Assembly (NCBI GenBank): GCA_949285105.1
Contig: CASDXH010000007.1
Coordinates: 1 to 47,151, forward strand
DNA from: an uncultured Mycoplasma sp.
Lineage (GTDB): Bacteria; Bacillota_I; Bacilli_A; Mycoplasmatales; Mycoplasmoidaceae
DNA: 47,151 nt
Direction: 5' to 3'
Shown here: positions 1 through 47,151 of the stretch, piece after piece
How the letters are laid out: every line of letters starts with the position of its first letter
How positions within the stretch are numbered: position 1 is the stretch's first letter
Made by a program: the position numbers and the translations under genes
The notes under the pieces: model-generated
Told to the model about the DNA's origin: nothing
Database searches by the model: none
Seen by the model: only the letters and a program-made list of their open reading frames with translations

Positions 1-313
1 TCTTATTTCCAGATAGATTATGTGATATAAAATAGTTGTTATCAAGCGATTTAAAAGATAACCTAAAAATGAGTTTCTCCAAAAATCGCTACACTACCCC
101 ATACCCCATTGTGGAACTTATATTATTATTTTCTAATATTTTGGATTTTTATGTAATTTAATAGATTTTTGGTTTGTTATTCTTGTTTGGTAATATAAAT
201 TATTTATTGATACATTAATATAACACTTGTTATTTTTTTGATACAAATAGTAAAGTTGTCTTCTAGACAAAATCACTTGGAACCACGCACAATTATTTTT
301 TTAAATAAATATT
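1..313. other. Left-edge stretch without a recognised gene
   Basis: No reading frame of useful length or recognisable protein is visible on either strand. The only structure seen is a perfect 8-bp inverted repeat (AGCGATTT at 45-52 and AAATCGCT at 83-90) separated by 30 bases, next to a short run that is unusually C-rich for this genome (about 91-113). It may be the remains of a gene or a structured RNA cut by the window edge. Confidence 0.4.
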
Positions 314-341
314 TTGATTCTTTCCAAACTTGTGTTATACT
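314..341 (+). promoter_or_regulatory. Promoter of the orphan structured RNA
   Basis: A -35 box TTGATT (314-319), a 16-base spacer and an extended -10 box TGtTATACT (hexamer 336-341) predict a start near 348. That lies just before the first base of the P1 stem of the RNA that follows. Among the best sigma-70-type promoters in the window. Confidence 0.65.
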
Positions 342-347
342 ATTTAT

Positions 348-545
348 GTAAGAATCTTTTGAATAAGGTGAAATTCCTTTCTGGTAATTAGATTTATACA
401 GTTTTTAATTAAACAAAAATAAATCTTAGCCATCAGTAAAGTCTAGGATGAAAAGGTTCAAAAAAAATTGTATGTGCTTAATCGCCTGTAGATTGACCAT
501 TATATAACTTTTTATTACTCCGCATCGTGTATGCGGATTTTTTAT
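348..545 (+). ncRNA. FMN-riboswitch-like structured RNA with no downstream gene
   Basis: Seen: a 9-bp closing helix (352-360 with 451-459, one G-U pair), a hairpin with stem AAGG/CCTT (365-368 with 376-379) inside the motif GGTGAAATTCC, an 8-bp arm (390-397 with 419-426), and a 3' block reading GCC-CAGT-AAAGTC-GGATG (429-450). Known: these blocks and their order match the conserved core of the FMN (RFN) riboswitch. Differences: the G-rich segment after P1 is replaced by TGAAT, and one A/T arm stands where FMN riboswitches have several. The RNA begins at a good promoter and ends at a strong terminator, and the next gene lies on the opposite strand. It could be an orphan or trans-acting riboswitch, a variant with another ligand, or a decaying relic. 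Confident that it is an RNA unit; ligand unknown. Confidence 0.6.
519..545 (+). terminator. Intrinsic terminator of the FMN-like RNA
   Basis: Perfect 7-bp stem TCCGCAT / ATGCGGA (519-525 with 531-537) with a 5-base loop, followed by six T. If the RNA is a riboswitch this would be its expression platform, but no sense gene follows. Confidence 0.85.
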
Positions 546-609
546 TGTCATAAATAAATATAAATTATAAATATTTGGTTTTTCCTTTAATCATATTCGT
601 TTTAGGGAA

Positions 610-637
610 TAAAAATACACTAGCAATAGCTAGTGTA
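610..637 (-). terminator. Terminator of the lipoprotein gene
   Basis: Perfect 8-bp stem ACACTAGC / GCTAGTGT (617-624 with 629-636). On the minus strand it is followed by TTTTT. It lies 18 bases beyond the stop codon of the minus-strand lipoprotein gene. Confidence 0.85.
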
Positions 638-654
638 TGAAACTTATATTTATA

Positions 655-1440
655 TTAGTTAGTTTGGTAGTATGTGTTAATTGTTTCTATTTTTTCTGTT
701 ATCGAATAAGAAGCTGGTGCTTTACTATTTTTGAATGCTAATATACCACCACTTTTAGCTGTATCTTTTAATGAAGGTCTTAGTACTGAAATATAGTTAT
801 AGAAATTTCTGTATGCTGCAGCACTATTATCTTTTCTCTTATAAGAACTTATCATGAATCTATATTCTAAAGGTAGGTTTTGTTCTGTGTATTTTCCGGG
901 TGTTGATTCACCTGGTACATGTGTTTTGTTTGCTATATCTAATACTTCTTGAGATGTATAAGTGTCGAAAGGGGATTCGTCACCTTTTGTTGCTGTTGCA
1001 CCACCAGCATTTGGATTATAAGGGACTAAGTCAATAAACAATACTAATTGCACATTATTATTTTTAATTGTTGAGCTTGTATAGAAGCTTTTCATAAATG
1101 AACTTGTTGAGAAGTTTTGTTCATTAACTGTTAAATTTGTTCCGCTTTCTGCGTTTCCATTGGGCCCATAAAGAAATGATCTTACATCACTATTACTTGT
1201 TGTTCCATAAACAAATAAGTAATTACCTGAATTAAATGATGAACCATATACAGCATCTTTTACATTTAGATTAGTTTGTTGTAAAGTTGAATATTTTTCA
1301 GTAGTATAATTAGTACTTGATACTAATCTAACATTTTGAGATGAAATACTATTTGAAGAACAAGATGTTAAAACGAATGGTACAACAAGCGAAGAAGTTG
1401 TTAATCCTGCTGCCAAAATAAACATTTTTTTAAATTTCAT
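655..1440 (-). CDS. Predicted lipoprotein, function unknown
   Basis: 261 residues. The N-terminus has a positive start (KFKK), a hydrophobic stretch and a lipobox ending LTSC with Cys27 as the likely lipidated residue, so the mature protein should be anchored to the outer face of the single membrane. The rest is rich in Ser, Thr, Asn and Tyr, with no motif I recognise. The start is supported by an AGAGGTG ribosome site 2 bases upstream of the ATG. It is a single-gene unit, transcribed divergently from miaB and ending at a good hairpin terminator. Surface lipoproteins of this kind are often lineage-specific in mollicutes. I cannot name a role. Confidence 0.85.
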   Translation of the reverse strand: MKFKKMFILAAGLTTSSLVVPFVLTSCSSNSISSQNVRLVSSTNYTTEKYSTLQQTNLNVKDAVYGSSFNSGNYLFVYGTTSNSDVRSFLYGPNGNAESGTNLTVNEQNFSTSSFMKSFYTSSTIKNNNVQLVLFIDLVPYNPNAGGATATKGDESPFDTYTSQEVLDIANKTHVPGESTPGKYTEQNLPLEYRFMISSYKRKDNSAAAYRNFYNYISVLRPSLKDTAKSGGILAFKNSKAPASYSITEKIETINTYYQTN

Positions 1441-1526
1441 AACACCTCTAAAAATATTTTTTAATATTATTAGTAATTATATAATATTATTATAAATTAT
1501 GTATTGCTTACTTTTGAAATTGCTAT
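1441..1526. promoter_or_regulatory. Divergent promoter region, lipoprotein / miaB
   Basis: A short, almost pure A/T spacer between divergent genes. TATAAT-like hexamers are present on both strands around 1476-1483. -35 boxes are not clear, so exact start points are uncertain. Confidence 0.35.
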
Positions 1527-1536
1527 GGAGTTTTTT

Positions 1537-2988
1537 ATGAACAAACCGAAGAGAGATATATCAAAATATTTTTTACCAAGCATTAAAAACGCAAGAAAAA
1601 GAATTGAAGAATCTAAGATAGTTAGAGATAGTTTTAATATACCTGAGAATTTAGTTAACTATGGTGTTGGTAAAAAATTCCATATAAAAACTTTTGGTTG
1701 CCAATCAAATGTTAGAGACTCTGAAACTTTGATGGGTATTTTAGAAATGATTGGATATACACACACTGACTCTATTAATGATGCTGATCTTGTATTATTA
1801 AATACTTGTGCAGTAAGAGAGCACGCAGAACAAAAGGTTTTTGCAGATATTGGAGTTTTGGATAAAATAAAGAGAACAAACCCTAATTTCATTTTTGGAA
1901 TGTGCGGTTGTATGGCACAAGAAGAATCTATAGTAAATAAGATTTTAAAAAGTAATAGTAACATAGACTTCATTTTTGGAACTCATAATATTCATAGAGT
2001 TTTAAACATTTTAGAACAAGTTATTTTTGAAAAGAATTTAATCATTGAAGTTTGATCTAAAGAAGGGGACATTATTGAAAATTTACCTTCATTTAGAAAT
2101 AGCAACATCAAGGCTTTTGTAAACGTTATGTATGGTTGTGATAAGTTCTGTACATATTGTATTGTTCCTTTCACTAGAGGAAAAATTAGAAGTAGAAGTA
2201 AAGAAGATATAATTGCTGAAGTTAAATCACTTATAAAAGACGGATACAAAGAAGTAACTTTAATTGGTCAAAATGTTAATTCTTATGGAATTGATTTCAA
2301 AGGAGAACAAAAGTACTTATTCCATGACTTATTAAAAGATGTAGCAGAAACAGGAATTAAAAGATTAAGATTTACAACAAGTAACCCATGAAATTTTACA
2401 AAGGAAATTGTTGACACAATGAGATCTCATCCTAACATAATGCCACACATTCATTTACCAATTCAAAGTGGTGACGAATTAATTTTAAAAAGAATGAATC
2501 GTCCAATGAAAATTGAAGACTATATTAGTTTAGTTAACTATATTAAAAAAAATATTCCAAATTGTTCAATTACAACAGACATCATTGTTGGATTCCCAAA
2601 TGAATCTAGAGAACAATTTGAAAAAACATTAGAACTTTATAACACTGTGCAATTTGATAATGCCTTTACTTTTGTTTATTCAAAAAGAGATGGAACTGTT
2701 GCAGCTCAACTTCCAGACAGTATTCAATTACAAGAGAAGAAAGATAGACTTAATGAATTAAATGAATTAGTGAAAACATATGCTAAAACAAACAACATGA
2801 AATTTGTTGGGACAACTTTAGATGTACTAGTTGAAGGTCCATCTAAAAAAGATGAATCAACTTTATCAGGATATTCTCCTCAATGAAAAATTGTTAATTT
2901 TAAAGGTATTGCAAATCCTGGAGACATTGTAAAAGTTAAAATTACAAGCGCTTCAAGATTTACTTTAAATGGCGAAATGGTAAGTTAA
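1537..2988 (+). CDS. miaB: tRNA-2-methylthio-N6-dimethylallyladenosine synthase
   Basis: 483 residues. A radical-SAM methylthiotransferase that adds the methylthio group to i6A37 of tRNAs reading U-starting codons. The N-terminal MTTase domain has the cluster cysteines Cys55 (FGCQ), Cys91 (NTCAVRE) and Cys125 (CGCMAQ). The radical-SAM motif is C201-x3-C205-x2-C208 ([10 protein letters not shown]). A TRAM-like RNA-binding tail ends in NGEMVS. Three TGA codons are read as Trp. I chose ATG 1537 because GGAG lies 6 bases upstream; a TTG 33 bases earlier has no ribosome site. It heads an apparent operon with the kinase gene, whose ATG follows the stop by one base. Confidence 0.95.
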
Positions 2989-2989
2989 T

Positions 2990-4117
2990 ATGCAAAATAA
3001 GAATCTAATTAACACAATTTATATGAATTATAAATTAGTTGAGTTACTAGGTACTGGAGGGATGAACTCAGAGGTTTATCTTGGTAAGTATGTTGGTAAT
3101 GATAAAGATATACCAGAGAAGTATAAAAATGCGGCTATAAAAATAATCACAAAAACTAGTGACACTACAAGTGACCAATGAAATAAAATCTTGGATGAAG
3201 CTGTAACTAATGCTAGACTTTCAAAGAAAAGTGATGTTAATATAGTTAAACTTTTCAATTATGACAATACAGATACTGATGTTGTTAAAACTGTGATGGA
3301 ATATATGGATGGAGAGTCTCTTAAAATAGTTTTAAGAGATAGAAGTTGCTTTTCATTAGTTGAAACACTTTACTTCTTTGAAAAGATTCTTATTGGTATT
3401 CAATACATGCATAACCAAGATAGAAGTATTATTCACCGTGATTTAAAACCTGAAAATATATTGACTTCTTCAGATCTATTAGAAGCAAAAATATCTGACT
3501 TTGGTGTTTGTACAGTTATTGAACCAAATAGCAAAAATAATTTCTTAACTAATGAAACAAGCTTTTTTGGTACAGTACCTTATGTTACACCAGATGCTTT
3601 TAATTGTACTTTTTCAGAGGGAAAAAGAATTCCTATAATTACTAAACAATTTGATTTTCACTCTTTGGGAATAATTTTTTATGAGATGCTAGTTGGTGAT
3701 AAACCTTTTGAAATTATTGATGAAAATGACACTAGTACAATTAAACTTTTTGCCGATTATGACATAACACCAATGAAGTACATTAATCCTTCAATAACAA
3801 ATGATGTTGAAAATGTTTTCTTAAGATTAACTGCATCAAAAGAAAATGATAAACATCTAAGATATACATGTGTTGAAGAGATCATTAATGATGTTAAAAG
3901 AATACAAAATAAATACACTAAAAATGATAAAGAAGATGAAACTTTAAAACCATATTATAAAAGAACTTATCAGAATAGACTATTATTAGAACTAAAAGAA
4001 AATTTCACATTGTGAAGAAGCATTTGTAAAAACAAATGGGTTCTTGGTTGTGTTGTTGTATTTGGGCTAGTTACAGTGTTAACGATTATATTTTTATTAC
4101 TGGATATTTTATGATAG
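2990..4117 (+). CDS. prkC: Membrane-anchored Ser/Thr protein kinase (PrkC-like, no PASTA)
   Basis: 375 residues. Hanks-type kinase with a glycine-rich loop (GTGG, residues 21-24), ATP-binding Lys51 (AIKII), catalytic loop HRDLKPEN with Asp151, and the metal-binding DFG (Asp170). After about residue 340 comes one strongly hydrophobic segment, so the catalytic domain is cytoplasmic. The extracellular PASTA repeats of Bacillus PrkC are absent: the protein stops right after the membrane helix. It follows miaB by one base and overlaps rsgA by 7 bases (ATGATAG). In many Firmicutes a PP2C phosphatase gene sits just upstream; here it is not in the window. Three internal TGA codons encode Trp, one at the C-terminus. 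Confidence 0.9.
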
Positions 4118-5013
4118 GTATTGTAATAAAAAAGACAGCATTAAATTTTACTATTTTTAATAAGGAAAAAAAAAAAGAAGTTATAGCTTTTCCTAGAAAG
4201 AAAATAAAGAGCGAAATTAACATAATGGTTGGTGATATTGTAAACTATAACTTTATAGACAATTCATTTGTAATTGAAAATGTTGTTGAAAGAAAAAATT
4301 ATATTAAAAGACCTTCTGTCGCAAATATAGATTATTTGGCAATAGTTTATTCAGTTAAAAAACCTGACTTCAATAGCTTTTTATTAAATAAATTTATAGC
4401 TTTTTATGAATCTTTTAATATAGATAAAGTAATTATTATTTTTACTAAAATGGATTTATTATCACAAAAGGAGTTAAAAGAATTTAATCTTATTTTTAAT
4501 GCATATAAAAATGATGGTTATATTTGTTTAAATTCTAATAATGATAAAGACTTAGATTTTTTTAAATCGTTATTTGAAAAAGATATTGTATGTTGTCTTG
4601 CAGGCCAATCTGGTGTTGGAAAGTCAACACTAATTAATAAAATAATTCCTAACTTACAAATTGCAACCCAGGAAATTTCTGAGAGTTTAAATCGTGGAAA
4701 GCATACTACTACTACAGCTTCACTTGTTAAATTCAAAAATGGTTTCTTTATTGATACACCAGGATTTTCATCAGTTGAATTTGATTTTTCAGCAGAGGAT
4801 TTAGCAAAAGCTTTTAATGACTTTAGAGAATATTCATCAGAATGTAAATTCTCAAATTGTCTTCATAACAGCAATAGTGTAAATTGTAATGTTATTAAAA
4901 AAGTTGAAGAAGATAAAATTTATAAGCAGAGGTATTTGGACTATTTAAAAATGCTTGATCAAATTCAACTAAATAATAAAAACAATTTTTTAAATTACAA
5001 AAAGAAGAAATAA
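4111..5013 (+). CDS. rsgA: Ribosome small-subunit biogenesis GTPase RsgA
   Basis: 300 residues. A circularly permuted GTPase that helps 30S subunit maturation. The order is N-terminal OB-fold, then G4 (TKMD), G1 (GQSGVGKST from residue 165), G2 (the Thr-rich switch RGKHTTTT) and G3 (DTPG), then a C-terminal zinc knuckle with Cys/His spacing C-x4-C-x-H-x6-C. The permuted motif order is diagnostic. The start ATG 4111 overlaps the kinase stop by 7 bases, implying translational coupling; an upstream in-frame start would run far into the kinase gene. Adjacency to prkC is a common Firmicute arrangement, and in Bacillus and Staphylococcus RsgA has been reported as a kinase target. Confidence 0.95.
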   Translation: MIGIVIKKTALNFTIFNKEKKKEVIAFPRKKIKSEINIMVGDIVNYNFIDNSFVIENVVERKNYIKRPSVANIDYLAIVYSVKKPDFNSFLLNKFIAFYESFNIDKVIIIFTKMDLLSQKELKEFNLIFNAYKNDGYICLNSNNDKDLDFFKSLFEKDIVCCLAGQSGVGKSTLINKIIPNLQIATQEISESLNRGKHTTTTASLVKFKNGFFIDTPGFSSVEFDFSAEDLAKAFNDFREYSSECKFSNCLHNSNSVNCNVIKKVEEDKIYKQRYLDYLKMLDQIQLNNKNNFLNYKKKK

Positions 5014-5055
5014 TTTATTATTTTATAAATGAAGTAAAAAGATCTTGGAGATATT

Positions 5056-5511
5056 ATGAAATTATATTTAGCTGGACCTTTATTTAATGAAGCAGAGTTA
5101 GCACAAAGAAAATACGAAGGAAAAATAATGAGAGAAAGATTTCCTGAAATTGAATTATTCAACCCTGTAGATCAACCTTTTAATACAGATAAAAGTAGTT
5201 TACCTACACCAAATGAAATTTTTAATAATGACACAAAAGCAATTATTGAATCAGATATTTTTCTAGCCGACATAACAAACAATGATCCAGGTGTTTTAGT
5301 TGAGCTTGGAATTGCTATAGCAACTAAAAAACATATCATATGTGTTAACTCAGATATTAGATTAAAAGATGCATCATATTATGAAATTCCAACGTATGGT
5401 TTTAACCACTATGTTTTAGGTGGAATATATGAATATGGAATTCTGGTTAATAGTTTTGAAGAAGCAATGCTAGAAGTTGAAAATTATTTAAAAAAGATGC
5501 GTCAAAATTAA
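5056..5511 (+). CDS. Nucleoside 2-deoxyribosyltransferase
   Basis: 151 residues, the usual length of the family. Transfers 2-deoxyribose between nucleobases in salvage, which fits a mollicute that cannot make purines or pyrimidines de novo. Seen: the N-terminal KLYLAGPLFN strand-loop, the acidic D-x-A-D-I segment near residues 71-75 and the nucleophile region GVLVELGIAIA, all typical of the NDT fold. TTGGAG lies upstream of the ATG. Last gene of the miaB operon, followed by a hairpin terminator. Substrate preference (purine only or broad) cannot be told by eye. Confidence 0.85.
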   Translation: MKLYLAGPLFNEAELAQRKYEGKIMRERFPEIELFNPVDQPFNTDKSSLPTPNEIFNNDTKAIIESDIFLADITNNDPGVLVELGIAIATKKHIICVNSDIRLKDASYYEIPTYGFNHYVLGGIYEYGILVNSFEEAMLEVENYLKKMRQN

Positions 5512-5542
5512 AGATAGAAAAATAATAAATGACTCAAATTTA

Positions 5543-5572
5543 GCTCCCGATTATGATTGGAGCATTTTTTAT
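5543..5572 (+). terminator. Terminator of the miaB-ndt operon
   Basis: Stem GCTCC / GGAGC (5543-5547 with 5559-5563) followed by A then TTTTTT. Confidence 0.75.
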
Positions 5573-5698
5573 TTATCATTGTAAGAGAAATATAACTATC
5601 TATTTTTTAAATGATGTTTATAAAAATTAAAGATTTGGTTTTTGTTATTATATTGTTTTATTGTTAAAATATTTATGTTATTTGATGATGGGATTTAT

Positions 5699-6550
5699 AT
5701 GACGACAAAAAACAATATTAAATTAATTAAGAATTACAATGAAAATGAATTTTCTTTCTCAGAGTTATCAGCGATAGATTATATAAATGATAATCCTGAA
5801 GAATTTCTTAAAGTGCATAATTTAAATGATTTTTGCGAAAATAAACCATTCTCTGCTACTACTATCCAAAGACTTGCTAAAAAAATTGGCTTTAGCACAG
5901 CAACAGAAATGAAAGGATTTTATACTGGAGCTTATATTGATGAATTAAAGTCTCTAATTGAGTTTAATAAACAACTAAATAAAGATATTGATAAAACTGT
6001 ATCAAACAACAATATGGATATTGATCTATTTTCAGAACTTAATTTTCAAACATACTGTAAACAATTAATGATGGACTATAAAACTGTTGATTGAAACATT
6101 CATAAGAAATTGCAAGATGCAATTTTTAATTGTAAAAATATTTATGTTTATCAACCAGATCAAATCTTTGCAATAAGTAGTTTTGATATCTTCAGTCATT
6201 ATTTAGGAATAAAAATATATCGTATAGAAAGTTATTATCGTTTTAAATTAATTCAAGAGTTTGGAATATTTGAAGATTCTATTTTTATTGTTACAAAAGC
6301 TTTTTCAAAGCTTGATGAATTTGAAACTAAAATATTAGACTACTTCAAAAAGAATAATGTTCCAATATTCACTATTTCTGGAATAGATGGATTATTTCCT
6401 GATGTAGAAAACAATATAGTGATAGGTAATTATAAAAACACTTTAGATGAATATGACAGAATTGTTCACTTTAAGACTTTTTATGACCCATTAATTAGTA
6501 TCATCGTTTTCAACTTGTATTTAAAACTTATATCCAAAAAAAAACGTTAA
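5699..6550 (+). CDS. MurR/RpiR-family transcriptional regulator
   Basis: 283 residues, with one TGA-Trp codon at 6092. The N-terminal 80 residues form a helix-turn-helix of the RpiR type (FSATTIQRLAKKIGF, followed by the family-typical serine/alanine switch region). The C-terminal half is a SIS-like sugar-phosphate-binding domain with strands NIYVYQ, DSIFIVTK and PIFTIS. The start was placed at ATG 5699, which has GGGA 5 bases upstream; ATG 5675 has no ribosome site. It stands alone between two terminators. Family members sense phosphosugars and control sugar catabolism; the frameshifted nanE near 45.8 kb would be a typical target class, but the link is inference only. Confidence 0.8.
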
Positions 6551-6560
6551 TAAGTTAATT

Positions 6561-6611
6561 AAAAAAAGAACTAGAATAACTTGTGATTGTCTTTTATCTA
6601 GTTCTTTTTTT
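6561..6611. terminator. Bidirectional terminator between rpiR and the PQ-loop gene
   Basis: A perfect inverted repeat AAAAAAAGAACTAGA / TCTAGTTCTTTTTTT (6561-6575 with 6597-6611). The A/T flanks give a T-tract on either strand, so it can serve both convergent genes. Confidence 0.85.
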
Positions 6612-6623
6612 AATTTCTAATGA

Positions 6624-7019
6624 TTATTGATTATTGGTTTGATTTTTTTTGTTAGCTCTATAGTTACCATATTCTTCTTCTGTCATGTTTTTCTTTTTGC
6701 CCATGATAATATTGTATGTTTTTACAAATACTACAATACTAGAAGATAATCATGACATTACATTTGCTATAGCAACAGATAAAGAAAATGATCATTTAAT
6801 AGAATCTACACCAGCCATTATGTCTTTTGCAACATTATAGAAACCACTAACAACAAAACAGAAAGAACTAACCATTAGTATTAAAAATAACGCCGTGTTT
6901 ATGTGACTTGTTTTTTTCTTTCTTATTACATTAAAGACTTCTGGTATACTGAATATTGCAATACCTATAGCACCTAAATATCCTATGACAGTTATTACTA
7001 TATCACTTGCTGTTAACAT
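6624..7019 (-). CDS. Small PQ-loop / SemiSWEET-like membrane protein
   Basis: 131 residues with two TGA-Trp codons. Three hydrophobic helices are visible (about residues 7-28, 40-62 and 75-100), followed by a charged, Asn-rich tail. The end of helix 1 reads IFSIPEVFNVIRKKKT and resembles the PQ motif region of SemiSWEET sugar transporters, but the PQ dipeptide is PE here. A perfect AAGGAGG ribosome site stands just before the ATG. SemiSWEETs work as dimers of three-helix units, so size and helix number fit. A plain unknown membrane protein is the alternative. Confidence 0.6.
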
Positions 7020-7166
7020 ATTGCCTCCTTAACTAAAATAAGTATATAGAAATAAAAAATATTATTATTTTAAAATGATTTATTTTTATTAATAATGTTA
7101 TTTAATTTATAATTAAAAAGCATTCAATTTAAAACAAGACATTATAAAGGAATTAAAAGGTATAAC

Positions 7167-7928
7167 ATGGAAGCTAACATAATTGTCGTTGACATAGGAA
7201 ATTCATATATAAAAATAGCAATTGTTAACGATAAGTTAAATGTTTTAAGAAAACTAATGTTCAAAACCTCTGAAAGAATTACTAATAGATTTATCTCTAA
7301 AAATTTAATGAACTTGTCAAAAGATATTAATATTAGTGGGGCCATTATTGGTTCTGTCGTGAGTCATATAACTAGTAAGTTTTTTAAAACAATTAACAAG
7401 ATGTTTAATGTTACATCTTTTTTAATTGACCAAGAAAATGTTAAATTAAGTTTTAAATTTAACTTACCAAATAAAAAAACAATAGGACAAGATTTATTGG
7501 CACTTTCAGAATACTGTAGTTTAAAAAATAAGAATGCAGTTGGTTTTTCTTTTGGCACTGCAATTTTTGGTATTTTACTAATTGATAATGAATTTTTGGG
7601 AGCAAGTATTGCTCCAGGAATTGGAACATCATTTGATGAATTTATTAATCGAGTACATATGATTGAGGTAACAGACCTTGATAAAAAGAAATTAACCTTC
7701 TTTGGAGATGACACAGTAAAAGCTTTAGAGAGTGGAGTTAATAATATAAGAACTGGATTTGTTGATAGTTTTTATAAACAGGCTAAATTAAAAGTTAGTA
7801 ACCAAGAATTAGCTTGTATCATTTCTGGTGGAGAATGTCATGATATAGTTTCAGATTTTAAATATATCATTGATGAAAATGCCATCATAATAGGATTTGC
7901 AAATATTTTCTTTTTAAACACTAAATAA
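7167..7928 (+). CDS. coaX: Type III pantothenate kinase
   Basis: 253 residues. Catalyses ATP-dependent phosphorylation of pantothenate, the first step to coenzyme A. An ASKHA-fold signature DIGNSYIK (residues 9-16) starts the protein; the mid-region AIAPGIGTS matches the family's pantothenate/phosphate loop, and SGGECHD lies near the C-terminus. The size fits CoaX and no TGA codon is needed. The start is backed by AAAGG about 6 bases upstream and a TATAAT box at 7108-7113. Monocistronic and divergent from the PQ-loop gene. The usual family motif after GxD has Arg where this protein has Leu (GQDLLALS), so the active-site detail deserves checking. Confidence 0.85.
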   Translation: MEANIIVVDIGNSYIKIAIVNDKLNVLRKLMFKTSERITNRFISKNLMNLSKDINISGAIIGSVVSHITSKFFKTINKMFNVTSFLIDQENVKLSFKFNLPNKKTIGQDLLALSEYCSLKNKNAVGFSFGTAIFGILLIDNEFLGASIAPGIGTSFDEFINRVHMIEVTDLDKKKLTFFGDDTVKALESGVNNIRTGFVDSFYKQAKLKVSNQELACIISGGECHDIVSDFKYIIDENAIIIGFANIFFLNTK

Positions 7929-7956
7929 AAAAGGCAACTACTTTAAACATAGTTGC
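7929..7956 (-). terminator. Terminator of the ABC-2 exporter operon
   Basis: Stem GCAACTA / TAGTTGC (7934-7940 with 7950-7956). On the minus strand it runs into CTTTTTTATTT. The stem loop overlaps the stop codon of the ATPase gene. The plus-strand coaX has no other visible terminator, but the T-tract is on the minus side. Confidence 0.75.
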
Positions 7957-8797
7957 TAATACAATTATTTAGTGTTTTATATTTTTTTATTACATCAGAT
8001 TTATCCATGTCTAAATAGATATTTCCTTTTTTCATTATTACAATTCTATCTGCAATATAATCAACTTCATCCATATCGTGAGAGACGATTAGAATAGTTA
8101 TGTTATTTTCTTTTGCATATTCTTTTATAAAGGTTTTAATTTTATTTCTTATTGTTACATCTAACCCTGTTGATAATTCATCAAGAATTATAAATTTAGG
8201 TTTATTCAATATTGCAAGTAAACAATTTAATCTTTGTTGTTGTCCTCCAAACAAGCTTGATGCTTTTTTATTGTAGAATTCATCTATTCCAAAAATATAA
8301 AGCATTGCATTAAGAGTATCCTTGTTAATTGATATCTTTGAAATTTTAGTAATGAATTTAATAACTTGTCTAACTTTTATTCCTACAGGATATGAACTAT
8401 CTTGAAATTGTATTCCTATATATTCTTTGAAATTTGCATTATCTTCAAAGTGGTATTTTATTTCTCCGCTTGTTTGTTTATTTAATCCTGATATTATTTC
8501 AACAAAAGTTGTTTTTCCAGCACCATTACCACCAAGTAATGCTATGTTTTGGTTTTGATATATATTAAGGCTAACCCCATTAATTGCTGTTACTTTATTT
8601 TCTTTATGACCAAATACTTTAGTTAAATCTTTAATTTCAATAAGTAATTTTTTATCTTCTTTGTTGTTTTCATTAATTATGATTTCATCAGATAATGTTA
8701 CATTTTCACTTTCTTTTAGTGATTTGATGATTGATTGATCTGTTATTTTATCAATATCATATTTTATTTTTCCAAATTTATTTTTAAACCCAAACAT
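7943..8797 (-). CDS. ABC transporter ATP-binding protein (ABC-2 type)
   Basis: 284 residues. A charged N-terminal extension of about 50 residues precedes a standard ABC domain: Walker A GGNGAGKTT (89-97), Q-loop (IQFQD), signature LFGGQQQ (182-188), Walker B FIILDE with Asp206/Glu207, and switch His240 (VSHDMDE). The signature departs from LSGGQ (S to F). The start codon follows the stop of the permease gene with no gap (TAAATG), so the two are co-translated. The substrate is unknown; this class exports drugs, lipids or peptides. Confidence 0.9.
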   Translation of the reverse strand: MFGFKNKFGKIKYDIDKITDQSIIKSLKESENVTLSDEIIINENNKEDKKLLIEIKDLTKVFGHKENKVTAINGVSLNIYQNQNIALLGGNGAGKTTFVEIISGLNKQTSGEIKYHFEDNANFKEYIGIQFQDSSYPVGIKVRQVIKFITKISKISINKDTLNAMLYIFGIDEFYNKKASSLFGGQQQRLNCLLAILNKPKFIILDELSTGLDVTIRNKIKTFIKEYAKENNITILIVSHDMDEVDYIADRIVIMKKGNIYLDMDKSDVIKKYKTLNNCISNYV

Positions 8798-9769
8798 TTA
8801 ATTACCTACGTTTCACTTGAACTTTCATATTGCTAATCCTGTAAATAATCCAATTCACAAAAAAACACTAAACATTGAAATAATCTTTTCTGGTTTATCT
8901 AAAACTAATAATTGAACTGTAGGATTTTTTATATTCATGAATATAAAGTTTTGATCAAAGTTAAATATATTTGATTTATCAAATAATAACGATTGAGTCA
9001 TTATATCAACACCCTTAAAGTTACCATATCAAGATTCTAAAACCATATTAGAAGCCCCTTTGAAAGGAGATAATATATAACCTACATATCAAAAGGCTTT
9101 TTCTTCTCTAACTAAACCTAAAGGAATTACTGTTACTGCTAAAAACATTGAAGTAATTAATATAGATATACCCGTTGTTTGAATGCTTATAGTTGATTTA
9201 CCAATTGAAGCTAAGAAGATACCAATACTTATTCCAATTAATATGGAAAATGTTTGTCCTCAAATAAATCCAAATCAATCTACATTATTTAAAGTATCTT
9301 TGAAATTCATTGCAAATATCTTTGTGCTATTTGCAATTGAGAAAATCTCTTTACCAGTATCTCAGTAATTTATTCCAAAAATTAGCATTGAAAATAAAAT
9401 ACATCAAAAGATGGAAATAAACATTGCAACAAAGTAATACAGACTAGTTATAAAAAGGAAGAGCGATGGTTTAATTGGTGTAACACCAATTCTTTTCAGT
9501 AAAGAGGATTTTTTAAATTCAAAAATAGCTTGAGGCATTGAACACATAGCAACAGACATTGATGGCACTATGAAACTACCCCCAAGAATTTGATTATAAC
9601 CCAACATGTTACCAAGTATAGTTATGAATATAATTGGGAATACAAATGAAAAAAATGGTCCAAATATTCCATTTCAAAAAGTTGTATTAATTAAATAGAA
9701 TAGAGCCTTACTACCACGAAAAGCATCTTTGGTTTTTTGTTTGACTGTAGATATTATCTGCATATTCAT
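8798..9769 (-). CDS. ABC-2 type transporter permease
   Basis: 323 residues with many TGA-Trp codons, which break the frame under the standard code. About six hydrophobic segments are visible, arranged as an N-terminal helix after a short basic start (STVKQKTKDAFRGSK), a cluster between residues 25 and 130, and a long loop before the last helix. This fits the ABC-2 membrane fold. The start is uncertain: ATG 9769 and ATG 9763 are in frame and neither has a strong ribosome site; I give the first. It is directly joined to the ATPase gene downstream, forming a two-gene exporter operon. Confidence 0.8.
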
Positions 9770-9869
9770 ACATCCATTAAATTAGATTTTTGTTTAATAT
9801 CTAAAAATATATTAATCCATAAATAAAAAAATATTAATAAAATTTTTTTATTATAAAATTTTACATGTT

Positions 9870-10520
9870 ATGGGTAGACTTAGAAGAAATAGAAAATATG
9901 AAGAAAAGCTTTTTAATGACACTAATGTATTTATAATTAACCATCTTGAATATATTAATAATTGAAAAAAAGATGTTTTTAAAAATAATAATGAACTGCA
10001 CATTGAAATAGGTTGTGGTAAAGGTGATTTTATAAATACATTGTCAAAAAACAATGAAAACATTAATTATGTGGCGATTGATAAGTTTCCCACAGTTTTA
10101 TATAAAGCACTATCAAAAGTTAATAATGAAATAAGAAATAATTTAAAAATTATTTCAACAGACGCAAAAGAACTTAACTCTGTTTTTGGAAAGGGTGAAG
10201 TTGACAAAATATATTTAAATTTTTCAGATCCATGACCTAAAAAACAACATGAAAAAAATAGACTGACCAATATTACATTTTTAAACATCTTTTTTAAGAT
10301 CTTAAAAGAAGGCGGAGTAATTGAATTTAAAACTGATAATGACTCGTTATTCAACTATACTGTTGAGGTTGTAAAAGGTGAAAAAATGAAAATTCATTAT
10401 ATATCATGTGACCTATATAGTGATGATAAAGAAATTCAATTTAATGTTCCAACCGAGTATGAAAAGAAGTGACATGCAGCTGGAAAAACAATAAAGAAAA
10501 TAGTTTTCTCAAAGATGTAA
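9870..10520 (+). CDS. trmB: tRNA (guanine-N7-)-methyltransferase
   Basis: 216 residues. Makes m7G46 in the tRNA variable loop using SAM. Seen: SAM-binding motif I EIGCGKGDF, an acidic DKFP motif II region, and the diagnostic NFSDPWPKKQHEKNRL segment, followed by FKTDND near residue 155. Two TGA-Trp codons, one inside the DPWPKK motif, prove the code. The ATG was chosen by homology (MGRLRRNRKYEE, a typical TrmB start). A TATAAA box (9852-9857) would place transcription only a few bases before this ATG, and no Shine-Dalgarno is visible, so the mRNA may be nearly leaderless. Confidence 0.93.
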
Positions 10521-10539
10521 ATTTGTCCTAAAAATCCTT

Positions 10540-10585
10540 AAAAAACAATAATTTTATTTTTTTTAAAAATTTAATTGTTTTTTTT
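10540..10585 (+). terminator. Probable terminator of trmB
   Basis: Stem AAAAAACAAT / ATTGTTTTTT (10540-10549 with 10574-10583) continuing into a T-rich run. A/T-only apart from one C-G pair, so weaker than others here. Confidence 0.5.
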
Positions 10586-10602
10586 GGTTTTTTTTGTATA
10601 CT
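10575..10602 (+). promoter_or_regulatory. Promoter of the HAD-pot-tsaD operon
   Basis: TTGTTT (10575-10580), a 16-base T/G-rich spacer and TATACT (10597-10602) preceded by TTTG. It overlaps the 3' arm of the trmB terminator. The first gene starts about 25 bases after the predicted start. Confidence 0.5.
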
Positions 10603-10634
10603 ATTATTAGTTTTTAAATAGATTGGAAGTGAAA

Positions 10635-12209
10635 ATGGAAAACAGATTTTTAGCCTTGATTGACCTTGATGGGACTTTGTTGTCTCATCGTAGCAAAATT
10701 TCTAAACATAATTTAGAAGGAATAAAAGAGTTTTTAAACGACGGTAATCAAGTTGCTATTTGTACAGGGAGATGACCTGTTTCTGCTACCATTTTCAACG
10801 ATACTATTGAAAAATTTACATCACTAAAAAATAAGTATTTAGTTTCACTTAATGGTTCTTTAATTTTTAATCTAATAGAGAATAAAATAATATATGAATC
10901 TCTTATTGATTCAAGTATTTTTAATCAGTTAATAAATTTGATAAAAGACAATAATTTTGCTTTATGAATATACTCAAAAAAAGGTATTGAGAATAGGAAA
11001 ATTTATACTCACAAAATTGGTTTGAAATGATTAATGAACAAATTTAACTACGGTAAAATTGTTGATTTAAAAGAAATGTCAAATGATGATCAAGTGTATA
11101 AAATTTTGGTTTTTAATTTTGGATTATTTTCTCACAAGAGATTTTCTGAATTTGGAAAAATGTTAAAAAATAATTTTGAAAAAGATTTGACTATTTCTCT
11201 TACATCTAAACATTGTATTGAGATCACAGGTCTTAATGCTAGTAAAGGTAATGGTTTAGATTTTATAAGTGATCTTGAAAAAATTAACCCAATGAATTTT
11301 GTAGCCATTGGTGATTCTGGCAATGATATTTCTATGTTTAAAAAAGCGGGACACAAAATATGTTTGGGAAATAAAAATAAAACTCTATACTCGTGAGCAA
11401 ATAAACAAATTAAAAATAAAAAAGGTGTTAAAAAAGCACTAGATTATGTGAATGGATTAAATTACAGTTTTGATAAAGAAAAAACTCTTTTAATTGATTT
11501 CACAGGTATTAAATATTTCAATATCAATCAATCAGAATTTAATAAATATGAAGCTTTATGAAATTTTTTAATAAGTCAAAATAATGTTGCAATATTATCT
11601 CATTTATCAATGTGAGATATGCAGAATATGTTTAAAAACTTTTTTATTAATGAAAAAATTATTCTTATTTCAGATTCTGGAAATAATATTAAGTTTTGTA
11701 AAAACAAAGATAAATATTTATCTAAAAATATTTTTAGTCTGACCCAGTTAGTTTGTATTAGGGGTTTATTAGCTTCAAGCATTAATAACAATCCTAATAT
11801 ATCAATATTAATTAATAGACTAAATGATAAAAATATTTTTTTATCCACTAAAGAAAGTAACTATGCTTACTTTCTAGAAAATTCAATGTTCTCAAATGAA
11901 AACATTGAATTTATAAATTTAAGTGATAACTCAAGTTATCTAGAAGAACTAAAAGATGTTACTTCTGTTAATATTTTTGGTCTTGATGCAATTCCAAAGG
12001 ATGTGAACTTTAAAAGTTTAAATGTTAATTTTGAAAACAATGTTTTAAGATTAAGCTTAAAAAGCAACGAAGAATCAAATTTTGAGAAAATTATCAAAAA
12101 AGAATTATCTGAAAACATATTAAAAATTAATGCTAAAGAACTATTGGAAAATAACCAAATTATTTTTAACGAAGTTAACAAATTTATCATTCAACATTTT
12201 TTAAAATAA
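10635..12209 (+). CDS. Cof-type HAD hydrolase fused to a second degenerate HAD-like domain
   Basis: 524 residues, about twice the Cof/YidA family length. Domain 1 (about residues 1-275) is complete: nucleophile motif DLDGT (Asp10/Asp12), motif II CTGR, a C2-type cap, and GDSGND in motif IV. It should be a phosphatase acting on sugar or cofactor phosphates. Domain 2 (about 285-524) repeats the opening layout, with LIDFTG at Asp288 and AILSHLS where domain 1 has AICTGR, but the second acidic residue and the motif IV acidic pair are missing. The reading frame is open through several TGA-Trp codons with no start between domains. GGAAGTG precedes the ATG. First gene of the pot operon; the link to polyamines is not explained. 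Confidence 0.75.
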
Positions 12210-12238
12210 TTTTGTAAAGGTAAATATGGTGAATAGAG

Positions 12239-13909
12239 TTGGAAAATGAAAAGGCATTTATTCAGATTAAAAACATTAAGAAGGTATATGATGATCAACA
12301 TGTAGCAGTTAATGGAATTAATCTAAACATAAATAAAGGAGAATTTGTAACAATTCTTGGTCCGTCTGGATGTGGAAAAACAACTCTTTTAAAAATGATT
12401 GGTGGGTTTGAACAACCAACATCTGGAAAAATTTTAGTTAAAAACATAGATATAAAAGACTTGCCAGTTCAAAGAAGACCTACAACTACTGTTTTTCAAG
12501 ATTATGCTCTTTTTCCAAATATGAATGTCGAAAAAAACATTGCTTACGGTTTAAAAGAAAACAGAATTCCTTTAAAAACAATGGAAGAATTAAATGAAAA
12601 CACAAATCTATCGAAAGAGGATAGGGCAGAAATTAACAGATTAAAAAATCTAATGAAACAGTGTGATAAGTATTTTGAGGACTGTAAAAAGAAAGCGAGT
12701 GAGAAGATAAAAGATTTAGCTAAAATCAAAAACTCACTACTAAAAGAAAAAGAAAAAATTCTAAAAAAATTAGAGGAAAAACCTTTCTTAAAAAATATCT
12801 ATGAAATGACAGATGAAGAATATGATAATCAAATTCAAAAAATAAAAGATGATTTTGAAGAAAAAAATAACAAGAGTTTGTTGCTTTCTATTCCTTTAAA
12901 AATTAGATTCTATGAGTTCATTAACAATTTATTGAACTTCTTTGGATCAGATAAATACATTGAATATAAACTTGAAAATGAAAACAACCAATTAATTAAT
13001 AGTTACTTAAGATATGAAAGAAACTATAGATTAAATGTTGTCTTAAAAAGAAAAATAGATAATATTGATTACAAATATAATGATTTAGATTATTGAAACT
13101 CATATTGAGAAAATTACCCTTTTGAAGAAAAAGACTGATTTGTAAAAACTAAATTATCAAGAAAATTAACTAAAGAAGAAATGCAGAATCAGATCAATGA
13201 CATGATTGCTAAAGTTGGTCTTAAAGGAAAAAATAAAAAATATCCGAATGAATTATCTGGGGGAATGCAACAACGTGTTGCTTTGGCTAGAGCTTTAATA
13301 GTTAAACCAGACATCTTATTACTTGATGAACCCCTTAGTGCTTTAGATGCTCAAGTTAGAAAACAAATGCAACATGAGCTAAAAAGATTACACAAAGAAT
13401 TTGGAATAACTTTTATTTTAGTTACACATGACCAAGAAGAAGCTCTAACACTTTCTGATAAAGTAGTTGTAATGTCAAATGGTAACATTGAACAAGTTGG
13501 CACACCAATGGAAATTTATGATTCTCCAGCAAATAACTGAGTTGCTAAATTTATTGGTAAAGCTAATATTTTCTCTGGTGTATTTTGTAATAAAAACTAT
13601 GTTGAAATAAATAATAAAAAATTTAATTTATCAAATGATAATGATTATTCAATATTTGAAGAAAATGAAAAAGTTAATGTCATGATAAGACCAGAAGACT
13701 TCAATGTAGTTCCAGTTAAAAATGCTTTAATTGAAGTTAAAGCAATTGAAACAATATATAAAGGATTAATGTGAGAAGTTATTTGTGATTGAGATGGAAT
13801 TCTTATTAATGTAGAAGTTATTGATAAAGTTGATGTGTCTCAAAAGATTGGTTTAAATTGAGATAAAGAAGATCTACACATTATGAAAGAGGTAGATGAC
13901 AATGAATAA
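12239..13909 (+). CDS. potA: Spermidine/putrescine ABC transporter ATP-binding protein
   Basis: 556 residues, against about 370 in E. coli. Walker [10 protein letters not shown] (41-49), Q-loop TTVFQDYAL, signature LSGGMQQR, Walker [13 protein letters not shown] and switch H (VTHDQEE) are all present. Between the Q-loop and the signature lies an insertion of about 200 residues (roughly 113-313), Lys/Glu-rich and probably coiled-coil. Mollicute PotA proteins such as the M. genitalium one are known to be similarly long. A TOBE-like regulatory tail ends the protein. The best in-frame start is TTG 12239, since upstream in-frame codons give no ATG. It overlaps potB by 8 bases. Confidence 0.92.
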
Positions 13910-14783
13910 TAAATTTATCTCTACATTAAAAAGAAATAATAAGCTATGAATGTTTATTCCTTATTTTTTAATTAGTATTATTTTAGTTTTAATTCCGCTT
14001 ATTATAGTTATCATTAGAGCTTTCACTCCAGCTGTTGTTTCAACAAGTGAAGGTAATGTAAGTTTGCCAGTTAGTGAAAACTGAAATTTCATTGATTACT
14101 CTGTATTTGAGAAAATAATGTTATCAATAGGAATAGCTATTGTTACAAGTTTGCTATGTTTATTAACTGGTTACCCATTTGCTTATTTTCTCTCACTAAA
14201 TAAAAACAAGTGTTTAAAAATACTTACAGTATCAATTGTTATTTCTCCTATATGAATGAGTTTTCTAATTAAACTAGTTAGTTTAAAAACATTGTTTGAT
14301 TTGATGAATGGAAGTCCTAATAGTACATATGGAAATATTTATTCAATAATAGCTTTAGTTTATATTAATCTTCCAATCTTTATATTAACTATTTACACTT
14401 ACATTAATTCAATTCCAAAAAATCTTTTAGATGCAAGTAAAGATCTTGGTAAAAATAGTTTTCAAACGTTCTTTTTTGTAATTGTTCCATATACTAAAAA
14501 TGCAATTATTAGTGGATTAACATTGGTGTTTTTACCAAGTATTACTATTGCTGGGGTTAGTAAATTTATGAACAATTCAAATGATGGAGAATTAATTGGG
14601 GACATCATAATAGGTCAAGGTCAATCAGCACTTGTAAGTAATATAGCTTTATCTAGAGTTTCATCACTTTGTATTATCTTGTGTGCTGCTATATTAGTTT
14701 TATTTGCAGTATTTTTGATAGTTAAAAAGGTTTTAAAAATTCAAAAAAATAAAAGAGATGAGGGGGGAATTAATTATGAATAA
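13902..14783 (+). CDS. potB: Spermidine/putrescine ABC transporter permease PotB
   Basis: 293 residues with about six membrane helices. The permease-to-ATPase coupling region reads LLDASKDLGKNSFQTFFFVIVPY, the EAA loop of this family (shown in part: DASKDLGKN). The ATG overlaps the end of potA and has AGAGGT upstream. Together with PotC it forms the membrane channel for polyamine uptake. Several TGA-Trp codons. Confidence 0.92.
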
Positions 14784-15633
14784 CTTTACTGATTTCTTTT
14801 CAAAAGATAAAATTCTTAGTTTCATAAGAAAATGATACATATTCATTCTCCTATCAATAATCTATATTCCTTTTATTGTTTTAATAATAATTAGCTTTAA
14901 TGGTGAAAGTTCTAGAGGAAATATCATTACAAATGTAACTGGAGACTTAACTGGAATTAACTATATTAATCTATTTAAAAATGATGAATTTTTAAATTCA
15001 TTATTCAATACATTTCTAGTTGTAATTGTTGTTGTACCAGTATCAGTAGGTGTAGCTATATTCACATGTTTTGGTATGTGATACAGCAAGAAAAAAATAA
15101 CTAAGTTTACAAAAGGTATATCAAACGGGAATATAAGTATTCCAGAAATTATTACTGGTATAAGTCTTGCTATTTTTTATTCAATAGTTTGAATCCCTCT
15201 GGGTTTAGATTATGGATATGCTACTGTTGTAATATCCCACATATCTTTTTGTATACCTTATGCTATTGTTTCTATTTATCCAAGAATTATGAGTTTGAAA
15301 ATAAGTTTAGTTAATGCTTCAAATGATCTCGGCGCTAGCAAAACTAGAACATTTATGAAAGTTATTCTTCCATATCTTTCACCATCAATAATCTCTGCAG
15401 CTATTATTGTGACTGCAATGAGTTTTGATGACTTTGTTATTACTTCTTTGGTTAATGGAAATTTCCAAACAATTTCTACAAGTATATATCTATCAGCTAA
15501 AGGTATTAAAGCGTGAATAGTGACTTTTGGTGCAATATTAGTAATGCTGTTTTTTGTAGGTTCTGTTGTAATCTCATTAAGAAAGATTTATGTTGAAAAA
15601 AGAAAGGAAGGTAGAAAACATGCGTTTAAATAA
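14776..15633 (+). CDS. potC: Spermidine/putrescine ABC transporter permease PotC
   Basis: 285 residues with about six membrane helices and the EAA-loop segment NASNDLGASKTRTF. The ATG overlaps the end of potB by 8 bases and is preceded by GAGGGGGG. In some mollicutes potC and potD form one fused gene; here they are separate, because the potC stop comes 12 bases after the potD ATG in another frame. A charged C-terminus (KRKEGRK) faces the cytoplasm. Confidence 0.92.
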
Positions 15634-17056
15634 AATAAAAATTGCTAGTTCTATTGTTCTTGGTTCTTTTTGTACTGCAATAGGTTTTAGTTTATCTTCT
15701 TGTAGTAATAATGGATTCTATATTGCAAATTTTGAAAGTTATATGGCTCCAGAATTAATGGATGCTTTAAAATCTGACTATAAAAATATTAACTTTAGAT
15801 ACTATGGGACAAATGAAGACTTGGAAAGAACATTTGAAAGAAATTATGATGTGGCAATTCCAAGTTCATACTTAATGGCAAAATTTGCATCAAGCGGAAA
15901 ATTAGTAAAACTTGATTGATCTAAATTTAATATTAAAGATTCAAAAGGAAAACTGATTTCAACAGCTGAAGAGGCACTTCAATTATTTGATCCAACAGCG
16001 CAAACGATTCTTACATCAATTTATGATATTAATGGTGATGGTAAAGTTGAAAAAACGAATGACAACTTATTAAACTATGGTGTTCCATATTTTCTTCAAG
16101 ATTTTATAATGGGTTATAAAGGAAAAGAAATAACTGAATTTGCCACAAACCAAGATAGTGATTGATCAAAAGTCATTGATTACTTTGGACAGAATTCTGG
16201 CAAATCTAAAACTTATAAAAAGATTGCAATGATTGATGACTATAGAAGTGTTTACTCTATTCCAAGACTAATTGAAACAGAGAAGAATGGGGATGCAAAC
16301 GTTAATCCAGACGCTGGATCACAAGGTGAAAAAGTTATCTCTACTGATACATTTGAAAATACATATAGCCTTTTATCTTCAAAATTCCCAGAAAAAAATA
16401 CCTTTTTATTAAACTCTGATTCAAACTTCATTCTTAATGACTTTGCAGATCCAAAAGGTTCTAGTGCAGGAATTATGTATAATGGAGACTTATTGTATGC
16501 AATACAAGGTGGAGATAATTCATCAGGTGAAAAAATATTTGATGAAAATAATGTTCACTTCATAAGACCAAAAAATACTCTTATAGCTTTAGACATGATG
16601 GTAATAAATAAAAATAGTAAATTTCAAAATGAAGCTTATGATGTAATTAAAAAAGTTGCACTTGAGGGTTTAAGTAAAGATGAAGATATAACTGATACAA
16701 ATCCAGATGATTCTTATAAATATGGACCAATGATAAATTTTGATTACATTCAATATACTTCGCCTTTGAAACAAATAACAGATTATGTTTTAGGAAAACA
16801 AGAAACTACTACGCCAGGAGCTTCGGGGAATAAAACTTTGGAAAGTATTAATGGAACTTATTTTGAATATTTGATGGATGAAGGATATAGCAAACAATTT
16901 GTATTACTATGTCAAGAAATATATCGTATTGGTTTATATAATACAGATCAAACACCAAACCCGCCAGGTAAATCTAACATGATTGAAAAAGATTTAAGTG
17001 AATTAAATAAATCAAATATGTTTTATGCTTATAATAAAATAAAAACTAGATTGTAG
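15620..17056 (+). CDS. potD: Polyamine-binding lipoprotein PotD
   Basis: 478 residues. A signal peptide with lipobox SLSSC (Cys28) anchors it outside. The opening of the mature part (FYIANFESYMAPELMDAL) resembles the substrate-binding protein start seen in PotD, where N-W-x-Y/E residues enter the ligand site; the VAIPSSYLM and ALDMMVINKNS segments also fit. Longer than E. coli PotD (about 348) owing to insertions, for instance around residues 110-145 and 210-240. GGAAGG lies before the ATG, which overlaps potC by 14 bases. Two Trp codons are TGA. Confidence 0.88.
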
Positions 17057-17063
17057 ATTTAAT

Positions 17064-18002
17064 ATGGGTAATTATATATTAGCGATTGAAACAAGTTGTG
17101 ATGATACAAGTATTGCAGTATTAGAGGATAATAAAGTATTATCTTGTGTTACAAAAGATTCAACCAAATCTTTAAATGAATTTGGTGGTATTGTTCCAGA
17201 AATTGCATCAAGAAAACACGAAGAATTTATTATTGATGTTTTCAATGATGCAATTAAACAGGCAAAAATAAGAAAAGAAGATATTAATTATATTTGTTAC
17301 ACTAATGAACCTGGTCTTCCAGGTTCATTGCATGTTGGCAAAACCTTTGCATTATCTTTATCTTATTTTTTAAATATAAAAGCATATCCAATTAATCATA
17401 TTGATGGGCATGTTCTAAGCCCTTTTATAAATAGTGAAGTAAAATATCCTTTTATATCATTAATAGCTTCAGGGAAAACTACAAGTATTTTTGTAGCTGA
17501 AAGTGCTAATAAAATTTATGAAGTTATTAAAACTGATGATGATGCGCTTGGAGAAACATTTGATAAAATTGGAAAAGCTTTGGGATATCCATATCCTCAG
17601 GGACCATGAATAGATAAAAACTTTGTTTTAGAGAAAGCGACAATTAATTTTCCCCACCCACAGATAAATAAGAATTTTTCTTTTTCTGGAATAAAAAACA
17701 GAGTAATTAGTTTAATCAATAATAAAAAAAATAAGGGTGAAATAATTGATGCTGTTGAGATTGGATCATCATTTCAAAAATGGGCAATAGATATATTGAT
17801 AGACAAATTAAAATTTTTTAAGGAAAAATATAATGCTTCAGTTGTAGCTATTGGTGGTGGAGTTTCAGCAAATAGCTTGTTTAAAAAAAGAATTAAAGAA
17901 CTTTTTGAATTTAGTTTTGTACCACAAAAAGAGTACTCTTGTGATAATGCTGCAATGATAGGTTTTGCATTTTATGAGAAACATATAAAAAAATCAAATT
18001 AA
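17064..18002 (+). CDS. tsaD: tRNA threonylcarbamoyladenosine synthase subunit TsaD
   Basis: 312 residues. Transfers the threonylcarbamoyl group to A37 of ANN-decoding tRNAs together with TsaB, TsaE and TsaC. The metal-binding histidines are in NHIDGH (His112, His116). IETSCDDTS at the start, ALGETFDKIGKALG in the middle and IGGGVSAN near the end are all family hallmarks. The start lies 7 bases after the potD stop, so it appears co-transcribed with the pot genes. TsaB, its partner, is not in the window. One TGA-Trp codon (PQGPW). Confidence 0.95.
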
Positions 18003-18023
18003 AAAAAATTAATTGCTTTAAAA

Positions 18024-18081
18024 TTCCTAGTTATTAAAATTTTTATTTCATAAAAATTTTAATAGTTTAGGAGTTTTTTTA
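18024..18081 (+). terminator. Terminator of the HAD-pot-tsaD operon
   Basis: Long A/T-rich near-perfect stem, CCTA at 18026 pairing with TAGG near 18068 through about 20 bp with a small mismatch, followed by seven T. One of the longest hairpins in the window. Confidence 0.85.
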
Positions 18082-18099
18082 TTATTCTGAATTGTCATA

Positions 18100-18129
18100 T
18101 TGATTTCTATTTTTTCTTTAAAATATAAT
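18100..18129 (+). promoter_or_regulatory. Promoter of the acpP cluster
   Basis: TTGATT (18100-18105), an 18-base spacer and a consensus TATAAT (18124-18129). It precedes a GGAGG ribosome site for the first gene of the cluster. Confidence 0.6.
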
Positions 18130-18182
18130 ATTTTTGGGAAAGAATTAAGGCAAATAATAAATGGAATTGGAGGAATAAAGGA

Positions 18183-18500
18183 ATGAATATTTACCAAGAT
18201 TTCAAGAGCAAAATGGACAAATATAATATTGCGAAATTTTGAATTGAAAATATTGCAAAAAAAGACAATAAAAGCACTGACCATTTAGACAAAAAATGTT
18301 CTGAATGGAAAGAGTATGTTGCACTAATTGAACTAATTTTGTCTCAATTAGATGAAGATCAAAAAGATATAATCGACAGGGTTTATATCTCAAAAACAGG
18401 AAAAGAAAAAATCAATTATTCTGTTTCAACTTTTTATATAAAACAAAAAAGAGCTGTTCAAAGATTTTTGGAAATCTATAACTTTGCTAATAGTTTATAA
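18183..18500 (+). CDS. Small helical protein, MG284/MPN403-like
   Basis: 105 residues, with one TGA-Trp codon at residue 20. GGAGG lies about 11 bases before the ATG and a consensus promoter further up. The sequence looks all-helical and charged. The C-terminal half (LDEDQKDIIDRVYI... YSVSTFYIKQKRAVQRFLEIYNF) has the layout of a sigma-factor region-4 type helix-turn-helix: an acidic lead helix, then a basic recognition-type helix. The position in a cluster ending in acpP matches what I remember of M. genitalium MG284-MG287, which suggests it belongs to the MG284/MPN403 family of unknown function. Family placement is by context and memory, not by search. Confidence 0.6.
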
Positions 18501-19566
18501 TCAACAAGAAAATTTTAAAAATGATGTTCCACAATTGTTATCAACTAAAGACTTCACTATTAAATCAGGAGACTTTGGTGATGGATTTAAATATCTAAAT
18601 ATTGACTACTCTAAAGTCATTAGCACTCAAAACGAAAATAAGTGAATACTTACTTTTTACTTCTATCTTAATGGAGATTATTTTCTGCCAACAGATTTCT
18701 TTATAATTGATATCAACACAGCTTTTGGTGTTTATGAAAATGTAAGTATTTATGAAACTACAGATTATGAATCAAAGATCATTTACGACAACAAAAAACC
18801 TTATAAAAAAATCTATAAAACATCTATTTCCATAGATATTAATGAGATTGAATACTTGCTTGAAAGCCAAGGAAAACAAATTGGGTTTGATATAAAGTTT
18901 TCTGCAAATCCTGATGTTTTAAAAACCTCTTTTGAAAATATTACTACAAAGGATTTTCAAAATTTTGTAAACGAAACAACAGATCAAAAAATTCATATAG
19001 ATGTAGATTTTACTAATATTTACAACTCAGAATATTATGGAGTTTTTTCAATACCAAAAAAAGAAGTTTTCGACATTAATAAAAGACAAGAATATGTTGG
19101 CTATCCAATAATATTAAAAGGAAAAAACTATACAGATGATCCTTTTCTAAACATAGTAGAACTTACCGAAATAAAAACAAACAGTGATAAAAATATCAGG
19201 ATTGATAATGTTTATTTGAACATAATTTATAGATATCAAAACAAATACAAAAATGACAATATAAATCTTTCAAACTTAAATATTAATAACACAACTAGCC
19301 TATCTATAAGTTTAAAAAATTATGATGTTTACTATGACAAAAATGAAGGTAAGATGCAAATAAAAAACGGTAATAAAGGAATGTATTTTGGGTTTGAAAC
19401 AAATGGTTATTATATTGTTGAATTTTCACTTTACATAGACAACATAAAAAAGAACTTCATTTTTAAAAATGACTTTAATTATCTTAAAGGTAATAACTTT
19501 TACAATATTAATTGCATGCAGACAAATAATTTATTAGAGAACTTTAATGTCGTTAAAAATTATTAG
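18484..19566 (+). CDS. Conserved protein of unknown function (MG285-like by position)
   Basis: About 360 residues, one TGA-Trp codon. No ATG exists near the beginning; the frame is open back to a TAA at 18439-18441. The best start candidate is TTG 18484, which overlaps the previous gene and has TTGGAA about 10 bases upstream. The protein is rich in Asn, Asp, Tyr and Ile with alternating hydrophobic residues, and looks mostly beta. I see no signal peptide or membrane helix at the chosen start and no known motif. It overlaps the next gene by 20 bases, so the four genes to acpP are probably translated together. Confidence 0.6.
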
Positions 19567-20050
19567 TAAAGAATATAGAGCTAAAATAATCAACAACATT
19601 AGAAAAAGAAAATGAAATATTTTAGCTTTTGTATGTTTTCTTGCAATTTTTGTTGGGTCTGTTAGTGCAGCAACAATTTTCTCAGGTAAGAAAGATTCAA
19701 CTATTGTTGTTGATGATAACAATAGTTATTCAAATCAATATATAAATCTTGATCTTGTTGATGTACTTTATAAAGTGAAAGACAAAAATAATCTAGTTGA
19801 TTTCTATATTGAAAATAATAGATATGTATACTATTTTTCAGATGATCTAATCCAGGACAATATTATTACCATAATTAAAAAGGCAGTTAGATTATTATAC
19901 TCATTTAAAGATGATATTGATGACTACAATATCAATGCAAGATATTATATTCTTCAAGGAAGAAAAAAAGTTGAATTTAATATCTTTTTGTATAATAAAA
20001 ACATATCCAATAAGAAGTTTAAATCAATGTTTATATTAGAGGTGTATTAG
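19547..20050 (+). CDS. Small membrane-anchored protein (MG286-like by position)
   Basis: 167 residues. A basic N-terminus (SKEYRAKIINNIRKRKW) is followed by one membrane helix (about residues 24-43), then a soluble domain with an acidic, Asp-rich middle. The positive-inside rule puts the N-terminus in the cytoplasm and the domain outside. TTAGAGAA precedes the ATG, which lies inside the end of the upstream gene. One TGA-Trp codon. Function unknown; it is immediately followed by acpP. Confidence 0.65.
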
Positions 20051-20056
20051 TTATTT

Positions 20057-20296
20057 ATGAGTATTAGAGACGATGTTTTAAAGTTAATTAAAAGTGAATC
20101 ATCTATTGAACTTAATGAGAAAAAAATGGATACTAACTTCAAAGAATTTGGAGTAGATTCTTTAGATTTGATGGAACTAATATTGAAAATTGAGTCAAAA
20201 TTTGGAATTACACTTCCAGACGATAAATTGTTAGAAGTTAAAACAGTTAATGACTTAATTAAATTAATAGAACAGACAAAAAAAATAATTAGTTAA
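20057..20296 (+). CDS. acpP: Acyl carrier protein
   Basis: 79 residues, standard size. The phosphopantetheine attachment site is Ser35 in GVDSLDLMELI. Acidic helix II and the final helix DLIKLIEQ are typical. AGAGGTG stands upstream. Last gene of the cluster. In a mollicute without fatty-acid synthesis it probably carries acyl groups for phospholipid assembly (compare gpsA and cls in this window). Confidence 0.95.
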   Translation: MSIRDDVLKLIKSESSIELNEKKMDTNFKEFGVDSLDLMELILKIESKFGITLPDDKLLEVKTVNDLIKLIEQTKKIIS

Positions 20297-20302
20297 TAGA
20301 AT

Positions 20303-20338
20303 TTGGTGTGCTACTGCTTAGTGGCATACCAATTTTTT
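20303..20338 (+). terminator. Terminator after acpP
   Basis: Stem TTGGTGTGC / GCATACCAA (20303-20311 with 20324-20332), extended by inner pairs, then TTTTTT. Confidence 0.85.
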
Positions 20339-20430
20339 ATTTTTAGTTTATGAAACTTTGTTTTGCAAATATAAAAATATTTTATTAGTTAAAAAATAAC
20401 CCTGTATTTGATATAAAATATTTAGGTATT

Positions 20431-22215
20431 ATGGGTTTATTTATAAAATTTAGAAGAAATTTAAAAAGAAGAAAAAGAAGAATTTTTGCTGTTGATTTAA
20501 AAAAAATAGCAGAAAAAAATAAAAAAAATAATAATAGTTCTTTTATTCATAACAGTATTGATAATGATGAAGATTTTGTGTTAAACATAGATGATTTATT
20601 TATCAATAAGCAAGAGGTTACTAAAAATAAATACAGTGACTGAATGAAAAAGAACTTTGATTTAGAAATGTCTTCTGAAAATAATTGTTTTAGTAATGAT
20701 AAATCCACTAGCAAGATTCCTAAAGACAGTATAATGAACTCTATTCCTTTTGACGTATTTGGTAATAGAAAAGTTTACAGCTCGTTTCATAACACACCAA
20801 CTCCTATTAATGCATATAATGACATAGCAACAAATTTTAATAATGAGACTATAAATGTACATGAAGAAAAAAAAGAATATGAGAAAGAACCTATTACTGA
20901 AGAAAAAGGAATTAATTCTGACGATAGTCATATAAATGAATTAACAAACATATTAAATAAAAAAGATGATAATAAATCAAATAATCATGATTATAAATTA
21001 TCAGTAAAGATAAAAGAAAGTTACATAGATAAAAACAATAGAAATAATGATTTCACCAATATAGAATTATCTTCAAATGATTTTGATTTTAAGAAATTTA
21101 ATGAAGATAGTTTAATCAATGAAAACATAAACAATAAAATTAATGAACAAGAGCATCTTAATGATTCTCACATTGAAGATATAGTTTTTGATTTAGATAT
21201 AGATGAAGGACAAAAATCAATAGAAAGAAAAATTGATGAAGATAAATCAATTGTATTAAATCAAGGTTTTGTACAAAATCCTTTAAAGAGAACTGAAAAC
21301 ATAAATAATAAAACAAACACAAAATCAAATTTCCAAAATAAAATTAGTTTTCCTGTTGCAAATGAAATTGCAAATAAGCTTAATAAAAACTCTAATATTT
21401 CAAAATTAGATACTGCTGTTTTCAAAGAACAACAAGATGAAAATTTACGTAACATAACAGGGAAAGTTTTAACTTTTGTTGAAAAGAAAATAAATAAAGA
21501 AAATGAGAATTCTTTTAGAATTTTTTTGGATGATAACAAATCATATCAGCGTTGTAGAGTTAATGGTTCTTTATTCAAAAAAATTAGCTTAGAAGATTTT
21601 AAATCTGATCCAAACTTCAAACAAATTGACAAGAAATTTCAAGAAATATATAGATTTAAAAATGATGACAGTGTCAAAGGTTATATTGGAGAACTTATTT
21701 TCTATAAAATAATGACTCAAAAGGATGATGCTGGATTACCAGTATTTAATGAACTAATTTCTACTTTTTTTGAGAAATTACCAGATAGATTTTTCAAATA
21801 TAAAAAGAATAGTGACTTATTAACGGTTGATTGAAAATCTTTGGGTAATAGAAAGAGTGACGCTGATTTTTGTATATCTTTCACTAATGAAGAAAATGAT
21901 ACAAAATTAAAATCAGCATATAAATCTTGAAATTGTGAAATAAAATCAACTAATAAAAAATTCAGTAGAATTAAAAGAAAAAATAATATCAAGTTATCTG
22001 GGGAGCAAATTAAAAACTTTTTAGATAACTCCATTTGGCAAATATTTAAAATTCATGGTGTTAATTACAATATAGAGAAAAATGTCTTAACTCATAAATT
22101 TGATAAACCTTGTATTGATGTAATAAAAATAGTTAGATCCAATTTTATTGAAATGGCTCATAAACAACTAGAAGAAGGTAAATTATTTAATCAAAAGAAG
22201 AAAAATAATTTATAA
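20431..22215 (+). CDS. Large unknown protein with possible PD-(D/E)XK nuclease domain
   Basis: 594 residues; Trp codons TGA at 20641, 21832 and others hold one open frame. Three parts are visible: a very basic start (RRNLKRRKRR, residues 9-18), a low-complexity middle (about 70-330) rich in Asn, Asp, Glu and Lys and surely disordered, and a folded C-terminal domain (about 335-594). In that domain GYIGELIFY (Glu421), SDADFCISF (Asp477/Asp479) and CEIKST (Glu503, Lys505) follow the order E ... D ... ExK of restriction-endonuclease-like folds. This assignment is by pattern only. The start has a weak TAGGT site and TATAAAAT just upstream. It precedes two membrane-protein genes. Confidence 0.55.
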
Positions 22216-22288
22216 TTATAAAATTTAGCATTTGAGTTTTAATTTTGTTAGTAGTAACATTAATATGAGTATTGTTTTGAGGTACTAA

Positions 22289-22933
22289 ATGTCGCAAGAA
22301 GTAAAAAATGTAGATAGACCTTCACTTCACTGGGATAGAAAATATCTAAATAAAGTTGAGGCAATATCTTCAAAAAATATTGAATTTAATTCGAATCCGA
22401 ATAAAAAAATATATGTTAAATTTATCGGTTTCTTTCAACTTAAATGAACTTATTTCTTACCAATATTTGGTTACTTTTACTCTCTTGTTGGTATTTTTTG
22501 TTGCTATGGAAGAATTAAATCCAGCTCAATATTTAATATTGACTTATACAAATACTTCAGAAGAAAAATTATTGTAATTTGAGTTATTTATTTTATTTTT
22601 GGTCCCCTTTTATTTATAGCTATATCTTTCTTTTCCCCTCTATTTGGTGGAATCATAACCTTTAACCAACTTTTAACTTCATGATCTACTCTGTTTAATA
22701 GTCCAACAGGTGTTATGGAATTTGGTAATACAATTGTTACTCCATACTTTAACTCAAATACTTGATGAATTACTTTATTAGTTCACTGCGGAGCATCAAT
22801 GTTTAACGTCTCTGTTGTTTTATCTGCTTTAATTCTTAATGTAGTTAATGACAATGTATTAAAAATTTATTTTGCTGAAGATAATTTCAAAATGAAAATA
22901 TCTAGATTTGTAAGACAAAAGAAAGGGGTCTAA
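22289..22933 (+). CDS. Membrane protein of unknown function (first of a pair)
   Basis: 214 residues, with TGA-Trp codons throughout; the frame collapses without them. GAGG lies 6 bases before the ATG. Hydrophilic first 45 residues, then about four membrane helices (GYFYSLVGIFCC, VIWVIYFIFGPLLFIAISFF, a loop with FNSPTGVMEFGNT, and HCGASMFNVSVVLSALILNVV), and a basic tail (KISRFVRQKKG). The next gene has the same plan and starts one base after the stop. No known family recognised. Confidence 0.65.
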
Positions 22934-22934
22934 T

Positions 22935-23651
22935 ATGAAGAAAAGTGTTTACAGTGAAAAATACGAAAATAGAGAAGGTACTTTTTCTTTACCAAAGAAC
23001 GCTAAAAGATTAGACCCAAGTGTTATTGAACAAATGACTCCAACAGAACAAAAAGAATATCAAAAGGTTCAAAGCAGACCTAAAAAAGTTGGATATGCAA
23101 TAATTAGTAATAAATTTAATAGATACTACAAAATTAACATTATTGACTTTATTCCTTTCTTTATTGGTTCAATAATATCTATAGTTAGATTTTGCATTTC
23201 TTATGGTGATATCAAACAATCAATCAACATGAACAAGAGATTAATTTGAGACTTCAAAATTAATTTCTCTATTGGAATGGTATATTCATTTTTATTTATT
23301 CCTTTGGTATTAATATTAATTGGAATAGCCTATCCATTTCTGGTATTAGATGTTAGTGAAGTTTCTAAGGGATGAGTAAACATGTTTGATACTTTTTCTG
23401 AAAAAGGTATTTTTGGTTTTGGTGACGCTTTAAATAGTTACTACCAAAAAATTATAGTTGGTGTTTTTCAACCAAGAATTCAATGAATAACTATTATCAT
23501 GTTAATTTGTGTATCAACAATAAATACAAAAACAATAGTATTCTTCTTCTTGTTAAAAACAAAAAGAAACCAAGTGTTTAGTATCCAAAAAGAAGCAATC
23601 AAAAACGAAATTATTAAATTCCAAATGACTAGTAACAAGAAAAGTTCTTAA
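22935..23651 (+). CDS. Membrane protein of unknown function (second of a pair)
   Basis: 238 residues. Charged first 65 residues, then about four membrane helices, one pair before and one pair after a loop that contains FGFGDALNSYYQ. Layout and loop position resemble the preceding protein, so the two may be ancient paralogs that form a heteromer. GAAAGGGG lies upstream and overlaps the end of the first gene. Trp codons include TGA. No enzymatic or transport motif seen. Confidence 0.65.
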
Positions 23652-23670
23652 TGTTCTTTTCTTTTTTATT
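23637..23670 (+). terminator. Terminator after the paired membrane genes
   Basis: Stem AAGAAAAG / CTTTTCTT (23637-23644 with 23656-23663) continuing into TTTT-A-TTTT. The 5' arm overlaps the end of the coding region. Confidence 0.6.
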
Positions 23671-23745
23671 TTCACCAAATATTATTTCAAAATATTAGGT
23701 TTTCATATATACTATTATATTGATATAAAAAATTAGGAGTTTTTA

Positions 23746-24225
23746 ATGAGTAAAAACTTTATAACAAAAGAAGGTTTAAAAGAACTTAAAAAAGAACTTG
23801 ATTATCTGATTAAAGTTAAAAGACCTGAGATTTTAAAACAACTTCAAGAAGCAAGAGAACAAGGTGACTTATCTGAAAACGCAGATTATGATGCAGCTAA
23901 AAATGCACAAGCACAAATTGAAGGAAGAATTAAAGAGTTACAAGATCAAATTGATAATTCAACTATCATAGAAAAAGGTACTAAAAAAAGTGGATCTGAA
24001 AACGATGTAGTAAAACTTTCATCTATTGTAACAATTTATGATGTTTCAGATAAAAAAGAATACACATATCAAATTTTAGGTTCAACAGAGTCAGACCCAG
24101 CAAATAACAAGATTTCAAACGAATGCCAACTTGCTAAATCTATATTAGGAAAAAAAGTTGGGGATGAAATAATTGTGAAGGGTGTTGAGAATCCTTATAA
24201 AGTTATTATCAAAAAAATTTCTTAA
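23746..24225 (+). CDS. greA: Transcription elongation factor GreA
   Basis: 159 residues, the standard size. An N-terminal antiparallel coiled coil with the acidic tip LSENADYDAA, whose Asp/Glu residues enter the RNA polymerase secondary channel to stimulate cleavage of backtracked RNA, and a C-terminal FKBP-like domain (GKKVGDEI). TTAGGAG precedes the ATG and TATACT (23708-23713) is a likely -10 box. It precedes the tRNA cluster. Confidence 0.95.
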   Translation: MSKNFITKEGLKELKKELDYLIKVKRPEILKQLQEAREQGDLSENADYDAAKNAQAQIEGRIKELQDQIDNSTIIEKGTKKSGSENDVVKLSSIVTIYDVSDKKEYTYQILGSTESDPANNKISNECQLAKSILGKKVGDEIIVKGVENPYKVIIKKIS

Positions 24226-24266
24226 TATTTTTAGTTTAATTTTGTTTAATTTTCATTTATAATTAT

Positions 24267-24294
24267 TATGTTTGTTGATAAAAAAACGAACATA
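24267..24294 (+). other. Ten-bp hairpin just before the tRNA cluster
   Basis: TATGTTTGTT / AACGAACATA (24267-24276 with 24285-24294, one G-U pair) ends two bases before tRNA-Tyr. A TATAAT box at 24258-24263 would start transcription at the hairpin's 5' arm. It has no T-tract, so it is not a terminator. A processing signal, an operator or a chance repeat are all possible. Confidence 0.45.
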
Positions 24295-24296
24295 TT

Positions 24297-24381
24297 GGGT
24301 AGTTAGCGAAGTGGCCAAACGCAGCTGACTGTAAATCAGTTACCTCGTGTTTCGGCGGTTCGAATCCGTCACTGCCCACCA
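24297..24381 (+). tRNA. tRNA-Tyr (GTA)
   Basis: 85 nt. The acceptor stem GGGTAGT / ACTGCCC pairs with one G-U; the anticodon arm CTGACT-GTA-AATCAG, a long variable arm and the TTCGAAT T-loop are visible. CCA is encoded. Confidence 0.95.
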
Positions 24382-24385
24382 TTAT

Positions 24386-24460
24386 TGGGCTGTAGCCAAG
24401 TGGTAAGGCAATAGACTTTGACTCTATCATGCGTTGGTTCGACCCCAACCAGCCCAGCCA
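24386..24460 (+). tRNA. tRNA-Gln (TTG)
   Basis: 75 nt. Acceptor TGGGCTG / CAGCCCA; anticodon stem ATAGA/TCTAT with loop CTTTGAC, anticodon TTG; T-arm TTCGACC; CCA encoded. Confidence 0.93.
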
Positions 24461-24475
24461 ATTAAAATAAATTTT

Positions 24476-24501
24476 AAAAAATGATTTTAACAATCATTTT
24501 T
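24476..24501 (+). other. Hairpin between tRNA-Gln and tRNA-Lys
   Basis: Perfect stem AAAAATGATT / AATCATTTTT (24476-24485 with 24492-24501) with a 6-base loop. The T-rich 3' arm makes it look like a weak terminator inside the tRNA array. It may lower expression of the distal tRNAs or mark processing. Confidence 0.45.
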
Positions 24502-24505
24502 CTAT

Positions 24506-24580
24506 GTCCCATTAGCTCAGCGGTAGAGCATTTCACTTTTAATGAAGGGGTCAAAGGTTCGATTCCTTTATGGGACACCA
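24506..24580 (+). tRNA. tRNA-Lys (TTT)
   Basis: 75 nt. Acceptor GTCCCAT / ATGGGAC; anticodon stem TTTCA/TGAAG with loop CTTTTAA, anticodon TTT; T-loop TTCGATT; CCA encoded. Confidence 0.93.
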
Positions 24581-24599
24581 TTTTTAAAAAACCATGGTT

Positions 24600-24685
24600 G
24601 CTGGAGTGGCGGAATGGTAGACGCACAGGACTTAAAATCCTGTGACAGCAATGTCGTAAGGGTTCAAGTCCCTTTTCCAGCACCA
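24600..24685 (+). tRNA. tRNA-Leu (TAA)
   Basis: 86 nt, type II with a long variable arm. Acceptor GCTGGAG / TTCCAGC (one G-U); anticodon loop CAGGACT-TAA-AATCCTG; T-loop TTCAAGT; CCA encoded. Confidence 0.95.
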
Positions 24686-24692
24686 TTTTTTT

Positions 24693-24766
24693 GCAGGTGT
24701 AGTTCAATGGTAGAACTATAGCCTTCCAAGCTATTAACGTGGGTTCGATTCCCATCACCTGCTCCA
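24693..24766 (+). tRNA. tRNA-Gly (TCC)
   Basis: 74 nt. Acceptor GCAGGTG / CACCTGC; anticodon stem ATAGC/GCTAT with loop CTTCCAA, anticodon TCC; T-loop TTCGATT; CCA encoded. Confidence 0.95.
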
Positions 24767-24781
24767 TTAAAAATAGTGATA

Positions 24782-24811
24782 AATATTCCATTAGGAATAT
24801 TTTTTATTTTT
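24782..24811 (+). terminator. Terminator after tRNA-Gly
   Basis: Stem AATATTCC / GGAATATT (24782-24789 with 24794-24801), 4-base loop, then TTTTT-A-TTTTT. Confidence 0.8.
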
Positions 24812-24854
24812 GTTAACAAGTTTTAATTGTATGGTTTAATGATTAAAATATTGT

Positions 24855-24860
24855 TATAAT
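24855..24860 (+). promoter_or_regulatory. -10 box of tRNA-Ser
   Basis: Consensus TATAAT 15 bases before the tRNA, after the terminator of the preceding array. No good -35 box at the right distance. Confidence 0.4.
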
Positions 24861-24875
24861 ATTAATTGTTATTTT

Positions 24876-24964
24876 GGAGATGTACTCAAGTGGTTAAGAG
24901 GGCACCCTGCTAAGGTGTTAGGTCGTTCTGCGGCGCATGAGTTCGAATCTCATCATCTCCGCCA
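24876..24964 (+). tRNA. tRNA-Ser (GCT)
   Basis: 89 nt, type II with a long variable arm (GTCGTTCTGCGGC region). Acceptor GGAGATG / CATCTCC; anticodon GCT between CACCCT and AAGGTG; T-loop TTCGAAT; CCA encoded. It has its own promoter box and terminator. Confidence 0.95.
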
Positions 24965-24977
24965 TTTTTAACAAATA

Positions 24978-25000
24978 TCCACCATTAAGGTGGTTTTTTT
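24978..25000 (+). terminator. Terminator after tRNA-Ser
   Basis: Stem CCACC / GGTGG (24979-24983 with 24989-24993) followed by seven T. Confidence 0.85.
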
Positions 25001-25040
25001 AACCCCTTTTTTGATATCATATTTTAAATGGATAAAAGAA

Positions 25041-26207
25041 ATGACAACAAATAACACAAACGAATTTAAACAAGAAACAATTTTGAAAAATAGTCCTAAT
25101 ACAAAAAGTTTTTGAAATAAAAAAACTATTATTGGTTTTGTATTAGGTTTTGCCATTTTAGTAATTGTCTCTGTTTTAGTTTCGATTTTCTTTTTGGGAA
25201 TAGATTATTCATTTATTAAAGAACTTGTAAATAAACCAATTAATGGAACAGAAGTTGGTTTTATGTTTGGGATGATCATTACATTGTTTTATATGTGAAT
25301 ATGAAATGGTTATTATTGTATAGTTGCAGCAAGACAATTTGGATTGAAAGCAAATTTCTTTGAAGTGTTTTTATTTGGTGTTTTTTCATTATTTTTAAAT
25401 AACATTACACCTTTTGCTTTTGGTAGCGAAGCTTTTAAAATTTATTGATTAAAGAAAAAAGGACTGACTGCAAGAGAAGCCACTTTATCAGTGTCTAGTA
25501 CTACAATCTTTTTTAGCATTGCTCAAATTATTGTAACTTGACCATCATTTATATATTTCGCAACAAGATATAATGACATAATATCGCATGATGGTGTTTT
25601 TGCTTTTTGATTAACATTTGTAGGTTTATTAGTAGATCTTGGTGTTTGTACGGTTTTATTTTCATTATCTTTTAGTAAAAGAGTTCATGTATTTATTAGT
25701 TCTATATTTAATAGATTTTTGAAATGAATGAAAAAACCATATAAACCTAAAGAAGAAATTATTAACGATTTCCAAACAAATTCTTGATTTAGAACTGCAT
25801 ATATAAATGAGATGAAAAAAATATCACATGTCGCTATATTGTTAATTGCTACAATGGTTTATGCGTGTATGATTTATTTATCAATGTTTTTTTCATTTAG
25901 AACATTAGGTTATGATCAACCAATTTTTAGTGCAATTAATTTATTTAATTTATCAAATGTTTCAGTAACAGCTAACAACTTTGTTCCAATTCCTGGAGGG
26001 GAGGGAACAATTCAAGTATTAATGAAGAAGTTTATTAATGTTTGAGTTAATACATCAAGTGGTGTTGGATTAACACAAGAACAAATTGGTACAGCTATTG
26101 ATGAATCAATTTTTGTATGAAGATCATTTTTATTTTACATTCCTACAATTGTTGGATTACTTCTGTGTCCAGTAGGAATATATATTCATTTTAAAAAGAA
26201 AAAATAA
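25041..26207 (+). CDS. UPF0104 / LPG-synthase-TM family membrane protein
   Basis: 388 residues, many TGA-Trp codons. About eight membrane helices. The segments NNITPFAFGSEAFKIYWLKKKG and, near the C-terminus, NFVPIPGGEGTIQ (quoted in part: ITPFAFGSEAFK and PIPGGEGT) match the paired P-G/E motifs of the lysylphosphatidylglycerol synthase membrane domain family (PF03706). Stand-alone members without the synthase domain are thought to act as lipid flippases or glycolipid-related proteins. I chose ATG 25041; ATG 25029 hits a stop after eight codons. The C-terminus is four bases from the convergent dinB stop, with a terminator that lies inside dinB. Confidence 0.8.
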
Positions 26208-26253
26208 TCATTTACTTTTCAAAGTATTCTTTGGCTAGGTAAATGATTTTTTT
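26206..26253 (+). terminator. Plus-strand terminator inside the dinB 3' end
   Basis: Stem AATCATTTAC / GTAAATGATT (26206-26215 with 26239-26248) followed by TTTTT. The stem spans the stop codon of the plus-strand gene and the last codons of dinB on the other strand. Confidence 0.7.
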
Positions 26254-27381
26254 ATTTAATTTTTCATTAACATCATTAGTTATCTTTTTATATATGTTGT
26301 TGTCTTTTTTATTTTCATTAAACATATTTATTTGCTCTGACTGGCTTATATTAAATACCAATTCATTTGCTGTTAATGAGACATTATAAATATTTTTGTA
26401 ATCTATGTCATATGTTATGTTTTCAAACATTGAAACAACATCAGCATAATCTAGTTTGTATTTGCTTAGTGGATATCTAATTGTTTTTACTTTGTTATCT
26501 GCATTATCAAGTTTTAATCTTAGTGTCACTGACATAAAACTTGCATTGTTAATTCTTAAATGATTGTTTATATAAAAAACCATCTCCTCAATTACATTTA
26601 AAAATTCTTTTATTTCTGTGAACTCATCTACTGTTGTACTTCTACCAATGGCCTTTTGATAATTGGATTTAGTATCAACTTTAGCTTTTGATATTCCAAG
26701 CGCCTCACTTTTTAGTTTGTTATAGATGATACCTATTTTTTTATAGAAATATAAGTCTTGATTAGTTTTTACAAGATCACCAATTGTTTTAATATTTTCT
26801 TGAATAAAAAAGTTTTCAAGTTTTTTACCAACAAAAAACATCTTTTCTATTGGTAATGGATAAATATAGTCTTTAAAGTTTTCTTTTTTAAAAATAATAT
26901 GACCATTAGGTTTGATGTGATTTGTTGCCATCTTAGCTAGGAATTTTGTATGGGAACACCCAATAGTACAGTTTAGATTAAACCTTTTTTCTAATTCAGA
27001 TTTAATATAAAATGCAAAGTCTGTTTCATTTCAAGACTCATATTTTGAATCATTAGTATCTAAATATCATTCGTCAATTGAACCTATTTCAACATGTGGA
27101 GTTAATGATCTTAAAAAAGAATATATCTTATGAGATGCTTCTACATATTTACCCATATTGACATCAATTACTGTTAGAGAAGGGCACAACCTTTTTGCTT
27201 CATATATTTTCATTGCTGCTTTAATACCATACTCTCTTGCTATGTAGTTTGCTGATGATATTATTCCATGTTTGTTTTTTGATCCAACACAGACCGGTTT
27301 GTTTTTTAGTTCTGGTTTATCAGATATTTCAACAGAAGCAAAAAAAGAGTCCATATCAATGTGAAAAATATTGTATTCCAT
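26212..27381 (-). CDS. dinB: DNA polymerase IV (Y-family)
   Basis: 389 residues. Translesion polymerase. N-terminal catalytic motif HIDMDSFFASVE with the first metal-binding Asp; second motif SIDE with Asp103/Glu104, followed by a TGA-Trp and YLD. A fingers segment (KPVCVGS, SANYIAREYGIK) and a little-finger domain follow. The residue right after the catalytic Glu is Trp, where I expect Ala in most DinB proteins. The helix-hairpin-helix region (FFVGKKLENFFIQENIKTIGDL) is divergent. No strong ribosome site is visible just upstream of the ATG. Convergent with the UPF0104 gene. Confidence 0.9.
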
Positions 27382-27464
27382 ATGTCTTAATTATATTAAA
27401 AAGTGTTATTCATTATAAAAATCTAATTTTTTAAAAATTTGTCTGATTATAAAAAAATATGAAT

Positions 27465-27487
27465 TTGTATATACAATATTTTATAAT
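27465..27487 (+). promoter_or_regulatory. Palindrome and -10 box before the YfcC-family gene
   Basis: A perfect 12-bp palindrome TTGTATATACAA (27465-27476) stands five bases before a consensus TATAAT (27482-27487). A protein bound there would block RNA polymerase, so it is a candidate operator. The nearest promoter -35 box is unclear. Confidence 0.4.
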
Positions 27488-27520
27488 ACAAGTGTAAAAA
27501 TAAATTTTGTGAGTTTAATT

Positions 27521-29641
27521 ATGAATAAGAAAAAAAAAATAAAACCTGAATCTTCAGAAGAAATTTCTAATGACCCCAAAGAAATTTTAGCTGAAGACGA
27601 AGTAATTGAATCATCGCAAGAAAAGGAAGAAAACGAAGAAGTAAAAGAAACTACAAATAAAAAAGAACAGGAAGCTCCGGCAGAAAAAGCTACTAAAGTT
27701 TTCAAAAACATAGCAGCTTATAACTGATGAAATAAAATGGGGCTATTCAACATTTTACTAACTGTTGGTGTAGTATTCGTATTTTTGGCTTTCTTCTGAA
27801 CAAATGGTATATCAACTGATAAATACATTGCAAATATGATTTTTGCGTGAGTGTTAGTTGCTATAGCATTGGTTGGAAATGCGTTGATGAATGCCTTATT
27901 CTTTGTGAAAAGGATAAAGTGTTTTAGAAAAGAATTTGAAATATGAACCTCAATATTATCCTTTATCCCATTAGGGTTTATTGGAATATTTGTTTTCTCT
28001 TCATTAGAATCTAAAGTATTCTATGAAGATGAAAAAGTTAAAAAAATGGGATATGTAAAACCCAAAAAAACAATGCCTCATGTTTATGTAACATTAATGA
28101 TAATCATTTTTGTGGTCGTTGTGGCTTCATGACTTGTTACATGAACAAGTGGAACTAATGGAAATAACCTTGCTCCTGCTGGATTCTTGTATGTATTAGT
28201 TGCACCAATAAAAGGGTTCGTAGATGCTGCAGACTTAATCATATTCTTAATGATCATGGGTGGATTCCTAGCAATTGTTACTGAATCTCAAGCTTTAGAG
28301 GCTGGTCTTGGAAGAATGGTTAAGAAAATGAAAGGTAAAGAAATCATTATGGTGCCTATCTTATTTGTTCTATTCTCTGTAGGTGGAGCAACTTATGGTA
28401 TGGCTGAAGAAACTATTCCATTCTACCTATTATTAATTCCAGTATTCTTAGCAGCTGGTTTTGATACATATACAGCATTCTTAACAATATTATTAGGTGC
28501 TGGTTTAGGTACAGCGTCCTCAATTCTTAACCCATTTGTTGTTAACACAGCAATTAGTGGAATTCAACCATTACCAAGTAGCGTTACAGGTGGAGCTGAA
28601 GCTATAGTAGCAAACACAAATAATAATATAAATGATGCTATTTCTAAATTGTCACCATCAATAGGTATCATTTGAAGATCTGTGATTTATGTTGTCCTTG
28701 TAGTTGCTGGTGCAACTTATGTAACATGATATGCATGAAGAGTTAAAAAACATCCAGAAAAATCTGCTGTTTACCAATTAAAAGCTCAACATGAAAAAGA
28801 ATTTGCATTTGATATTGATTCTTTACCTGAATTTACATTAAAAAGAAAACTAATATTAGCAACTTTTGGTTTAACTTTCTTGTTTATGATTATTTCAGTT
28901 ATTACATGACAAGATGTTGCTAAAACACAAATATTCATAGATGCAGCTAATTGAATAGATAAATATTTCCCATTTGTTGGTGGTGTTACAACAAAAGGTG
29001 AAAGTTTAATTGGTGCATTTGGTACATGATATTTAATTCAGATGAGTTTCTTATTCTTTTTCTCATCACTTATTATTGGTGGACTATCATGACGCGGATC
29101 AAACCACTTTATATCTAAATTCTTAGCTGGTGCAGCTGACTTTATAGGTGTTGGTATTGTTATCGCAATTGCTAGAGGTATTTCTGTAGTTGTTAATGAT
29201 ACTGGTTTAAGTCAATTAATTATTAGTGGATTAAAAGGAATGTTAGAAGGAATTGGAAATGCATTTGCTATTGTGTTCATTTTCTACTTTGTATTCATTC
29301 TATTATCATTCTTAATACCAAGTACATCTGGTTTTGCAGCGGCTGTGTTCCCAGTTTTAGGACCTGCAGTTATTGGTAGCTACAACCTAGGACTAACAGT
29401 TAGTGGCCAAATTGCTTCATTTTCATTAGCATCAGGTATTGTAAATATCGCTTCTCCATCTGGTGGTATTTTCATAGCTGCTCTATCTATAAGTAAAATT
29501 CCTTTAGGAAACTACTACAAAGCTACTGGTTGATTCTTAGGTGTATTCATGGTGTTATCTATTGCTCTATTATTAATTGGCCAAGCCATAAATGGTACAA
29601 GCTTTGGTTCAGCTAATGATGCACTAAACGGTATATTCTAA
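27521..29641 (+). CDS. YfcC/DcuC-family membrane carrier
   Basis: 706 residues, dense in TGA-Trp. A hydrophilic, Glu/Lys-rich cytoplasmic tail (about 1-65) precedes a first membrane domain of about four helices and then the long hydrophobic carrier part with around 11-13 helices. Hallmarks of the YfcC / C4-dicarboxylate carrier family are GGATYGMAEETIPFY, GAGLGTASSILNP, and SGFAAAVFPVLGP near the end (quoted in part). Mollicute relatives are often annotated as arginine/ornithine antiporters or YfcC proteins; the substrate here is unproven. ATG 27521 was chosen over a GTG 12 bases earlier. It ends at a hairpin terminator. Confidence 0.85.
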
Positions 29642-29650
29642 TTATTGGTT

Positions 29651-29684
29651 TAAAATATCTCAAGTTATAATTGAGGTATTTTTT
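29651..29684 (+). terminator. Terminator of the YfcC-family gene
   Basis: Stem AAATATCTCAA / TTGAGGTATTT with one G-U pair and a 7-base loop, followed by a T-tract. Confidence 0.8.
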
Positions 29685-29776
29685 ATTTTAGATAAAATTA
29701 TTAACTATTTATGGTAATATAGAATATTCATATAGTTTGATATTATGTGAGTAATAATTTATGGGGGTTATTGTTT

Positions 29777-30283
29777 ATGTGAAACAAAGATGAAAAAATG
29801 ATCGAACTTTTAAATACTCACTATAATCTTGAGTTGGCTGCTGCTAATATGTATATTCATTTTTCAACTGTAGCAAACAAACAAGGTTATACTTACACTT
29901 CAGAGTTTTTAAAAGGTATGGCAGATGACAAAATAGAAGCTCATCTATCAAGATTATTTAATTACTTTACTGATCTAGATTTAGAAATAAAGATAAATCA
30001 AAATTCTCTTCCAAGAACTTCTGAATCTAAAACTGTTCATGAAATGGTTAAAGAAATGTTAAGTTTTGAACTTTACTTAAGAAAACATATTAACTACATA
30101 GCTGATTATGCTTTATCTATTAAAGACTATGAATCATTTGAATTTATTCAGTGATTTGTGAAAGATGCTATTAAAGATGTTGGGGATATGGATGATGTAT
30201 TAACTTATATTGATACACCTAACTCAAGTATGTTAACTATTGAAAACAGTATTAGAAGAAAAATGAAAGAAGATAAAGAATAA
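29777..30283 (+). CDS. Ferritin-like protein with degraded ferroxidase site
   Basis: 168 residues, the normal ferritin length. Four-helix-bundle pattern and an early Glu19 in NLELAAANMYIHF fit the ferritin family. Start ATG 29777 has GGGGG 9 bases upstream and is followed by a TGA-Trp; the frame is missed under the standard code. Compared with E. coli FtnA as I recall it, the EExxH motif reads K-I-E-A-H (His56 kept, second Glu lost) and the late EQxxE motif reads D-A-I-K-D. So the diiron site is incomplete. It may store iron using other ligands, bind DNA or have another role. Followed by a terminator. Confidence 0.75.
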
Positions 30284-30308
30284 TTCAAAATAATTAGATC
30301 TAATATAA

Positions 30309-30343
30309 ATGTCTTGTGGTTTTATCCATAGGACATTTTTATT
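30309..30343 (+). terminator. Terminator of the ferritin-like gene
   Basis: Stem ATGTCTTGTGG / CCATAGGACAT with G-U pairs (30309-30319 with 30326-30336), then TTTT-A-TTTT. Confidence 0.8.
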
Positions 30344-30428
30344 TTCCGATAGTAAATAGATGTATGTTGCTATTAACTGATTTTTAATGTTTTTATTAGA
30401 CACTAGTTGTTAAAAACGTTTATTGGAT

Positions 30429-30453
30429 AAAAAAAGAGTCCTAAAGAGGACTC
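30429..30453 (-). terminator. Terminator of thrS
   Basis: Stem GAGTCC / GGACTC (30436-30441 with 30448-30453). On the minus strand it is followed by TTTTTTT. It sits six bases past the thrS stop. Confidence 0.85.
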
Positions 30454-30459
30454 AAGTAA

Positions 30460-32151
30460 TTAATCTTTATCTGATATAGTTTTTAAAAAATATTTTAGAG
30501 AAGAAGTAGTTGTATTTTGTTCTCCATATTTTCTATAAGATATAGTTTTGTTTTTTACTTCTTCATCACCAATGATCAACTGATAAGGAATTTTAGAAGT
30601 TTGACATTCTCTAATCTTTTTAGACATTCTTTCTTCAGAATCATCTAACATTACACGAATGTTATTTTCTTTTAATTCTTTTTGAACTTCTAATGCATAT
30701 TCTAGATGAAATTTATTGTTTACAGGAATTATTGCTATTTGTACTGGCATTAATCAGAATGGAATATTACCTTTAAACTGGCTTAATAGTGTTGCAATAA
30801 ATCTTTCATATGTACCAACTACACCAAAGTGAATTAATACTGGTTCTGATTTTTCATTTTTATCGTTAATATATTCTAATTCAAATCTTTTAGGTAATAA
30901 GAAGTCCAATTGGATAGTTGAAATCGTTATCATCTTTCCAAGATTTGATTTAACTTGGTAATCTATCTTTGGACCATAGAATGCAGCTTCTCCTTTCATT
31001 TCATGAAACTTATAGTTTAATTGCTTTAGTATATTTCTTAATTGTGTTTCAGCCTGTTTTCACATTTTTGGATCATTGTGATATTTTTCTAAATCATCTG
31101 GGTCATGTAGTGAAAGGTCTATTTGATCAATTCTTATTCCCATTTTTTTATGAACAACTTTTAAAATGTTATCAAGTTTAGAAATGACTTTTTCTATATC
31201 ATTTCTTTCACAGAATACATGGCAATCAAACAATTCCATTGCTCTAACACGTTCTAGTCCAATTAAACCACCAGAAGATTCATATCTGTGAAGTTTTGAA
31301 TTTTCACAATAATATAAAGGTAGTTCTCTATATGAATGTGGTTCTTGTTTATAAACCATCATGTGGTGAGGACAAGTCATTGGTCTTAAAATAAATGTTT
31401 CATTATCAACAGATATTGGAGGGAAATTATTTTCTTTATAATGATCTCAATGACCTGAAGTTATGTAAAGTTCTTTACTTCCAAGAATAGGAGTGTCTAA
31501 GAATTTAAAGTTTTCTAAGCTAAATGTTTTTTCCAAAAAGTTTCTTATTTGGTTTTTAATAATTTGACCATTAGGTAATCATATTGGAAGGCCTTGACCT
31601 ACAAGTGTGTCAAATGTAAATATTTTCATATCTTGACCAATTTTTCTGTGATCACTTTCTCTTTGCTCAATTAAGAATTTTTCATATTCTTCTAAATCTT
31701 TTTTATCTTCAAAAGCTACATACATTATTCTTGTAAGTTGTTTGTTTTTTGAATCGTTTTTTCAATATGATCCACCTATGTTAATTAGTTTGTAGAACTT
31801 AACTTTATTAACGTTGTCATTTATATCTTTGTAAGAAACGTTTTCAAAGTCTTCACCTATTTTTATATAAATAATATCTTTATTTTCTTTTGATATTTCT
31901 TTTTGGAATTGGTTTTCTTTTGATAGTTTTTTAATTACTTCAATTTTAGAACCAGAAGCAATTACTTTTTTCATTATTTTTTCAATTTCTTTAAAATCGT
32001 TAATTGATATTTTTTGTTTTGATTCAAAGTCTACATAACCACCATGTTCGTGAAAACCTAAATCAGCATAATTTATATCCCCATAAATTTTTTGCAAACT
32101 TTTGAATAAAATTTGCCCACAAGTGTTATTTAATTTCTTATTAATTTTCAT
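30460..32151 (-). CDS. thrS: Threonyl-tRNA synthetase without an intact editing site
   Basis: 563 residues with five or more TGA-Trp codons; shorter than the usual 640 because the TGS domain is absent. The catalytic core is normal: zinc ligands in [14 protein letters not shown] and [11 protein letters not shown], motif 2 HRYESSG, and an anticodon-binding domain at the end. The N-terminal editing domain has lost its key motifs: HxxxH reads N9-T-C-G-Q13 and the DLCxGPH region is missing before IGGSYW. AAGGA stands before the ATG. Loss of ThrRS editing is reported for some mycoplasmas. Monocistronic. Confidence 0.92.
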
Positions 32152-32256
32152 ATTTTTTCCTTGTTGTGCTTTTTACTAATAGACAAGTTAATTTTAATAC
32201 AAATTAGTAATAATATAATTAAACTTGTATATATTGTGTTATATTTAAGTATCAAA

Positions 32257-32289
32257 ATACATATATATTTTTATACATATATATTTTTT
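32257..32289 (+). repeat. Two tandem 16-bp repeats upstream of degV
   Basis: ATACATATATATTTTT occurs twice in direct succession (32257-32272 and 32273-32288). They end ten bases before the degV ribosome site. Confidence 0.7.
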
Positions 32290-32308
32290 ATATTTTTTGG
32301 GGGATTTT

Positions 32309-33181
32309 ATGAGTATGAAAAAATATGCTTTCATTGTTGACTCTTCTGTTGCATATGTAGATGAAATTGCTAACAATCCAGATATATATAAAGTTTGTTT
32401 TGATATTACAGATAGTGAAAATAAAACATATGAAGATAACGAAAAAGACATAACTGCTAATGAGATAATTGAAAAATTCTCTAGAGGAATCCTTTTTAAA
32501 ACAAATGCAGTTTCTCCTGGTAAAGTTATGGTTTTGTTAGAAGATTTAATTAATGAATATGAAAACATATTTGTATTTACAATCTCAAGTGGATTATCAA
32601 GTTACTATGATAATGTTAAATACTTTGAAGAAGAACATGAATTTAAAGGTAAAGTTCACATCATTGATACCTCAGAAATAGGATATGGAATTACTCACAT
32701 AGTTTTAGAATCAAAAAGGATGCTTGATGACAATGCAAGCATTGAGCAAGTTATTGATTATGCAAAGAATGCATACAAAAAAAACTTTACTATGTTGAGT
32801 TGTGAATCATGAACTCCACTAGCTAAAAGTGGTAGAGCACCATCAGCTGTTGCTAAATTATTAAACATAGCTAAAACAAAACCAATTATTCATTTTTATG
32901 TAAAAAATAAATTGGGTGGTGTAGCTAAAAGTTTTGAATCTACAATCAAAAAAATAATTGCGGCATTTGATAAAGCATTCAATAGCCCAAGAGGATCTAA
33001 AATTGCATCTGTAGTTTTCTATAACAATAACATTGATAATGATCATGCAGAGTTTGCAAGAAAAACATTAAGTAATTCATTAGAATTTCCTATAAATAAT
33101 ATTATTGAAAATACAAGTCCAAATTTAGTATTAGTTTATACAGCTAATAAATCATTTGGTATACATATAAGGGTTAAATAA
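32309..33181 (+). CDS. DegV family fatty-acid-binding protein
   Basis: 290 residues. The start VDSSV gives the family's first strand-loop; FTISSGLSSYYDN contains the Ser loop that contacts the fatty-acid carboxylate; SGRAPSAVAKLLNIAKTKPI (shown in part: KSGRAP) and GIHIRVK at the end fit the DegV fold. Such proteins present fatty acids to the FakA kinase. ATG 32309 has GGGGGA five bases upstream; an in-frame TTG 12 bases earlier is less likely. One TGA-Trp codon. fakA is not in the window. Confidence 0.88.
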
Positions 33182-33199
33182 TTATTTAGGGTTTAGATT

Positions 33200-33874
33200 A
33201 TGAGTAAGTTCGCAGATATTTCTTTATCCACTACTAGGGTTAAAAAATATAAATCATATAGGTTAGAAATTAAAAAAGACTATGAAGCTTATAACAAAAA
33301 AATAGAGGAAAAAGATGAACTTAAACTAATTGAAAAAAAAATTAAAAAAATTGATCCAAACTTAATTATTAAAAATAAAGAATTAGATTTCTTCATGGAT
33401 GTAATTGTTAACGAAGTTAATGACCATGGCTATATTAAAGAAGCTATATATTTAATTACAAGTATTAAAAATAATAAGCTTCAAGAAATACTTGAGAAAA
33501 CAGAAACCCTAGAAATGAATTCGACAAATCATGACCCTTCTTTTGATAAGAAGGGTAACATTACATCTGAATGACTTAAGTCATCAGATGTTTATAATAA
33601 GTTGTTAGAAATTAAAAAATGACATGACTTTTCAGCTGATAACTTTCAGCAAATAAAACTAAATATTCAAGAAAATCTATTTAGATTTAAGGATGCATTA
33701 TATAATACTCAAAATCCTAATTTTGTAAAAAATGCATTTCCCAAAAAGATTGTTACAACTAAGTTGTGAAAAAATAAAAATAATAAAAAAGTTTTTTTTG
33801 TTTTAGTAACTTGTTTCTTAGTTAGTATGTTTGCTGTTATTTTATTTCTAATATTGTTTTTAACAGGAGCTTAA
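33200..33874 (+). CDS. Tail-anchored protein of unknown function
   Basis: 224 residues. The first 195 are hydrophilic and mostly helical, with a Lys/Glu coiled-coil stretch (about 20-55). The last 25 form one strong membrane helix (VFFVLVTCFLVSMFAVILFL), ending LTGA, so the protein should be anchored by its tail with the bulk in the cytoplasm. GGGTTTAG precedes the ATG. It ends one base before the cmk start, so it probably shares transcription with cmk and der. Two TGA-Trp codons lie in the middle. No family recognised. Confidence 0.7.
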
Positions 33875-33875
33875 T

Positions 33876-34523
33876 ATGACTTATAAAATAGCAATAGATG
33901 GACCAGCTGGAAGTGGTAAGTCAACTGTTTCTAAAATAATAGCTAACCAGCAAAATTTAACATTTGTATCAACGGGTTATTTTTTTAGAGCGTATGCACT
34001 TATTTTAAAAAACAATGACAAAATAAACTCTTCTGAAAATGAACAATTAGAAATAATAAATAACCATGCAATTGACATATCTGATGACAAACTTTTTATT
34101 AATGGTGTTGATTCAACAAACGAAATTAAAAATTCTGAAATATCTGAATTAGCTTCTATTTTAGCAACTAAAAAACGCATAAGAGAAATCGCTAAAGAAG
34201 CTCAAAAACAAATTGCTGTTAAAAAAGACGTAATAATGGACGGAAGAGATATTGGTACAGTTATAATGCCTGATGCCAATCTCAAAATATATCTAGTTGC
34301 TTCTATTAAAGAAAGAGCAAAAAGAAGAACAAAAGAACTTAAAGAACTTAATGAAAATACAAGTTATATTAAAGTATGATTGGATATCTTTAAAAGAGAT
34401 TGAAATGATAAACATAGAAAAATAGCACCTCTTAAAAAAGCTAGCGATGCTATTGTTGTAAAAACAAATAATAAATCAATAAATGATGTTGTAGCTGAAA
34501 TTACAAATTATATAAAAAGATAA
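33876..34523 (+). CDS. cmk: Cytidylate kinase
   Basis: 215 residues. Phosphorylates CMP and dCMP with ATP. P-loop GPAGSGKST (residues 9-17), TGYFFRA (usual form TGxxYRA, Tyr replaced by Phe), and [12 protein letters not shown] (usual GRDIGT) are visible; LID-type Arg residues follow ([10 protein letters not shown]). Two TGA-Trp codons. AGGAG lies before the ATG. It overlaps nothing but starts directly after the tail-anchored gene. cmk-der adjacency is common in Mollicutes. Confidence 0.95.
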
Positions 34524-34543
34524 TTTTTAAAAAAGGATTGAAT

Positions 34544-35875
34544 ATGTTAACTGTTGCTATAGTTGGAAAACCAAATGTTGGTAAGTCTACTCTGTTTAAT
34601 AGAATAGTCAAAAAAAATAAATCTATTGTTGATGATACTCCTGGAGTTACAAGAGATAGAATTTATTGTCAAGCAGAGTGACTTACTAGAAATTTTTATT
34701 TAATTGATACAGGTGGTCTAACAGTTAAAGATTTCAGCTTTAAAAAAGAAATTGAGTTACAAGTTAACTATGCAATCCAGGAAGCTAATGTAATAGTTTT
34801 TCTAATATCTGCTAAAGATGGTATTAATAGTGATGACCAATATGTTGCTAAACTTTTAAAAAAGTATGCAAAAGATAAAAAAATTATTTTAGTCGTAAAT
34901 AAAAGCGAATCAAAAGAAGCAAGTAAAAATGAAAATGACTATTATAAGTTTGGTTTTGGAAAACCATTTTTTATTTCAAGTTCTCATGGTATTGGTGTAG
35001 GAGATTTATTAGATCAAATTATTTCATTAGATTCTAATGTTGTATTAGAAAACGATTCATTTAAATTCTGTATTATTGGAAAACCAAATGTTGGTAAATC
35101 TTCTCTTGTAAATTGTATTTTAAGAGAAGATAGAGTCATTGTAAGTGATGTTGCAGGAACAACGCTTGATGCTATTGATACTAATTTCAAACGTAATAAA
35201 GAAATATTTACTATTATTGATACAGCAGGAATAAGAAAAAAATCAAAGATTGGAGAGGGTCTTGAAAAATATGCCTTCTTAAGAGTTGAACAATCAATAA
35301 AAAGAAGTAATTTAATTATTATTCTTTTAGATGGCAGTAATGACTTTACAGAACAAGATGAAATAATTGCAGGACTAGCATTTAAAGCAAACATTCCTTG
35401 CATCATTGCTGTTAACAAATGAGATGCTGTAAAAAAAGATGAAAAGACAATGAACCAATTCATCAAAATAATTAAAATTAAATTTCAATTCATTCACTAT
35501 GCACCAATCATTTTTATAAGTGCAAAAGAAAACAAAAGAATTGACGATCTATTTGATGAAATAATTAATATTAAAAAAACATTAGAGAAAAAAGTTTCAT
35601 CAAGTGCATTAACGGACACAATCTTAAGAGCACAGATGTTAAACAACCCCCCATCATTTAAAGGCGGAAGAATAAAAATAAATTATGTGACTCAAGTAGA
35701 AAGTCAAATACCAACATTTGTACTATTTTGTAATAATCCTGATTATTTACATTTTAGTTATGCTAGATATTTAGAAAATGAAATAAGAGAAAAATTTGGT
35801 TATAATAATGTTCCAATGACTTTATACTTTAAATCTAAAACATCAGAAATAAGAAACAAAAAGGAGATTATATAA
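34544..35875 (+). CDS. der: Ribosome-associated GTPase Der (EngA)
   Basis: 443 residues, with two tandem GTPase domains and a KH-like C-terminal domain. Domain 1: [22 protein letters not shown]4 as NKSE. Domain 2: [20 protein letters not shown]4 NKWD (Trp from TGA). The C-terminal [11 protein letters not shown] is the KH signature. Domain 1 has Glu where the guanine-recognising Asp of NKxD is expected. AAAGG lies before the ATG. Required for 50S assembly. It joins gpsA with no gap. Confidence 0.95.
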
Positions 35876-36886
35876 ATGGCCAAGATATCTATATTAGGAA
35901 CAGGGGCATGAGCTACAGCACTTGGTTGTTGTTTATCTTATAACAACCATGAAATACATATGTTAGGTATTGATCAAAAAGAGGTTAATGATATTAACTC
36001 TGGAACAAATAAAAAATATTTTGGTGATGCAAAATTATTCTCAAGCCTTTCAGCAAGCACTGATATTGCAGAATCTCTTAAAGGATCAAAAATTATATTA
36101 ATAGCTGTACCTTCTACTGTAATTGTTGATGTTTTAGAAAAAGTTAAACCATTATTAAACAAAAAGAATCATTATTTATTTATTAATGTGGCAAAAGGTT
36201 TAGATCAAAATACAAATGATGTTTGAAGTAAAACAATTCGTAAAACACTAAAAAGTTTTAATGTTGATCTTGTTACAATTATTGGTCCATCATTTGCAAT
36301 AGATGTATTTAACAAAAAACCTACTGTAGTAAATGTTGTTTCCAAAAAACAAGAAGTCGCTAAAAAAGCTGCTGCTCTATTTAATTCATCATTTTTTAAA
36401 GTGGTGCCAATTAAAGATGAAATTGGCGCACAAGTTCTTGCAGCTTTAAAAAACCTTTTAGCAATTGCAATTGGGATATCACAAGAAAACCATGATTCAA
36501 TAAACACAATCTCTGCATTGCTAACTCAAGGTGTTTCTGAAATTCAATTAATAAGTAAGTTCATGGGAGCAAAGGATAAAACAATTCTTTCTTTTTGTGG
36601 AATTGGAGATATCTTTTTAACTTGCACATCTGATAAATCTAGAAACTTTACATTTGGTAGAGAAATATTTAGAGACGGTGTTAATAAAGTAATTAATGAA
36701 AACAAAAAGACAGTTGAAGGATATAAAGTATATCCTGTTGTTTCAAAAATTATTAATGCAAATGATCTTGATACTCCTATCTTCAAATTGATAATTAAAG
36801 TATTATCAAATAAGTTAGATCCAAAAAACTTTGTATCAACTGTATTAGAGGAACTAATGAAAAGTAATAATAAAGTTGATAATTAA
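35876..36886 (+). CDS. gpsA: Glycerol-3-phosphate dehydrogenase [NAD(P)+]
   Basis: 336 residues. Makes sn-glycerol-3-phosphate from DHAP for phospholipid synthesis. N-terminal Rossmann motif ILGTGAWATAL (Trp from TGA), NVAKGLD, IGPSFAIDV, and the catalytic ALKNLLAIAIG region with the family Lys are present. The ATG directly follows the der stop (TAA-ATG). AAAGGAG lies about 8 bases upstream. It is the last gene before a strong bidirectional terminator. Confidence 0.95.
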
Positions 36887-36897
36887 TAATGTAATTA

Positions 36898-36953
36898 AAA
36901 AACCTATAACTTTACTAAGTGATTTTCCTAGTTTGGTTATAGGTTTTTAATTT
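36898..36953. terminator. Bidirectional terminator between gpsA and cdaA
   Basis: Perfect 13-bp stem AAAAACCTATAAC / GTTATAGGTTTTT (36898-36910 with 36936-36948) with T-tracts on both strands; serves two convergent genes. Confidence 0.9.
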
Positions 36954-36957
36954 TTAA

Positions 36958-37548
36958 TTAAAGTACGCTATTTAATAAGTCATTTACTGAATTTTTATCT
37001 TGCCCCATATTGTGAAGTTTACCTTTTTGTGTATATGAAATATTTCCTGTAGTTTCACTAACTATGAATGCAATTGCATCTGTTACCTCAGTTATACCAA
37101 GTCCTGCTCTATGTCTTGAACCATACTTTAGATCTATAGAGTTTTTTGAAATAGGAAGGTAACAAGAAATTGATTTAATTTTATTGTTTGAAACAATAAC
37201 AGCTCCATCATGGAATGATGCACTTTTGTTTGAGAATACTGATATAAGGAATTCTGGTGAGAAAGGCGCATCTACTTTAAAACCAGTTTCTTCATATAAA
37301 CTTAGTGTGTTGTTTTTTTCAATAACAATTAAACCACCAATTTTTCTACTACTTAAGTAGAAAAGAGTTTCATGCAAAGATTTGACTAGTAATTCCTTGT
37401 CCTCTTTTGAAAGGAGATTAGACTTATTCTTATTAGTTTTAAAACCGAAATTTTGTCTTGATTTTCAAACATATAAAATAAAGAACACAAACATTATAGT
37501 TATCATTATGAATGATATTAAAACAATAATGAATGTTGGACTTCCCAT
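36958..37548 (-). CDS. cdaM: Diadenylate cyclase with one membrane helix (CdaM-like)
   Basis: 196 residues. One N-terminal membrane helix (about residues 5-28, ending with a TGA-Trp) is followed by a DAC domain that makes c-di-AMP from two ATP. Signature residues are in SFHDGAVIV (DGA) and SRHRAGLGIT (RHR). Three-helix CdaA is usual in Firmicutes; the single-helix short form was described from M. pneumoniae as CdaM. AAAGGAG lies about 11 bases before the ATG. It is monocistronic here, not beside cdaR or glmM. In mollicutes c-di-AMP controls potassium uptake. Confidence 0.88.
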
Positions 37549-37858
37549 AATATACTAAACTCCTTTCAAAATCTAACATCATTATATTAATATATTTAAT
37601 AATTTAACTCAATAGATAAATATAAAAAAGTGTTGATTTTTGCTAAAAATTGTGTAAAATATCTAAATTTTGTGATATTAAGACATCTTTAATCTATTTT
37701 TTAGTTATGAGTTATTAAAAATTTAAAACTATTTTGAAAAGAAAAATTTGTTTGTTTTCTAGTTTCAAAATTTGCCAATCATAAAATTATTATTAGTTTT
37801 TATGAAGTTTTAAAAGATTTAATTTTATTTTGTTCCATATTGGCATTTTCTATATGTA
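37549..37858. other. Gap between cdaM and RNase J genes
   Basis: About 300 A/T-rich bases. No protein frame is seen. It must hold the cdaM promoter on the minus strand (ATTATA at 37581-37586 reads TATAAT there). On the plus strand a promoter-like pair, TTGATT (37633-37638) and TAAAAT (37655-37660) with a 16-base spacer, points at the end of the RNase J gene with no gene behind it. Confidence 0.4.
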
Positions 37859-37890
37859 TAAAAAAATGAGCCACGAATAACATGACTCAT
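37859..37890 (-). terminator. Terminator of the RNase J gene
   Basis: Stem ATGAGCCA / TGACTCAT (37866-37873 with 37883-37890, one G-U). On the minus strand it is followed by TTTTTT. Confidence 0.75.
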
Positions 37891-37895
37891 AATTT

Positions 37896-40475
37896 CTATC
37901 TTTCAAAAATTGTAGTTAATACAACTGGTCTTTTCTTTTTGTTTTTTCAAATGAAGAAGTGAATTGTTTTTCTAACAATATCTGTAATCTCGTTATCTGA
38001 AAGATTTGGATTAACTTTCATTTGTTTTTCAATTTCATCTTTAATACTATATGACATCTTTGCAATTAATGGGGCTGATTGTTTTGCATAGAAACATCCA
38101 CGAGTATTAATCATAGGATTTAAACATAATGAGTTATTATTTTTGTCTTTTAAGATTATTACATTAAATACTCCATCTTCTGATAATCATCTTCTATCTT
38201 CTATAAGTTTTAAAGTTTTTTTAGAAGTTAATTTTTTATCAATAAGAATTGCTGAAGCATCTACACATTGTTTTGTTGGAGTTAATACATGGTTTTTTAA
38301 TTCTATTTTTTGACCATTTCTTAATATGAAGATATTTTCAGGATCATAACCTATGTCAATTGCGTTGTTTTTCATTGACTTTAACATTTTAGACTCACCG
38401 TGAATTGGAACAACATATTTAGCATTAACTAATTTCATCATCATTTGTTGTTCTTGTTTTGTAGCGTGCCCTGATGCATGGATTTTATAATTTGGTGAGT
38501 GTTGGATTACATTAACCCCAAGTTTAAATAATTTATTTACAAGTAATTCAACGCTTTTAAAATTTCCAGGGATTGGGTTAGATGAAAGAATTATTGTATC
38601 CTGTGGTTTTAAAGGAACTTTTTGATATGTTCCTTCAGCCATTAAATTAAGAGCAGCCATTTCTTCTCCTTGTGATCCTGTTAATACTACAAGAACTTCT
38701 TTATCGGGAGTTGACTGAATTTCTTTACTTGAAATTAAATCTGTATCATTAAGTTTTAAATATCCTACTTTACGAGAAGTTTTGATATTTGATTCCATAC
38801 TTCTACCCATGATGCATATTTTTCTATTAAGGTTAATTGCCTTTTCTATTATTGTTTCAATTCTTCCTAAGTTAGAAGCAAATGTTGCAACAAAAACCCT
38901 ACCTGTAGATATCTTGATTAAATATTCAATATTTTTAATTATGTTGTCTTCTGTTTCACTAAAACCTGGAGAATCACTGTTTGTTGATTCGGCAAGGAAT
39001 ACATCAACTTTACGGTTAGACATTTCTACAATTTTGTGAATATTTGTATCATCTGTATATTTACCAAAATCAAATCTATAGTCACCAGCACTTACTATAT
39101 TTCCATTTGGCGTTTGTAAACACAATCCAAAACAATCTGGAATTGAGTGACATACTCTAAAGAAATCTATATCGAAATATTTTGTTTTAAGAACTGTGTC
39201 ATCATTGAATGTTAATATTTCTGGGACTTTGATTTCCTTAAATTCGCCCAGTCTTCTTTTTATTAATTCAGCCGCTAATAAAGGAGCGTATATTTTTTCA
39301 ACTTCTACTTCTTGAAGAAGATAAGGAATACCACCAATGTGATCTTCATGACCATGAGTAATAATAAGGTAATTAATTTTTTGGTTATTATCTTTAAAGT
39401 AATCGAAGTTTGGAATAATACCATTGAAACCTAACATATCAGAAGATGCAAATTTGATACCACTATCAACAACTATAGTTTCTTCGTTGTGTTCTACAAC
39501 ATAAGTGTTTTTACCAATTTCATCTAGACCACCAAGAGCAAATATGTAAGTTGAATCTTTTTTGTTATTGTTTTTATTATCAATTACAAATTCTTTATTG
39601 TAGTTATAGTTTACAGCTTCTTCTGGTTCTACATCTATTAGTACATTTTTAGTTTGCTCTTTGTTTTCTGAGTTGTTGTTTCTAAAATTAGACTCAATAT
39701 TTCTATTTAGATTTTTGTTGCTGTGTTTTTTGTTCTCATATTCTTTTTTATTAAATGATGATTCTTCTTTTTGATCTTCACATGAATCATTGTTTTCGTC
39801 GTATTTTATTTCTTCTTGTTCTTGATCATCTTGTTCTTTTGAATCATAACCTATTTCTTGTTTTAATTCATTGTATTCATCTTCATAATCATTTGAGAAT
39901 TTATAATCTTCATAATTTATGTCTTGATCATCTTCAATATTATCATTATCTAAATAATCTACATCTAAATCATAATCATCATTATAGTTTTCTTCGTTTT
40001 GCTCTTCTTCTTCAAAGTAGTCATTTTTCTTACTGCTTTTTTGCAAATCAATTTTATTTTTATTAATGATTTTTTCAGCTTCATCTGAATCTATTTCAAA
40101 TTCTTCATCAGAATTTTCTTCTTCTATAAATTGGTTATCTGATTGGCGATCTTGTTCTATGAATTCTTCTTCATCATCTTTATTAAGTTTTAAGTCTTCT
40201 TTATTTGATGCAAGAATTTCTTCTACCTCATCATCATTTAATTCTTCATCTATATATGAATCTTCTTGCGAATTTTGATTTTGATTATCTAGTTCATACT
40301 CTTCATTAACATCTTCTTCTTCATCTTCTGATTCTTCCATTCCAGATAATATTTTTTCTATTTCTTCATCCATTTCAGATTCATCTATTTCATTTTCATT
40401 AGATTCATTTTCATCTTTGTCATAATGATTTTCGTTACTTGAAAAAACATATAAAAAGTCTTTATTGTTATACAT
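37896..40475 (-). CDS. rnj: Ribonuclease J with a long acidic N-terminal extension
   Basis: 859 residues against about 555 for typical RNase J. Residues 1 to about 300 are an unfolded tail packed with Glu, Asp, Asn, Ser and Gln. From about 305 the enzyme is complete: FALGGLDEIGKN, metal motif THGHEDHIGG, GDYRFDF, ESTNSDSPG, GSQGEEMAALN, and the beta-CASP motifs ASGHA and IPIHGE-type VPIHGE, then the C-terminal domain. Two TGA-Trp codons near the end carry the frame past 38187. AGGAG stands 7 bases before the ATG. Processes and decays mRNA. The tail is the only reason for the excess length. Confidence 0.92.
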
Positions 40476-40699
40476 AAAATCTCCTGGTATATATTATTGG
40501 TAACCTAACTATAAAATGCTTCATCAATGAATAAATAAAATAAATAATATTGTTTTTATTAGTAATAGAATATAAAAGCAAATTAAAGATAAGTTTGGGT
40601 ATAAAATTTCTGTAGTTATTAATATAATAATATAAAGTTTGAAATTTTAATATAAAAATTTCAAGTTTTATATATTTTATAAAATCTTGAGTAATTGCA
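40476..40699. promoter_or_regulatory. Divergent spacer between RNase J and cls genes
   Basis: Almost pure A/T. It contains a perfect 10-bp inverted repeat TTGAAATTTT / AAAATTTCAA (40639-40648 with 40655-40664). No RNA or protein gene recognised. It must hold promoters for both flanking genes. Confidence 0.45.
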
Positions 40700-42253
40700 A
40701 TGAATAAAAGAAAAAAATTATTAATATCTTTATCATCTATAATTTTATTTGTTTTATTAATATGCCTATTCTTGTGGCTAATTTTTGTGTCTTTTGGTAT
40801 TGGTGCTAATACTATATATTGATTAGTATCAGCTTTTGTGGTTTATATAGCACAAGTTGTTACTTCTTTTTATTTGCTTAATTCCAAGAAAAGAATTATC
40901 AATGTTAAACTGTGTTGAATATTTGTAATCTCATCTATTCCTGTATTTGGTTTATTTGGGTTTTTTATTTTTGGTATTATTCCTTTTAAATCTAAAACAA
41001 TTGAACAAATCCATGAGGATAATAAACCATTTTCTAAATGTGAAGATTTTACTTTTACAAATAAAATGATTAATGATAAAAAAGATTATATTGAGGAATT
41101 TATTTTTTCTTATAACTTTGAACTTTCACCAGTTTATGAAAACAACAAAATTGATATAGTTAAGCAATCAGATGTTTTTAAAGAATCAATAGAGTTAATT
41201 AGGAAAGCTAAAGAATTTATTCACATTCAGTTCTATATTGTCTCAGATTCAGTTTGATTCAATTTATTACTAGAAGAAATTGCTAAAAAAAGAAAAGAGA
41301 ATGTAAAAGTTAGATTCATGTATGACTGAGTTGGAAGTCATAAAAGATTTCACCAGAGAAGTGTAAGAAGACTTAGAAAAATGGGAATTGAAGTTGAGGT
41401 ATTCAATCCTAAAATTATTACAAAGTACACTAGTGCAACAAATTTTAGAAGTCATAGAAAATGTATTATTGTAGATAACAAATATTGTTTAACTGGTGGA
41501 TCAAATATTGGTGATGAATACATTAATATGAGAAAAAAATATAACAATTGAACAGACCTTAATTTTTTAATAGAGGGTGAAATCGTAAATTCTATAAATT
41601 TAAGATTTTGTAATGACTGAATAAATTATTCAAGCTACAAAAAAAGAAATGACAAAAATGATAAATTTTATAAAGAGTTTAAAATTCACAAAGCAGAAAA
41701 CAAAACTATTGCACAAATTGTTAACTCAACTCCAGAAGTTAAACCAAATAACTTTGAGTCATTACTTACTTCACTAATTGCAAACGCTAAAAAATCAATT
41801 TGAATTACAACTCCTTATTTACTATTACCAGAGCATATAATTAATCAGCTTCTGTTTGCCTCTGTTAGAGGTATTGATGTTAAGATAGTTGTTCCAAATC
41901 TTCCTGATGATAAAAAATACATTTTAACTATTAATAGAAATTCTTCAATTAAAATGATCGAATCAAACATAAAGGTATATGAATATAGTGGTTTTGTTCA
42001 CTCTAAATCAATAATGATAGATGATGAAATTTCTGTCGTTGGATCAAACAATATGGACTTTAGAAGTTTGATGATTAATTTTGAAACTGCTATTCTAGTT
42101 AAGTCAAAACAAATGAATACAAGCTTAAGAAATATCTTCAATGATTACCTAAAAAATAGTATTAAAATAGACAATGAATTTTTGAAGAGAAATTATAAAT
42201 TGAGCAACAAAATTCAGATGTTGTTTGTAAACATTATTCAACCATTATTATAA
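40700..42253 (+). CDS. cls: Cardiolipin synthase
   Basis: 517 residues, the usual size. Two or three N-terminal membrane helices (about 7-100) are followed by two phospholipase-D motifs: FRSHRKCIIVD with downstream GGSNIGDEY, and GFVHSKSIMID with GSNNMDFRS, each giving the H-x-K catalytic pair (the first H-R-K). Joins two phosphatidylglycerol molecules into cardiolipin in the membrane. Many Trp codons are TGA. The ribosome site is weak (TTGAG). Confidence 0.93.
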
Positions 42254-42303
42254 TATTAGTATATACTAATTAATATTTATTATAATATATAGGAGAAAAC
42301 ATT

Positions 42304-42567
42304 ATGAAAACTGTGACAGTTAAAATCATTGATAAAATAGGTATTCATGCAAGACCTGCAAGCAAGATTGTTCAAACAGCTGGAAAATTTGAATCAAACA
42401 TTTCTTTTAAAACAAACGACAAAACAGCAAATGCTAAATCAGTTATCAACTTAATGGCTTTAGGAGCTAAATTTGATACAGAAGTGCAAATAATTGCAGA
42501 AGGTTCTGATGAAGAAAAAGCAATTGAATCATTAGTTTCTGCAATGAAAGAAGAAAAACTTATTTAA
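42304..42567 (+). CDS. ptsH: Phosphocarrier protein HPr
   Basis: 87 residues. Carries phosphate from enzyme I to sugar-specific PTS permeases through His15 in GIHARPAS; regulatory Ser46 is present in AKSVINLM, so HPr kinase control is likely. TAGGAG precedes the ATG. Monocistronic, ending in a hairpin. Confidence 0.97.
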   Translation: MKTVTVKIIDKIGIHARPASKIVQTAGKFESNISFKTNDKTANAKSVINLMALGAKFDTEVQIIAEGSDEEKAIESLVSAMKEEKLI

Positions 42568-42577
42568 TTAAAAAATT

Positions 42578-42606
42578 AAAATATTAAGGCAACTTAATAT
42601 TTTTTA
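42578..42606 (+). terminator. Terminator of ptsH
   Basis: Stem AAATATTAAG / CTTAATATTT (42579-42588 with 42593-42602), 4-base loop, then T. Confidence 0.8.
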
Positions 42607-42664
42607 ATGCTTATTTTTATTGTTATCTTATATATACCCATAAATATTAATTAGAGGACATATT

Positions 42665-43579
42665 ATGGAAATGACATTTTCTCAAAAAGTAAAAGAAGAA
42701 ATAACATCCCAAGAATTTAATGATGATCAATTGAAATGAATATTATGTGGTTTTTTAAAAAACAACATAATATTACATATGAACTCTGATGAATATACAT
42801 GGGAAATAAAAACCAAAAGTCCTAATATTGTAAGATTTATTGTAAAAAGTTTTATTAAGCTTTTTGACATTGAAAAAAATCTTTCTTATACAAGTAAAAC
42901 TAAATCAAGCTCTAGAGTTTATAAATTAACATTCAAAGGTGATTTTAATTTAATAGAAAAAAACTTAATGATATTTGATGATCCAAGAAAACTATTCACA
43001 TCGATTGAAGATCAACATGCATTTTTAATTGGAACATTTTTAAGTGGTGGTAGTTTAAATGACCCAATGAGTTCTAATTATCATTTTGAAATTAGAAGCC
43101 ATAATCTAGATCTTATTGATGTCATTTGTGAAATTCTTTTATCAATGAATATTAATGCAAAAAAAATAGAGAGACAAAACTCATATATAGTTTATGTAAA
43201 AAAATCTGAATCTATTTCAGATATATTAAAAACACTTAATGCATTGGATTCAATGTTTGATTATGAAGATAAAAGAATTTATAGAGATTATAGTAATCAA
43301 ATGCATCGTTTAAATAATCTAGATATGTCTAATTTAAAAAAAACTATTGATGCTAGTCAGAAACAAATTGACATGATAAAAGTAATAATGAATAATAGTG
43401 AAATAAGTTCAATGCTTAGTGAAAAAGAGAAAATATTTTGCAAAATAAGACTTGAATACCCTCAGTATTCTTTAAGTGAAATAGCTTTATTTTTTAAATC
43501 AAATTATGGAATTGAAGTAACTAGAACTGGTTTGAATCACTATGTTAGAAAAATAAAAAAACTTATTGAATTAATATAA
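42665..43579 (+). CDS. whiA: DNA-binding protein WhiA
   Basis: 304 residues. A LAGLIDADG-like N-terminal domain (AFLIGTFLSGGSLNDP, SNYHFEIR) without nuclease residues, joined to a C-terminal helix-turn-helix (YSLSEIALFFKSNYG..., quoted in part). WhiA is nearly universal in Gram-positives; in mollicutes it has been linked to ribosomal-protein gene control. GAGGACATATT lies before the ATG. One TGA-Trp codon near residue 24. The ptsH-whiA neighbourhood recalls the whiA-crh/HPr linkage in Bacillus. Confidence 0.93.
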
Positions 43580-43703
43580 TTTTTGAATGTGCATTTGCTT
43601 ATTAGTTGTAGCAAACTTGTTAAAAATGACATAAGTGCACCATTTGAATTTTAGTTTTTAATTTCTTATAATTTATATATTGATGTTACAAAATGGGGTA
43701 ATT

Positions 43704-44060
43704 ATGTTATTTAAGAAAAACAACAAAAAAGATGAACCTGCTAAATTACACTCTTCTAGAGGTGAATCTTTAAGCGAAGAAAATAAAATAAATGATTCTG
43801 TAACTCAATTTGAAGAAATTAAAAAGATTCATGAGAACGAAGTTAATGCTGTTTTATTTGAAAGAGAAATTAAGCTAAGAGAAAAAGAAGCTCAAATCGA
43901 AAAGAAACAAACTTTCATTCAAAAGACAAATGAAATTCTAGAAAAAGAAACTTCTGAATTTGAAAGAAGAATGGAGTTACAAGAAAAAGTAAATTCTAAA
44001 AAGAGACATGAACTTAAAAAAAGAGATATAGCTTATAGAAATAGAAGTATTTTGGGATAA
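43704..44060 (+). CDS. Small coiled-coil protein of unknown function
   Basis: 118 residues. After a short polar start comes a long charged helix (about residues 38-110) with heptad-like spacing, a likely dimeric coiled coil, and a basic end (KKRHELKKRDIAYRNRS). TGGGG 5 bases before ATG 43704 sets the start over an upstream in-frame ATG at 43683. No signal peptide, membrane helix or enzyme motif. Single gene with its own terminator. Confidence 0.7.
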   Translation: MLFKKNNKKDEPAKLHSSRGESLSEENKINDSVTQFEEIKKIHENEVNAVLFEREIKLREKEAQIEKKQTFIQKTNEILEKETSEFERRMELQEKVNSKKRHELKKRDIAYRNRSILG

Positions 44061-44090
44061 ATAACTTACAAAGTTATTTGTCTTTTTTTA
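44059..44090 (+). terminator. Terminator of the coiled-coil gene
   Basis: Perfect stem AAATAACTT / AAGTTATTT (44059-44067 with 44071-44079), then GTC and seven T. The stem overlaps the stop codon. Its 3' half recurs at 44103-44115. Confidence 0.75.
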
Positions 44091-44152
44091 TAGTTTCTCC
44101 CCTACAAAGTTATTTACTTATTGGAGGGATAAAAATAGGAGGAAAATAAACA

Positions 44153-44791
44153 ATGGAATATATTAATGGAAAAGTAACATATTCAAATAAAAATTATGTT
44201 GTTCTAGAAGCTAACTCTATTGGACATAAAATTTATATAAATGACAGCATGGCTTTTGATAACAACCAATTATATAGAATCTATATATATCAAAAAGTTT
44301 CTCAAACTAATAAAGGTAATTTTCTATTTGAATACTATGGGTTCAAAGATCCACAAGAAAAAATATTTTTTGAGCAATTGATTAACTTGAATGGAATTGG
44401 TCCAAAGACAGCATTAAACATTCTTAAAACAAACTTAGACGAATTAAAATCATTAATAAAAACTAAAGATTATAAAGCTTTAGAAACTTTGCCTGGATTT
44501 AATAAGAAAATAGCATGACAGATTATTAACGATATTTCTTATAAATTAAATTTTGAATTTAAGAACGAAAATCATACCACAAATAATAATCAAACAATTA
44601 CTACAAAGATCTCTGATTTGGTATCTGCTTTAAAAGCTTTAGGTTATAAAAAAGAAGAAGTTGAAATTGCACTTAGTGAAATACCATTAAAAATAGAAAA
44701 TTATAGATCAATGGAATTAAGTGATCTTATTAGTGAAACAATAAAAATAATAATTGGTGGAAATGAATCTAATTCAATTAAGGCCAACTAA
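44153..44791 (+). CDS. ruvA: Holliday junction DNA helicase subunit RuvA
   Basis: 212 residues. OB-fold (MEYINGKVTYSNKNYVVLE), a helix-hairpin-helix NLNGIGPKTALNIL and a second ALETLPGFNKKIA; the frame runs on through a TGA-Trp, and domain III (VSALKALGYKKEEVEIAL) binds RuvB. AGGAGG lies 9 bases before the ATG. It overlaps ruvB by 29 bases. Confidence 0.94.
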
Positions 44792-45689
44792 GCTTAGTGA
44801 CTTTCAAGGTAAGCAGCAACTTAAAAACAATATAAAAATATATTTAAAAAATTGTTTAAAAAACAATAGTTGTCTTGATCATTGTTTACTTTATGGCCCA
44901 GCGGGGGTTGGAAAAACAACCTTAGCAAAAATAATTGCCAACGAATTAAAGACTAATATAAAAGTTGTTTTAGGCCCTCAGATCAAAGAAAAAACAGACT
45001 TATTAAATATTTTGTATTCCATTAAAGAAAATGACATTATCTTTATTGATGAAATACATTCAGTTAATCAATGCTGTTATGAGCTTTTATATTCAGTAAT
45101 GGAAGATTTTACTTTTAGTGTAAGTATTGGAAAAGAATTCAATGCCAAACTCACTACACTAAAACTTCCAAAGTTTACTATCATTGGTGCTACAACAATG
45201 CTTGGTAACTTGCCAGATCCTTTTGAAGAAAGGTTTGGAATCTTATTAAATATTGATGAATATTCACCTGATGATATCTACAAAATACTTAAGTTTAGTG
45301 TAAACCATTTTAATATTGATATTGAAGATGAAATACTTATTGAAATTGCAAAAAAGTCTAAAGGAATACCAAGACTTTCAAAAAGAATATTAAGTAGGTT
45401 TTTGGATCATTATCAAGTTAAAAAAGAAAGTATGGATACAATCCTTAAAAAAATAGGTATTTACGAATACGGTTTAAATGATTTAGATATAAGATATTTA
45501 AATTTGTTGAAATCTAATAAAGCGGTTGGGCTAAAGACAATTTCACAAATTCTGAATTTAGATGAAAAAACTATAGTAAATAAAATTGAACCATACTTAC
45601 TTAAAAAGAATTTAATACTAAAAACTTCATTAGGAAGAGTGTTAACAAATAATGGAGAAGCTTATTTAGAATCAAATTACCCTGTTTAA
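44763..45689 (+). CDS. ruvB: Holliday junction DNA helicase subunit RuvB
   Basis: 308 residues. AAA+ motor: Walker A GPAGVGKTT (45-53), Walker B IIFIDEIHS, sensor 1 GATTMLGNLPDP and the arginine finger ERFG, followed by a winged-helix domain. ATG 44763 was chosen over TTG 44754 (two codons earlier, plus one more in frame) because family members start near this point; the GGTGG site is very close to it, so translation probably couples to ruvA. No RuvC gene follows, as usual in mollicutes. Confidence 0.94.
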   Translation: MNLIQLRPTKLSDFQGKQQLKNNIKIYLKNCLKNNSCLDHCLLYGPAGVGKTTLAKIIANELKTNIKVVLGPQIKEKTDLLNILYSIKENDIIFIDEIHSVNQCCYELLYSVMEDFTFSVSIGKEFNAKLTTLKLPKFTIIGATTMLGNLPDPFEERFGILLNIDEYSPDDIYKILKFSVNHFNIDIEDEILIEIAKKSKGIPRLSKRILSRFLDHYQVKKESMDTILKKIGIYEYGLNDLDIRYLNLLKSNKAVGLKTISQILNLDEKTIVNKIEPYLLKKNLILKTSLGRVLTNNGEAYLESNYPV

Positions 45690-45700
45690 AAAACAGTATT

Positions 45701-45726
45701 AATGGGAATTATTCCCGTTTTTTTAT
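45701..45726 (+). terminator. Terminator after ruvB
   Basis: Stem GGGAA / TTCCC (45704-45708 with 45712-45716) followed by G and TTTTTTT. Confidence 0.8.
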
Positions 45727-45787
45727 GTCTACAAATTATTAAAATATTTTGCCTTACAATGAAACTAATATGAAGGTTATAGAAAAA

Positions 45788-46455
45788 ATGAAAAACAATT
45801 TAATAGTTTATGTCAAGAGGTTGATGATGAACCATTAAATGATGTAAAAGCAATTATATTAATGGCTAAATCATGTGTTGAAGGGGGGCAACAGTATTAA
45901 TACTTAGCCAAGTTAAACACATTAAAAGCATCAAAAAAAACAGTTAAAAATATTCCAGTAATTGGTTTAATAAAAAAGAAATATGTTTATAGTGAGGTTT
46001 ATATAACAGCAACATTAAAAGAAATAAAACAACTTATAAAACTAATAGTTGATGTTATAGCACTTGATGATATAAATAGATATAGACTTAATGGTGCGAC
46101 ATTAGATGAATTAGTTACATATTGTAGAAAGAACGCTCCAGAAATATTATTAATGGCAGATTGTGCAACGCTAGAAGATATTAAAAATGCAGAGGCGTTA
46201 AAGTTTGATCTAATAGGTACAACTCTTCGAGATTATACAAAAGAAAGTGCTGGTAGATCAAATATAGAAAATAATTATGAATTTATTAAAGCAACTTTAA
46301 AAGAAATAAAAACTCCTTTAATAGTAGAAGAAGGTATATGAGAACCTAAACAAGTGGATGAGTTATTAAAACTTGGATGTCATTCAGTAGTTCTTGAAAA
46401 TGCAATAACTCTTACTAAAGAAATAACAAAGCGTTTTTTGAAAGTAATAACTTAG
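45788..46455 (+). pseudogene. nanE: Frameshifted N-acetylmannosamine-6-phosphate 2-epimerase
   Basis: Three frames together spell a NanE protein: NNLIV, then a frame change near 45809 to CQEVDDEPLND and VEGG, then a second change at a six-G run (45883-45888) to a long stretch with IPVIGLIKKKY (family catalytic Lys), SEVYITATLKE, LLMADCATLED, GTTLRDYT and LIVEEGIW. Each break is a one-base loss. NanE converts ManNAc-6-P to GlcNAc-6-P in sialic-acid and amino-sugar use. The broken gene starts a decayed island with a PTS fragment behind it. Sequencing error at the G-run cannot be excluded, but the first break is not in a long run. Confidence 0.8.
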
Positions 46456-46807
46456 TCTGAGAATAAAGAAGCAAGAAAATTTTAGTATTAAAAAGAACAA
46501 CATTAAATCCTTATTTAGTAACTTCAATAAAAGAAGAAAAGAAAATAAAGAAAAGATAAAAGATTTTTTCTCTCAGATTTCCAGAGGTTTGATGTTACAA
46601 ATCGTAGTATTACCAATAGCAGGTTTGCTACTTGGTATTAGTGGAGTTATTGGAACCAATTTAAAAAATGAAGGTGAGATTATTGCAGCAAATATTTTAA
46701 GTGCTATATCTTCTGTGGTATTTAATATATTACTGCTTCTGTTTTCTGTGGCATTGACCATAACCTTTTCAAAAGATAGGAGAGCTAGTGGGTTTTGTTC
46801 AGTGTGA
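46451..46807 (+). pseudogene. Truncated PTS EIIC component
   Basis: A frame open from 46451 with no ATG until 46592 contains the start of a glucose-type EIIC domain: FSQISRGLMLQIVVLPIAGLLLGI and SSVVFNILLLLFSVALTITFSKDR (both quoted in part: SRGLML, VLPIAGLLLGI, LTITFSKDR). Family copies read GLMLPI, so GLMLQI is already odd. Similarity stops near FCSV at about 46804, where transposase-like sequence begins. It follows nanE directly, so the two once formed an amino-sugar uptake and catabolism unit. About 110 of an expected 400 or more residues survive. Confidence 0.7.
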
Positions 46808-47130
46808 ATGGTGGCTAAAATGTACACCATTATTAGACATGAAAAATTACCAATAAAGACATAACTGTTGATAATGGATTGGAGTTTCAAATGATGGGTA
46901 TAATAGCAAAGCAATTCAACTTTAAAGTTTATTATTGTCAATCTTATTCTTCATTCCAAAGAGACACTAACGAAAACATAAATGGGTTAGTTAAAAAATG
47001 ATACAAAAAAACTGATTTTAGTTTAATAAGTGAAGACAAAATAAAAACCTTCGAATGAAAAGTAAATAACATGCCAAGAAAAATGTTTGGTTATAAAACA
47101 GCTTATCAAATGTACCAAGAAAATATTTAA
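46808..47130 (+). mobile_element. IS30-family transposase remnant (C-terminal part)
   Basis: From about 46840 one frame reads ITVDNGLEF (second catalytic Asp), KVYYCQSYSSFQRDTNENING (quoted in part: QRDTNENINGL, the catalytic Glu region) and MPRKMFGYKTAYQMY, which match the IS30 integrase core. Ahead of it, in another frame, YTIIRHEKLPIKT looks like the preceding strand of the same core with a deletion or frameshift between. The first catalytic Asp and the DNA-binding N-terminus are missing. It cuts into the PTS gene. Whether a right inverted repeat exists lies beyond the window end. Confidence 0.75.
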
Positions 47131-47151
47131 AATAAAAAAACTCTCAACTTA

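Follow-up and report, generated by a model that had tools for sequence, protein, structure and literature searches.

A candidate stand-alone small RNA gene in Malacoplasma related to the FMN riboswitch

An RNA gene related to the FMN riboswitch occupies positions 348-543 of the plus strand of the window, the term used here for the whole analyzed stretch of 47,151 nucleotides, which is an entire contig (G000:C7) of a mollicute genome that reads TGA as tryptophan and whose host belongs to Malacoplasma. It was found to be a closed unit of promoter (314-341), FMN-riboswitch-like core (350-461) and terminator (519-543), as had been claimed in a preliminary description of this DNA. Judged from sequence comparison, its existence as an RNA gene is highly probable. 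The explanation favored in this study, regarded as fairly probable when taken as a whole, is that a copy of an FMN riboswitch gave rise to a Malacoplasma-specific small RNA gene, which would have been repurposed as a structured RNA acting in trans. The scaffold of a widespread riboswitch class was seemingly halved, fitted with a new 3' domain and, in reduced genomes, retained as an RNA gene of its own.

Transcription signals, folding and covariation

The window begins at the contig end, which limits the upstream sequence that is visible. The promoter comprises a -35 hexamer TTGATT (314-319), a spacer of 16 nt and a -10 hexamer TATACT (336-341). In each of the six species found to carry the RNA, the -10 hexamer matches TATAAT at five or six of six positions and ends exactly 6 nt 5' of an invariant GUAAG. 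This constant distance suggests that the transcript probably starts at the first strand of the structure, and the predicted start coincides with the 5' strand of helix P0 (GUAA, 348-351), which pairs with UUAC at 515-518. From 348 the RNA runs through the core and a second structured domain (462-513) to an intrinsic terminator formed by TCCGCATCGTGTATGCGGA and TTTTTT, with the stem at 519-537 and the U run extending to 543. Terminator hairpin and U run occupy a constant position in the six species, directly 3' of a UACUC motif that is as invariant as GUAAG.

The downstream neighbor is a lipoprotein-like gene on the opposite strand (655-1440), and the next gene in sense orientation is a MiaB-like one with its start at 1504-1537, which is about 960-990 nt past the terminator. 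The absence of a gene to control in cis, stated in the preliminary description, was thereby confirmed for the window. The lipoprotein-like gene has a strong terminator of its own (615-638) that converges on that of the RNA. Elsewhere in the window, six tRNA genes are clustered on the plus strand at 24297-24961.

The core (352-459, plus strand) is closed by P1, in which 352-360 pair with 451-459. Inside it, the P2 hairpin AAGG-UGAAAUU-CCUU (365-379) carries the L2 motif of FMN riboswitches in a loop that is nearly invariant in the six species, and one of its pairs covaries. It is followed by a closing helix (382-385 with 429-432), homologous to C31-G84/G32-C83 of the FMN riboswitch, with two double-changed pairs (U-A/C-G and A-U/G-C). 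This helix encloses a single hairpin (390-426) in the place of P3-P4-P5, and all seven pairs of the central stem show double changes. P6 (433-448) bears an FMN-like L6 (UCAGUAAAGUCUAGGA), and its pairs are invariant; an extra A and a U at the equivalent of A85 were found in all six species. The second domain consists of an A-rich/U-rich helix and an inner hairpin with the loop UCGnnUAG, has five double-changed pairs and 90% of its cells paired, and was matched by no Rfam family.

Double-sided changes occurred in 18 of the 56 pairs in the alignment of the six RNAs. The covariation score was 0.321, compared with 0.173 ± 0.018 for shuffled alignments (reached by 0 of 500 shuffles) and 0.071-0.137 when the structure was slid, and these controls do not represent probabilities because the alignment had been fitted to the first version of the structure and the sequences are related. 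P1 was under-counted in this analysis since two alignment rows are shifted; paired by hand, it has nine of nine pairs here and seven to nine of nine across the six species. P0 and P6 hardly vary and show no covariation, which consequently neither supports nor contradicts them. A protein-coding RNA or small ORF was also considered and rejected: the ATG frames within the RNA span 8-28 codons, the six species have no frame of common length or sequence apart from the P2 motif, and indels shift the frames.

Relationship to the FMN riboswitch

The search with the covariance model RF00050 that the preliminary description had proposed returned a match at 350-461 (plus strand) with 31.7 bits, which falls short of the gathering score (66.2). 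The E-value was 7.3e-5 when 2 kb were scanned with all families and 9.1e-6 when the whole genome was scanned with this family. The G008 copy scored 29.5 bits, the other four members had no significant score, and Rfam families besides FMN gave chance-level matches only. As RF00050 is significant for G000 and G008 only, the case for descent is based on the layout common to both RNAs and on the reciprocal model.

The reciprocal model, R2, is a covariance model built from the orphan RNAs only. Run unfiltered on nine 3-kb loci containing canonical FMN riboswitches, it ranked the riboswitch first in all nine, with 19.7-41.5 bits against 14.9 for the next best match. Across 320 genomes of the order and 296 of the class (overlapping sets), R2 gave only two matches outside Malacoplasma at E<=0.01, in G119 (E 3.9e-5) and G337 (E 0.0046), and both are RF00050 riboswitches with 116 and 104 bits. 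The G119 match (locus L044), which is the closest outside Malacoplasma with 41.5 bits, belongs to a related genus within the family and is a canonical FMN riboswitch in front of ribD.

With the FMN riboswitch aptamer (RFN element, RF00050) the orphan RNA shares P1, P2 with its UGAAAUU loop, the two-pair helix that closes the lobe (C31-G84/G32-C83) and P6 with CAGUAAAGUC; their order and layout are the same, with P2/L2 followed by P6/L6 inside P1, and the covariance models match reciprocally. In contrast to the aptamer, it lacks P3, P4 and P5, in place of which one covarying hairpin (390-426) is found in six of six species, and it has an extra 3' domain, its own terminator and no sense gene. 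An FMN likeness acquired by convergence, with the RNA being an unrelated small RNA specific to the genus, would fit the four of six members that score insignificantly with RF00050. Such convergence is nevertheless quite improbable, as the model built from orphan RNAs matches FMN riboswitches in every tested locus and across genomes, the order P1, P2, closing helix and P6 is identical with the same loop motifs, and the G009 member carries GGUGGAAUUCC and CAGUGAAAGUC. Changes of this kind are also found in other FMN riboswitches. Descent from an FMN riboswitch is well supported by these comparisons and can be considered very probable. Since the RF00050 score lies below the gathering score, the inner lobe is replaced, the pocket is largely lost (see below) and no gene is associated, the orphan RNA should not be assigned to the FMN riboswitch family.

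Distribution, gene neighborhood and riboflavin synthesis

Relatives were searched with BLAST and a covariance model built on the first five copies. The RNA was detected in six of ten Malacoplasma genomes (G000, G001, G002, G004, G008, and G009) at E-values of 2e-21 to 2e-30, with one convincing copy per carrier genome. The copy in G009, a genome left out of the model building, was found by the covariance model at E 2e-21. Pairwise identity of the RNAs ranges from 63 to 95% in the midst of unrelated flanks, and the G008 copy is 95% identical to that of the window. This identity in five other Malacoplasma species and the covarying helices place the unit beyond chance. No credible match was obtained with R2 in G003, G005, G006, and G007, all of which are draft assemblies. 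On a tree of the Der GTPase protein, carriers occur in both main Malacoplasma clades, and the RNA appears to be absent from G006 and from the group of G003, G005, and G007. The presence in both clades suggests that the RNA is likely ancestral in the genus; its loss from the four non-carriers is probable, and unproven given their draft state. Given its apparent absence from these four draft genomes, the RNA looks dispensable. Pattern searches gave no match in viral contigs, and among named genomes only three Malacoplasma or Mycoplasma MAGs were matched.

The genomic location of the RNA differs among most of the species compared. It neighbors an ABC-F gene in G001 and G002, argS and a ZIP-like gene in G004, thioredoxin and MFS genes in G009, and lipoprotein genes in G000 and G008. 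In the comparison of the locus that had been recommended at the outset, relatives keep RNA and terminator with no common sense gene 3' of the terminator in the six genomes. The possibility that a downstream gene is merely missing in the window was rejected on the same comparison. In G008 the RNA is flanked by two lipoprotein-like genes on the same strand (L011: 1-966 and 2076-3215), and in the record of G009 about 450 bases downstream of the copy (L041, 5721 onward) are masked as N.

A leader or attenuator acting in cis on the next sense gene might be suspected from G001 and G002, where the ABC-F gene lies on the same strand about 80-110 nt past the terminator, and from G004, where the ZIP-like gene follows after about 60 nt. 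Against this, the RNA of G000 is followed by a gene on the opposite strand, the nearest downstream sense gene seen in G008 and G009 lies more than 500 nt off (part of the G009 interval being masked), different lineages have unrelated downstream genes, and inspection by eye revealed no conserved antiterminator. A cis-acting role is accordingly rated as highly improbable. No close orthologue (E<=1e-60) of the ABC-F gene of G001 and G002 was found in G003, G005, G007, and G009.

Genes for riboflavin synthesis or uptake do not adjoin the RNA in any of the six species. RibB together with a canonical FMN riboswitch occurs only in G000 and G008 among the ten genomes of the genus. The canonical riboswitch of G000 (G000:C23:3040-3155, minus strand) scores 114 bits, has a normal core and directly precedes ribD and the riboflavin operon. 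Riboflavin synthesis was not detected in G001, G002, G004, and G009, which carry the orphan RNA, and as the RNA is kept in these four genomes it is uncoupled from riboflavin synthesis.

These distributions also bear on the option, raised in the preliminary description, that the RNA is a relic. A decaying leader of a lost riboflavin transporter or rib gene would account for a score below the Rfam cut-off, for the lack of a gene behind the RNA in the window and for its not being found in 4 of 10 genus members. It would not account for carriers in both deep clades, including the four in which riboflavin synthesis was not detected, nor for covarying helices, a fixed promoter spacing, a fixed terminator and a second domain not seen in FMN riboswitches. 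Moreover, the RNAs of G000 and G001 are 74% identical, a degree of conservation about equal to that of the Der GTPase protein (69%). The relic option was thus left unsupported and is highly improbable.

The FMN pocket and a putative trans-acting role

In the FMN aptamer, FMN lies between A48 and A85 and touches A99 of P6, and G10, G11, G32, G62, and G84 coordinate its phosphate (PMC7573352; also PMC10809319). The residue numbers were transferred manually to the orphan RNA, with the cmscan alignment as anchor. Only G98 and A99 of the pocket residues listed in PMC7573352 (A48, A49, A85, G98, A99, G10, G11, G32, G62, G84) are kept in six of six RNAs. A48, A49, U61, and G62 are gone along with the P3-P4-P5 lobe, J1/2 is A-rich and has lost the guanines G10 and G11, position 85 is U throughout, and positions 32 and 84 are variable members of base pairs. 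The orphan RNA is probably not an FMN sensor, its canonical FMN binding having presumably been lost. FMN sensing in the known way, or sequestration of the ligand as suggested in the preliminary description, finds no support in a core from which A48, A49, U61, and G62 are absent, the J1/2 guanines are lost and A85 has changed to U.

A stand-alone aptamer that still senses a flavin or another small molecule, with a pocket rebuilt between P2/P6 and the central hairpin, would make the RNA ligand-controlled or ligand-sequestering. L2, L6 and the closing helix rank with the best-conserved elements, and a change of ligand is known from variants of other riboswitches (PMC7266159), both of which favor such a sensor. 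It is nonetheless rather unlikely in view of the deletions in the pocket and the substitution at position 85 in all six RNAs, the lack of a common neighbor gene hinting at a ligand and the fact that riboflavin synthesis was not detected in most hosts. More broadly, a former FMN riboswitch that became a free-standing RNA gene and whose rebuilt core recognizes some other ligand or acts in trans as a clamp on a protein is put forward tentatively, as a possibility somewhat short of probable.

Under the favored explanation of a repurposed riboswitch copy, the RNA would have a promoter of its own, extend from G348 to around position 543, fold as a closed two-domain structure and end at a constitutive terminator. 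Of the aptamer, the rigid half made up of P1, P2 and P6 would be retained, but the P3-P5 lobe and the greater part of the FMN pocket are missing. In this half, G98 and A99 of P6, which touch FMN in the riboswitch, could pair with C86 and the new U85 (C86-G98 and U85-A99). Through these pairs, the P1-P6 stack that is bridged by FMN in the riboswitch may be locked without a ligand, so that base pairs would fill the slot between P1 and P6 and the half-aptamer would serve as a scaffold. No switching in cis would be expected. The best remaining reading appears to be a structured RNA that acts in trans, its conserved loops most likely binding a protein or another RNA.

Riboswitches are almost always gene leaders, and to our knowledge few trans-acting RNAs are known in this bacterial group, for which the orphan RNA would be a candidate. 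If the proposed reading is true, a riboswitch aptamer would have become a non-switch RNA in a minimal genome, a traceable example of the passage from a riboswitch to a different functional RNA. No published description of the orphan RNA was found, which is weak evidence of novelty as subscription journals were not covered. Riboswitch-related RNAs acting in trans are known with SreA/SreB and Rli55 of Listeria (PMC8079631), and the orphan RNA would resemble them in being able to act away from its own gene. However, SreA keeps a functional SAM aptamer and a cis operon, and Rli55 keeps a functional B12 aptamer and adjoins the eut operon (PMC8079631), whereas the orphan RNA has neither pocket nor cis target. 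Variant riboswitches with altered ligands, such as the ykkC subtypes and the purine and c-di-GMP-I variants (reviewed in PMC7266159), are likewise built on a known aptamer scaffold in which core positions have changed. Their changes affect the pocket and they remain gene leaders, whereas in the orphan RNA half of the aptamer is replaced and no gene follows.
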